Positions 1 to 38,071 of a DNA stretch of 38,071 nucleotides are shown piece after piece. The DNA is from a virus: positions 1-38,071 of IMG/VR virus record IMGVR_UViG_3300048837_000439; one strand, 5' to 3'. How positions within the stretch are numbered: the stretch's first letter is position 1; the number at the start of each line of letters is the position of its first letter. The translations under genes were made by a program, and so were the position numbers. The notes under the pieces were generated by a model. It saw only the letters and a program-made list of their open reading frames with translations. It made no database searches and was not told the origin of the DNA.

Positions 1-135
1 AACTACCCAGCTTTCATAACCTTGTTTAAGAATGGCAGGGGTTTTAGCGTTGTAATAAGTTGCCAATCCTGCACCATCCAATGTTGCCAAATCGGTATCT
101 AAAACTGTTTTAATTGTTACTATGTTATTTTGTTG
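1..135. repeat. Left copy of the 135-bp terminal direct repeat
   Basis: Bases 1-135 match 37937-38071 at 133 of 135 positions. The first 126 are identical and the two differences lie at 127 (A here, G there) and 133 (T here, A there). The repeat lies inside one coding frame, and joining the copies keeps that frame. This is the expected sign of a circular assembly or of a circularly permuted, terminally redundant genome. Confidence 0.9.
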
Positions 136-1269
136 AACAACTAAAGGGGGTTGTCCTGTTATCAAAAAGAAATCGTCTGCCGTTGCAGGCGTTCCGCTAC
201 CACCAAACTCACCATCTTCGCCCTGCCAAGACCACAAAGTGACCTCCCCATCGTATGTAGCACGTATAAATCTTTTAATGCTCATATCCCACGGATCGCC
301 ACCATCACCAACGTTAAACGCATCTTCAATGTCGGTAGTGCCAATGTCTCCAAGTTCAATAATAATATCATCGGGGATTGTGTCGTAAATACTTTGACCG
401 TCCGGTCTGAAGTAACTCGGATATACAACAGCACCCAGACTTCCACCAATAGTAGTTACTCTTGGGATTACAGCATAGTACCTATCTATTACACCGTCAT
501 TATAAGGCGTAGTTGTTCTTAACACTATTCTTTGGTCTGGCGCACAAGTAAAAGCACCGTATGTGATTACCGCATTTGCAATATATGTTAGTTCGTCAAC
601 GCCATCGGTATCAATTCCGACAAGGGAAAGATTGTATATTTTTTCCCAAGCGTTCGTTAATGGCGCATCCCCAAAAGGAATGAAATTTTGTGGAATAGTC
701 TGTATTTCCCCAACACCATATAGTCCGTCATCACCGCTAAACACATAACTACCTTCGGTTGTTTCAAATATCGTAGTTCCTACAACAAGATATGGCCCAG
801 AACCATTCACATAGGTATGGATGTCAGCCCCCATAATATTACCTAAGTCAAACGTAGTAGCCTCATTTATGCCTATAATGTTTGGCGTTAAAATAATAAA
901 ATCAGTAGGCAAAACAGGAGTGCCGGAAGCACCATAAGTTCCCTCGCCTTTTTTAAGAATGTACTGTCTTTTTTTATAATAGTTTGGCGCACCAAGTCCA
1001 CCTCCGTAAGGGTCAATAAAAGATATTATCTGCGTTGTGTTTCTTGCCTTTATAATGGGCGCAGATGCGTTTACTGAATTAGCAACTTCCACAAGTTCAC
1101 TATCTCCACTTTCGATATGTGCTACAATACGCTCTTGAGCCTTACCAGTTCCTGTAAGATAGCTGTAAAGCTCTGTAAAATTGTCGTTTGTCTTATTGAA
1201 CGCCAAGCGAATCTTCTCCGCGCTTGGGTCATTATCAAAAGTTCCATTATTTACTATTTGCTGTGACAT
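1..1269 (-). CDS. Tail protein with leucine-rich repeats, N-terminal 423 residues
   Basis: The ATG at 1267-1269 overlaps the stop of the upstream gene (TAATG). The frame stays open to base 1, so the gene is cut by the window edge. Across the repeated ends it continues in frame into 37936-36512 and makes one 897-residue protein. The first 40 residues hold the segment DNDPSAEKIRLAFNKTNDNF, a pattern I know from phage neck, baseplate and fibre proteins (compare 'aFnKiNdNF'). The rest is rich in Gly, Thr, Asp and aromatic residues without membrane segments, as expected for beta-structured virion proteins. Its place after the tail-tip genes and before the receptor-binding candidate suggests a tail-tip or fibre component. 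The structural role is inferred; the reading frame is seen. Confidence 0.75.
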   Translation of the reverse strand, partial: MSQQIVNNGTFDNDPSAEKIRLAFNKTNDNFTELYSYLTGTGKAQERIVAHIESGDSELVEVANSVNASAPIIKARNTTQIISFIDPYGGGLGAPNYYKKRQYILKKGEGTYGASGTPVLPTDFIILTPNIIGINEATTFDLGNIMGADIHTYVNGSGPYLVVGTTIFETTEGSYVFSGDDGLYGVGEIQTIPQNFIPFGDAPLTNAWEKIYNLSLVGIDTDGVDELTYIANAVITYGAFTCAPDQRIVLRTTTPYNDGVIDRYYAVIPRVTTIGGSLGAVVYPSYFRPDGQSIYDTIPDDIIIELGDIGTTDIEDAFNVGDGGDPWDMSIKRFIRATYDGEVTLWSWQGEDGEFGGSGTPATADDFFLITGQPPLVVQQNNIVTIKTVLDTDLATLDGAGLATYYNAKTPAILKQGYESWVV

Positions 1270-2162
1270 TATGGTACAGGTGTTTCTATTTCACTTACTA
1301 TTTGGTCTGTGCTTGCAAGTACATCAGTTGATGCAAGCATAGGCACGTATTCAATTTCGGTTTCGATTATTATTGAAGGTATGTTTATAACGTCCTTTTC
1401 GTTTGGGTCTGTTATCAAAAATTGTTGATTCATATTGGTATTCCCTAACCTTGCCTCAAAATCCAGTGCTTCGGCAGGATAGTTTCTAATGAAATTAAAA
1501 TAGCAAGGCGAATTATAAAGTGCTTCTTCTAATCTAACCCAGTGCCAACTATCCATTTTTTCGCAACTCCATTGCAAATATCTTTTTTTATTTACTCTTG
1601 AAATAACATTTTGCTGTTTTGTTATTTGATAATACGTTGTTAGATCAGTTGCACTTACATAGTCATTTCTATACATTGATATTCTTGCGGAATTATACAA
1701 TGGCGTTTCGGTGAAACTTCTTGTTTCCCTATAATCTAAACGTATGGTATGGTTTGACAACAAATTTGTTAAAAGAAAGGGGTTTGAATACCAAACATAC
1801 TCTATAGAACTAACGGTACTTACTATTTTAAGACAAACATAATTCATCCCATAATCTAACGGTAGGTATTTAAGCCTAATGTATAATTGCTTAACGCCTG
1901 AATCATCTGTATAGCTGTTTAAATCTACGTGGTCATTAATTTCAAAAGCCTCATCATTGCAATCTAAAATATAAACATCATAATCTTCGGTGTTTACCGT
2001 TATTGATGTGCCACTTTGAGTTACCTGTATATAAGGCTTTGGGTCTTGTGGTAAAAAATGAAGTTGTCCCCTAAATATCTGTGTCATAACAGGGGATAGC
2101 ATTTGTGTCCAAGCTATTTCTTTAGTAGGTTTAAACCACAAAAATGATAAATCGCTATTCAT
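1269..2162 (-). CDS. Tail-tip or baseplate structural protein, unknown family (297 aa)
   Basis: This 297-residue protein has no signal peptide or membrane segment. It is rich in Tyr, Asn and Thr and looks beta-structured, with repeated aromatic-flanked strands through the middle. I do not recognise its family. It lies between the 791-residue tail protein (13 bases upstream) and the leucine-rich-repeat tail protein, whose start overlaps its TAA stop by one base. This position after the tape measure is where siphoviruses keep tail-tip and fibre-attachment proteins. The role is inferred from order only. The ATG start at 2160-2162 is the first in frame and closely follows the upstream stop. Confidence 0.6.
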   Translation of the reverse strand: MNSDLSFLWFKPTKEIAWTQMLSPVMTQIFRGQLHFLPQDPKPYIQVTQSGTSITVNTEDYDVYILDCNDEAFEINDHVDLNSYTDDSGVKQLYIRLKYLPLDYGMNYVCLKIVSTVSSIEYVWYSNPFLLTNLLSNHTIRLDYRETRSFTETPLYNSARISMYRNDYVSATDLTTYYQITKQQNVISRVNKKRYLQWSCEKMDSWHWVRLEEALYNSPCYFNFIRNYPAEALDFEARLGNTNMNQQFLITDPNEKDVINIPSIIIETEIEYVPMLASTDVLASTDQIVSEIETPVP

Positions 2163-2175
2163 TGTTTCAAATTTA

Positions 2176-4551
2176 CTAATTTTTTCTAACCTCTCCCGTA
2201 ATTGTCATTTTTAATTCATTCCAAGAGTAAAGAAGTCGTTTAGGATGCAATTTAACAAGCGTGCCATCTGTTCGCTCCACTTCCACATATCCCCTTTGGT
2301 TTGGTATTGAACCCCTTACTTTTGATTGTATATCCATAAAGTCGGCAAAGCTACAAAGTACTTCAGCTTCTACAATCTCAGGAGTCAAAATCTGTGTTAC
2401 GTAAAGGTTTGTGTCAATATCCCTATCCTGTCTGCCCTGTGTATAGCTCATTTCATCACCGAACCAAGCCACAACATTGCCCCCGTTTCTATAATCTGCG
2501 TTCTCCACTACTTTATTTGAATTATAATGCAAAACAGTTCTTAAATAGGCACTCCAATATTTTAAAAGGTTTCTTTTTGGCGCGTATTTTAGATTAGATA
2601 TGTAATCCGTTAGCCCCTCTTGGTATGTAAACCCTTCGCCTTTTCTGTTCTTTAAGAATAAATTGTCTGGCTGGTATGTCATTTCGGTAAACACAAGTCC
2701 GCTAAAATCTGGTACTGTTGGTGGAATTGCTTGTAGTGTTAAAACAGCTGGTGTTACGTTACCAACTATATAAGTGCCACCGTTTGGCGTAATAAGTTCA
2801 ATTATATCGAATAATTCAAAGCCCAACAACTCCCAATTAAAACTACCATCGTTTATAAGTTTTACCTTTATTAATGGGTCATCAACAACGATATGTCTTA
2901 AAACCAATTTTAACGTTATTTCAAATCCTTCTTCAGTTGGTACAGTATCTAAAATAAATATTTCGTCATCATCTTCGGTAGAGGCATCTTCCGTTACAAT
3001 TATACCATCTTTTCTGGTCTTTTCAATTAAAAAAGCATCCCTCGCAAATTCTACTTCAATATCCTTTGAGTTCTCTACCATTTTATTTGGAAACGTCATT
3101 TCTAATTCCGTGTTTACGCCTTGCAAAGAATCCTTTTGAAGCTCATTTTTACCCTGCTCGTAATCTTTGTATTTATACGTTAGCCTATTTGCCTGAAACT
3201 TCTCGTTGAAGTACGACCTATACCCTTGCAAAACAGAGGCGGGAAAAGATTTTATTAAATTATCTGTATAAAAATCGCTTTCGTGTCCTACAAAAATATC
3301 CCCATTTGCCAATACTTCATAGTCAAGGTTGCATTCAGGAAACCATTCAATGATTTTCTCCAAAGAAATTGTAAACTTTTCTGAAATTCCGCGAAGTTCA
3401 TTTCCTGTAAACAAAAATTGATCGTAAAATTCACCTTCTTCGTCTAATCTCGGTGAAATGGTATTTTTACCCGATATACTTTTTACCGTTCGCTCTACTG
3501 CATCGAAAAGTCTAACCCCATTTACTGTTGATGCTATTGATGTGCTTATCGTATTAATTTCAATATCACAAGTGCCTACGTAATTTTGTCCGTACAATTG
3601 AACCAACGATTGTGGATATACACCTAAGAAGAAATAAATCCATAACTTTTCATCCCTTTCTAAAGATATGTTACTAATGGTAAAATCCCCCGTTTGTATA
3701 TATTCGTCTGGTTCTTCCACAAGATGCGGACTTTGGAAAATAGTGTTAATATCAGCATCTGCAAACACCGCCCCTTTTCGCCAATACATACCAGCATAGG
3801 TGTAACCAGTTCCACCGCCATCAATAGCATAAAGCCTAAAGTCCAAGTTTGTTATCTTTATTTCAAGTCCTCCTAAAGCGTTTGCAGCTTCAATCATAAG
3901 AATATCGGAAGCGTTATCTGTTGATGTGCTTGCAACACCCGGCACAGGCGAAAAACTATCTTCAATATCAAATTTGGTAAGTACAGAGAAGTTAGCCCAA
4001 AATATCTCAAATGATGGGCCAGTACTACCATATAAAATCTGCCTTGCTTGGTCTGCTTCCCAAGTGCTTTGTTGTGAAATAGGTATTGGCTCTAATAATA
4101 TTTTGTGTTTTTCGATATGTTCTGAATCAAATCCAATAGCTTTGTAAAGGTCAATAGTTGTATCGGTTCTTCTTTTAACCTTTGCTTGGTTAGTGTCCTG
4201 TATTACTTTAAATTTAAAGTATTGGTACAAATCAGTATCACAATTTGAAAAGTCAAGTTGTCCAAGTACATACCTAACATCGTTAACTTCAATAGCCAAT
4301 TTTACATCGGCTTCAAATCCCTTGGACTTATATTGGGAAACCAAAATATCAAATTTATGGGTAAGACCTTTTATTTCTACATTTGGCGAAAACTCAAAGT
4401 CTGTATCTGAAAAAAATACGTCACGACCATACCTTCCTTCTTCTTGTTCCAAAACAAATTGCGCACCATCAAAACCGATAGGCTCTGCAATCTCGTAGGT
4501 AACACCTGAAACTATAAAGTAAAATTTTGTATCTCTTAAAGAATTATCCAT
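2176..4551 (-). CDS. Large tail protein downstream of tape measure (791 aa)
   Basis: A 791-residue soluble protein with an acidic, beta-rich composition. The N-terminal ~150 residues look like a compact beta domain, and Tyr/Phe-rich strands continue to the C-terminus. It starts at the TAATG overlap with the tape-measure stop and ends in TAG. In siphoviruses the genes directly after the tape measure encode the distal tail protein and the tail-associated hub, so a hub or tip role is the best guess. No muralytic motif was recognised. The family is not named because I cannot identify it confidently by eye. Confidence 0.6.
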   Translation of the reverse strand: MDNSLRDTKFYFIVSGVTYEIAEPIGFDGAQFVLEQEEGRYGRDVFFSDTDFEFSPNVEIKGLTHKFDILVSQYKSKGFEADVKLAIEVNDVRYVLGQLDFSNCDTDLYQYFKFKVIQDTNQAKVKRRTDTTIDLYKAIGFDSEHIEKHKILLEPIPISQQSTWEADQARQILYGSTGPSFEIFWANFSVLTKFDIEDSFSPVPGVASTSTDNASDILMIEAANALGGLEIKITNLDFRLYAIDGGGTGYTYAGMYWRKGAVFADADINTIFQSPHLVEEPDEYIQTGDFTISNISLERDEKLWIYFFLGVYPQSLVQLYGQNYVGTCDIEINTISTSIASTVNGVRLFDAVERTVKSISGKNTISPRLDEEGEFYDQFLFTGNELRGISEKFTISLEKIIEWFPECNLDYEVLANGDIFVGHESDFYTDNLIKSFPASVLQGYRSYFNEKFQANRLTYKYKDYEQGKNELQKDSLQGVNTELEMTFPNKMVENSKDIEVEFARDAFLIEKTRKDGIIVTEDASTEDDDEIFILDTVPTEEGFEITLKLVLRHIVVDDPLIKVKLINDGSFNWELLGFELFDIIELITPNGGTYIVGNVTPAVLTLQAIPPTVPDFSGLVFTEMTYQPDNLFLKNRKGEGFTYQEGLTDYISNLKYAPKRNLLKYWSAYLRTVLHYNSNKVVENADYRNGGNVVAWFGDEMSYTQGRQDRDIDTNLYVTQILTPEIVEAEVLCSFADFMDIQSKVRGSIPNQRGYVEVERTDGTLVKLHPKRLLYSWNELKMTITGEVRKN

Positions 4552-7500
4552 TATACTTTTTTGCCTTTGAATTTAACACGATTATTCATTATAACCGTTT
4601 TTGTAAGTCCTTTTTGAATATAAGATGTAAAACCGTTTTTATCTATTTCAATAACGTTATCACCACCAGCACCTATTGCCCTTCTCATTGCTGTTTCCAC
4701 TTCCATAGCCGTTAATCCTTTTTCTTTTAGTGCTGGCATATAGGATATACCGTTATTTTCTAATTGTGCGTTAAGACTTCTTTGGAAGTCCGCCTCACTC
4801 TTGTAAACGTCAGAACCTTTTGGAAGATTAACAAGCAAATTCTTTCCTTTTGGTCTGTGAACCCCACCATCAGGAGTAGTAACAACCTCTTGGCGTTTCT
4901 CGTTAATCATTGCAGTTCCGCCTTCAAAATCACGTACCCCTTTTTCAAATTGTGGTATCGGTTGTGATGCTATTATAGCTAATTGAGCAAGTCCAAGTGC
5001 TGAAATGATTGCACCCGCGACAATACCAGCAGGCCATCCAAGTTCTGCAAATGTCTTTATAACCGAAGTGGCAATGTTTATATTTGCTTGAATTATAGCG
5101 GCATTCTTTTCACGTATAGCCTGTTTTCTCTGAAGCTCTGCTTTTTTACGTGCAAATCTTTCTTCTATGGCAGCTCTTGCGGAACTACTTTCACCCGCAT
5201 ATTCTATTTCAACGTCTTTTTGCGCTTCAAGTTGTTCAATACGTTGCTCCATTTGGTTTCTTTGCGCTGAAATAAGAGCGTTCAAAGCATCAACCGCCAA
5301 AGCCCCAAAAGTTTCAGCGGCTTCTCCGGCATCTAAGAAACCATTTTTTATTCCATCAAATAAATCCCTTGTCGTTTGTTCTTGAATACCCAATGTATTT
5401 CCAAGACTTACAAAAGCATCTTCTATTTGTTGTTCTGCAAATGCAGCATCTCTCGCAGCCTTTATTTTTAATGCTGCCTGTTTTAACAGTTCTTCATTTT
5501 CTTTTTCTAATGCCTCTGTATTGGCTTTTGTGCTTTCAAGTTCTTTTTTAGCCGTGGATTTTAGCCTATCGTCAATAAATTTATTTATACGTTCCTTTTC
5601 TTTCATCATTTCTTCCCATTCCTTTAAAACGGAAAGCACCTTTTCGGTTTCTTTTCTGTATTCCTTTATTTTTTTGGTAACGCCTAAAATTGAATCCCTT
5701 TCTTTTTCTAATTGCTCTATTTTTCTTTGGCGTAAACGAATCCCCTCAATATCGGTAGTATTTAGCTCCTGTATTTCGTCATTTAGTGCGCTAATTTCAG
5801 AAGATATTACGGTCAAAGTCCTTCTTACTTTTTCCGATTTACCACCATCACTATATAAATAAGAAGTCCAATCCTTTGTTTCATCGGTTGCATTCGTCAT
5901 TTCTTCCGTTAATGCAGTAATAGCACCCCTTAATTTATTTACTGAAGAATATTGGGCTTTTAAGGCTATGATATTGGCCTCAATAGCATCTTTGTTTCCA
6001 GTTATTTTATTAGCGGAATCTTCAAACCAATTAGGAAGTGCGCTCCATTGGGTAAATGCGTTTCCTATCAAAGTAAATCGCTCGAATAATGTTAAATTCC
6101 CGCCTAAAGCATCCTTCATTGAATTTAATGAATCCGTAATACCATTAAGATAAGAAGCTCCCAAACCTGAAAGCCATCCAAAGAATTTAGAGAATACACC
6201 TTCTCCGTCTTCAATAGTCAAAACCAAGTTATCCCAAGCAACGCCAAATGTCTTTATTTGGTTTGTCATTTTGGTATTGGCTGTATTAAACTCACGTTCG
6301 GCAGCACCAGCACTATTAGCCACTTCATCCAAAGCTGCGGAAAGAACCGGATAACCCTTTGTGGCTAAAGAACCTAAAACACGAATATCCCTAACACCAT
6401 CAACTCCTAATAATTGTAATTGCTCTTGAACACTTCCGCCACTTTCGGCAACACCGTTCAATCCTTCAATCATAGCGGTTAAGACACCCGCAGAATCTTC
6501 ATCAAAACTCTTTTTCAATTGTTCCGCACTTTGCCCTGTAAGCTCCATTATTTGAGCAACTCCTTTCCCTGTCCGAATAGCATTTTCCATTAAACCAAGA
6601 GTACGACCAATTGCGCTACCCGCTAATTCTTGCTCAATTCCCAATGCTTTTGTTGCAGTTCCATAAGCTAAAACTTCTTGTCTACCAAACTTATACATTG
6701 CTGTATTTTGTGCAACACTTGTGGAATTTCCTAAAATCTCATTTTCAGTAGCTGCAAAGTTGTTTCCTAAGTTTACAATTTCATCAGCAAAATCCTTTAC
6801 ATTTTGAACGCCACCATCGGTAAGTGTCAGCAATCGAGCTATATTCGCCCCACCTTCTTCACCTCTAATATTAGAAGCTGTTTCAAGCATTGCTAAAGCC
6901 TCTGCAAATTGTAATAGGTTCTTACTACCCTTAACTCCCAATTGACCTGCAACCGTTGCATATTCCAATAAAGCAGGAGTTCCCACCGTTGTTAAATCAC
7001 GTGAAAGCTTAACAATATCATCCCCAAATTCTGAAAGCTCTTTTTCTGACATCCCCGTTGTCTTGCCAACGTTCTTTAATCCACTGTCAAATTCAAGTAC
7101 GGTGTCTTTATTGCCTTTTATGAGTAAAAATAACCCGCCTAAAGCAGCAAGAGCCAATCCAACTGGCGTAACAAGAAACGCCATTGTAGCACGTCCGAAA
7201 TTAGCCAATTGGGTTCCCAATGTTTTTAACCCACCACTACCTGAAATTTCCTGTAATGAAGTTCCCATCATCATAAGTTGGCTATTCACTTGTCCTAAGA
7301 TTGGATGAAGATTGGCAACTCCATCAGCATAGTTACCGACATTTCTTTGGTGAAGCCCCAAAGAAGAATCAATATCCTTAATCCCTTTGTCTAATATTTT
7401 AGTTTGCCGGGTTAGATTTGCTGAACGTTTTGCCAATCTGTCGTATGCTTCGGTGTTCTTTTTTCCTTGCCTTTCAAGCCTGAACATTTCAGCAGCGACA

Positions 7501-7913
7501 TCTTTAGCCCTTGTACGTACTTTTCCAAGTGCATCGTTCAATTGCTTATACTCGCTGCTTTCTTTTTTAAGTTGCGCTATTAGTTTTTTCTTCTGTGCTT
7601 CCTCTCTTTTTAATTGAGCATCATATTTATCAAACGCCTTTTCCCTTTGTTGGGCTACCCGTATTTCTGCAATTCTATTTCTTTGGGCTTCCTTTTCAAC
7701 CTTACTAAGTCTTTCGGAAGTTTTGGTTATATTTCTTTGTGATGTTTCAATTTCCTTTAACGATTTGGTATAATCGCTCGGTAGTTTGGCGTATTGCTTG
7801 TTAAGGTCAGCTAATTTAGTAACCGATTGAGATATGGCTTTGTCGTGTTCGTAGAATGCAGCCGTTAGCTTATCGACTAATACTTTTGCATCAATAAAAT
7901 TATTTTGTGGCAT
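4551..7913 (-). CDS. Phage tail tape measure protein, TP901-type
   Basis: At 1120 residues this is the longest gene except for one possible rival. Residues 1-180 are charged coiled coil (many Lys, Glu, Ala). A hydrophobic segment lies near 240-265. Residues about 275-560 carry the TP901 core pattern: a DSGLKNVGKTTGMSEKELSEF segment followed by TVGTPALLEYATVAGQLGVKG. More coiled coil follows, then a second hydrophobic patch near 960-990. This is the usual layout of the protein that fills the tail tube and sets tail length, and may help DNA pass the inner membrane. By the common rule of about 1.5 angstrom per residue the tail would be about 160-170 nm (inference). The gene follows the 213-residue assembly protein with a 14-base overlap and couples to the next gene by TAATG. 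Confidence 0.92.
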   Translation of the reverse strand: MPQNNFIDAKVLVDKLTAAFYEHDKAISQSVTKLADLNKQYAKLPSDYTKSLKEIETSQRNITKTSERLSKVEKEAQRNRIAEIRVAQQREKAFDKYDAQLKREEAQKKKLIAQLKKESSEYKQLNDALGKVRTRAKDVAAEMFRLERQGKKNTEAYDRLAKRSANLTRQTKILDKGIKDIDSSLGLHQRNVGNYADGVANLHPILGQVNSQLMMMGTSLQEISGSGGLKTLGTQLANFGRATMAFLVTPVGLALAALGGLFLLIKGNKDTVLEFDSGLKNVGKTTGMSEKELSEFGDDIVKLSRDLTTVGTPALLEYATVAGQLGVKGSKNLLQFAEALAMLETASNIRGEEGGANIARLLTLTDGGVQNVKDFADEIVNLGNNFAATENEILGNSTSVAQNTAMYKFGRQEVLAYGTATKALGIEQELAGSAIGRTLGLMENAIRTGKGVAQIMELTGQSAEQLKKSFDEDSAGVLTAMIEGLNGVAESGGSVQEQLQLLGVDGVRDIRVLGSLATKGYPVLSAALDEVANSAGAAEREFNTANTKMTNQIKTFGVAWDNLVLTIEDGEGVFSKFFGWLSGLGASYLNGITDSLNSMKDALGGNLTLFERFTLIGNAFTQWSALPNWFEDSANKITGNKDAIEANIIALKAQYSSVNKLRGAITALTEEMTNATDETKDWTSYLYSDGGKSEKVRRTLTVISSEISALNDEIQELNTTDIEGIRLRQRKIEQLEKERDSILGVTKKIKEYRKETEKVLSVLKEWEEMMKEKERINKFIDDRLKSTAKKELESTKANTEALEKENEELLKQAALKIKAARDAAFAEQQIEDAFVSLGNTLGIQEQTTRDLFDGIKNGFLDAGEAAETFGALAVDALNALISAQRNQMEQRIEQLEAQKDVEIEYAGESSSARAAIEERFARKKAELQRKQAIREKNAAIIQANINIATSVIKTFAELGWPAGIVAGAIISALGLAQLAIIASQPIPQFEKGVRDFEGGTAMINEKRQEVVTTPDGGVHRPKGKNLLVNLPKGSDVYKSEADFQRSLNAQLENNGISYMPALKEKGLTAMEVETAMRRAIGAGGDNVIEIDKNGFTSYIQKGLTKTVIMNNRVKFKGKKV

Positions 7914-8541
7914 CTTTCTTTAATTTTGTAATTGCCATCTTTTCATAGGCAATCCATTCACTTACTGACATTTGATTTACATTCAATTGCATATTAAGGG
8001 CAAGCCCTACGCTCGCAACTACTTCAAATACATTTTGTATCTTTTTATTGGTGTCGTTATCGTTTTTCTTCTTTTGGATATTGTACTTATTTACAAATCC
8101 AGCCAATAAACGATTAATAATAGTCATCATATCAAAGACGTTAGGAGGCAACTGTATGCCTGTCTGTATCTTTAATATTGATTGCCTTGCGGATTCAATT
8201 ATAGCTTTATAATCCGCATCGGTTAAAAATGTTTTGTTTTTTTGCACCGTGTCTAAATGCTTGTGTATATTTGAAAGTAGTTCAATATTAAAAAATAATA
8301 TTGCTTCTTCTTTCAGTTCCCGAAGATATTTTAAAGACCGGCTATCATTCTTAATGCTAAAATATTCATCGTAAAGCTCTGTCCAAATACCGTTTATATA
8401 AGTTTCTTGTTCTTTTGTATAGACTTTATCTTTAGTCCATAGCGTGTCCAATAGATTGATATTTTGGGTTTTCTGTATTTCCCAAAAAGTCAATATTCTT
8501 AGATTGTCTAAACTGTCCTGTATGTCTATTTTGGATTCCAT
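7900..8541 (-). CDS. Probable tail assembly chaperone-like protein (213 aa)
   Basis: A mostly helical 213-residue protein directly before the tape measure, the place where siphoviruses encode tail assembly chaperones (lambda G/GT type). The C-terminal stretch contains NVNQMSVSEWIAYEKMAITK, which resembles helices of such chaperones, but the family was not verified. Its ATG (8539-8541) overlaps the end of the 77-residue gene by 16 bases in the -1 frame, so either re-initiation or a -1 slip in the AAAA run before the upstream TAG could express it. A charged KKKNDNDTNKK stretch lies near residues 155-165. Confidence 0.5.
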   Translation of the reverse strand: MESKIDIQDSLDNLRILTFWEIQKTQNINLLDTLWTKDKVYTKEQETYINGIWTELYDEYFSIKNDSRSLKYLRELKEEAILFFNIELLSNIHKHLDTVQKNKTFLTDADYKAIIESARQSILKIQTGIQLPPNVFDMMTIINRLLAGFVNKYNIQKKKNDNDTNKKIQNVFEVVASVGLALNMQLNVNQMSVSEWIAYEKMAITKLKKDATK

Positions 8542-8759
8542 TCGCTTATGTGAAAATATTCAGCCCCGTTAGGGAAATTGTCCTTTATTTTGCTAAATAT
8601 AGCGTTAAAACCGCTTTTTTTTATGGTTTTGAAAGTATCTTTTTCGCTCATTCTATAAACATATCTTTCAATTCCGTGTTGTTCAAACTCCTTTTTAAAC
8701 TTGGAAACGAGTTGCTTTTGTGAGCCTTTCCATCCAGCACCACAAGTCAAGCACCCCAT
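8526..8759 (-). CDS. Small tail-region protein, possible chaperone partner (77 aa)
   Basis: A 77-residue basic protein whose start holds MGCLTCGAG, a Cys-x2-Cys pair. The rest is a Lys-rich helix and a short beta region. It overlaps the 147-residue gene by 13 bases and the 213-residue gene by 16. The frame closes as CCA AAA TAG, so a -1 slip on the A run would fuse it to the next frame. It may be the short partner of a G/GT-like pair, but this rests on position only. Confidence 0.5.
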   Translation of the reverse strand: MGCLTCGAGWKGSQKQLVSKFKKEFEQHGIERYVYRMSEKDTFKTIKKSGFNAIFSKIKDNFPNGAEYFHISEWNPK

Positions 8760-9190
8760 ATCCTGTCTAAAACTTTATTAATTACCAAATTTCCAACCAT
8801 TTCAAACAAAAGTTCGAGTTTATCTGGCGAAAGATTGAAGTTCACATCACCGTATTTTTCAATTATTTCAGAATATTTACTGTCAGTGGATATGATTTTA
8901 AACATACTACTACCTTGTGGTATCATCTGTATTTTATCCCCAAGGCTTTCGGTAAGTGTCAAATCGACATCACCCCCTGCCTTTGGGTTCATTCTTTGTT
9001 TGAACATAGCATAATCTGAACTTCTATAAACACCTATAATACTTCCATCGGGTCTATCCCCCAACAACCAACGCTCTTTGATCCATTTTCTAACCTCGTC
9101 CTCATAAGAAAGCATTTCAACTGCAACCATATTAGGAATGTTCTTAATTCCTGTTTTTAATTCAGTTTGGTATGTTTCTAAATAATTCAT
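8747..9190 (-). CDS. Tail or neck structural protein, unknown family (147 aa)
   Basis: A 147-residue soluble protein with a helical N-terminus and a mixed alpha/beta remainder. It is the first gene after the terminator that follows the major tail protein, and heads a block running through the tape measure. I do not recognise the family. A role in tail completion or assembly is inferred from its place between the tail tube and tape measure genes. The ATG at 9188-9190 lies just after the terminator's T run. Confidence 0.5.
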   Translation of the reverse strand: MNYLETYQTELKTGIKNIPNMVAVEMLSYEDEVRKWIKERWLLGDRPDGSIIGVYRSSDYAMFKQRMNPKAGGDVDLTLTESLGDKIQMIPQGSSMFKIISTDSKYSEIIEKYGDVNFNLSPDKLELLFEMVGNLVINKVLDRIWGA

Positions 9191-9194
9191 TTTG

Positions 9195-9227
9195 TAAAAA
9201 AGCCCCCTCTGTTATTAGAGAGGGCTT
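9195..9227 (-). terminator. Rho-independent terminator after the major tail gene
   Basis: On the minus strand AAGCCCTCTC (9227-9218) pairs with GAGGGGGCTT (9209-9200) over 10 bp with one G-T wobble and an 8-base loop, then a run of Ts (9199-9195). It sits between the stop of the 315-residue gene and the next start. It would lower expression of the downstream tail genes relative to the abundant tail-tube protein. Confidence 0.85.
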
Positions 9228-9248
9228 TGTAATTAAATTAAGGGATTC

Positions 9249-10196
9249 TTAAACAGATGGAACGCCAACTATTTCAATAGCAGCTTGTCCTTTGAATAAA
9301 TTACCTGTCAAGTCCTCGTAAACATCTGAATCCGTTCCAACAATCTTAGGCGCTACCGTATCATTTGCGATAAGGGCGGAACTAAGTGTCAATGTGTAAA
9401 GATTTGTGTCTGTATCAAAAGCAACAGCGGTAACGGTCTTTGGAGTGGTCTGTGTACCACCTACTACCCAATTTGCCTCATCGTCAAGTCCAAGTATCAC
9501 ATCATCATTATTACAAGCTGAAACAACCTTAACGGTTACTTCGTCCCCTGTTGGTACTTCAGATGGAACGTAAAGGATATTCACGTCAATTACCCCGTTC
9601 ACTTGTGCAAGATTAACGCCCAAAGCCTCCCAAGTAAAGAATTGATGGTTTGCGTTAAATTGGTACGCATCCAACAACTGAATTACAGCGGTTGACATTT
9701 GAGGGTCTGTGCCTTGCTGAAGTTTGAATGTGTCTACATCGAACATTCCCATATTGAAACCACTAATGGTTTCGTCAAGGTTTGAAGCCATCAATACACC
9801 TGTTTCAAAAAGAATAGCTAAATCCCATCTATTTTCTCCTCTCTTATTGTAAAGAGATTTATGGAAGCAACCGCCTCTGTTAAAACTGAATGTAAATTGT
9901 GGCTTTCCGTCACGTATTCCGGACATTACACCTGTGGAGCTTGTTGCTCTTTCATTTTCGGGCGTGTTCTGCTCGAAATTGTATATCCCCAAATAAGGGA
10001 ATAGGGTCATAGCCTCGATACGGGCTTTCCAGTCTGCTTCTGCTGTTAGTTCGGTGTTGTCTAATGTTATCTTGCTACCTTTTGTAAGTAACGCAATACC
10101 ATAGGCATCGCCATACGTTCCAATATCGCAGGAACGAAACGCAGAGCCTTTTAAATCTGTGGCACAATTGCCAAAACTATTTAATGTAAATGACAT
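9249..10196 (-). CDS. Probable major tail (tube) protein (315 aa)
   Basis: A 315-residue soluble protein with a Gly-rich, beta-type N-terminal domain and a Thr/Val-rich C-terminal segment (about 205-315) that reads like an Ig-like domain, common on tail-tube subunits. It is the last gene before a strong terminator, which fits high expression of an abundant virion protein. It sits between neck genes and tape-measure-side genes, the usual position of the major tail protein. The assignment rests on position, size and domain style, not on a recognised signature. Confidence 0.65.
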   Translation of the reverse strand: MSFTLNSFGNCATDLKGSAFRSCDIGTYGDAYGIALLTKGSKITLDNTELTAEADWKARIEAMTLFPYLGIYNFEQNTPENERATSSTGVMSGIRDGKPQFTFSFNRGGCFHKSLYNKRGENRWDLAILFETGVLMASNLDETISGFNMGMFDVDTFKLQQGTDPQMSTAVIQLLDAYQFNANHQFFTWEALGVNLAQVNGVIDVNILYVPSEVPTGDEVTVKVVSACNNDDVILGLDDEANWVVGGTQTTPKTVTAVAFDTDTNLYTLTLSSALIANDTVAPKIVGTDSDVYEDLTGNLFKGQAAIEIVGVPSV

Positions 10197-10208
10197 TTTT
10201 ATTTTGTT

Positions 10209-10745
10209 TTAATTTATTATACATTTTGCTTTAATCCTTAATCTAAATCTTATGGTTCGAGCATCGACAATATCGGTAACTATTGACTTTGTGCCGTTTT
10301 CCTTTGTACTGTTAAAATCACTTTCAGAAGTATCGACACCATAATTAGGCTCGTCCTTAAAAGTAAATCTCGTTTCAAGGTCTTGGCTTACAATCTGAAC
10401 AAATTGGTTCTTTAGCTTCTCTTTGACAAGTTCAGTAACCGGGTCAATAATACCCAAATAACTGTTGCTTTGTCTCCAAGTGTTTAAAGGGTCGCCTTTT
10501 GTTAATTGCATTACAACGATTTTAGCATCTGTCTCATACCATCCCTCGTGTTCGGTGTAGTTGTTTAAAACATACCAAATTAAAGGGTATTTTCCTTTAT
10601 TGCCTCGTAACTTAATCCACAACAATAGCTCCTTTTGGTCTCCATAGTGGAAATTAACGGATTTATTAGCTATCGGTGTCCCTTGGTCTATAACGTTTAC
10701 CGTCTGACCGTTAAAGAGTGTGCCGAGTGCCGTTGCTATTATCAT
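10209..10745 (-). CDS. Neck or tail-terminator type protein (178 aa)
   Basis: A 178-residue mixed alpha/beta protein that starts inside the ATGA overlap with the 209-residue neck gene. Between capsid and major tail genes siphoviruses carry head-closure and tail-terminator proteins of about this size. The N-terminal half has alternating hydrophobic strands and the C-terminal end is basic. No signature motif was recognised, so the role is inferred from gene order. Confidence 0.5.
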   Translation of the reverse strand: MIIATALGTLFNGQTVNVIDQGTPIANKSVNFHYGDQKELLLWIKLRGNKGKYPLIWYVLNNYTEHEGWYETDAKIVVMQLTKGDPLNTWRQSNSYLGIIDPVTELVKEKLKNQFVQIVSQDLETRFTFKDEPNYGVDTSESDFNSTKENGTKSIVTDIVDARTIRFRLRIKAKCIIN

Positions 10746-11371
10746 AGTCCGTATTTATTGGCAAGTGGGAAAACAGGTAATAACGCATTTGAATACTCGC
10801 TTATATGGTCTCTAATGAAAGTAGTCAAAGGTACGGTCTCTATTTGGGTCTGTTGCCAGTCCATATAGATAGCCCCGTGTCCACGTTCCACCGTTGCAAA
10901 TTTGGTAGTCCGTGTCCCTTGGTACATTTCAATAAAACCATTCCAAACGGTTGAAAGGCGTTGGTTAGGCATAACGTTAACGGCGTTTTTAGCCTTAATG
11001 TTAACCTCCCCAACACCCGAAACCGAAGTAGTATTTCCGCTCAACCAATAATAAAATACATAGTTCGCCAATAGTGACTTTTTATAAGTCCCATAGGTTT
11101 GTAAAAGACCGTCCCAGCGTTTTGATCCATCGGTGTAATCTTTTCCATTTACTAAGTCCTTCCATTTTTGGGGAGCGTTTGCATCCAATACGCCATTTGT
11201 GATATTGTCGTCAAGGTCTGTATAAAGCTCAAATCCAAGTATTACCTGTAAAAATAGACGCACCTTTTCATCTACCAACATTTCCAGATTATCTGAAACT
11301 TCGGTCTGCATTTCGTTTACGTTAGGTATCGAAAGTTCTCGAGTGAAATATGTGCCGTCTATTAAATACAT
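10742..11371 (-). CDS. Head-tail connector/neck protein, DUF6712-like (209 aa)
   Basis: The protein opens with an extended strand (MYLIDGTYFTREL) then a helix-rich body with many Trp and Tyr (DGLLQTYGTYKKSLLANYVF). This pattern is what I remember from the DUF6712 neck-region proteins of Bacteroidota phages, but I could not check it. It follows the 79-residue gene by three bases and overlaps the next start (ATGA). A head-tail adaptor role follows from position two genes after the capsid. Confidence 0.55.
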   Translation of the reverse strand: MYLIDGTYFTRELSIPNVNEMQTEVSDNLEMLVDEKVRLFLQVILGFELYTDLDDNITNGVLDANAPQKWKDLVNGKDYTDGSKRWDGLLQTYGTYKKSLLANYVFYYWLSGNTTSVSGVGEVNIKAKNAVNVMPNQRLSTVWNGFIEMYQGTRTTKFATVERGHGAIYMDWQQTQIETVPLTTFIRDHISEYSNALLPVFPLANKYGL

Positions 11372-11374
11372 TAC

Positions 11375-11614
11375 TTACTTTGTATCAACGTCCATTACTG
11401 AACGATATTTGGATTTGTTTTCGTCAAGTTCTATTTTAACCTGCTTTGCTCTTTTCAAAGCGATAAGTTTGTCTGCTAAAACTTTGTGAAGTACTTTAGT
11501 CTTACCTGGAAAGAAAGGGGCTATGCCCTCAACGGCTTTATAGTCCGCTTTGTTGAAATTGATAAACGTTTCATTTTCAGGTTTCCTTTCCGTTTTTTTT
11601 GCTTTTACTGCCAT
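11375..11614 (-). CDS. Small basic protein next to capsid gene (79 aa)
   Basis: A 79-residue protein with a Lys-rich N-terminus, a mid segment FNKADYKAVEGIAPFFPGKT and a helical Lys/Ala-rich C-terminus. It lies 22 bases after the capsid gene and three before the neck protein. Small proteins here may be capsid decoration, neck or DNA-contact proteins, but no family is recognised. The tight spacing shows it belongs to the virion operon. Confidence 0.55.
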   Translation of the reverse strand: MAVKAKKTERKPENETFINFNKADYKAVEGIAPFFPGKTKVLHKVLADKLIALKRAKQVKIELDENKSKYRSVMDVDTK

Positions 11615-11636
11615 ATTATTTAGATTAAAAAATTAA

Positions 11637-12899
11637 TTATACACTTGGAATTGCTTCAGTTAAAGCCGCTTTTACAGCATCCAAATCAAGTTCAAGAGAA
11701 CCAACAAGGTTTCTTTCAGCTACCGATAAGATTGAAAATACCTCGCCAATGGCTGTATATTCGTTCTCAATAAATTGGTCTGCGTATTGACCTTCTCGTA
11801 AAATGAAATCACTGTGAATCTCATTGTAGATACTTGAATCCATTATGATAGCAGTACCTTGTTCGATTAAGTTTGAAGAAACCAATCTCATTCCACCAAT
11901 CGTACCCGTTGCTACATTCATATAAGGCACGTTTTTCAAATTACCCTCTGAATCCTGTTGGTACATTGTAGCAACAATATCCGCAGGGTTCATAAGTACT
12001 ACGTTAGGGTAGTAATTAAGGGCGTTCAATTGGCTTTGTCCCGCTATAATTGCAAGTCCGTTATCCGGTGCTACAAAAGTACCGTCCAATACAGAAGAAA
12101 CATAAGAGGTAGCGTTTGATATAATTTCAGCCAATAATCCGGCTTGCCATACCCTAACAACTTCTTCTTGAAACATTCTTAGTATTTCACGGAATAGAGC
12201 TTCATAATCCATTTCAAACTCTTCAGTCCATTCGATACGTCCCGCATATTTCTTACGTGCCGTAGTTGTACGTACAAACTTGAATTGAATAAGTGGTTTT
12301 ACAGCACCTTCAGCAACTAAAGCAGCAGCGCCTTCTTTCGGGGCTTGTTCTGGTTTAATTACCTGTTGTGGAACTTTAGCCACTTGCATGTTTGGAATTA
12401 CGTTAAGAAGGAAATTCTCAGGGTAACGAATCTTTGCAATTTCGCTATCTACCATAAAATTGTCCGTGGTTGGATAATCCAATCCCTCTGCATTTGTAAC
12501 CGTTCCGTTGTTGGTCATATGCATTGCAGCTATCTTAAATGTAAAATCTAACGGCTTACGGTTCTTTACGGCATCCACAATATCTTGGTGCTTTTCCTTA
12601 ACCATTTTCTTCAATTGGTATTTTTCAGTCTCGCTGAACTTGCCCAATTGTGTCTCGCTTACCTTTTCAAGTTTTTCAGCGATATTCTTTAGTTGTGTCA
12701 TTAAGGACACCTCTTTTCCATTGTCGTCTTTTTCAAGCGTTCCAATGGCATTTTTTAAAGCCGTCTCAAATGTAGTTTCCTTATCTTTAAGTGCTTCATT
12801 GATGGACTTGGAAAGCGTGTTTAAAAGCGTTTCCTGTCCTTCTGCTAAGTCTACGTTCTCTTTTTTGAACGCATCGACTAAATTAATTTCTTTAGACAT
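11637..12899 (-). CDS. Major capsid protein, HK97 fold
   Basis: 420 residues. Residues 1-~115 are charged helices like the scaffold-like delta domain of HK97-type capsid precursors, followed by a linker likely cut by the adjacent protease. The rest has the capsid-core pattern: an N-arm (GLDYPTTDNF), a basic-flanked E-loop region (VRTTTARKKYAGRIEWTEEF) and a spine-helix-like FREILRMFQEEVVRVWQAG. After that come the A-domain strands with NYYPNVVLMNP and GTIGGMRLVSSNLI, typical of the family. It follows the protease with an 8-base overlap. The protein self-assembles into the icosahedral shell. The cleavage site cannot be placed exactly from sequence. Confidence 0.9.
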   Translation of the reverse strand: MSKEINLVDAFKKENVDLAEGQETLLNTLSKSINEALKDKETTFETALKNAIGTLEKDDNGKEVSLMTQLKNIAEKLEKVSETQLGKFSETEKYQLKKMVKEKHQDIVDAVKNRKPLDFTFKIAAMHMTNNGTVTNAEGLDYPTTDNFMVDSEIAKIRYPENFLLNVIPNMQVAKVPQQVIKPEQAPKEGAAALVAEGAVKPLIQFKFVRTTTARKKYAGRIEWTEEFEMDYEALFREILRMFQEEVVRVWQAGLLAEIISNATSYVSSVLDGTFVAPDNGLAIIAGQSQLNALNYYPNVVLMNPADIVATMYQQDSEGNLKNVPYMNVATGTIGGMRLVSSNLIEQGTAIIMDSSIYNEIHSDFILREGQYADQFIENEYTAIGEVFSILSVAERNLVGSLELDLDAVKAALTEAIPSV

Positions 12900-13716
12900 T
12901 TTGTTTTAATTTAATGAATACTAATCCTTTTTTTACTTCCTCCTGAGATTCCGTTGTTGTTTTCTGGGCCTCACCGCTGACGGTTATAACAGATGTTGCG
13001 GAGTTTGAACCGCCAATAACAGGGCAAAGCGAACCTTCCCCCATTATTGCTAACTCTTTTACTGCGAAAAATATCCCATTTTTTGATACGTCTTCCTTAT
13101 TCGCTATTGTACCGATTATTTCATCGTACATTTCCTTATTCTCTTTGAAAGCTGAATCCGTTGAATTAACAGCCATAGCTATATCTACATATCGCATAGA
13201 CAATGAATTCTGCAAATCGGAATCCTCTTTTATCAATTCAAGATAATCAGCCTTTACATTATCTTCAGCTATTTTAAAAGCTAAACATTCAGTAGTGCCT
13301 TCAATATTTTTATTTAGCAACTTCCATTCAACTTCAGAAATAAACATTTCTATATGCTTTCTTTTGGTTATTATTGGAGCTAATCCCTTTTGGTGCGTGT
13401 CAACATAATATACCTTTCCTTGTTGCCGCTCAACCGTATTTTTATAACAGCCTTTTAAATGTACGTCCTCGTGACTATCAAACCAATGGGTGCTGTTTAT
13501 AATTGGGTATATAAATCCAGATTCTGTTTCAATTGATTTTAAGGCGTTTGTTTTCATTAATATATTTGGCACATTATAAATACCTTGTCCCTTGTCTATT
13601 GACTTATAAACTCTATTCTTTTTAAGGTCTATGATTGTTTGCTCGTTATCTTTTAAGGCGTGGTATAACTCCTTATGATTGGCAAAAACCCTGTCTTTAA
13701 ATATTAAATGTTTCAT
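12892..13716 (-). CDS. Prohead protease-like protein
   Basis: 274 residues directly before the capsid gene, the normal place of the HK97-type (U35) maturation protease. Visible parts are an N-terminal strand with DSHEDVHLKGCY (the family's D..GD...pGaf region), a His in DTHQKGLAPI and a Ser in SLSMRYVDIAMAV, which match the usual His and Ser catalytic positions in spacing. The C-terminal ~50 residues are polar and probably flexible. It likely cleaves the capsid N-terminal domain. Its start sits in an ATGA overlap with the 43-residue gene. The divergence from textbook proteases is noticeable, so the catalytic residues are inferred. Confidence 0.65.
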   Translation of the reverse strand: MKHLIFKDRVFANHKELYHALKDNEQTIIDLKKNRVYKSIDKGQGIYNVPNILMKTNALKSIETESGFIYPIINSTHWFDSHEDVHLKGCYKNTVERQQGKVYYVDTHQKGLAPIITKRKHIEMFISEVEWKLLNKNIEGTTECLAFKIAEDNVKADYLELIKEDSDLQNSLSMRYVDIAMAVNSTDSAFKENKEMYDEIIGTIANKEDVSKNGIFFAVKELAIMGEGSLCPVIGGSNSATSVITVSGEAQKTTTESQEEVKKGLVFIKLKQNV

Positions 13717-13844
13717 ATCTTCTCGGTTTCACGTTTCTTTTTATTCAATATATCAATCTTCATTTGGATATTATGCCTTACCGTGTCGGTCTTAGCATCC
13801 TTCTTCATTTCCGTTAGTTTCTCAATGGTCTTATCTATATTCAT
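13713..13844 (-). CDS. Small helical protein between portal and protease (43 aa)
   Basis: A 43-residue, Lys-rich, helical protein that begins MNIDKTIEKLTEMKKDAKT. Its start overlaps the portal stop (ATGA) and its stop overlaps the protease start (ATGA), the same coupling used across the operon. This makes a real gene likely despite its size. No function is recognised; a coiled-coil scaffold or portal helper is possible. Confidence 0.6.
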   Translation of the reverse strand: MNIDKTIEKLTEMKKDAKTDTVRHNIQMKIDILNKKKRETEKI

Positions 13845-15088
13845 ATCGAATCGTATTTATCCTTAATCTTTGCAAAGTTGTCCTCAACTGCCACACCGTT
13901 TTCCTTTAACGCTGTCAAGTTCTCAATTAACACTTTATCTGCCTCATAACTTGTCTTTTTATCTTCCTGCAATATCTCTACATTTTGGAAGTTCGGATAG
14001 AATACAGCGTTGTCCGGTAAGTAAAAGGCCTCTGAAAGCTCAACGCCTCTTTCAATAGCAGTTGATTTTATAACTGTTTGCCATAGTTTTCTTTCACCGT
14101 CTATCTTGTTGCTATACTTGCTTGGCGCACGTTTAGGAACTAAATCTGCATCCAATCCAAATACGGAAGCTATCGCCATTGCGTCCACTTCGGTTTCATC
14201 AAATGGCTGAAGTTCGTTTATAGTTCCTATTGTCTTAATGAATTTCAAAGGAATGGAAGAAACGCCTATAAAATTCTTTGCGCCCGTTAAACCGTTCCTA
14301 TTCTGTAAGTCATTCATTATCTTGTCACGCTCCACGGGGTCAACCTGTGCTTCAATTCCTGTCTTTGAAGAGTCGGCAGATAATATACCACCGTTCATAT
14401 TCTTTTCGTAAACGTTCAATCTTGCGGAATAGACGGCTAACAAATTATTGATGTTCTTTTCAACCGCATCCAATGGACTTCTGCCTTTTCCGTTCCTTCC
14501 AATCTCAAACATTGTATTGTGTTTGATATATCTTGGATCAATAGAGTGCTTATAAAAGAAGAATGTTTTGTAGTAAGATATAAGTTCGCTCTTTTCCTTT
14601 ACGCTCCACGGGTTAGGTATAGTTTCCTTTAACATTGGTTTTGTCAAAGTGGGGTTCAAAGTCCATATATTGGTAATCAAATCAATATTTGGGTTATTGT
14701 AGCTATCGGGTATCTTTGTGTAATCGTAAACATTTCCATCTGAAAACTTAGAGAATACGCCTTGGTACACAAGGTCGCTGAACTTGGAATATGGGTTTGG
14801 TCTTTTAAACAATCTTTTAAAATTCTCGCTCCCGAAATTCTCAATAGGCAATAATGTATCTTTGTCCACTACTTCATAATCCAAAGAAGCACACGCATCG
14901 GCAATCATATCAATAGGGTAGAACAGTTCTGCTATTGCTCCCGCTAAAGAATAAGCCTCTTCACAATTGTATTTTTTTGGTGCTTCGGTATTAGCGTATT
15001 GATTGAAGTAAATTAACCAGTCGCCCGAAGTGTCCCGCTCTGCGAACTTCTGCGGTTTGTTTCTCTTTCCGAAAAGACCTCCTAACAT
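13841..15088 (-). CDS. Portal protein, HK97 type
   Basis: 415 residues with the N-terminal pattern of portals (MLGGLFGKRNKPQKF, then AGAIAELFYPIDMIADACAS), a core with RSPLDAVEKNINNLLAVYSA and a Trp-rich segment near residues 140-150. A dodecameric portal forms the DNA entry vertex and connects to terminase and neck proteins. The gene lies between terL and protease/capsid, as in HK97-like phages, and starts about 90 bases after a Bacteroidota-type promoter. It ends in an ATGA overlap. Confidence 0.85.
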   Translation of the reverse strand: MLGGLFGKRNKPQKFAERDTSGDWLIYFNQYANTEAPKKYNCEEAYSLAGAIAELFYPIDMIADACASLDYEVVDKDTLLPIENFGSENFKRLFKRPNPYSKFSDLVYQGVFSKFSDGNVYDYTKIPDSYNNPNIDLITNIWTLNPTLTKPMLKETIPNPWSVKEKSELISYYKTFFFYKHSIDPRYIKHNTMFEIGRNGKGRSPLDAVEKNINNLLAVYSARLNVYEKNMNGGILSADSSKTGIEAQVDPVERDKIMNDLQNRNGLTGAKNFIGVSSIPLKFIKTIGTINELQPFDETEVDAMAIASVFGLDADLVPKRAPSKYSNKIDGERKLWQTVIKSTAIERGVELSEAFYLPDNAVFYPNFQNVEILQEDKKTSYEADKVLIENLTALKENGVAVEDNFAKIKDKYDSI

Positions 15089-15105
15089 TGGCGCATAAAG
15101 TCAAC

Positions 15106-15135
15106 AAGGGCTACCGTAATTAAACGATAACCCTT
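15106..15135. other. Hairpin in the leader of the portal operon
   Basis: AAGGGCTACCG (15106-15116) pairs with CGATAACCCTT (15125-15135) over 11 bp with two G-T wobbles and an 8-base loop. There is no strong T run on either side, so it may be a regulatory leader structure or a weak terminator. It lies between the promoter at 15182-15211 and the portal start. Confidence 0.55.
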
Positions 15136-15181
15136 AGATTTGTAAAATAGTATCGATGTTATCACAACATTGAAGTTTGAA

Positions 15182-15211
15182 CAAAAATATAATAATTTTT
15201 GAATTAATCAA
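15182..15211 (-). promoter_or_regulatory. Bacteroidota-type promoter for the portal operon
   Basis: On the minus strand TTG (15211-15209), a 19-bp spacer and TATTTTTG (15189-15182) match the TTG-N17-23-TAnnTTTG pattern of Bacteroidota promoters. It overlaps the last codons of terL and lies about 94 bases before the portal ATG. It would let head and tail genes be transcribed separately from the terminase block. Confidence 0.6.
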
Positions 15212-16515
15212 CCAAATAAAAGTTTTTTATATTTAACCTTAATTATTTTTGAAGCCATTGACGCATTATCTATCGCATCCATTTTATGTTTATTAGCTTT
15301 GTCATCTTCTTTTGAGTACTCCGAAAGATGCTCCATAAACTTAGCGTACTGCTTATCTTTTGCCTTTTCCTTTGCAAAACAAAAGTACTCTTTTATAAAT
15401 TCATAGTTTGAAAGTATCTTGACCTCTTTATTCTCGGTGGTGGTAAGGGGTTTTAACTTGGTGTGGTTCTCAATCTTTGGCTTAACGCTCAAATAAGATG
15501 CAAGCCCTACACCGTTAACCTCTAAATAACATTCTTCTATTCCCTCTGCTTTCAGCTTCATTAAGATAGTGTCTGTTAACGCCTCGATGCCGTCCTTTGA
15601 ATAGATAACGTCCCTAACTACTACTTGTATTTTTCCCTCTATCTGTATAACCCAACAAAATATCATTGAATAGTTGTCGCCTCCTGTATTGGCAGGGTCG
15701 CCTATCGCAAACGCATATTCTATCTGTTGGGGGGTTATTGTCGAAGTGTCTATAAAATTGAGTTGTCCGTATGGAAGCAATACGCCTTCGGGTTCTGTTA
15801 TCCAACCGCCCTCAACTATGTTATCATATTTCTTGGGGTTCTTTTCCTTTAGTTTTTCGTAGTCGGCAAGTATGTTATTTGGTACGTGTTCAGCATCCAT
15901 ATCTTTATAGGATGTGTGGGTATAAAGCACGTTCTCTTTTATCCCGTTGAATCCAGTTGGAACTTGCCTATCTTCAAAGAACTCTTTATAAATCCAATGG
16001 TTACGAGTTGTGGGGTTAAGGATTAATATGTTTAGGTTTCGTAACTTATTGGAACGTATTGAATAGAAAACCTTTTTGAACGTGTCCAAATCTGGAAGCT
16101 CTTCAGCTTCATCCACTACAAACATATTGAAACCCGATAACGCCTTTAGGTTTGCTGTTTGTTGCTTACTGCCTGTTTTTATCCCCTTGAATGCTATACG
16201 GTTCTTTCCGCTTTCAATATGGGTGGATGTATCATTGATATATTGACCTTTTCCCAATAGGTCAACTTTGTCGCTTACCTCTGGCTTAATAGAATCTACA
16301 ATGGAAAGGGAAGTGTAACGAGTGTAAAGTATATTCCATCCATAATCAACCAAAGCAATTATTGAGAATATAGCGGTTACGAATGACTTTGACGAATAAC
16401 GCCCCCCTGTCATTATAACCGTATCTACTTCGGGATGGAAGTTAGGGTCTAATAATCTGAATAAAGGCTCGAACTTGTCGCTAAACTCAATCTTTTTTTC
16501 CGCTGTCTTTGGCAT
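15208..16515 (-). CDS. terL: Terminase large subunit
   Basis: ATPase/nuclease of the DNA packaging motor. With the start at 16513-16515 the protein has 435 residues. Visible motifs are a Walker A-like TGGRYSSKS (36-44), Walker B MFVVDEAEE (131-139), a coupling-like NPTTRNHW (167-174), and nuclease-domain acids: D273 in IGDPANTGGD, E332 in LEVNG and D413/D416 in KMDAIDN. The frame is open further upstream to an ATG at 16629, but the later ATG is preferred because the longer form would run deep into the 125-residue gene (29-base overlap with this start). It sits five genes from the small subunit, which is unusual. Confidence 0.92.
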   Translation of the reverse strand: MPKTAEKKIEFSDKFEPLFRLLDPNFHPEVDTVIMTGGRYSSKSFVTAIFSIIALVDYGWNILYTRYTSLSIVDSIKPEVSDKVDLLGKGQYINDTSTHIESGKNRIAFKGIKTGSKQQTANLKALSGFNMFVVDEAEELPDLDTFKKVFYSIRSNKLRNLNILILNPTTRNHWIYKEFFEDRQVPTGFNGIKENVLYTHTSYKDMDAEHVPNNILADYEKLKEKNPKKYDNIVEGGWITEPEGVLLPYGQLNFIDTSTITPQQIEYAFAIGDPANTGGDNYSMIFCWVIQIEGKIQVVVRDVIYSKDGIEALTDTILMKLKAEGIEECYLEVNGVGLASYLSVKPKIENHTKLKPLTTTENKEVKILSNYEFIKEYFCFAKEKAKDKQYAKFMEHLSEYSKEDDKANKHKMDAIDNASMASKIIKVKYKKLLFG

Positions 16516-16864
16516 CCTTAGACTTGGATTTCTTTTTTTTAGGGACTTCTTTATCTTCTTTAGCTTTTTGCATTTTATCAAAGAAGGGCGTTCCCTTAAC
16601 GAATGTTGCATCAATTTTAGGCAATCCATTTTTTACATCTGGAATTACAACCTCTTCAACCAATACTTTAGGCTTAATTTTAGTTGTTGCCTTCGCAGCC
16701 TTTGGCAGTGGGTTTGTTTCAACCTGTACGATTGTACCGAACCTTGCGCCTACTATCTTTTCAGCCCTTGTATCGGTAACGGTTATCGTTTCGCCCTTTC
16801 TTACAACACGTTTTAAATCAACGTCTTTGTAGTTCTTATTGATTAATACTTTTACTTTTTTCAT
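16487..16864 (-). CDS. Hypothetical basic protein upstream of terL (125 aa)
   Basis: A 125-residue protein with a beta-rich N-terminal half (KGETITVTDTRAEKIVGARF) and a Pro/Lys-rich tail ending in KKKKSKSKDAKDSGKKD, which may bind nucleic acid or be disordered. It is coupled by ATGA to the glycosyltransferase and overlaps terL by 29 bases. The N-terminal pattern resembles small beta domains found next to phage head genes, but the family is not known to me. Confidence 0.55.
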   Translation of the reverse strand: MKKVKVLINKNYKDVDLKRVVRKGETITVTDTRAEKIVGARFGTIVQVETNPLPKAAKATTKIKPKVLVEEVVIPDVKNGLPKIDATFVKGTPFFDKMQKAKEDKEVPKKKKSKSKDAKDSGKKD

Positions 16865-17781
16865 TTCTCAAGAAATTTAACCCAATCTTTCAGGGTTGAT
16901 TTATGTTCAAATTTAGTCAAAATAATTCTATTCTCTAATATTTTTTTCCAATCGCTCAAATCAAAGTCCAATATCCAACCGTTTACTCCGTCCTTGACCT
17001 GTTCTTTTGCGCTCGGATAGTCGGTAGTTATTACGGGCGTTAATTGTTGTAACGCTTCATAAGTAGAATAAGGGAATCCCTCGCTATCGGATAGCTGTAC
17101 GATATAATCGCTTTGGGATACTTCTTTAGATACATCGGGCTTATATCCGTGGAATACCATATTCTTTGGCGCACGTCTTATAACGTACTTTGCATAAGTT
17201 CCGTTTATTGATCCGTAAACATTCCAAACAAATTTAACGCCCTCGTTATTTAAGTGGGTAGACAACAATAGCATTCTTTCAAATCCCTTTTCCCTGCTAA
17301 TACGTGATGCTGTTATTAGCGTTAGTTTATCGTTTTCCTGCTTTGGATGGATTGGACAATTTTTGTCCAAAAGGTTATAAATTACAGCATCGCATTTGTA
17401 CGGTGTAACTTCTTCAAAGGATTGTTTGACCGCATCCCCTACGCAAACGTGGTGCGTTGTTTGGTCTGACTTGTTGTATTTAAAGCTCCATCCTGTTATC
17501 TCTACACCGTACATAGCGTGAACCATTTGAACGGTCTTTGTTGCTGTTATATTCTTTGGATAACCGCCCCACGCAGTAGCTAATATAAGATAATCGCATT
17601 GGTATTTTTGCTTTGGGTTTATAACCTCTGCATTATCTAATTTAAACGCAAGTGTAGATAGTTGTGGGGATAGTAATGTGATATTATATTTAGAAGATAA
17701 TTCCTTTTGTAAGTTTATACAGAACGTTTCAACGCCACCGAATGAAGTAAAACAGGAATGGTATATTATTATTGATTTCAA
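16861..17781 (-). CDS. Glycosyltransferase, GT4 family (GT-B fold)
   Basis: 306 residues, slightly short for GT4 enzymes. The N-terminal domain starts MKSIIIYHSCFTSFGGVETF, with the Gly-rich loop GGVE typical of GT4. The C-terminal domain carries SRISREKGFERM (159-170) and the EX7E pair E234/E242 in SDSEGFPYSTYEALQ. Family members transfer a sugar from a nucleotide sugar with retention of configuration. The acceptor is unknown. The enzyme lies inside the packaging operon with ATGA overlaps at both ends and shares the region with a cytidylyltransferase and a LicD-like gene, so it may modify virion or host-surface glycans late in infection (inference). Confidence 0.85.
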   Translation of the reverse strand: MKSIIIYHSCFTSFGGVETFCINLQKELSSKYNITLLSPQLSTLAFKLDNAEVINPKQKYQCDYLILATAWGGYPKNITATKTVQMVHAMYGVEITGWSFKYNKSDQTTHHVCVGDAVKQSFEEVTPYKCDAVIYNLLDKNCPIHPKQENDKLTLITASRISREKGFERMLLLSTHLNNEGVKFVWNVYGSINGTYAKYVIRRAPKNMVFHGYKPDVSKEVSQSDYIVQLSDSEGFPYSTYEALQQLTPVITTDYPSAKEQVKDGVNGWILDFDLSDWKKILENRIILTKFEHKSTLKDWVKFLEK

Positions 17782-18023
17782 TTTGATATTACAGGAATAT
17801 TAGACTTAGCAAAACCAACTACTTTTTCTTCTTTTTTATTTACTTCATAGTCATAAATCCAAGTAGTCTTTCTTTCACCGTTAGCCCACCAAGCAACTTC
17901 ATATTCCACATTTTCAAAGTTATTACCTCTAATGCAAATAGCTGTTATAATTGCTGTTAGTTTTTTGTTTGCAACTTGCACTTCAGTTCCGGGCGTTAAA
18001 AGCGTTCTGTTTAAGTCATTCAT
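17778..18023 (-). CDS. Small beta-rich protein in the glycan cassette (81 aa)
   Basis: An 81-residue protein with alternating hydrophobic strands (TEVQVANKKLTAIITAICIRG) and Trp-rich middle (EYEVAWWANGERKTTWIYDY). It reads like a small SH3-like barrel. It couples by ATGA to the LicD gene before it and to the glycosyltransferase after it. The function is unknown; it is plausibly a virion or glycan-binding piece. Confidence 0.6.
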   Translation of the reverse strand: MNDLNRTLLTPGTEVQVANKKLTAIITAICIRGNNFENVEYEVAWWANGERKTTWIYDYEVNKKEEKVVGFAKSNIPVISN

Positions 18024-18601
18024 TTAATATAACATTTCCGTTTCAATCTTTTGCTTGGATGGTCGTTTGATGGTATTCGCCAATTATTACCGTAAAGCGT
18101 TTCTATTATTTCTTCTGGTGGAAATGGAATGTTAAAAGGTTCGCCTTCAAAATAATGTGGAGCAACTCGATAAAATCTACTCTTTGTTAGTTTCCCCCAT
18201 TGTGCGGTGTGGTAATGCCAATCGGGTGCTATCCAAGCCGTAAACAAATCAATAACATACCCATCAAATGTTATATGCGCTTGCCCGAATACATTGGTTA
18301 TCTTATTAGCTAATGGAACGACTTTATAATTTACATCCCAATACTTCAAAAGATGACCGTCCTTATGTAATCTACGGTATAACATAACCGCTTCTTCCTG
18401 TACCCTCTTTATATCATTGTGCTTTGATAGGTAGCAAATATCTATATCATTGTCGCCATCAATTAACTTGCCTTCTCTTACAGCACCCAATAGACTGCCA
18501 AATCCCAAATGTGGGGAATATTCCGAAAGATAATCACACGCTTTTTTAACTGCTTTGATATAACCTTGCTTATTTTCGGGTGTCCAGTATTTAAATGTCA
18601 T
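18020..18601 (-). CDS. LicD/fukutin-family phosphotransferase-like protein
   Basis: 193 residues. The LicD nucleotidyltransferase signature is clear: GSLLGAVREGKLIDGDNDID (35-54), where the D50/D52/D54 cluster would bind metal and phosphate, then DGYVIDLFTAW and the C-terminal EEIIETLYGNNW seen in the family. Known LicD proteins move phosphocholine or related phospho-alcohols from a CDP carrier to glycans. The preceding gene is a cytidylyltransferase, which could make such a CDP donor. The exact substrate (choline, glycerol, ribitol or other) cannot be told from sequence. It starts within an 11-base overlap. Confidence 0.85.
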   Translation of the reverse strand: MTFKYWTPENKQGYIKAVKKACDYLSEYSPHLGFGSLLGAVREGKLIDGDNDIDICYLSKHNDIKRVQEEAVMLYRRLHKDGHLLKYWDVNYKVVPLANKITNVFGQAHITFDGYVIDLFTAWIAPDWHYHTAQWGKLTKSRFYRVAPHYFEGEPFNIPFPPEEIIETLYGNNWRIPSNDHPSKRLKRKCYIK

Positions 18602-18989
18602 TGCTCCTTAATTGCGTTCCACTAATGCCTTTTGTTCTCGGTAGATATACAACCGGCACACCCAATCCTTCGCCCGTGAATGTAGTTTTATCCCAATCGT
18701 TGCCAACAAAAATAACGTCTGGCTTGAAGTTCTCTACATTCCACTTTTTATTATAAAAATCTGTTTGGTAATATACTATTTCCGGAAGTAAGGTTTTATA
18801 AATTGATTGCACCCTTTCAGCAAGATTTGAAGTAGGTTTGTATCCCTTGTGGGTTTCGATATAATCATTGTCACTAACGCATACAATAAGTTTATCGCAT
18901 TGCTTTAAAGCGTTATTGAATAGGTTTATATGGCCTTGGTGTAATGGGTCGAAAGCACCGAAGGTTATGCCTAACTTATGCTTCTTCAT
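18591..18989 (-). CDS. Cytidylyltransferase, TagD-like (glycerol-3-phosphate type)
   Basis: 132 residues, the usual length of the TagD family. It has the nucleotide-binding H17-Q-G-H20 (in FGAFDPLHQGHINL) and the C-terminal RTKGISGT (118-125), close to the family RTxGISTT signature. Such enzymes join a phospho-alcohol to CTP and make CDP-glycerol or a related donor. It follows terS with a 14-base overlap and precedes the LicD gene, so donor synthesis and transfer are adjacent. The actual substrate is inferred only; ethanolamine-phosphate or choline-phosphate cytidylyltransferases share these motifs. Confidence 0.88.
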   Translation of the reverse strand: MKKHKLGITFGAFDPLHQGHINLFNNALKQCDKLIVCVSDNDYIETHKGYKPTSNLAERVQSIYKTLLPEIVYYQTDFYNKKWNVENFKPDVIFVGNDWDKTTFTGEGLGVPVVYLPRTKGISGTQLRSNDI

Positions 18990-19467
18990 TGTAGGATTTA
19001 AAAGCTATTGTGGTTACTTGGACTTTATCCCCTTGCGTAGTGTGGTCAATTGCTTGTGTATCTTTCCATCCAAAGTTTTTAAGAACAAATATATTGCCTG
19101 TACATTTATCACCATAAGCGGTCTGAATCTCGTGGTATTTCTCTATTCTTGTGATTCCCTTTTTTATGTAGTCGGAAAACTCTTTCTTTTCTGCGTAATC
19201 ATAAAGGCTGGATTTGTGCGCAAAACCTAAATGTAAAGTTAATCCTGTGATAGTTGGAGGTTCTGGTTTCCTTGTCCAAGCCCTACGGGTTTCCTTTGAT
19301 TTATTTCCTTCGTCATCTACCACTTCAATTACATTATCTTCAAACTCACCTTCTATCCATTGGAAATAATCTTGAACCAATCTTCCAACAGCTTCTGGGT
19401 CGGTGTGGATTGGTGGTCTACCTCCTTCGTTGCCTTCTGCAAATTTATTTCCTTTTGGTGCGCCCAT
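18976..19467 (-). CDS. terS: Terminase small subunit, P22 gp3-like
   Basis: 163 residues. The N-terminus MGAPKGNKFAEGNEGGRPP is the familiar Gly/Lys-rich opening of the gp3-like DNA-packaging protein family, and PPTITGLTLHLGFAHKSSLY plus GNIFVLKNFGWKDTQ are the usual helix-turn-helix and C-terminal elements. It recognises the phage DNA start site and presents it to TerL. The ATG overlaps the preceding TAA (TAATG). A headful packaging mode would be consistent with the circular map (inference). Confidence 0.85.
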   Translation of the reverse strand: MGAPKGNKFAEGNEGGRPPIHTDPEAVGRLVQDYFQWIEGEFEDNVIEVVDDEGNKSKETRRAWTRKPEPPTITGLTLHLGFAHKSSLYDYAEKKEFSDYIKKGITRIEKYHEIQTAYGDKCTGNIFVLKNFGWKDTQAIDHTTQGDKVQVTTIAFKSYNEEA

Positions 19468-19673
19468 TACCTATCCTTCAAATATTCATCAATTAAACTA
19501 TAATCTATTGCTCTGCCGTTTTCTTATAAGAAGTCGCAGAATTTAACCAAATCCTCACGCCTGTCTATTGCTTCAAGTATCGTTTCCTTAACGGTAGTAT
19601 CTGGATTTTGTTTAGCAAACTCCTCTGTTACTATTTGTCCGTTTATTGCGTTACGGTGGATTGTTTTTGTCAT
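19467..19673 (-). pseudogene. HRxA-NPxTTV small phage protein, split by in-frame TAA
   Basis: From the ATG at 19671-19673 the frame encodes 49 residues (HRNAINGQIV and QNPDTTVKE, a motif I know from very small phage proteins) and then meets TAA at 19524-19526. In the same frame 18 more codons (ENGRAIDYSLIDEYLKDR) run to a TAA that forms a TAATG overlap with terS. The overlap suggests that the whole 68-residue frame was once, or still is, one gene. The TAA could be a nonsense mutation, an error, or read-through. The 49-residue part alone may still be functional. Confidence 0.5.
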
Positions 19674-19731
19674 AGTTAAAAATGTTTTAATATATATGCC
19701 TATCCAAAGAATCCTATTATCGCTATGTTTG

Positions 19732-19798
19732 TGGACAAGAAGGGAATCGAACCCTCATAAACCTCTTTCAGAGCCTCTGCACTCTGCTATCCTTGCCC
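19732..19798 (-). tRNA. Degenerate tRNA-like gene, anticodon uncertain
   Basis: On the minus strand a 7-bp acceptor stem (GGGCAAG with CTTGTCC, one wobble) and a 5-bp T arm with loop TTCGATT are nearly perfect. The D arm is cut down to GCA-GAG-TGC with a 3-base loop, and the interior is about 6 bases short (67 bases in all). The anticodon arm is poor. One reading gives loop CTGAAAG (anticodon GAA, Phe) with one G-G mismatch and a short variable loop. Another gives CTCTGAA (CTG, Gln) with an unpaired stem. It may be a decayed tRNA or an aberrant one; no CCA is encoded. Confidence 0.6.
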
Positions 19799-19803
19799 AT
19801 AAT

Positions 19804-19872
19804 TTAATATTCAGTATCATTAGGCTTAACCACCTCCGCATCAACTACGTTTATTTCGTTTGGGTCTAACAT
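19804..19872 (-). CDS. Possible 22-residue peptide
   Basis: An ATG at 19870-19872 overlaps the stop of the 66-residue gene by seven bases and opens a 22-residue acidic frame (DPNEINVVDAEVV) that ends 5 bases before the tRNA-like gene. Coupling suggests translation; nothing more is recognised. Confidence 0.3.
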   Translation of the reverse strand: MLDPNEINVVDAEVVKPNDTEY

Positions 19873-20066
19873 TCGGTATAATGTACAATTGGTTTCATTT
19901 TTTGATTTCCTTTTGTGTTTCTTCTGGAAACCATTAATCCTTCTTTATTTTTGTAAACATCTGGAACGAGTTGAACCGTCTTTTTATATCGGGCAAATTG
20001 TCCGTTGCATAAATATTTTACAATCATTTGATTGTTTTTGCCGTTGTGAAATTCTCTGTTTTTCAT
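19866..20066 (-). CDS. Hypothetical basic protein (66 aa)
   Basis: A 66-residue Lys/Asn/Gln-rich protein starting MKNREFHNGKNNQMIVKYL. It has no membrane segment. It lies alone between the beta-barrel gene and the tRNA-like region, in line with the leftward small-gene cluster. Function unknown; it could bind nucleic acid, given its charge. Confidence 0.5.
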   Translation of the reverse strand: MKNREFHNGKNNQMIVKYLCNGQFARYKKTVQLVPDVYKNKEGLMVSRRNTKGNQKMKPIVHYTEC

Positions 20067-20105
20067 AATGCCAAATATATTAAATTAAATTGGATTATTC
20101 AATAT

Positions 20106-20603
20106 TTAAAACCTCGTTCCTTTTTGAGCCTGTTTTTTTAGATAGTCCGTTGATATGTCAAATCTTAACCCTGTGCCTACATTGTATCTCCAAGGTGTAT
20201 TTTTTAAGTCGTGCCTTTGATTTACATTTACAAGGCTTATAACACTTAGATTCTTTGTAATTGGTATCTTTATTTCTGCTGAAAATTCCCAACTCACAGC
20301 ACGGCTGTCAAATCTAAATTGATAACCATAACCGACAATCGGTCCAATATCAATCTTTAAGATATTCGTATGGAAGTAATAGCCAGCTTCTACTCCGAAG
20401 CGTGAGTAATCCCCTCCTGCAAGTTGCGCCCATTCGTACTTTGGTGCTATTGTCAAATACCCTAAATTGGTATCGTTACCCTGCAATACTATCTTTGCTG
20501 AAATATCGGGGGTTAAACTGGTGTTGTCTTGGGTTATCTGCAGTCCTATTGCTGTCTGTGCAAATATTGGAAGTGTGAATAGTATTAGTAGTAGTGTTTT
20601 CAT
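20106..20603 (-). CDS. Secreted outer-membrane beta-barrel-like protein (165 aa)
   Basis: The first 16 residues (MKTLLLILFTLPIFAQ) are a flavobacterial signal peptide with cleavage after AQ. The mature part alternates hydrophobic and aromatic residues (GYLTIAPKYEWAQ, FGVEAGYYFHTN, IGPIVGYGYQF) and ends in RF, like small outer-membrane barrels with a terminal Phe. Such a protein could sit in the host outer membrane and block superinfection or change permeability. This is inference; no lytic or receptor function is shown. The start overlaps the stop of a 28-residue secreted peptide (ATGA). A truncated relative lies at 21249-21395. Confidence 0.75.
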   Translation of the reverse strand: MKTLLLILFTLPIFAQTAIGLQITQDNTSLTPDISAKIVLQGNDTNLGYLTIAPKYEWAQLAGGDYSRFGVEAGYYFHTNILKIDIGPIVGYGYQFRFDSRAVSWEFSAEIKIPITKNLSVISLVNVNQRHDLKNTPWRYNVGTGLRFDISTDYLKKQAQKGTRF

Positions 20604-20686
20604 TTTTTCACTTCTTTAAAGTTTTGCTGTGAATATCCTGCTAATGTGAATAACAGAAAAATAATTAATACTTTTGTAGTTCTCAT
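20600..20686 (-). CDS. 28-residue secreted peptide before the beta-barrel gene
   Basis: MRTTKVLIIFLLFTLAGYSQ is a near-ideal flavobacterial signal peptide, followed by only 8 residues (QNFKEVKK). It ends in an ATGA overlap with the beta-barrel gene, so it may be a leader peptide or a remnant of a duplicated secreted gene. It may only serve to couple translation. Confidence 0.5.
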   Translation of the reverse strand: MRTTKVLIIFLLFTLAGYSQQNFKEVKK

Positions 20687-20718
20687 AATTGCTTTTTTTA
20701 AGTGATTATTGGTTTAAG

Positions 20719-20752
20719 AGGGTGGTTATTGCTTCCGACGGCTTGCCACCCT
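20719..20752. other. Hairpin with T run on the plus side
   Basis: AGGGTGG (20719-20725) pairs with CCACCCT (20746-20752) over 7 bp with a 20-base loop. A T-rich run (TTTGTTTTT) follows on the plus strand and not on the minus strand, although no plus-strand gene lies nearby. It could terminate antisense transcription or be a processing element between the small genes and the beta-barrel pair. Confidence 0.4.
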
Positions 20753-20758
20753 TTGTTT

Positions 20759-21109
20759 TTATGATAATATTTTATAAATATGATTTATAAATCCGTCTTG
20801 AATTTCAAGAGCTTTTTCTTGTGATAGATTTAATGCTCCTGTACCCGTGAGGTTTCCCCAACCACGAACGCAAAAAATATATTCACCATCCTTAAAAAAA
20901 TCGCATCCATTGATAGTTAAATTTGGTATTTTGAAATTGGTAGTTTCATTTATCGCTTCAATTAATTTTGCTCGGTCTGCATCGTTAAAGGATTTATCAA
21001 ACATCAAAGCCATAGTGTCGTTTTTCGACCAAGCATAATCACCCCACTCATCACCTCTCAATGGAAGTTTCCATACGTCCTGCCAAGTATTAATAATCTT
21101 TTTTTCCAT
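20759..21109 (-). CDS. Hypothetical protein (116 aa)
   Basis: A 116-residue soluble protein with Trp-rich N-terminus (INTWQDVWKLPLRGDEWGDY) and a motif FFKDGEYIFCVRGWGNLTGT near the C-terminus. It is acidic and has no signal peptide. The family is not recognised with certainty. It opens two bases before the 49-residue ribbon-helix-helix-like gene ends and shares that operon. Confidence 0.5.
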   Translation of the reverse strand: MEKKIINTWQDVWKLPLRGDEWGDYAWSKNDTMALMFDKSFNDADRAKLIEAINETTNFKIPNLTINGCDFFKDGEYIFCVRGWGNLTGTGALNLSQEKALEIQDGFINHIYKILS

Positions 21110-21111
21110 AA

Positions 21112-21261
21112 CTATTTATTTAAAAGTTTGTGTTCTTTGTTAATTAAGTAGCTTACATAGACACTTAGGTTTTTACTTCCGAGAATTGTTTTTGATAGCT
21201 CTAATCCTTTTTGCTTTGTTTCTTCGGTAAGGGTTAGATTTGCTCTTATTATTTTTGACAT
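21112..21261 (-). CDS. Small ribbon-helix-helix-like protein (49 aa)
   Basis: A 49-residue protein with a beta-strand-like start (IIRANLTLTEE) followed by two amphipathic helices (TKQKGLELSKTIL, NLSVYVSYLINKEH), the order seen in CopG/Arc-type DNA-binding dimers. It is short and could be a regulator of the small-gene cluster. The fold is inferred from pattern only. It overlaps the upstream 48-residue frame by 13 bases. Confidence 0.45.
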   Translation of the reverse strand: MSKIIRANLTLTEETKQKGLELSKTILGSKNLSVYVSYLINKEHKLLNK

Positions 21262-21395
21262 AGGTTTTGGTTTTTAAATTGCTTTAATATTTTTACGGCT
21301 AATTTCAAATCTTGACTTACTTGCAATCCGATTGCTGTCTGTGCGTTAATTGCCATCGTTGTAAATAGCAAAAAATAAATTAAATTTGTTTTCAT
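21249..21395 (-). pseudogene. Truncated copy of the beta-barrel protein (48 aa)
   Basis: The N-terminus MKTNLIYFLLFTTMAINAQ is a signal peptide, and the next residues TAIGLQVSQD match TAIGLQITQD of the beta-barrel protein at 20106-20603. After about 10 shared residues the frame diverges and stops at 48 residues. The DNA at the cleavage region is also similar (a 22-base stretch with two differences). This looks like a remnant of a duplicated barrel gene, or a small secreted peptide made from its leader. Confidence 0.6.
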
Positions 21396-21458
21396 AATCT
21401 TTCTTTAAGGGTTATTGTTAAATGGCGCGCTCTTTTGTCTTGGCGGACGGGGCGCGTT

Positions 21459-21554
21459 TTATTTTTCTTCAATATATAATCCACATATCCCGCAATAATC
21501 ATTTTCTCCTGTTCTTATTAGTGGAAAATCACATTGGCAGTATTGGGGGGTCAT
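21459..21554 (-). CDS. Tiny zinc-ribbon-like protein (31 aa)
   Basis: A 31-residue frame has Cys-x-Cys (YCQCDF) and Cys-x2-Cys (YCGICG) 11 residues apart, which could bind one zinc. The ATG is coupled to the stop of the 95-residue gene (ATGA). Small zinc-binding peptides are common in phage early regions, but this one has no known function. Confidence 0.45.
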   Translation of the reverse strand: MTPQYCQCDFPLIRTGENDYCGICGLYIEEK

Positions 21555-21838
21555 TTGTGCTTGTTGTTAAGGGCAGTTTTGAGAATTGATTTAATTTTAT
21601 TGAAATACAAATCCATTTCAGTTTCAATTATAGGCTCTCCAACCCAGATTCTATTCAACATTTCTTGGTTTTCAATTAAAGTTTTTTCAATTGCTATTTC
21701 CAACTCCTTAATCCTTTCGTTCAATTGGATGGATTGGGATTGGTGGTATGCTTCTGCAAAATTTGCCAGATATTGCTCCCTTTGAGACATTGGAAAATAT
21801 CCTGTCTTTTCTTTAAAATAATCGTGTGAATTTTTCAT
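21551..21838 (-). CDS. Hypothetical helical protein (95 aa)
   Basis: A 95-residue, mostly helical protein with GYFPMSQREQYLANFAEAYH near the N-terminus and a coiled-coil-like middle. It is coupled at both ends: ATGA to the zinc-ribbon peptide and 4 bases overlap with the upstream 73-residue gene. Function unknown. Confidence 0.55.
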   Translation of the reverse strand: MKNSHDYFKEKTGYFPMSQREQYLANFAEAYHQSQSIQLNERIKELEIAIEKTLIENQEMLNRIWVGEPIIETEMDLYFNKIKSILKTALNNKHK

Positions 21839-22056
21839 AATATAAAATTGCTTAGTCCAATTTCATTATTAGCATCAGTCCAATACCATTTTTTAAAAGG
21901 AATAATAATTATTCGATTATGGGTATTAGGATATGAACCCCCACCACTTCTTTTTTCATAACCATATCTTTCAAGTAATGAAATATTATCTTTTGTTAGT
22001 TCAACAGTTATTTTTAACTCTGTGTTTGATGCGTTTGTAATGTTATTTGTTTCCAT
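21835..22056 (-). CDS. Hypothetical protein (73 aa)
   Basis: A 73-residue protein with strands LKITVELTKDN and IIIIPFKKWYW around a Gly-Ser loop (RSGGGSY). No family is recognised. The start codon follows the short repeated leader CTTAAACT directly (see findings), and the stop overlaps the next start. Confidence 0.5.
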   Translation of the reverse strand: METNNITNASNTELKITVELTKDNISLLERYGYEKRSGGGSYPNTHNRIIIIPFKKWYWTDANNEIGLSNFIL

Positions 22057-22066
22057 AGTTTAAGAG

Positions 22067-22267
22067 TTAAAAATTTTTTGATTCTTCTTCAGTTGCATAA
22101 CCTAAGAAATTGTGATTTTTATCATATTTACAAACACGACTTTCGCCATCTGTTTTCATATATCCTTTTTCAAATTCATCGTATTGAAAATATTCTTTGT
22201 TTTTCTTCAATCTACCATTTACTTTTTTCTGTCTTTTAGGACTGCGTTTTGATTTTGGCATAATCAT
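22067..22267 (-). CDS. Small basic protein (66 aa)
   Basis: A 66-residue very basic protein (MIMPKSKRSPKRQKKVNGRL) with C-terminal KYDKNHNFLGYATEE. Translation may start at the third codon (MPKSKR). It has the character of a small nucleic-acid-binding protein, and the leader CTTAAACTAT lies just before the start. Confidence 0.5.
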   Translation of the reverse strand: MIMPKSKRSPKRQKKVNGRLKKNKEYFQYDEFEKGYMKTDGESRVCKYDKNHNFLGYATEEESKNF

Positions 22268-22274
22268 TTATAGT

Positions 22275-22457
22275 TTAAGGTTTAATTATTGTAAAATCAC
22301 GTCCAACATCTTCCATCCTCAAATGCCAATTTGAACCATCTAAGTTATGAGCATAAGGTTTTCCGTCTTTTATTCTTATTTCGTAACTGTAATTACGGCG
22401 TACTTTATCGCCTATTTTAATCTCATTTCCGTTTCTATCAAACTTTCCTGTTCCCAT
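22275..22457 (-). CDS. Small YopX-like or beta-barrel protein (60 aa)
   Basis: A 60-residue protein with a pattern seen in small YopX-like phage proteins: DRNGNEIKIGDKVRRN, then WHLRMEDVGRDFTIIKP. It would form a short beta barrel. The resemblance is by eye and the function of this family is not known. It is preceded by the repeated leader CTTAAACTAT. Confidence 0.5.
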   Translation of the reverse strand: MGTGKFDRNGNEIKIGDKVRRNYSYEIRIKDGKPYAHNLDGSNWHLRMEDVGRDFTIIKP

Positions 22458-22545
22458 TTTTATAGTTTAAGTTAATTTATTCAAACGATTTATAACAGTC
22501 AATAAAATCAATTGAAACTGCTTTTATTTTGGTGCTAGCGGTAAT

Positions 22546-22785
22546 TCAAAAACCGAGTTCATCAGCTTCAATTCCATTTTTAAGGAATACTTGCTTTAGC
22601 TTGTTAATATGAACACCGTTAAATCTAATCGGCGAGCTAACTACTTCTTCTTGCTCTTTTAAGCATTGGTTAAGCAAAGAACTACCGCTAACAATGTATA
22701 AACCACATAGCTTCTTATGTGCTTCAATTGCAGTTAGTTTCTTTTCATCCAATGCTTTTATTATTTCCCAAATTTCTCTTTCCAT
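22546..22785 (-). CDS. Hypothetical protein (79 aa)
   Basis: A 79-residue protein with a helical N-terminus (REIWEIIKALDEKKLTAIEA) and a beta/helix C-terminus. The N-terminal half resembles small proteins common in Bacteroidota phages. The ATG follows the motif AACGTAGCG, also present before the DUF3850 gene at 23305. After the TGA stop the frame stays open for 21 codons, perhaps by chance. Confidence 0.5.
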   Translation of the reverse strand: MEREIWEIIKALDEKKLTAIEAHKKLCGLYIVSGSSLLNQCLKEQEEVVSSPIRFNGVHINKLKQVFLKNGIEADELGF

Positions 22786-22811
22786 ATCGCTACGTTGTTT
22801 ATACTAATCCG

Positions 22812-23045
22812 CTATAAATCATTTATTGATTGCTTGATTGATTGCCAATAAGCATATTTTTCGATAATTATTTTAGCTGAATATGGTTCATCTTCTACCG
22901 CATCTATATCAAGAGCGTTCAATATTTCATCACACGCTATAAGGGCGCATTGTTTGGCTCTTTGATATGCAGTGTGTTTTGTCCATCCCGAAGTTTGAGT
23001 TAAAAACTTCTCCACTAACTCCCTCGCTTTTTCGTTTGGTTTCAT
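22812..23045 (-). CDS. Hypothetical helical protein (77 aa)
   Basis: A 77-residue helical protein (KARELVEKFLTQTSGWTKH, then CALIACDEILNALD) of a type I often see in Bacteroidota phage early regions. The function is unknown. It sits eight bases after the DUF3850 gene. Confidence 0.55.
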   Translation of the reverse strand: MKPNEKARELVEKFLTQTSGWTKHTAYQRAKQCALIACDEILNALDIDAVEDEPYSAKIIIEKYAYWQSIKQSINDL

Positions 23046-23053
23046 AGGTTGAT

Positions 23054-23305
23054 TTATTTACCGTCGTTAATACTCATAATAACCATTCCTTCTTCAAGTC
23101 CCATTTTACCACCGTCAAAAATATAATCTATAAGAACATATATTTCACGCCCTGTATATTCTTTATCTATCGGATTGTATTCTTCCAAACAAAGAGCATC
23201 CCCAACTTTAAAGTCTCTATCGTTTTTGCGAAGTTCAAATTTCTTTTTCCTATCCAAAACTTTTTGGAAATATTCGGGATGAGTTTTTAAATTATGTGTT
23301 TTCAT
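23054..23305 (-). CDS. DUF3850 (ASCH/PUA-like) protein (83 aa)
   Basis: 83 residues with the DUF3850 features: HNLKTHPEYFQKVLDRKKKF, ELRKNDRDFKVGD and a late YTGREIYVLIDYIFDGG. The domain is related to PUA/ASCH folds that bind RNA or modified nucleotides. Its role in phages is unknown. It begins within an ATGA overlap with a 21-residue frame and after the leader AACGTAGCGA. Confidence 0.85.
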   Translation of the reverse strand: MKTHNLKTHPEYFQKVLDRKKKFELRKNDRDFKVGDALCLEEYNPIDKEYTGREIYVLIDYIFDGGKMGLEEGMVIMSINDGK

Positions 23306-23367
23306 TTCGCTACGTTATTAAAATCCAAAATAATATTCTTTTCAAAGTAGTGTATTTGTTCTTTCAT
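23302..23367 (-). CDS. Possible 21-residue leader peptide
   Basis: A 21-residue frame (KEQIHYFEKN) ends in ATGA at the DUF3850 start. Such an overlap fits translational coupling, but the frame is too short to be sure it is expressed. Confidence 0.3.
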   Translation of the reverse strand: MKEQIHYFEKNIILDFNNVAK

Positions 23368-23387
23368 AATCTAATTGATTTTATTGG

Positions 23388-23546
23388 TTAGTTTTTGATT
23401 AGATACGCAAAATATGATTCTTCTTGATTAGGAAGATTGCCACCCGCTTTTCTTTGCAGACTAAAACCTTCGTCTAAAACTAATTTATCAATCAACACAT
23501 CCATTTCATCTTCATTCTTTGCCACTATTTTAATTTCTATTTTCAT
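23388..23546 (-). CDS. Small alpha/beta protein (52 aa)
   Basis: A 52-residue protein, MKIEIKIVAKNEDEMDVLID, with strand-helix-strand pattern and a charged Gly loop (RKAGGNLPNQEE). It may be a minimal ferredoxin-like fold. Function unknown. It lies between two other small genes in the same direction. Confidence 0.5.
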   Translation of the reverse strand: MKIEIKIVAKNEDEMDVLIDKLVLDEGFSLQRKAGGNLPNQEESYFAYLIKN

Positions 23547-23550
23547 AATC

Positions 23551-23718
23551 CTATTTATTTAAAAGTTGCTTATTCCTTTCTTCCCAAAGCCTATCTATCA
23601 TATCCCCCAAAAAGAAGGAGAACATACGCTCACGGTTATACTTTTCCCTTGCCAATATTGCGCCCCGCCTCTTTTGTTCGGGGGTTATGGATATTGTGGT
23701 TAATTGATATGATTTCAT
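23551..23718 (-). CDS. Small ribbon-helix-helix-like protein (55 aa)
   Basis: A 55-residue protein with strand-like QLTTISIT then helix PEQKRRGAILAREKYN and MFSFFLGDMIDRLWEE, again the ribbon-helix-helix order. Its start shares a base with the upstream stop (TAATG). It may regulate this cluster, but no target is known. Confidence 0.45.
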   Translation of the reverse strand: MKSYQLTTISITPEQKRRGAILAREKYNRERMFSFFLGDMIDRLWEERNKQLLNK

Positions 23719-23993
23719 TATTCTATTGGATCAAGTTCGTTTATCTTTTCTTCATTAGCTTCAATGAAAAGAATGCTTTTATCTTTTCTATGCAATACTA
23801 AAGGGTGTTTCATTTTACGGCTTTGTTCACCGCCAATTTCAATTTTATCGGCATCATTGAATGCTTTAACAACGTCTTCTCTTTGCCTATCACAACCAAT
23901 CAACATCCCATTAGGGTTTGAAAATGTATGTATATTTTCACCTATATTTAAACAGTTTATAGCCTGCTCAGGTGTGATAAATATTCTTTCCAT
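23718..23993 (-). CDS. Hypothetical protein, first gene of small-gene operon (91 aa)
   Basis: A 91-residue protein with ITPEQAINCLNIGENIHTF and a basic loop (EQSRKMKHPL). It is the first gene after the promoter at 24019-24048, with about 20 bases of leader. It could be an early regulator by position; the family is not known. Confidence 0.55.
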   Translation of the reverse strand: MERIFITPEQAINCLNIGENIHTFSNPNGMLIGCDRQREDVVKAFNDADKIEIGGEQSRKMKHPLVLHRKDKSILFIEANEEKINELDPIE

Positions 23994-24018
23994 AATATTA
24001 TAATTTTTAAGTTATAAG

Positions 24019-24048
24019 CAAATCTATTAAATAATTTTTAAATAACAA
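24019..24048 (-). promoter_or_regulatory. Bacteroidota-type promoter for the small-gene operon
   Basis: TTG (24048-24046), 19-bp spacer and TAGATTTG (24026-24019) match the Bacteroidota consensus exactly in the -7 box. The first ATG (23993) is about 26 bases downstream, so the leader is short. Confidence 0.75.
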
Positions 24049-24079
24049 TAAACTTTAACACTTTTATTTCCCTATTCTA

Positions 24080-24235
24080 TTAGTGGGATTGAATTATCCC
24101 ATTCATTTTTAGATATGGGAGCATCCTATGCTGTTTGAAATCCTGTAACTGTGTTTCGTTGAGCATATCAAAAAGTTCCAATATTTCCGATTATACTTTT
24201 TTGTTCTCAACTCGTTTTTTTGATTATTTAGTCAT
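24080..24235 (-). pseudogene. Frame coupled to the primase stop, broken by two TAA codons
   Basis: ATG at 24233-24235 overlaps the primase-helicase stop (ATGA). The frame MTK is followed by TAA (24224-24226), then SKKRVENKKV, TAA (24191-24193) and SEILELFDMLNETQLQDFKQ plus 16 more residues to the final TAA. The later part looks protein-like (amphipathic helix). The coupling implies an intact ancestral gene of about 51 residues. It may be decayed, or the TAAs may be read through; see findings. Confidence 0.4.
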
Positions 24236-26514
24236 AAACCTAATTCCTTTTTGTATTTATAAAGTGCCTGTGTCGTTACTCCTAATTGCTCTGAAATTTC
24301 CTTAATGTTTATTTCTGGATTTTCCTTATACAGCATTTCAAATTTTTCCTTATTGGTTTTATTCTCATTCTTTTTAATCACCTTTTTTATCTCAGCAACA
24401 GCAATACTATCTACTTTAATTTTCTTTGCCATTGCTATAAAATACTTGCTTAACTTTTCAGCTTTCAAAATACTATCTTTCGATATAAAATTCAAATCGT
24501 AATCCCCTTTTCCAATTCCATTAAATACGTGTATCAATAATGCAAACCTCGGTATGTAGGATTTTTGTTTCGGCAACATAGACTTCATATATTCATTTTC
24601 GGTATCTGAATTTTGTGTTTCGGTTATTTCGTTAAATATCCTAATCCATTCTTTTTTTGATTCATTATTGAATTTTAAAATATGTGGTTCAATAACGCCA
24701 TCCCTATCCCTTTTTAATGCTTTGAATTTAATAGTTTCATAAAAACTAACTATTGTGTCGTGATACCATTGAATTGTATTGTAATCCATTTCTTCCTCGT
24801 TATATTTATCCACTTCCAAATCGGGATATGACAATAGCATCCTATCCATAAAACCATTGTCTTTATTTTCTTCGGTGTAGAATGTATTAAATATACTTGG
24901 TTGAATACCTCCCAATATTGGTATCATAGGACTTGCAACAAACGAACCAGCACGAGTAATACGATTAAGGTTTACGGACTTTCCACTCCAAGTAGATAGC
25001 CAAAATTCCAAATCTGAGCCATGTTTGTATTTATTCATATCCTTAAACCATCCTGCAAGTTCATCTTTAAAAACCCCTACTGAATTGTCATTTTCTTGGT
25101 GCAAAGAAATTAAGGCTTCCATTGTTATATCATTAGCTATAAACTGTTTTTTTAAAGGCTTTGTTGTTTCTGGGTGTTCTTTTTTTTCCTTTGCCGTTAA
25201 ACTTTCGTAATATTCATATTTTTCATATTCCTTTATGTATTTTGATATTTCCCTATTGTTCTGTTTTTCCAAAGGAAATATAATATTTGATATTGATGGT
25301 GTTTTACCTATTCCAGCTTTTCCAACTACTGCCATCCAAACCGTACCTATTTCATTCCATCCTTTTTTAATTTCAATCTTCATTGAGTTACCCAAACAAA
25401 GTGAAATTAACCAAATCAAAGAGCATCCCATATAATCTACATTACTGTTTAGGGTTGCCGAACATTCAGAAATATAAGTTTGTATCGGTTGTGGGAATAT
25501 ATCAATAGGAAATTCAAGGTCTTTTTTATTGATTTTAATATTTACTTTTGGTTCATTTTCCTTTCGGACTATTCTACTTCCATAACCGTCTTTATAGGCT
25601 TGCCTTGTAGCCTCTGAAAAATCATCATTAAAATATTTTCGAGCGTATGCACTAAAAGCAGAATATTGTTTTTCAGCTTGATAAATAGTGCTACTGCTAA
25701 AAAGGTACATTAAATCCTCATCTTTGTAAATATACCCGCTATGCGCGCTTTCGGCATTGTGGCGTTTGATAATATATTTATTGTTCAGATTTCTGACTAT
25801 TGTAAAATCTTCGCTTACAACATCCCATACTTTATTTTTTGCGTTAAAATCATCCCACGGCTTTATATCTCCGTTATTGGTTTGATATTCTTTTTTGACC
25901 TTTACGGGTGCATCTTCTTTTACAGGTTCTTTGTAATCATAAGTATTACAAATACTAAATAATATATCCCTGTCCTCATCACTTACAAAATCAATATCAT
26001 TATAAGTTTTTTCATTTAGGAAATTATCATAGACAAAAACATAACCACCATTTCCACGGGTTTCAAGAATAGCCTCTTTATGTCCTTTAAGTTTTGCGAG
26101 TTTATTGTTTCCTTCTACTCTTTTTGTTTTATAAAGAATATGAAAACCTGCGTTCTTTGTTTTGGTTATTGTAAATTTTTCGTGAAAGTCCAAAATATTA
26201 TCTTCCATAAACGAAATAAATTCATCCCACCATTCCTTCTGCTCTTTTGCTGTGCTGAAAACCTTTAAATCAACATCAACACATTCAAGGTAATTAAATC
26301 CAGTTACAATACCTATATGCTCCGTTGCTGGTATCTCTGAACCATCCTGTTTTTTTATACCTCCATTATAGGAATAGTTCTTTTCAAATTCAGATTTGGT
26401 TATCTGTTGCGTTTGGTATTTCTTCCACGGAAAGTTAGGTATTTTATTATTTGATACGGTTATAAGCGAAAACCCCTCATCCAATAATCGTAAGCATCTT
26501 TGAAGTTGTACCAT
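24232..26514 (-). CDS. Primase-polymerase with DUF3987 helicase-like domain
   Basis: 760 residues. The N-terminal region (1-~200) looks like a primase-polymerase (Prim-Pol) domain: ECVDVD gives the metal-binding D80/D82 pair, with H125 in GFHILYK. Residues about 335-650 are DUF3987-like with Walker A GKAGIGKT (398-405) and VGVFKDELAGWF, a Walker B-like acidic segment. The last 25 residues (EISEQLGVTTQALYKYKKEL) form a helix-turn-helix, maybe to bind the origin iterons. The protein probably primes and unwinds DNA at the candidate origin just upstream. No family-B or A polymerase is present. It starts at ATG 26512-26514, after a long structured leader. Confidence 0.85.
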   Translation of the reverse strand: MVQLQRCLRLLDEGFSLITVSNNKIPNFPWKKYQTQQITKSEFEKNYSYNGGIKKQDGSEIPATEHIGIVTGFNYLECVDVDLKVFSTAKEQKEWWDEFISFMEDNILDFHEKFTITKTKNAGFHILYKTKRVEGNNKLAKLKGHKEAILETRGNGGYVFVYDNFLNEKTYNDIDFVSDEDRDILFSICNTYDYKEPVKEDAPVKVKKEYQTNNGDIKPWDDFNAKNKVWDVVSEDFTIVRNLNNKYIIKRHNAESAHSGYIYKDEDLMYLFSSSTIYQAEKQYSAFSAYARKYFNDDFSEATRQAYKDGYGSRIVRKENEPKVNIKINKKDLEFPIDIFPQPIQTYISECSATLNSNVDYMGCSLIWLISLCLGNSMKIEIKKGWNEIGTVWMAVVGKAGIGKTPSISNIIFPLEKQNNREISKYIKEYEKYEYYESLTAKEKKEHPETTKPLKKQFIANDITMEALISLHQENDNSVGVFKDELAGWFKDMNKYKHGSDLEFWLSTWSGKSVNLNRITRAGSFVASPMIPILGGIQPSIFNTFYTEENKDNGFMDRMLLSYPDLEVDKYNEEEMDYNTIQWYHDTIVSFYETIKFKALKRDRDGVIEPHILKFNNESKKEWIRIFNEITETQNSDTENEYMKSMLPKQKSYIPRFALLIHVFNGIGKGDYDLNFISKDSILKAEKLSKYFIAMAKKIKVDSIAVAEIKKVIKKNENKTNKEKFEMLYKENPEINIKEISEQLGVTTQALYKYKKELGL

Positions 26515-26538
26515 TCGTTAAATATTAAACATAAAAAA

Positions 26539-26586
26539 TCCCGCTAACTTTATTTTTACGGCTAAGCAAAGAAGGTGTTAACGGGA
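26539..26586. terminator. Two-sided terminator-like hairpin before the primase gene
   Basis: TCCCGCTAAC (26539-26548) pairs with GTTAACGGGA (26577-26586) over 10 bp, one wobble, with a 28-base loop. Six Ts follow on the plus side (26588-26593) and six on the minus side (26533-26538). It lies between the promoter candidate at 26641-26666 and the primase ATG, so it could attenuate the primase transcript or terminate transcription from the right. Confidence 0.6.
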
Positions 26587-26640
26587 GTTTTTTACGGGTT
26601 GCCCCTAAAATAATATTTTACATTCCTTACTTAGCCAAAG

Positions 26641-26666
26641 CAAATATAACAAAAAATATAATACAA
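26641..26666 (-). promoter_or_regulatory. Promoter candidate for primase-helicase
   Basis: TATATTTG (26648-26641) matches the -7 box; a TTG lies 15 bp upstream (26666-26664), shorter than the usual 17-23 spacer. The leader to the ATG would be about 120 bases and contains the hairpin at 26539-26586. A plausible but not perfect promoter. Confidence 0.45.
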
Positions 26667-26684
26667 AAAAGTTAAATTTTTAAG

Positions 26685-26965
26685 TTGCAACTGCCTTGCA
26701 ACTACTTGCAACTAATTTGCAACCAACGTTTGTAGTACTGGCGTGGGTTTAAGTACGATTTGCAACCGAGTTGCATACTTTTTTTTTAAAATAATTTTTT
26801 ACTTAAATATTTTTACAACTTTATTTTATGCAACTTTGCAACCAACTTAGTTGCAAGTACTGTTTTTATAGGGTCTAACAACGTTTTAGGGGTTGCAAAC
26901 AGTTGCAACAGTTGCAAACGAGTTGCAAGCACAAAAAACCCCATCCAATCGGACGGGGCTTGCAA
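26685..26965. repeat. TTGCAA iteron cluster, candidate replication origin
   Basis: Twelve exact copies of the palindrome TTGCAA (starts at 26685, 26696, 26706, 26717, 26760, 26836, 26851, 26893, 26903, 26912, 26923, 26960) plus two near copies (TTGCAT 26771, ATGCAA 26828). Spacing within the groups is 9-11 bp, about one helical turn, so they face the same side of DNA. An AT-rich stretch (about 26777-26830) lies between groups, as in iteron origins with an unwinding element. The block sits between the SSB-like gene and the primase gene. This stretch holds no gene; origin function is inferred. Confidence 0.7.
26933..26958 (-). terminator. Terminator after the recombination operon
   Basis: On the minus strand CCCCGTCC (26958-26951) pairs with GGATGGGG (26946-26939) around a GATT loop, followed by six Ts (26938-26933). 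It lies directly after the SSB-like gene and separates it from the iteron region and primase gene. Confidence 0.9.
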
Positions 26966-26981
26966 TAATCGGGGGTAAATA

Positions 26982-27293
26982 CTAAAAAGGCAGGTCATCC
27001 TCCTCCTCGTTTGTTGTAACTGGTTCTGCATTGTGAACCTCTTTTTTCTTTGCCACGGTTATTTTTCCATCAGTCCAAAAGGTTTTACCATTTCCGATAT
27101 AAAACTTTTGTTTTTTTACTTCACGTTCTTCTTTGCTCTGGGAAACATAAGCGGAAATATTTTGGTCGTAATCATTAACTTCATCATTTATTTACAAAGT
27201 TATTTCGATTCCCTTTTCATTTTTTTTATCCAATGTTTCAAATAAAGTTCTAAGGGTTTCTGTTTTAATGTAAAGTGAATTTAAGCTACTCAT
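26982..27293 (-). pseudogene. SSB-like protein gene broken by an in-frame TAA
   Basis: The ATG at 27291-27293 opens MSSLNSLYIKTETLRTLFET through 33 residues, then TAA at 27192-27194, then 69 codons in the same frame (INDEVNDYDQNISAYVSQSK ... FYIGNGKTFWTDGKI) ending EEEDDLPF. The acidic tail with DLPF is the hallmark of single-strand binding proteins (partner-binding tip). A single TCA to TAA change would explain it. Whether a read-through product, an error or a true pseudogene is unknown. It follows the exonuclease gene by under 10 bases. Confidence 0.65.
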
Positions 27294-27905
27294 TTATTTA
27301 ATGTTTAAAGATTTGATATATTCCCGGATGTCCTTCACCCGGTTCTGTAATTTTTCGATGACCTCGGAATCGTATGCCACCTCAAAGGTTTTAATTCTTT
27401 TTTCCTTTGGTATTGCATCATAGTTGTATTTAGCCTCCCACGGTGCAACTTCTTCTGGAGTGTTTAAAAGAAGATATACAACACGTGCTTTTTTCTTTCC
27501 TGTAAGGTGCATATAAATCTGAAGCTGGTAAAAATAATCTTTATTTGGCAATTCAGTATCAAATAATGGAAATGTAAACGCATCCCAACTACATTTAATG
27601 TCAATTACCTCATCTTCCAAAATCAAATCTGGCGTTCCTGTAAAATAATCACTTGACAATAGAAGTTCGTTTTTAAGAATAAAAGGCAAGTCCAACCATT
27701 CAATAGACTTATCAATAGCCTCATCTTCCAGTATATTTCCCTTTTCGGTGTACTTACTTGAAAAATCATTTTTAATCCCATAAATCTGCTCCTTTAGCCA
27801 ATCGTGAACGTAAGTAATAGTAGTTTGGCTGAATAGGTCTTTTTTCGCTCTTGGATCAGTTGCTATCTTTCCAGCACTTGACGCCCTTACTTTAAATTCT
27901 TGCAT
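27294..27905 (-). CDS. PD-(D/E)XK exonuclease, YqaJ/lambda-exo-like
   Basis: 203 residues with the active-site order of lambda-exonuclease-like proteins: E60 (ILEDEAI), then TGTPDLILEDEVIDIKC giving D93 and D102-x-K104, and YFYQLQIYM with Q127. Such enzymes chew 5' ends to give single strands for the annealing protein encoded just upstream. It overlaps that gene by 19 bases. The product is a soluble 23-24 kDa protein. Exact exo polarity is from family knowledge. Confidence 0.85.
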   Translation of the reverse strand: MQEFKVRASSAGKIATDPRAKKDLFSQTTITYVHDWLKEQIYGIKNDFSSKYTEKGNILEDEAIDKSIEWLDLPFILKNELLLSSDYFTGTPDLILEDEVIDIKCSWDAFTFPLFDTELPNKDYFYQLQIYMHLTGKKKARVVYLLLNTPEEVAPWEAKYNYDAIPKEKRIKTFEVAYDSEVIEKLQNRVKDIREYIKSLNIK

Positions 27906-28525
27906 AATAGTTTTTCGTTTTCTTTATTAATATCATATTTTTCTTTAATGTCATCAATGGTATATTGTCCGCTTTCAATGGCAGATTTGCACTTTTCCCA
28001 ATTTGGGTGTTCCGGTGTTAATTCAACAAGGGTAAGGTCAAATGAATAGCTGATAACATCCTTTCGGTTTAAATCACTTCCAAAGAGTTTCCCGAAATGA
28101 TCGGCTGCGTCTTTTATGGCCCTGCTCTTTGCAATCGGAAAAGCCATACCTAAAGCTCCATTGTTTATGTTTGCGAGGTCTGCGGGGGAAGTACCTTTAG
28201 CCGTTTGCAGTTCAACCGCCCCTATTCCATCGTGAAAATCCATTTCGTTTGAAATAGGATTAAGATAATGCACCCGAACCACTACATAAACCCCATTAAA
28301 CGATTGTCCTTCCCTTAAAATCTCGATACGGTATTTCTTGAATATGGATTTTAAAAGGTACTCAATACGCTCAATAGGAATGTATTTGTAGTTCTTAATA
28401 AAAGGGTGTGTTTTAACCCAATTTGAATTTGGCTCTTGGTTCAATAGAACCGTTAATTGGTCGTTCTTAATTGCGACCTCTTTTGTTTCGTAAAGGTCTT
28501 GGATTGTCGGTAAATTTTTACTCAT
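27887..28525 (-). CDS. Rad52-like single-strand annealing protein
   Basis: 212 residues. The middle part has the pattern of Rad52/Sak-type annealing proteins: YKYIPIERIEYLLKSIFKK, VVVRVHYLNPISNEMDFHDG, then NNGALGMAFPIAKSRAIKDA and FGKLFGSDLNRKD near 160. These bind single-stranded DNA and anneal ends, here likely with the exonuclease in the next gene. Both fit a lambda-Red-like pathway for recombination and concatemer formation. RecT-type motifs are absent, so the Rad52 group is preferred, without a check. Confidence 0.7.
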   Translation of the reverse strand: MSKNLPTIQDLYETKEVAIKNDQLTVLLNQEPNSNWVKTHPFIKNYKYIPIERIEYLLKSIFKKYRIEILREGQSFNGVYVVVRVHYLNPISNEMDFHDGIGAVELQTAKGTSPADLANINNGALGMAFPIAKSRAIKDAADHFGKLFGSDLNRKDVISYSFDLTLVELTPEHPNWEKCKSAIESGQYTIDDIKEKYDINKENEKLLCKNLK

Positions 28526-28528
28526 AAT

Positions 28529-28663
28529 TCAATAATTTAATTTAGTTAATAATAACAACAAAGTATAACCTTGTGTTTTTCGTCTATCTGGACGGCAAAG
28601 ATGCGCTTTAAGGTTCAATAAGGCATCCTCTTTTGATTCTAATGTCAGGATTTCGGTTTTCAT
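28529..28663 (-). CDS. Small protein (44 aa)
   Basis: A 44-residue frame, MKTEILTLESKEDALLNLKA, that starts in an ATGA overlap with the 157-residue gene and ends three bases before the annealing-protein start. Coupling on one side supports translation. The C-terminus ends in a Leu-rich stretch. Function unknown. Confidence 0.5.
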   Translation of the reverse strand: MKTEILTLESKEDALLNLKAHLCRPDRRKTQGYTLLLLLTKLNY

Positions 28664-29133
28664 AGCTTTATCCACCCCCATTCAACCATTTGTTCAACTG
28701 ATATTCCCATAAATGGAAGGGCTATTGATTTTGAACGCATATAATCAAATGCGCCTAAATAATTAGGCAATGACATTACAGGAATGTTATCAGTATCTTC
28801 GTCTTTGACGTGTAAATATCCATCGTAATAAATTTCAAAACGGTGTGCGCTTCTCTTTGATGTAATTTCAATATAGCTTGCTTCTTCATTGGGAATATGC
28901 TTTACATCCCATTTTTTATTAGTAAAGAAACTGCCGGGATTAATTATCTTCGCCACCTCAATAACATCTTCATCACTAATACTTGATAGGGGTTTTAACT
29001 GTAAGTGATAGTCTGTTTCATCACCGATTTCATTCAACTTAAACCTTTTGTTTATTATTCCGTTGTGGACTACAATTTCCTGCCCCCAATAAAGAGCAAA
29101 GAATTTAGCCTTGTTTTCAATGGTATTTTCCAT
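28660..29133 (-). CDS. Conserved-type phage protein (157 aa)
   Basis: A 157-residue protein from the preferred start MENTIENKAKFF (29131-29133). A longer frame from 29187 would add 18 hydrophobic residues but looks non-coding. It ends in FMGISVEQMVEWGWIKL, a C-terminal pattern I know from small Bacteroidota phage proteins. The body has strand-rich segments with paired aromatic residues. Function unknown. Its end overlaps the next gene (ATGA). Confidence 0.6.
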   Translation of the reverse strand: MENTIENKAKFFALYWGQEIVVHNGIINKRFKLNEIGDETDYHLQLKPLSSISDEDVIEVAKIINPGSFFTNKKWDVKHIPNEEASYIEITSKRSAHRFEIYYDGYLHVKDEDTDNIPVMSLPNYLGAFDYMRSKSIALPFMGISVEQMVEWGWIKL

Positions 29134-29239
29134 AATTTTCAATAGTTTTATAATAGTTAAAATAATTAATACTTGCAATGGCATCATTTAGCATAATAAT
29201 CATTGCGCCCTCGTTTAGGGCATTTTGTAGGTAGGTCAT
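29117..29239 (-). CDS. Possible 40-residue peptide
   Basis: A 40-residue frame (MTYLQNALNEGAMIIMLNDA) overlaps the start of the 157-residue gene by 17 bases. The N-terminal half is helical. There is no other support for expression. Confidence 0.35.
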   Translation of the reverse strand: MTYLQNALNEGAMIIMLNDAIASINYFNYYKTIENYGKYH

Positions 29240-29260
29240 TTGATTTGGGTTTTTGGGTTG

Positions 29261-29494
29261 TTATTCTTTTTTAGGGGGTTCTGGTAGTGGCATCCAATGG
29301 GTTGTATCAAAATGCATTGCAAAATTATCGTGTGTTATATATTCAAACCATTTATCCCTTCTTCCAATAGCATAACCCCAAGTTATCTTATTATAGGTTG
29401 TATATTTAGTTTGAATTATTTTACCGTCTTTTCCATAAGAAAGCACTGATTCATTTAATTTAGGTAATCTATCATTTACATTAATCCATTCCAT
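29261..29494 (-). CDS. DUF551-like protein (77 aa)
   Basis: 77 residues. The start MEWINVNDRLPKLNESVLSY and the end THWMPLPEPP are the classic ends of DUF551 (W..v..rLP ... W.PLPepP). The family is widespread in phages and of unknown function. It ends about 20 bases before the next frame and begins 6 bases after the small HTH gene. Confidence 0.85.
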   Translation of the reverse strand: MEWINVNDRLPKLNESVLSYGKDGKIIQTKYTTYNKITWGYAIGRRDKWFEYITHDNFAMHFDTTHWMPLPEPPKKE

Positions 29495-29499
29495 AATTC

Positions 29500-29658
29500 C
29501 TATTTTTTAACTGCGTTATAAAATTTCTCCAGAGCCGTAATAAAGCGATTGTATGCGCTCGATGCTCTAAAGCTTTTCCTGTTTTTGTATCCCAGCATTG
29601 TCGCTATTTCATCATTGCTTATGCCGTGCTTTTGTTGTATCTGTTTTAAATTCTTCAT
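29500..29658 (-). CDS. Small helix-turn-helix protein (52 aa)
   Basis: A 52-residue basic protein. LKQIQQKHGISNDEIATMLG is the two-helix core of a helix-turn-helix and is followed by a basic recognition part (YKNRKSFRASSAYNRF). It is a candidate DNA-binding regulator. It lies downstream of the promoter with repeated operator at 30011-30057 and could be the protein that binds there (inference). Confidence 0.6.
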   Translation of the reverse strand: MKNLKQIQQKHGISNDEIATMLGYKNRKSFRASSAYNRFITALEKFYNAVKK

Positions 29659-29669
29659 AGTTTGAATAA

Positions 29670-29685
29670 AGGGGCTTTCGCCCCT
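29670..29685. terminator. Terminator-like hairpin after the 94-residue gene
   Basis: AGGGGC (29670-29675) pairs with GCCCCT (29680-29685) with loop TTTC. A run of Ts follows on the plus side; on the minus side there is a weaker TTTATT. It probably limits read-through from the 94-residue gene to the HTH gene. Confidence 0.65.
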
Positions 29686-29691
29686 GTTTTT

Positions 29692-29976
29692 TTAGTCTAT
29701 TATTTTAGTGGTTATCTCGACAAAATAACCTGTCTTACCGCCTCTTGCGGCATCATTTCCAGTCGTGAACTCAATCCCAAGAGTCTTTAAAGTGTCCTTT
29801 AATTCTTGTGATTTGTCGATTAAAGAAGAGTATTTCCAGCTTGATCCCTGAGAATAAATAGGTCTTAATTTATCTCCTTTTTTCATATCGCAAATCATAT
29901 TTCCGACAATGCTGTTTTTTTGAAGGTTTAATTTTTCGATTCTTTTGTTAAGAGATGTTCTTTTAGTGGTTTTCAT
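29692..29976 (-). CDS. Hypothetical basic protein (94 aa)
   Basis: A 94-residue protein with Lys/Arg-rich N-terminus (MKTTKRTSLNKRIEKLNLQK) and a C-terminal ARGGKTGYFVEITTKIID. It is the first gene after the repeat-bearing promoter. The family is not recognised. Confidence 0.5.
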   Translation of the reverse strand: MKTTKRTSLNKRIEKLNLQKNSIVGNMICDMKKGDKLRPIYSQGSSWKYSSLIDKSQELKDTLKTLGIEFTTGNDAARGGKTGYFVEITTKIID

Positions 29977-30010
29977 AATTTCTATTTTTAGTTATTAAAT
30001 TTATATAGAA

Positions 30011-30041
30011 CAAATATAGCATATACTATAATACTACACAA
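30011..30041 (-). promoter_or_regulatory. Promoter for the 94-residue gene and HTH gene
   Basis: TTG (30041-30039), 20-bp spacer and TATATTTG (30018-30011), an exact -7 match. About 35 bases to the ATG at 29976. Operator-like repeats lie in and beside the spacer. Confidence 0.7.
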
Positions 30042-30057
30042 TAGTATATACTATAAT
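30021..30057. promoter_or_regulatory. Operator-like direct repeats ATATACTATAAT
   Basis: ATATACTATAAT occurs at 30021-30032 and 30046-30057, 25 bp apart, once within the promoter spacer and once just upstream of its -33 element. ATAGTATAT (30041-30049) is an inverted match of the first copy's ATATACTAT. A repressor bound here would cover the promoter. Confidence 0.6.
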
Positions 30058-30099
30058 TTAACACAAATTTAACAATTTTCCAATATTTTAGGTAGTAGT

Positions 30100-30237
30100 T
30101 TATTTCTCATTCATTTTATTTACGGCAAAATCCATTTGTTCGGTATCGCTGTAATGGTTAGACTTAATTTTGTACATCCAATTGTAGAATGCGGATGCGC
30201 TGTTAGGTTGCCAAGTGGCGGGTATAGTTGCTGTCAT
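30100..30237 (-). CDS. Small protein (45 aa)
   Basis: A 45-residue frame, MTATIPATWQPNSASAFYNW, with two Trp and an acidic end. It lies 12 bases after the 88-residue gene and ends about 60 bases before the operator region. Function unknown. Confidence 0.5.
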   Translation of the reverse strand: MTATIPATWQPNSASAFYNWMYKIKSNHYSDTEQMDFAVNKMNEK

Positions 30238-30249
30238 TTCTTAAATGGT

Positions 30250-30516
30250 TTATAATTTAGTTTGTTCTACTTCTATTTTTTCAATTATAAGGTCAATACC
30301 TTGCTTTCTTTCAAGTTCATCAATACACATTTCAAAAGCCTCCTCAAACGTTCTTAACACTCCGTAAGAGTTTGTCGCCACATCCCAAAATATACCGTCT
30401 GCATATAGCTTAACGTCTAAATAGGTATTCCCTTTTACTTTTGAAGGAACGAATACAAACTCAAGATTGAAATTCATTCCGTTTGGAAGCGTTCCGTGTG
30501 TTCTTAGTGTTTTCAT
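30250..30516 (-). CDS. Hypothetical protein (88 aa)
   Basis: An 88-residue protein with strand-rich start (NGMNFNLEFVFVPSK) and a helical, acidic C-terminus (EEAFEMCIDELERKQG). Function unknown. It is the second to last gene before the 45-residue frame in a leftward run from the promoter near 31080-31110. Confidence 0.5.
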   Translation of the reverse strand: MKTLRTHGTLPNGMNFNLEFVFVPSKVKGNTYLDVKLYADGIFWDVATNSYGVLRTFEEAFEMCIDELERKQGIDLIIEKIEVEQTKL

Positions 30517-30522
30517 AATTAG

Positions 30523-30861
30523 TTATTTTAATGCTTTATTAATTGCTTGTTCTATTCCCCTATATATAGGCGAGTCCTTTCTTATAGGTATTGTACCTAA
30601 TTTAATATCAAGTTGTATTTTTTGTAGTTCTTTCAACAAATCGGGTGCGGATGCTATTAGTTTTGCGTTGGCTTGCTGTTCGGTAAAACAATCCTGTCTT
30701 AATGGCTCTGTTCTTCTTCTCATTTCTAACCAGCTTTCATTTTCAAGCCTATCTTCATCAACTCTTTTTGTGAATGTAAATGCAGATGCTACCACTTCAT
30801 TTTTGCAGTAAATCATATTTTCTTTACTTACCCATTCTCCTTTTGTTCCTTTAAATTCCAT
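30523..30861 (-). CDS. Conserved-type small protein with ANAKLIASAPDLL motif (112 aa)
   Basis: 112 residues. The motif EQQANAKLIASAPDLLKELQ is a pattern common in phage and Bacteroidota small proteins. The N-terminal half is polar with KGTKGEWVSKENM. The function of the family is not known. It follows the 64-residue gene by four bases. Confidence 0.7.
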   Translation of the reverse strand: MEFKGTKGEWVSKENMIYCKNEVVASAFTFTKRVDEDRLENESWLEMRRRTEPLRQDCFTEQQANAKLIASAPDLLKELQKIQLDIKLGTIPIRKDSPIYRGIEQAINKALK

Positions 30862-30865
30862 AATT

Positions 30866-31060
30866 TTAGTTATTTAATTCGATTAGTTTTTCCTTTATAA
30901 GTTCATCTACTGAAGTAGAAGTGAGTTCCGACATATTAATACCGTTGCAAAAAATCTCGTGAATTCTAATATTTGTTTTTGTGTTAGTGCTTGGCTCTCC
31001 TTTGTAGTAATCATATTCAACCTCTAATGTAATTCCGTAAACTTGTACTGTGTTTTTCAT
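30866..31060 (-). CDS. Hypothetical protein (64 aa)
   Basis: A 64-residue protein starting MKNTVQVYGITLEVEYDYYK, with a strand-rich first half and a helical end (VDELIKEKLIELNN). It is the first gene of the leftward operon that starts at the divergent region. Function unknown. Confidence 0.55.
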   Translation of the reverse strand: MKNTVQVYGITLEVEYDYYKGEPSTNTKTNIRIHEIFCNGINMSELTSTSVDELIKEKLIELNN

Positions 31061-31079
31061 AATGTTTTGGTTTAGGGTG

Positions 31080-31110
31080 TAAATTTAAAACTAAAATATT
31101 TAATGCACAA
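31080..31110 (-). promoter_or_regulatory. Leftward promoter of the divergent region
   Basis: TTG (31110-31108), 20-bp spacer and TAAATTTA (31087-31080), one mismatch to TAnnTTTG. It faces the 64-residue gene (ATG at 31060). With the rightward promoter at 31144-31174 it forms a divergent control region. Confidence 0.5.
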
Positions 31111-31143
31111 GTTTTTGTTGTAAAAAATTAATTTACTTTATTG

Positions 31144-31174
31144 TTGCAGGATATTAAAAAAGGTTGTAGATTTG
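31144..31174 (+). promoter_or_regulatory. Rightward promoter of the early-type block
   Basis: TTG (31144-31146), 20-bp spacer and an exact TAGATTTG (31167-31174). It drives the only rightward genes. The ATG at 31199 lies 24 bases downstream, so a TTG start at 31172 is rejected because it overlaps the -7 box. Confidence 0.75.
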
Positions 31175-31198
31175 CTGAAACAATTAAAACTTAAAACT

Positions 31199-31561
31199 AT
31201 GATTATCACTATTATTTTATTGGCAATTTTATTAATTGGAATTTATATAGCAAATAAAAGCTATAATTTTGACTTACTTGGTATTGTATTGAGCACTGTT
31301 TCTGGATTATATTTAGTGATGCATTTATTATTTTGGGCGCTTGCTTCTTATGACTATAATCTGTTTGTCGAAAAAAGAAACTCTTTTGTATTTACTTTAG
31401 AGTCTTCACGAGAGAATAAAAGGGATTTAGAATCAGCTGCAATATTGAAAGAAATTTCAGATTGGAATCAAGAATTGGCATCTCAAAAATATAATAACAC
31501 TCTTTTTTTATTGGACGACTATATTGATGACAGAATTGAATATTTAGAACCTATTAAATAA
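31199..31561 (+). CDS. Membrane protein with two N-terminal segments (120 aa)
   Basis: A 120-residue protein from the ATG at 31199. Residues about 1-20 (MIITIILLAILLIGIYIANK) and about 28-50 (LLGIVLSTVSGLYLVMHLLF) are hydrophobic, with a charged remainder. It is the first gene of the rightward block. Such early phage membrane proteins can exclude other phages, but the function here is unknown. Confidence 0.6.
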   Translation: MIITIILLAILLIGIYIANKSYNFDLLGIVLSTVSGLYLVMHLLFWALASYDYNLFVEKRNSFVFTLESSRENKRDLESAAILKEISDWNQELASQKYNNTLFLLDDYIDDRIEYLEPIK

Positions 31562-31569
31562 ACTAAAAT

Positions 31570-31764
31570 ATGAAACTATCAAAAAAAGCAAGAAAAGCCA
31601 TTACAGAAGATGTAAAGCTAAAGTTATCACTTAGTACTGGAAAATCAATATCCACTATTAGGAACTGGATAAAGGACGATAGCGATAGATTGACAACTAT
31701 AAAGACAATCGAAGCAATAAAAGAGCATACAGGTTTAACGCAGGATGAAATATTTGAAAATTAA
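31570..31764 (+). CDS. Small helix-turn-helix, Cro-like regulator (64 aa)
   Basis: A 64-residue protein. STGKSISTIRNWIKDDSDRL gives the turn and recognition helix, followed by IKTIEAIKEHTGLTQDEIFE, the usual helix after it. It lies second in the rightward block, like Cro-type regulators. It may repress the divergent promoter; its operator is not seen. Confidence 0.6.
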   Translation: MKLSKKARKAITEDVKLKLSLSTGKSISTIRNWIKDDSDRLTTIKTIEAIKEHTGLTQDEIFEN

Positions 31765-31767
31765 GTT

Positions 31768-31947
31768 ATGGAAACAAAAGAATGGAAGTCAGAAAAGCAA
31801 ATTATGAGCGAATTGCAAAGTGAAAATAAGCAATTAAAATTATTATTAAACAATATAATAAATGCTAAAAATAAAGCTGTTGATAGTCACGGTGTTTTTG
31901 AAGTACTTCAAGAAATAGACAAAGCAAAAAAAGAAATTAACCAATGA
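31768..31947 (+). CDS. Small coiled-coil protein (59 aa)
   Basis: A 59-residue Lys/Gln/Asn-rich protein (METKEWKSEKQIMSELQSEN ...), helical throughout, with heptad-like Leu/Ile. It starts 3 bases after the regulator and ends with ATGA where a 17-residue frame begins. Function unknown. Confidence 0.55.
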   Translation: METKEWKSEKQIMSELQSENKQLKLLLNNIINAKNKAVDSHGVFEVLQEIDKAKKEINQ

Positions 31948-31984
31948 CATCAACCGATCTAAAAGCCAATGCTGTAACTCCACT

Positions 31985-32050
31985 ATGTATAAGCTAAATG
32001 ATATTTATATCTGTAAGGCTTGTGGGTGTGTGGCGGAAAGTGAAGTATAA
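31985..32050 (+). CDS. Tiny zinc-finger-like peptide (21 aa)
   Basis: A 21-residue frame ends CKACGCVAESEV, with Cys-x2-Cys-x-Cys. Tiny zinc peptides occur in phage early regions. No other support; expression uncertain. Confidence 0.35.
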   Translation: MYKLNDIYICKACGCVAESEV

Positions 32051-32146
32051 CGGTTTGTATATGGTCTGCGCCTTAAACAGACCTAAACATCGAATTATTA
32101 ACGAACCCTTTTTATTTTTTTAAGGGGTGCAATTGAAAGACAAAAT

Positions 32147-32320
32147 ATGAAAAATTATCTAATCAAAGAATTGAGAATTATCGGTGATGATACCGAAGTA
32201 AGGGAGTTTAAAAAAGAAGCTATGACTGTTGATGACATTCTTTATGATTTACAAGGCTCTATTATAAAGTCAAAATCTAAACAGACTTCTGAAATACGCA
32301 TAACCATTAAAGAAATATAA
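32147..32320 (+). CDS. Hypothetical protein (57 aa)
   Basis: A 57-residue protein (MKNYLIKELRIIGDDTEVRE ...) with strand-helix-strand pattern and a basic end. It ends one base before the next ATG (32322). Function unknown. Confidence 0.55.
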   Translation: MKNYLIKELRIIGDDTEVREFKKEAMTVDDILYDLQGSIIKSKSKQTSEIRITIKEI

Positions 32321-32321
32321 A

Positions 32322-32732
32322 ATGGAACTATCAAAAAGAATTGAGAACGCTTTAAGAATAGCTGAATCTATAAAAAAAGGGAAAATAGACAGTAAAAATT
32401 TATATGATTTATTGCTACACCTTTCAGAAGCCAAAAATGAGCTTGAAAGTAAAACGCCAACGCAAGTTATAGAACTTTTAGTTGACACTTTATTTAGAAA
32501 AGCCATACATCACGGACATTTATATAATGATGATTTTCATTTAAAAGGCTATGAAAATTACATTAAAACAATGACTAAATTTTTCATAAAAAACAGAGAA
32601 GAACTTGATAAAATAGGTTGGAACTCAAAAAGATTTATAGGGACAATAGATGGAATTTGCAATCATTGTGGTGGTGATGTGGCGGAAGAACCTTGGGATT
32701 TGTGTAAAGGATGTTCAGAGGTTTTACCGTAA
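32322..32732 (+). CDS. Protein with C-terminal zinc-ribbon-like motif (136 aa)
   Basis: 136 residues. The N-terminal two thirds are helical with MELSKRIENALRIAESIKKG; the C-terminus has CNHCGG and CKGC, a Cys4 zinc-binding pattern in an acidic context (ICNHCGGDVAEEPWDLCKGC). A role in protein or nucleic-acid binding is inferred. It ends before the hairpin block. Confidence 0.6.
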   Translation: MELSKRIENALRIAESIKKGKIDSKNLYDLLLHLSEAKNELESKTPTQVIELLVDTLFRKAIHHGHLYNDDFHLKGYENYIKTMTKFFIKNREELDKIGWNSKRFIGTIDGICNHCGGDVAEEPWDLCKGCSEVLP

Positions 32733-32821
32733 GTAACTAAAAAAGGGCAATGGCAAAAAAATAAAAAAACTGATAAGCAATGACCATAGATAAAGCACTT
32801 ACTTGGCATAAACTATATACC

Positions 32822-32885
32822 GTGTTGTAAAATCGTTTTAATGTTTTACAACACCAAGCTATGAGCCGTTTTAATGGCTTATAGC
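32822..32885. other. Two tandem stem-loops with identical loop sequence
   Basis: Hairpin 1: GTGTTGTAAAA (32822-32832) pairs perfectly with TTTTACAACAC (32844-32854), 11 bp. Hairpin 2: GCTATGAGCC (32858-32867) pairs with GGCTTATAGC (32876-32885), 10 bp with one wobble. Both loops carry CGTTTTAATG (32834-32843 and 32867-32876). There is no T run. It could be an RNA element, a protein binding site or a recombination site. Confidence 0.7.
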
Positions 32886-32914
32886 AACTGTTATAATAAT
32901 TAATACTAATAGAT

Positions 32915-33148
32915 ATGGAAGAAAAAATATATTATTGGGTTGGCTTAATTGCTATTTGGTCAGGTATTGTATATTTGACAATAAAAATAACATGCTTAAT
33001 ATTAATATCTTTAATTAATTGTATGGGTGATAAGTTCGATAAAATGTGGTTTTTTATGGAATTTATTTATTACCGAAAAAAGTTTAAGGAATGGGTAAAG
33101 GATAAAGAGAGACATCCAAGAATGAAAAAAAATAATTTATCTGATTAA
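32915..33148 (+). CDS. Small membrane protein (77 aa)
   Basis: A 77-residue protein with two hydrophobic stretches (about 5-38) and a basic C-terminus. Its TAA (33146-33148) overlaps the TAA of the convergent spanin gene in a TTAA site. It may be a membrane exclusion or holin-like protein; unknown. Confidence 0.55.
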   Translation: MEEKIYYWVGLIAIWSGIVYLTIKITCLILISLINCMGDKFDKMWFFMEFIYYRKKFKEWVKDKERHPRMKKNNLSD

Positions 33149-33675
33149 ACCCACCCCAAAGGATTAAGAGTTTTCCTAAAGTAAGAAACAACCAAATAAA
33201 CAACTCCCACAATTATAATTATCCACCACGGAAATCCCCGCTTGACTGCCAAATCTTTTTTAACGGTTTGGCTTTCTTTCTTTGTATTGGTTTCTATTTT
33301 TAGATCCGTTTGAGCAACTTCATTAGAGATTAGCGAAACACTGTCTTTCATTTCTACCTTAGCTACTTCTTTTCGCTTCGATATAACCGCATTTGCGCCC
33401 TTTATTTTAGTTTCCCTACCTTGACTATCAATCAGTGTTATTTCTTTATTAGGGTCTGCTTGTGTAAGTTCTATTGTGCTTTCATCGGTTATTGAAACTT
33501 TGGTTTCTGTCTTTGTGCCGGTACTGTCTTTTTTGGTTTCATTAATATCGGTTTGTGATATTGAAGTGGATGTTTCAATCCTTACCTTTTCCTTTTCAAC
33601 AAGTTTTTTCTTACTGCCACAAGAGCAAAGAAATACAACGGCTAAAATATAGGGTATTATTTTTTGTACTTTCAT
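33145..33675 (-). CDS. Unimolecular spanin (lysis)
   Basis: 176 residues. The N-terminus MKVQKIIPYILAVVFLCSCG has a lipobox (L-C-S-C19), so the mature protein is an outer-membrane lipoprotein. The C-terminal WWIIIIVGVVYLVVSYF (about 150-166) is an inner-membrane anchor. The middle is a charged, Ser/Thr-rich periplasmic linker. This is the plan of one-piece (u-) spanins that join the two membranes in lysis. It follows the DUF5675 gene and membrane genes. Sequence similarity among spanins is low, so this is topology-based. Confidence 0.8.
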   Translation of the reverse strand: MKVQKIIPYILAVVFLCSCGSKKKLVEKEKVRIETSTSISQTDINETKKDSTGTKTETKVSITDESTIELTQADPNKEITLIDSQGRETKIKGANAVISKRKEVAKVEMKDSVSLISNEVAQTDLKIETNTKKESQTVKKDLAVKRGFPWWIIIIVGVVYLVVSYFRKTLNPLGWV

Positions 33676-33706
33676 AATAAAGTATTACATTTGATTTTTA
33701 CTTCTT

Positions 33707-33736
33707 AAAAAAAATCGGAGGTAGTTAGACCGATTT
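33707..33736 (-). terminator. Terminator between DUF5675 gene and spanin
   Basis: AAATCGG (minus, 33736-33730) pairs with CCGATTT (33718-33712), 7 bp, then a run of Ts (33711-33707). It precedes the spanin start at 33675, so the spanin may be transcribed by read-through or from an unseen promoter. Confidence 0.7.
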
Positions 33737-33769
33737 GTAGTAAATCTTTTTCATAATTTGGTTTATAGA

Positions 33770-33793
33770 AACCCTTTCAGTTTTGGAAGGGTT
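33770..33793. terminator. Second terminator-like hairpin after the DUF5675 gene
   Basis: AACCCTTTC (33770-33778) pairs with GGAAGGGTT (33785-33793), 9 bp with one wobble. T runs lie on both sides, longer on the plus strand. It would end transcription both from the lysis block and from the right. Confidence 0.65.
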
Positions 33794-33795
33794 TT

Positions 33796-34197
33796 TTATG
33801 TTATGGATAGATCAAAACCGTTAGGTGCTAATTCAAGTATCTTGTTTAGTGTATTCTTAGAGTTTAGAATATCCCTGAACCCATCGTTATTAATGTCTTT
33901 TAAAGTGTCCCCTACCAAAATACATCCCAATATATCCCAATGGTAATTTCCCGGATGAATTAAAATATATTCACGCCCCGGAACGTTAAGAACGTGGAAA
34001 TGCTTTTTAAACTTTGGTGAAGTACGTGGAATAACTTTATATGTACCGGTAGGAATACAACTTTTTTGCGTTGCGTTGTTTAACCACGGAAGTTCAAGAG
34101 TTTTACATCTAAATATTTCGTTTCCGTTATCGGTCAATGTAAACTCGCCAAGCGTTTGTTTTTGCTCGTGCGAAAATCTTTTTATTGTTGCTTTCAT
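33796..34197 (-). CDS. DUF5675 protein, possible lysin
   Basis: 133 residues with the DUF5675 pattern: CKTLELPWLNN, SCIPTGTYKVIPRTSP, VPGREYILIHPGNYHWD and LGCILVGD. The last parts (H-x-G-N ... G-C) resemble the active site of L,D-transpeptidase-like enzymes, which suggests a cell-wall role. It is next to holin candidates and the spanin, so it may be the endolysin. This is inference; the family's activity is not established to my knowledge. Confidence 0.75.
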   Translation of the reverse strand: MKATIKRFSHEQKQTLGEFTLTDNGNEIFRCKTLELPWLNNATQKSCIPTGTYKVIPRTSPKFKKHFHVLNVPGREYILIHPGNYHWDILGCILVGDTLKDINNDGFRDILNSKNTLNKILELAPNGFDLSIT

Positions 34198-34379
34198 TCC
34201 CTATCCTGTTTAATGCCATCGGTTGAAGTTATGTTCGCCATATGGCTGTTTATTACGTTTTTGATGTACTCGCATAGCGTGTTCTCGCCTCGCTTAAGGG
34301 TTTCTTCCAATCGTTCCTTTGATGCGCTCAACTTCTCTTTTATTGCATCTTTACGGGTCTGTTTCTTTTCCTTACACAT
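34194..34379 (-). CDS. Small charged helical protein (61 aa)
   Basis: A 61-residue Lys/Glu-rich protein (KKQTRKDAIKEKLSASKERL ...), a single long helix with no membrane segment. It overlaps the DUF5675 gene by four bases and the holin candidate by eight. It may act with the lysis proteins, but no function is known. Confidence 0.5.
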   Translation of the reverse strand: MCKEKKQTRKDAIKEKLSASKERLEETLKRGENTLCEYIKNVINSHMANITSTDGIKQDRE

Positions 34380-34635
34380 CTTTCATTCTGTATTTCTCAA
34401 AATTAGTAACAAAGTCATCATATTGCTTGTTTATCCTTATTAAGGATGCGTTAAATTCTTTTAGTTCCGCAACTATTTCCCTTTGCATAGCTTTATTTTC
34501 TTTGTAAAGATACACCGTTGCCGAACCAAGCAATAGAACCGCACCGAGTAAAATTCCCGTTACCGTTGCATCGTTGGTGGATATAATCGCTTTAACGTCA
34601 TCTGTACTTTGTAGTAGGATAAATAATAAAATCAT
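34372..34635 (-). CDS. Membrane protein, holin candidate (87 aa)
   Basis: From the ATG at 34633-34635 (ATGA with the previous stop) 87 residues. A short hydrophobic start and a clear membrane helix VTGILLGAVLLLGSATVYLY (about 25-44), then a charged helix. This size and topology fit a class of holins or the coiled-coil holin partners. Position in the lysis block supports it. Confidence 0.55.
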   Translation of the reverse strand: MILLFILLQSTDDVKAIISTNDATVTGILLGAVLLLGSATVYLYKENKAMQREIVAELKEFNASLIRINKQYDDFVTNFEKYRMKDV

Positions 34636-34967
34636 AGTTTCTTTAGGGCTAAGAGAATTGATAAAAAGAAGACTATGGCACAAATAATCACTTCGTACCA
34701 AAAGCCGTAGGTTTCATAGTTAACAAGGTTTCCGAACAAACAAATAATGTTCATTAACGGCAAAGCAATAACTGAAAGTTTTGTGAACCAACAATAATTT
34801 CTATTGGATACAATAAATACGTAGATAAAAACAATGTTTGTCAAAAGTGAATAACCTAAAATGTTACCCCATATAGTAAAATCCATCTGAATAAAGTTAC
34901 TGGCGAAAGTTGCCAATAGCATTATCGGTGGGATTACGTTTAAATATTTTGACAAAAATCTTTTCAT
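34632..34967 (-). CDS. Polytopic membrane protein, holin candidate (111 aa)
   Basis: A 111-residue protein with four likely membrane helices: about 10-29, 35-54, 60-80 and 92-109 (LGYSLLTNIVFIYVFIVSN is one). It starts in a TAATG overlap and ends in ATGA. Small polytopic membrane proteins in lysis blocks are holin candidates. Confidence 0.5.
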   Translation of the reverse strand: MKRFLSKYLNVIPPIMLLATFASNFIQMDFTIWGNILGYSLLTNIVFIYVFIVSNRNYCWFTKLSVIALPLMNIICLFGNLVNYETYGFWYEVIICAIVFFLSILLALKKL

Positions 34968-35371
34968 TATGCTGGTGGTGGATTTTTGATACCGCCTCCT
35001 CCAATTACGCTTTGGAAGTTTTCAATAGTTTCAATATGCACCTGTTTGCCTTGATGTGTTGCGCTTAATGTATTGTTCACGTAATTCAGTTGCGCTAAGA
35101 TTACTTCTGCTTCTGTATCTGTCATAGCATTTTTATTAGGTTGGTTTTTCCTAAATTCTGCCTTGTGCATTGCCCTCAATGCGTGGTTTTCCTGTTTTAG
35201 ATTGTTGGTTTCTTCCTTTTTGTTTAGCCAAAGCCAAAGCAATTTAATGCTTGTTATGTTTGCGCCAATAATCAAAAGAACGCCCTCCAAAGTTAAGGTA
35301 TCTCTGTAAATAAACATAGCCGTTAAGAAAATTAGTGCTATGCCCCCTGCGTAAATTAGTTTTGTTTTCAT
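34967..35371 (-). CDS. Membrane protein with two N-terminal helices (134 aa)
   Basis: A 134-residue protein with hydrophobic segments at about 5-23 and 28-48, then a helical, charged middle and a Gly/Pro-rich end (GGGGIKNPPPA). It follows the receptor-binding candidate. It may be a lysis accessory or tail-fibre linked membrane protein; unknown. Confidence 0.45.
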   Translation of the reverse strand: MKTKLIYAGGIALIFLTAMFIYRDTLTLEGVLLIIGANITSIKLLWLWLNKKEETNNLKQENHALRAMHKAEFRKNQPNKNAMTDTEAEVILAQLNYVNNTLSATHQGKQVHIETIENFQSVIGGGGIKNPPPA

Positions 35372-35381
35372 TGTTTTATAT

Positions 35382-36512
35382 TTAAGTTAATAACCTATTG
35401 CTTGCATCCAATACATCGGCATCGCTCATTGATACGCTAAATCCAGCAAGAGATTGAACCTTGCCACCGAAATAAATACTTCCTGAAAGTTGCCGTCCTA
35501 TTTCCAAAACAGTAGTTTCAGAGAACGTTTCAGCGTTGGTAATACTCCCTACAAAAATACCGTTTAAAAAACCCTCGGTTAAACTTCCTGTCCGTCTAAG
35601 TGCCAAACATTGCCTTATGCTTGTTGGTCTTTGGCTTCCATAACTTATAAGGCTTGCTGTGGTTCCAGGGTTATAGTTTGAATGTCGGAATAAGGTCGCT
35701 CTCGTATCGCTGTAAATACCAACCCTGTTCCCTGTGGTAACGCCCTGTTCGGTAAAAACACCTTGCACTGCTAATCCACTTTGGCTTTCAAATACAACGA
35801 AAACGGTACTGTTCTTATCCAAAATAGACGTTCCCGAAGCAGACGTTAAAAGGTCATTTGTTCCATCAAATTTCATAGCTTGCTTTCCGCCCGAAGTATC
35901 GGGAGTTCCTGCGTTTACAACTCTTGGCTGGTTTGCGGTTGTTCCTTGTGTTAGGTTTCGGCTTCCCACTTGGTCGTAACGTGTTGTTACATAACCGCTA
36001 TTTGCGCCTATAAAGGTTGCCTGTGCTACACTATCGTAATTATTACCAACAAACCCAACGTCCAATGTTCCGCCCGCAGAGCTTCTTATGGTGCTTGAAT
36101 ACCCGCTATAAGCAGCACGAAGTTTATTAAACGAATACCCAAATATTCCGTTTGCGTATTTGTCGAATAGCAATATCAAATCTGTGCTTTGAACAACGGT
36201 ATTGCTGAAATCACTTTTATTGCCTAAAACATCAACGGTCTTTAATTTTATGGAATAGCTTGTGCCGTCTGTTAATCCCTCAATAGTCCATCCCTCTGTA
36301 TCATCGGTGGTATTTTCTAAGAAAGAACCATCAACCCATACTTCATAATGGTCTATTGCATTGTCAGCACTTGGCGTAGTCCAATCCAAAGTAATGCTGT
36401 CATAATCAAAAGCCATTACGTTCAAATCTGCTATTGCGCCAACGAAAACAGGCGGAGTTACGTTTTTTTGAGCGTTTGCTAATCGGATTATATTTATGTG
36501 TCGGCTATTCAT
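35382..36512 (-). CDS. Fibronectin-III plus lectin-like tail protein (receptor-binding candidate)
   Basis: 376 residues. Residues about 22-110 are a fibronectin type III domain (FDYDSITLDWTTPSADNAID, EGLTDGTSYSIKLKTVDVLG). Residues about 113-376 match the arabinofuranosidase-B/concanavalin-like domain of phage tail proteins: YSFNKLRAAYSGYS, GYVTTRYDQVGSRNLTQ and TANQPRVVNAG. These usually bind surface glycans. It follows the leucine-rich-repeat tail protein with TAATG overlap, so it is a likely receptor-binding component. Whether it has enzyme activity is unknown. Confidence 0.75.
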   Translation of the reverse strand: MNSRHINIIRLANAQKNVTPPVFVGAIADLNVMAFDYDSITLDWTTPSADNAIDHYEVWVDGSFLENTTDDTEGWTIEGLTDGTSYSIKLKTVDVLGNKSDFSNTVVQSTDLILLFDKYANGIFGYSFNKLRAAYSGYSSTIRSSAGGTLDVGFVGNNYDSVAQATFIGANSGYVTTRYDQVGSRNLTQGTTANQPRVVNAGTPDTSGGKQAMKFDGTNDLLTSASGTSILDKNSTVFVVFESQSGLAVQGVFTEQGVTTGNRVGIYSDTRATLFRHSNYNPGTTASLISYGSQRPTSIRQCLALRRTGSLTEGFLNGIFVGSITNAETFSETTVLEIGRQLSGSIYFGGKVQSLAGFSVSMSDADVLDASNRLLT

Positions 36513-38071
36513 TATGATTCATCAACTGTTCCCCCACGTCCTATTATTGCTATTTTCGCTGCATCACTTTCGGAAGTTCTGCCTATGTCAATATAAACAG
36601 TTCCATCAAATAAGTTATCGTTCAAATCAATCAATATTTGGTCTAAGTCGGTTCCTGTTATTGAGTTGTTTGCACAGTCTAATAAGGTTAAATCAACATT
36701 GTTTGAAATATCCAATGTTGTTAGGTTATTTGAACTTACACTAATTTCTGTTAATGCTATATTAAGGGATAAGTCAATTTCTGTTAATGAATTTGAGGTA
36801 ATAGATACTTCTTCCAAAAGTATATTATTGGATAAATCAATAGATGTTAATCCATTCCCTTCTGCTGAAAAAACAGTAATGTTTACGTTTTCAGATAAAT
36901 CAATAGACGTTATATCATTTTGGTCTATACGTAATATCTCAATCAATGTATTTTTAGTTACATCAAGTTCTGTTAGGTTATTGTTTACCAGTTGCAGTTC
37001 TGTAATTAAAACATTGTTACGTATGTCTATTGATGTTAAACTGACTCCATCTCCATAAATAGTTAATTTTGTTAATTCTATAAGCCTAAAAACTATAAGT
37101 TCAGCTATTGAGGAGAAAGAAACACTTAATTCAGTCAACGAAATCATATCGTTAACATAGATGTAAGTAATTCCCGGTGTAGTTCCCTCTAATTTTAAAT
37201 TCGTAACAAATGAAACATCCTTTGCTTTTATAATAACATCACCTGTATTCCCTGTTAAATCAAGTGTAGGGTCATCTGCTACTTCATCAACTATCGTTAC
37301 ACTTCCTGTTACGTTCCAAACTAAAGTATCTCCTGTATTTGTAACCGTATTAGGCGACCAAGTAGAACTTGTGGAAGTAGTTAAAATAGTAAGCGTAGGG
37401 ATAGGTGGCGCACTCCTTCTCAAATAAGTATAAGCAGTAACAGATCCATTGTTCCAAAGGCATAAATCATAATAGGCATCTTCTTCAAAAGGTGCGCCCT
37501 CTACATATTCACAAGGGTTTCCATATTCATCTTCCACCGTTGGAAAATCAGTATCGCCTGTTTCCGTCAAACAAAGAACCGTTGCCGTTTCTCCTGCGGG
37601 AGCGATTGGGTTCGTTAGCGAAACAACAAAAGCCTTTTCCAAATTTGCCACAAAACTATTGCAGAAATTACCAAAGGGATAGAGCGTTATTTCATCGGCT
37701 GTGTCGGCTGTTACAAGCGGCTTGCTCAATATTATTGGGTTGTTCGGGTCTGTGTTATCTACGTTATCATTATCGCCTGTAACACTTTCTACTGTGCCAG
37801 TTCCTCCGCCCACATTAATCTCAAAAAAGTTTCCTGCACCAAGCTCGGTTAATGGTGAGCCATCACCAATCAAACCTTTACCTCGGTTCACCAACAAAAA
37901 GGATTTTAATATTGTGGAAGAACCATTAACAATATGAACTACCCAGCTTTCATAACCTTGTTTAAGAATGGCAGGGGTTTTAGCGTTGTAATAAGTTGCC
38001 AATCCTGCACCATCCAATGTTGCCAAATCGGTATCTAAAACTGTTTTAATTGTTACTATGTTGTTTTGATG
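36512..38071 (-). CDS. Tail protein with leucine-rich repeats, C-terminal part
   Basis: The frame is open to the last base and is the continuation of 1-1269 across the end repeat. An apparent start at 38026 is a TTG (Leu) and not a true start. After a polar region (about 60-260 from that TTG), residues about 297-457 form leucine-rich repeats. Six exact 21-residue units (positions 330-455, DNA 36662-37039) follow LTxIDLSxNxxLTxLxxxxN, a bacterial extracellular type. Such repeats bind proteins or glycans. Joined, the gene is 2694 bases. Role as fibre or adhesin is inferred. Confidence 0.8.
   Translation of the reverse strand, partial: HQNNIVTIKTVLDTDLATLDGAGLATYYNAKTPAILKQGYESWVVHIVNGSSTILKSFLLVNRGKGLIGDGSPLTELGAGNFFEINVGGGTGTVESVTGDNDNVDNTDPNNPIILSKPLVTADTADEITLYPFGNFCNSFVANLEKAFVVSLTNPIAPAGETATVLCLTETGDTDFPTVEDEYGNPCEYVEGAPFEEDAYYDLCLWNNGSVTAYTYLRRSAPPIPTLTILTTSTSSTWSPNTVTNTGDTLVWNVTGSVTIVDEVADDPTLDLTGNTGDVIIKAKDVSFVTNLKLEGTTPGITYIYVNDMISLTELSVSFSSIAELIVFRLIELTKLTIYGDGVSLTSIDIRNNVLITELQLVNNNLTELDVTKNTLIEILRIDQNDITSIDLSENVNITVFSAEGNGLTSIDLSNNILLEEVSITSNSLTEIDLSLNIALTEISVSSNNLTTLDISNNVDLTLLDCANNSITGTDLDQILIDLNDNLFDGTVYIDIGRTSESDAAKIAIIGRGGTVDES
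36662..37039 (-). repeat. Six tandem 63-bp leucine-rich repeats
   Basis: The 378 bases encode six 21-residue repeats, each beginning with a hydrophobic residue, Thr and Asp-Leu-Ser or similar, for example LTSIDLSNNILLEEV and LTEIDLSLNIALTEI. The DNA repeats are degenerate but keep the 63-base period. Confidence 0.85.
37937..38071. repeat. Right copy of the 135-bp terminal direct repeat
   Basis: Copy of bases 1-135 with two mismatches (38063 G for A, 38069 A for T). The last bases encode HQNN where the left copy encodes QQNN, so the differences are in coding sequence. The overlap supports a circular map with a small strain or end difference. Confidence 0.9.

Follow-up and report, generated by a model that had tools for sequence, protein, structure and literature searches.

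The stretch of DNA analysed here, referred to as the window, is the 38,071-nucleotide viral record IMGVR_UViG_3300048837_000439 (positions 1 to 38,071). On its minus strand, the genes for the small and large terminase subunits, terS (18976..19467, 163 aa) and terL (15208..16515, 435 aa), are separated by five intact, overlapping genes that encode a TagD-like cytidylyltransferase, a LicD-family protein, an 81-residue protein, a GT4 glycosyltransferase and a 125-residue protein, p125. The reading frames, strand and overlaps given in a first-pass annotation were all reproduced: from terS through to terL, successive genes overlap by 14, 11, 4, 4, 4 and 29 nt. The identity of terS was based on phrog_606 (E = 5e-25) and PF16677 (58.5 bits, above the cut-off), and that of terL on PF04466 (E = 5e-22). 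The latter scored 95 bits against TIGR01547, under the cut-off of 105 bits, and was 61% identical over 237 residues to terL of Olleya phage Harreka_1. The next gene after terL encodes the portal protein (13841..15088, minus strand; PF04860, E = 9e-17), and the major capsid protein gene lies at 11637..12899 on the same strand (phrog_10, E = 1e-9; 62-63% identical to that of Harreka_1). The GC content of the cassette genes was 32-37% as compared to 35% for the window, so composition gave no sign of a chimera. Promoter-like and terminator-like sites occurred at chance level. The cassette is probably co-translated with terS and terL, and its position suggests late expression.

The TagD-like protein (18591..18989, minus strand, 132 aa) contains the motifs HxGH and RTKGISGT. 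Its best solved relative was the glycerol-3-phosphate cytidylyltransferase of B. subtilis (PDB 1coz, E = 3e-13), and it shared 54% identity with the TagD encoded by phage contig L233. Against TIGR01518, the glycerol-3-phosphate cytidylyltransferase equivalog, the protein scored 68 bits, the cut-off being 165 bits. The alcohol is therefore not fixed, and the protein was filed only as CTP_transf_like (PF01467, above the cut-off; E = 2.5e-12).

The LicD protein (18020..18601, minus strand, 193 aa) exceeded the gathering cut-off of PF04991 (26.1 versus 22.6 bits), and its residues G35, R42, D50, D52, D54 and D118 were invariant across 56 homologues. FKRP was the sole family matched by its AlphaFold model (pLDDT 85) at a Foldseek E-value below 1e-3, with a VIA Z-score of 14.7 as compared to 10.6 for the next unrelated fold. 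The protein is accordingly modelled with an FKRP-like nucleotidyltransferase-type fold and several conserved catalytic Asp residues (D50, D52, D54 and D118), and we classify it as a putative LicD/FKRP-type CDP-alcohol phosphotransferase. FKRP is a CDP-ribitol:glycan phosphotransferase that places ribitol-phosphate on a protein-linked glycan. Relatives of the viral protein were recovered by alignment-based searches only: a single-protein scan of IMG/VR yielded none, and a tblastn query of GenBank phages returned nothing at E < 0.01.

The GT4 gene (16861..17781, minus strand, 306 aa) begins at a TTG codon that overlaps the stop codon of the 81-residue protein's gene. Its product matched PF00534 at 68.1 bits (E = 8.6e-19), retained E234 and E242 of the EX7E motif, and shared 42-47% identity with the best-matching GT4s of phages (44% with that of contig L104). 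Overall, the profiles, the invariant LicD residues and the conserved GT4 glutamates bear out the enzyme assignments and intact catalytic motifs of the first-pass annotation, and homology supports the predicted enzymology well. The 81-residue protein (17778..18023, minus strand) had weak PHROG and Pfam matches only, with no informative relative, and no relatives in the viral contig set searched. By hydropathy, all of the cassette proteins lacked a membrane segment, the highest 19-residue mean being 1.25.

The position of the cassette is unusual. Adjacent terminase genes had been proposed to be the norm, and a survey of terS-terL spacing agreed. Among the relatives, 22 terS matches were detected at E < 1e-3, nearly all overlapping or abutting terL. 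In L126, whose terS match was marginal, the two genes are 250 nt apart. In L103, which of the syntenic relatives is the closest (65% capsid identity), terS and terL overlap by 14 nt and the cassette is absent.

Although p125 (16487..16864, minus strand) does lie between the terminase genes, it is more than the separator it was taken for: it is a partner of the glycosyltransferase. Specifically, residues 3-46, approximately the first 45, form a small domain, DOM (HMM i-E 4.7e-9 among 6132 ORFs), followed by a Lys/Ser-rich tail. The AlphaFold model has residues 1-50 as a block with pLDDT 91-95. Within the window, p125 is the gene next after GT4, with a 4-nt overlap. Across the phage GT4 family, DOM was fused to GT4, next to it or within three genes of it in 40 of 46 non-redundant clusters, as compared to 1 of 340 other genes of at least 200 aa, that one being itself a GT2-GT4. 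The commonest named families flanking 25 GT4 clusters were terS, terL, portal, capsid and HNH. The usual order elsewhere is GT4-DOM-terS-terL. Here, terS comes first, which indicates that the array is composite. Counting against a packaging-linked reading, the fused GT4-DOM of an isolate, Butyrivibrio phage Arawn, is located in the early region beside SSB. Small proteins resembling p125 fall in phrog_933, annotated as 'unknown function'. The structural matches of DOM give no ground for proposing capsid binding: those to the C-terminal domain of lambda gpFI (gpFI-C; Z = 5.2) and to YqbF (Z = 4.7) were no better than those to unrelated small domains, and the fold is common, with replication and ribosomal proteins scoring at least as well as gpFI-C.

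On comparative sequence evidence, TagD and LicD are a real pair. Of the 61 viral LicD clusters, 26 had TagD fused to LicD or located within three genes of it, and LicD and TagD formed a single chain in three or more different proteins, one of them flanked by GT2-like domains. Beyond the window, about nine viral lineages have the pair in a head, packaging or tail block. It directly precedes terL in L382 (epimerase-167 aa-TagD-LicD-terL), has the order LicD-TagD-terL-portal in L259, and in L283, L291 and L314 sits either between terL and portal or immediately ahead of portal. In L369, it is found with a GT4 between capsid and head-tail adaptor; in L233, as GT2-LicD-TagD-GT2 upstream of terL and portal; in the L342 group, beside the tail terminator; and in L323, by reading, in a morphogenesis block. 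Contigs from metagenome 3300035698 recur, so that the examples of such cassettes in other phages are partly non-independent. Many other viral LicD-TagD pairs are found away from head blocks, in the company of sugar-nucleotide genes, which counts against a role at the virion. Record MT836586, labelled 'phage', contains TagD and LicD; its gene content reads like that of a bacterial capsule locus, and it was dropped as phage evidence.

We propose that the product of the cassette, expressed late, is a glycan capped with a phospho-alditol and carried, most likely, by a virion protein, a proposal to which we give about even odds. The TagD-like enzyme would convert CTP and an alditol phosphate, most likely glycerol-3-phosphate, to a CDP-alditol. 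The GT4 would transfer a sugar to the acceptor, guided or assisted by DOM at the N-terminus of p125, and the LicD/FKRP-type enzyme would then transfer phospho-alditol from CDP to that sugar. The acceptor would most likely be a virion protein of the head, portal or neck, because GT4-DOM and TagD-LicD, each independently, are found again and again among the genes for terminase, portal, capsid and connector; its modification would take place in the cytoplasm at a late stage of infection. Sequence and predicted structure establish the protein families, the intact catalytic residues, the coupling of the genes and their recurrence and placement; we infer the acceptor, donor alcohol, sugar, order of steps and late timing. 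The first-pass annotation had envisaged that a phospho-alcohol, activated with CDP, could be added to a glycan along with a sugar. This is still the best-supported chemistry, given the likeness to FKRP and the TagD/LicD neighbours and fusions.

That annotation had left the target as either the virion or the host surface. Placement, the GT4-DOM coupling and the lack of predicted membrane segments favour the virion. Nevertheless, the enzymes may instead alter the capsule, LPS or another surface glycan of the infected cell, blocking re-adsorption or superinfection. Benler et al. propose such a role for a phage licD-ispD pair and for a glycosyltransferase between portal and capsid (PMC8008677), and in cellular genomes TagD and LicD are found side by side in loci of polysaccharide type, such as L088, with ABC transporter and chain-length-type genes, and L071, near a sugar transferase. 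We consider this the less likely outcome: the cassette contains no flippase, polymerase or membrane-anchored enzyme, late placement leaves little time for surface remodelling, and GT4 is coupled to a small partner domain in units that, like TagD-LicD, recur beside structural genes. Similarly, Gtr-type O-antigen conversion involves a membrane flippase and membrane glycosyltransferases, whereas the cassette proteins lack a hydrophobic segment.

The composite array, together with the lack of TagD and LicD in the GT4-DOM relatives' loci that were read, would also fit separate arrivals, with GT4-DOM alone linked to packaging and TagD-LicD a passenger outside any single pathway. This is improbable in view of the overlaps of 4-29 nt at all six gene junctions and the occurrence of TagD-LicD with glycosyltransferases near structural genes in L233, L369, L342 and L259. 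Phages do glycosylate DNA, the cassette adjoins terminase, and a TET/JBP oxygenase and an annotated base glucosyltransferase are encoded by Nonlabens phage P12024L, which has a related terL; GT4 might glycosylate modified bases for discrimination by terminase or restriction enzymes. However, TET/JBP was absent from the window, from 24 GT4-DOM or related viral records and from Arawn, while the P12024L positive control was found. Moreover, the annotated larger genes include no base-modification enzyme, and no part in modifying DNA is known for TagD-LicD chemistry, making this explanation very improbable. Least probable of all is an artefactual joining of two genomes: the locus is from a single metagenomic contig, but at both junctions the reading frames overlap, there is no shift in composition, and unrelated contigs show like arrangements.

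Phages with glycan cassettes are already known, and for a few phages there is documented glycosylation of the virion. The papers searched contained no description of the cassette's composition and placement or of the GT4-DOM coupling. We know of no report of phosphodiester-linked alditol decoration of a phage particle. FKRP/fukutin-type CDP-ribitol phosphotransferases share with the window's LicD the predicted fold, the conserved Asp residues and the CDP-alditol donor class but are eukaryotic Golgi enzymes with an extra domain. In bacterial TagD-LicD polysaccharide modules (L071, L074, L088), the two enzyme types are likewise adjacent, but these loci are cellular, and some of them include genes for export or polysaccharides that the cassette lacks. 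Cyanophage S-CAM7 encodes a LicD-like protein (phrog_36020) and glycosyltransferases upstream of a tail-fibre gene, also near a structural gene; it is, however, a large myovirus with no annotated TagD in the stretch compared, and the genes lie outside the terminase block.

Mycobacteriophages Che8, Corndog and Myrna carry sugars on capsid and tail-tube proteins (Freeman et al. 2023, cited in PMC11256854 and PMC12363180). As in the window, the glycosyltransferases are phage-encoded; the portions of these sources consulted report no TagD-LicD, and they place those of the related Maravista near the genome 3' end rather than between terminase genes. Virion modification in the window is, by comparison, suggested by genes. 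The Flandersviridae licD-ispD insertion also has a second nucleotidyltransferase-superfamily enzyme beside LicD, but this is of the IspD family and in the replication module, with no glycosyltransferase or packaging link described (PMC8008677). The Gratiaviridae HipA kinase-AAA-glycosyltransferase unit between portal and capsid likewise places a glycosyltransferase in a head block but with other partners, lacking TagD and LicD (PMC8008677).

More broadly, and more tentatively than for the cassette itself, several unrelated phage lineages may carry dedicated virion-modification machinery among their packaging and head genes, comprising GT4 with a virion-associated DOM, sometimes with TagD-LicD phospho-alditol capping. 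The GT4-DOM coupling provides a sequence rule for spotting candidate glycosylated virions among many phages and ties p125-like proteins of phrog_933 to glycosyltransferases. With its fused GT4-DOM, the isolate Arawn makes the module testable now. If virions are indeed decorated, this would matter for adsorption, for the way phages are recognised by immune systems and for how FKRP-like enzymes evolved, and such machinery among packaging and head genes would give bacterial viruses a counterpart to the modification of dystroglycan by FKRP.

The 38,071-base window is an entire IMG/VR contig from a tailed phage. Among isolates, Olleya phage Harreka_1 comes closest, with a terL 61% identical across 237 residues and a capsid 63% identical. 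On the minus strand, the order is terS, TagD-like cytidylyltransferase, LicD, an 81-residue protein, GT4 glycosyltransferase, a 125-residue protein (p125), and terL, with successive overlaps of 14, 11, 4, 4, 4, and 29 nt. Profile searches confirmed the gene identities proposed in the first-pass annotation, and the catalytic motifs it named in the enzymes are present. A tRNA-Phe gene (anticodon GAA, 19731-19798) lies a short way upstream of terS; a tRNA-Trp gene occupies a comparable site in Leeuwenhoekiella phage Arctus_1.

The separation of terS from terL, initially flagged as unusual, was borne out by a spacing survey of 55 related viral loci from a capsid-based scan. In this set, 22 ORFs matched the iterated terS profile at E < 1e-3, nearly all touching or overlapping terL; in L126, where the match is marginal, 250 nt separate the two genes. 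Locus L103, whose capsid is 65% identical and which has upstream genes in common with the window, shows a 14-nt terS/terL overlap and no intervening gene. Similarly, a terS-like gene adjoins terL in Harreka_1. Because the two genes adjoin in these relatives, the cassette insertion is peculiar to the window phage among the relatives examined. Genes seem to be inserted preferentially between terS and portal in these phages: in L103, a Methyltransf_24 gene (7138-7683) stands between terL and portal. Harreka_1 has an acyl carrier protein gene (6927-7172) a few genes upstream of terL. In L104, L105, L115, L118, and L119, portal and capsid are conserved and the C-terminal part of TerL resembles that of the window while the N-terminal part differs, suggesting domain exchange.

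FKRP uses CDP-ribitol as donor to transfer ribitol-phosphate to a protein-linked glycan. An AlphaFold model of the phage LicD (pLDDT 85, pTM 0.83) matched FKRP with a Foldseek E of 5.8e-7, the sole family below 1e-3, and with a Z of 14.7 versus 10.6 for the next fold. Residues G35, L37, L38, G39, R42, D50, D52, D54, and D118 are kept across 56 homologues. The best solved-structure match of the TagD-like protein is glycerol-3-phosphate cytidylyltransferase (1coz), but it scores below the glycerol equivalog cut-off, which leaves glycerol as a candidate alcohol. GT4 retains the EX7E motif and conserved donor-site residues.

The window GT4 belongs to a phage family of which 80 viral loci were retained. 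A domain of ~50 residues, DOM, was located relative to GT4 in the 79 loci with a callable GT4 gene, including the Butyrivibrio phage isolate Arawn: it is fused to GT4 in 41, encoded by the gene directly following in 27 and by the second gene along in 3, whereas 6 loci lack it within two genes and 2 are truncated by the contig end. With similar sequences removed, DOM is fused, next, or at most three genes away in 40 of 46 GT4 clusters, versus 1 of 340 other large genes, that one being a GT2-GT4. Residues 3-46 of p125, which was left out of the training set, match DOM (i-E 4.7e-9; 6,132 ORFs scanned). On this sequence evidence, p125 is the predicted partner of GT4. DOM is predicted to be a compact beta-beta-beta-beta-alpha-beta domain, for which Foldseek gave no significant match. 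Triple-domain GT2-GT4-DOM phage proteins are encoded by ~620-residue genes in L214, L189, L211, and similar loci.

The commonest named PHROG families among 125 genes flanking 25 GT4 clusters were terS, terL, portal, capsid, and HNH. Recurrent orders were GT4-DOM-(terS-sized gene)-terL-portal (e.g., L154, L162, and L179; terS confirmed in L163) and terL-GT4-DOM-portal (L104, L156, and L160). L104, related to the window phage by its capsid, has this GT4 at 44% identity, together with a 61-residue DOM protein, on the opposite side of terL. In the L197/L199-L205 group, terL and large head-type genes are followed shortly downstream by GT4-DOM. Using profiles seeded from the window proteins, no TagD or LicD was found in the stretches read of these loci.

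Two further scans, irrespective of location, yielded 61 viral LicD clusters. TagD is fused or within three genes in 26 and adjacent or fused in 17, several pairs being single chains. Packaging, head, or tail-block cases include L382 (small HTH-like gene-epimerase-167 residues-TagD-LicD-terL), L259/L260 (LicD-TagD-terL-portal), L283 and L314 (pair in the terL-portal interval), L291 (TagD-LicD ahead of portal), L369 (capsid-LicD-acetyltransferase-TagD-radical SAM-GT4-head-tail adaptor), L233 (GT2-LicD-TagD-GT2, then methylases, terL, and portal; TagD 54% identical), and, by reading, L323. PHROGs verified the terL, portal, capsid, or adaptor genes in L382, L259, L283, and L369. In the L342 group, a fused protein precedes the tail terminator; in L342 itself (6161-8746), it is one 861-residue chain with GT2-like, LicD, TagD, and GT2-like parts. 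Because contigs of metagenome 3300035698 occur repeatedly among these block cases, a naive probability for their placement would be misleading. Other viral pairs lie in sugar-nucleotide clusters distant from head genes, and cellular TagD and LicD adjoin in polysaccharide-type loci. The 952-residue terL frame of L283 (847-3705) contains HNH endonuclease matches and possibly holds an intein or homing insertion. The GenBank 'phage' record MT836586.1 reads as a bacterial capsule locus, and its label is probably mistaken.

Alongside the observed enzyme families, intact residues, gene coupling, and recurrence of these units, a pathway may be proposed: the TagD-like enzyme would produce a CDP-alditol, GT4 with DOM would transfer a sugar to an acceptor, and LicD would add phospho-alditol to that sugar. 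The preferred acceptor is a virion protein, based on the location, the GT4-DOM tie, and the absence of membrane parts, none having been found in the cassette proteins. The main rival is modification of the host surface, which Benler et al. (PMC8008677) suggested as the role of related genes in phages. That the cassette serves a TET/JBP-type DNA-modification route is unlikely. Late expression, as originally suggested, would follow from gene position; promoter-like sites occurred at chance level.

Virion decoration has precedents: in mycobacteriophages, capsid and tail-tube proteins are glycosylated (PMC11256854, PMC12363180). Gut phages carry a licD-ispD pair and, separately, a glycosyltransferase within the head block (PMC8008677). 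No account of TagD-LicD in a packaging block or of GT4-DOM coupling was found in the open-access literature searched. Phage glycosylation is thus already known; within that literature, the placement of TagD-LicD in the packaging block and the coupling of GT4 to DOM appear to be new.

Follow-up and report, generated by a model that had tools for sequence, protein, structure and literature searches.

Twelve exact copies of TTGCAA lie within 281 bp (positions 26685 to 26965) of the viral DNA analyzed here, and the question raised by this locus is what such a cluster does beside a primase-helicase gene. The whole stretch, hereafter called the window, covers positions 1 to 38,071 of IMG/VR record IMGVR_UViG_3300048837_000439, and its recognizable tape measure and major head proteins mark it as a tailed phage. 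From sequence comparisons we propose, with a probability of roughly 85%, that the array is the replication origin of the phage and is predicted to be bound by the primase-helicase through the helix-turn-helix (HTH) domain of that protein.

TTGCAA was counted 33 times in the whole window against 22.4 expected, and thus the excess corresponds to the cluster. The densest 281-bp stretch held 12 copies, whereas the maximum was 5 in 200 simulated order-1 Markov windows; in 20 simulations, any 6-mer with at least three different letters reached only 4 to 5 copies. The sites belong to a wider palindromic motif, GTTGCAAC, which appears as TTGCAAC in the left outer group and mostly as GTTGCAA in the right outer group. 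The groups follow one another as 4 sites, 43 bp, 2 sites, an AT core, 3 sites, 42 bp, and 4 sites (Table 1). Around a mirror axis at 26804.5, 12 of 13 sites have a partner within 2 bp, a degree of symmetry matched by 0.36% of 5000 gap permutations.

All 12 exact copies listed in the original prediction were found at their positions, as were its two one-mismatch copies (TTGCAT at 26771 and ATGCAA at 26831) and its AT-rich block with two groups on each side. Its count of twelve holds for the stretch but not for the array proper, which consists of 11 exact copies and the two degenerate ones: the copy at 26960 to 26965 lies 37 bp off the array at the edge of the terminator stem of the SSB-like gene (26961 to 26936), and it is probably tied to that terminator instead. 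Likewise, the proposed spacing of 9 to 11 bp between starts within groups is correct for the outer groups but not for the right inner group, where the starts are 5 and 15 bp apart. The region had rightly been called noncoding; the 72-aa leftward open reading frame (ORF) at 26813 to 27031 is out of frame with the SSB-like gene that it overlaps. The best inverted arms in the array region (28 nt, 79% complementary, 101 nt apart) are attributable to the TTGCAA sites. GC skew, a measure confounded here by gene orientation, showed no switch at 26.8 kb.

Table 1. Coordinates of the array, its neighboring genes, and the domains of the primase-helicase in the window.
Feature	Position	Strand	Remarks
Primase-helicase P0001, 760 aa	24232-26514	-	Prim-Pol + DUF3987 + C-terminal HTH
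Prim-Pol (PF09250)	residues 9-171 of P0001		Pfam
DUF3987 (PF13148)	residues 359-699 of P0001		Pfam; fold like MCM AAA+ helicase
C-terminal HTH of P0001	helices 721-731, 737-744, 748-757		Structure model
HTH-coding part of primase gene, proposed iteron-binding domain	24235-24354	-	Residues 721-760
Primase leader	26539-26637	-	Possible pseudoknot ending in terminator-like U-run
Outer group 1	26685-26722		Four TTGCAAC: 26685, 26696, 26706, 26717; 10-11 bp apart
Spacer 1	26723-26759		43 bp from start to start, or about four turns of the helix
Inner group 1	26760-26776		TTGCAAC 26760 and degenerate TTGCAT 26771
AT-rich core, putative unwinding element	26777-26830		Gap 92% AT
Inner group 2	26831-26856		ATGCAA 26831, TTGCAA 26836, TTGCAA 26851
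Spacer 2	26857-26892		Start-to-start 42 bp
Outer group 2	26893-26928		Sites 26893, 26903, 26912, 26923; 9-11 bp apart; mirrors outer group 1
SSB-like gene terminator	26936-26961	-	Outlying TTGCAA 26960-26965 overlaps its edge
SSB-like gene	26982-27293	-	C-terminus EEEDDLPF; upstream of array
Exonuclease gene	27905-27294	leftward	PHROG exonuclease

The genes around the array run leftward, and the order from right to left is the exonuclease gene, the SSB-like gene with its terminator, the array, a leader bearing a terminator-like hairpin, and the primase-helicase gene. An in-frame TAA (27194 to 27192) occurs after about one third of the SSB-like gene, at a place where the relative L003 carries a sense codon; the TAA may be a real nonsense codon, a sequencing error, or a site of read-through.

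A Pfam scan of the primase detected only Prim-Pol, DUF3987, and HTH_11, the last below its gathering score (21.5 versus 25), and no initiator domain of the RepA_N or Rep_3 type. In an AlphaFold model made without templates, the third helix of the three-helix HTH (residues 748 to 757) is the recognition helix. The Prim-Pol domain matched the pRN1 primase (1rni) as the second Foldseek match (E value, 1.6e-6). The structure comparison covered mainly residues 338 to 702, for which the best rows were MCM helicases (e.g., 7pfo_6, with Z 16.9 and 3.7 Å over 261 residues at 12% identity); this indicates a common fold and does not imply a common function. A search of solved structures by sequence gave no matches, and none of 25 records of named phage isolates or 17 plasmid records covered 80% of the primase.

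Relatives of the primase were taken from viral contigs with five queries and confirmed by tblastn, with at most 80 of 321 to 398 confirmed stretches per scan, and three further loci came from genome contigs (one Psychroflexus, one Bacteroidetes, and one Sphingomonadaceae). After removal of duplicates there were 115 loci, the window among them, and 93 had full flanks. An array of about 250 bp adjoins the primase gene in 91 of these 93 loci, either upstream or starting at the stop codon. By a coordinate rule, the densest 7-mer cluster (at least 7 copies) stands beside the primase in 86 of the 93, among which L049 is ambiguous; the cluster overlaps the primase 3' end in four more (L045, L055, L058, and L065), an adjacent cluster of 5 to 6 copies is present in L044 and L293, and one fully flanked locus (L292) has no array. 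The ambiguous array consists of AGCGTTG repeats (21 copies; 17-base consensus) located about 1.1 to 0.8 kb 5' of the primase and is unlike the other arrays.

The layout is conserved as well. Exactly four groups were found in 72 of 101 loci, and in these 72 the core averages 88% AT and spans a median of 63 bp from start to start, compared with 71% AT and 45 bp for the spacers. Site spacings over the 101 loci peak at 9 to 11, 42 to 43, 54 to 55, and 63 to 64 bp, all near whole helical turns, and a half-array usually has 4 to 7 sites. Downstream-type loci, in which the array starts at the primase stop codon, share this arrangement of four groups and an AT core. This conservation of position, group number, and core composition lends support to the origin-like reading in the original prediction.

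The same prediction had called for a search for the motif itself beside related primase genes. A comparable array is indeed there, but its repeat sequence switches between lineages while the layout stays, giving more than a dozen motif types. Consensus motifs include GTTGCAA (in the window and L002), GTTTAAA, GTTCACA, GTTCAAA, GTTCAATT, GTGTAAA, GTGTAAC, GTGTACAC, GTGTGCAA, and AAGTGTGAAA, as well as TGTCGCA, TGTCACA, TGTCAAA, and TATGCAAA. Four distant relatives that were added later (the L550-L552 group, L553, L554, and L555) all carry arrays just 3' of the primase gene, and every one has a motif of its own.

We compared motif distance with primase sequence distance in nine-residue segments, using the divergence of residues 10 to 689 as the control, in 101 loci (14 of the 115 were left out: 12 truncated or array-less loci, L049 with its ambiguous array, and the fragment L170). 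Residues 748 to 756 ranked first of 698 segments, with a partial rank correlation of 0.605 against 0.057 for the median segment, the underlying pairwise distances being mutually nonindependent. The nine top segments all start at 742 to 750, and the best segment outside the HTH, around 479 to 487, scored 0.404. Among single positions, 753 ranked first of 631, and 756, 750, 748, and 749 were within the top nine. Furthermore, in close pairs the helices differ by 0.066 if the motifs match (171 pairs) and by 0.399 if they do not (32 pairs).

A simple rule describes part of this relationship: arginine at residue 748 goes with GTGT and any other residue with GTT in 88 of 88 classifiable loci, the other 13 of 101 being unclassifiable. 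The motif trait changes 12 times on the tree, and all seven supported independent pairs agree with the rule (P = 0.0156, an optimistic value because the rule was picked after the data had been inspected). The distant relatives named above have, as judged by eye, no arginine at the matching place and no GTG motif. A second rule, linking residue 753 with GTGTAAC, was dropped; it held in only 23 of 30 cases and failed the independent-pairs test.

Natural exchanges point in the same direction. The primase bodies of L075 and L078 differ at 0.7% of residues, whereas their helices and motifs are SRKQIQRY with TGTCGCA and SKRQIYNY with TATGCAAA, respectively. DNA identity between the two is mostly 90 to 100% per bin over the gene, drops to 25 to 48% across the array and the final codons, and is back at 97% beyond. 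L080 and L093 show the same pattern, so that in these two pairs identity is mostly 87 to 100% per bin over the primase and 25 to 55% over the HTH end and array, followed by recovery. In a pair with the array upstream (L295 and L293), the array and the HTH end diverge and the DNA between them is 88 to 100% identical; this case is less clean, since the region downstream of the gene diverges too. Together with the covariation, these exchanges favor the C-terminal HTH of the primase as the candidate binder, as originally predicted.

We considered whether the array might instead be an operator, through which the primase or another phage protein represses or activates the primase operon, with no origin function. 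Upstream-type arrays, the window's included, have the ssb terminator on one side and the primase start on the other, as this explanation would have it, and iteron arrays can serve as both origin and operator. The downstream-type array, however, lies at the primase stop codon, where it has no promoter role for that gene, and yet it keeps the same layout and AT core. We regard a purely regulatory array as unlikely, although at upstream-type loci such as the window the array may regulate the primase promoter in addition.

It is also conceivable that the repeats arose through the action of a host protein or through compositional selection and that shared ancestry accounts for the covariation. Locus pairs are not independent, which speaks for such an effect, but the motif switches between near-identical primases, GTTTAAA recurs with similar helices in distant clades, and the independent pairs agree with the R748 rule; we consider this explanation very improbable. 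To the idea that another protein uses the array for partition or DNA packaging we give hardly any credence. Short helically phased repeats do occur at centromere-like sites, but this array travels with the primase gene and tracks its recognition helix, and no partition gene was found among 20 further window proteins scanned, of 99 listed ORFs.

Returning to the array as a replication origin, the simplest reading is a self-contained initiator, since one chain unites a helicase and a primase with an HTH that is matched to the array. The HTH would dock on each site of 7 to 8 bp, and the spacing of 9 to 11 bp would align the bound proteins along a single face of the DNA. The two half-arrays, which mirror each other and each comprise an outer group, a spacer of about 42 bp, and an inner group, would load helicase rings flanking the AT core; the core would melt, the MCM-like DUF3987 domain would unwind the DNA, and Prim-Pol would prime it. 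We infer physical binding, melting, ring loading, and a bidirectional start, and the mirror layout suggests that the two rings face each other. With 4 to 7 sites per half, one site per hexamer subunit is possible.

Replicons of the P4 alpha type use a superfamily 3 helicase. P4 alpha itself is a single polypeptide with primase and helicase parts plus an HTH-class DNA-binding domain that recognizes origin repeats, according to the available part of PMC4234260. The window protein resembles it in having primase, helicase, and HTH together (with HTH_11 scoring below gathering) and differs in its primase, which is Prim-Pol and not Toprim as in P4 alpha, and in its ATPase DUF3987, of MCM-like fold; the phages analyzed here also show a mirror layout of four groups and a motif that switches, neither of which is described for P4 alpha in that portion of the source. 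ORF904 of pRN1, as presented in the same portion, has a Prim-Pol, a helicase, a C-terminal DNA-binding domain, and an essential element 3' of its gene. It shares the archaeo-eukaryotic Prim-Pol domain with the window primase, but pRN1 relies on a 100-nt stem-loop and has no iteron origin (PMC4234260), whereas the window phage has an iteron array.

The nearest precedent for the covariation, as far as the accessible sections of PMC8263062 go, is RepA and its origin in PLE, satellites of Vibrio cholerae, in which the DNA-binding domain covaries with the origin and the specificity module is swapped between close elements. PLE relies on a RepA_N initiator and three iterons of about 30 bp in a satellite, whereas the phages analyzed here are tailed phages with about 12 sites of 7 to 8 bp and a primase-helicase as the predicted reader. 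Origins of iteron plasmids and PLE RepA likewise place an AT-rich element between short repeats next to the initiator gene, but their RepA_N or Rep_3 type of initiator is not what Pfam finds in the window primase. Fusions of an AEP primase with DUF3987, a predicted helicase, are described for the PrimQH and All3500 families and put both domains in one chain, as in the window primase; the available text of PMC5862659 mentions neither a C-terminal HTH nor an adjacent origin array for them.

In the open-licence literature we found no paper on an iteron origin with a primase in flavobacterial phages, on replication-initiator iterons covarying with a recognition helix, or on TTGCAAC at a phage origin. 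As far as these searches show, the combination of a primase-helicase as predicted reader, a four-block architecture, and many helix-switched specificities is new in phage. By analogy, the system would work like P4 alpha with other enzyme domains, and covariation and module swapping are already known from PLE.

We tentatively suggest, at somewhat below even odds, that in aquatic Bacteroidetes tailed phages the recognition helix and the four-block array form a swappable, fast-diversifying cassette of origin specificity, driven by rivalry over shared origin types and loading MCM-like rings head to head. Such a cassette would account for switches seen where the rest of the primase is about 99% identical between phages, and the simplest cause of switching would be that relatives or satellites with the same origin type steal or block replication. 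The repeats vary together with the predicted gripping part of the copying enzyme, which gives each virus lineage a private lock and key, and the pattern is a possible signature of phage-phage competition over replication. The candidate origin also becomes a testable protein-DNA code, with natural pairs that differ in little but the HTH and the array and a natural data set on how recognition helices change specificity. Besides, origins in metagenomic phages could be sought from sequence alone as a phased 7-mer array beside a primase, and an MCM-like ring at a mirror-symmetric phage origin, if true, would offer a miniature model of how double rings are loaded.

The spacers of the relatives (e.g., L034, L023, and L033) contain further motifs. 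CATTGA occurs in 47 of 130 spacers versus 3.4 in shuffles, and the IHF consensus, which we take to be WATCAANNNNTTR, is present in 36 of 130 spacers (0.68 in shuffles) and in none of 65 cores. It is a possible bending site, and we leave the IHF match as a lead because related loci are not independent. The IHF consensus was not found in the window's own spacers, nor is a CATTGA or IHF-like motif obvious there. DnaA boxes (TTWTNCACA) were absent from the 195 spacers and cores.

The primase leader adjoins the array and is probably separate from it. It may form an H-type pseudoknot with interleaved stems (S1-S2-S1'-S2') followed by a U-run, with stem sequences that vary between phages. At the score used, the window holds one such pseudoknot, that of the leader. 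Among relatives, the 170 bp 5' of the primase contain one in 31 of 47 loci of the upstream type, 20 of 50 of the downstream type, and 1 of 6 left unassigned, compared with 3 of 309 resampled controls. Rfam gave nothing at gathering score for 10 sources, with sub-threshold, chance-like matches only. The structure is perhaps an attenuator of primase expression.

A reverse search by array pattern failed as a strict test, since many of the matches listed lay in genes or beside other replication proteins; among them, GTTGCAAC and TGTCGCA runs stood beside unrelated proteins and inside genes. It did recover, through the array and not the protein, a relative of 28% identity (L422), whose sites are GTTGCAAC and whose helix likewise contains Gln-Ala. 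Among the matches listed, arrays of GTTGCAAC or TGTCGCA were also seen beside a VapE-like gene (L374), Prim-Pol/AAA_25 (L466), Toprim/AAA_25/HTH_11 (L493), and DUF3987 (L460 and L539), a hint that other replication proteins are likewise accompanied by short phased arrays. Other short-repeat arrays lie just 3' of distant Prim-Pol or DUF3987 genes in L305 (4023 to 4123), in L304 (3240 to 3310), and, at 5561 to 5776 of L309, in Arthrobacter phage Peas, an isolated phage in which the repeat is AGTGACA.
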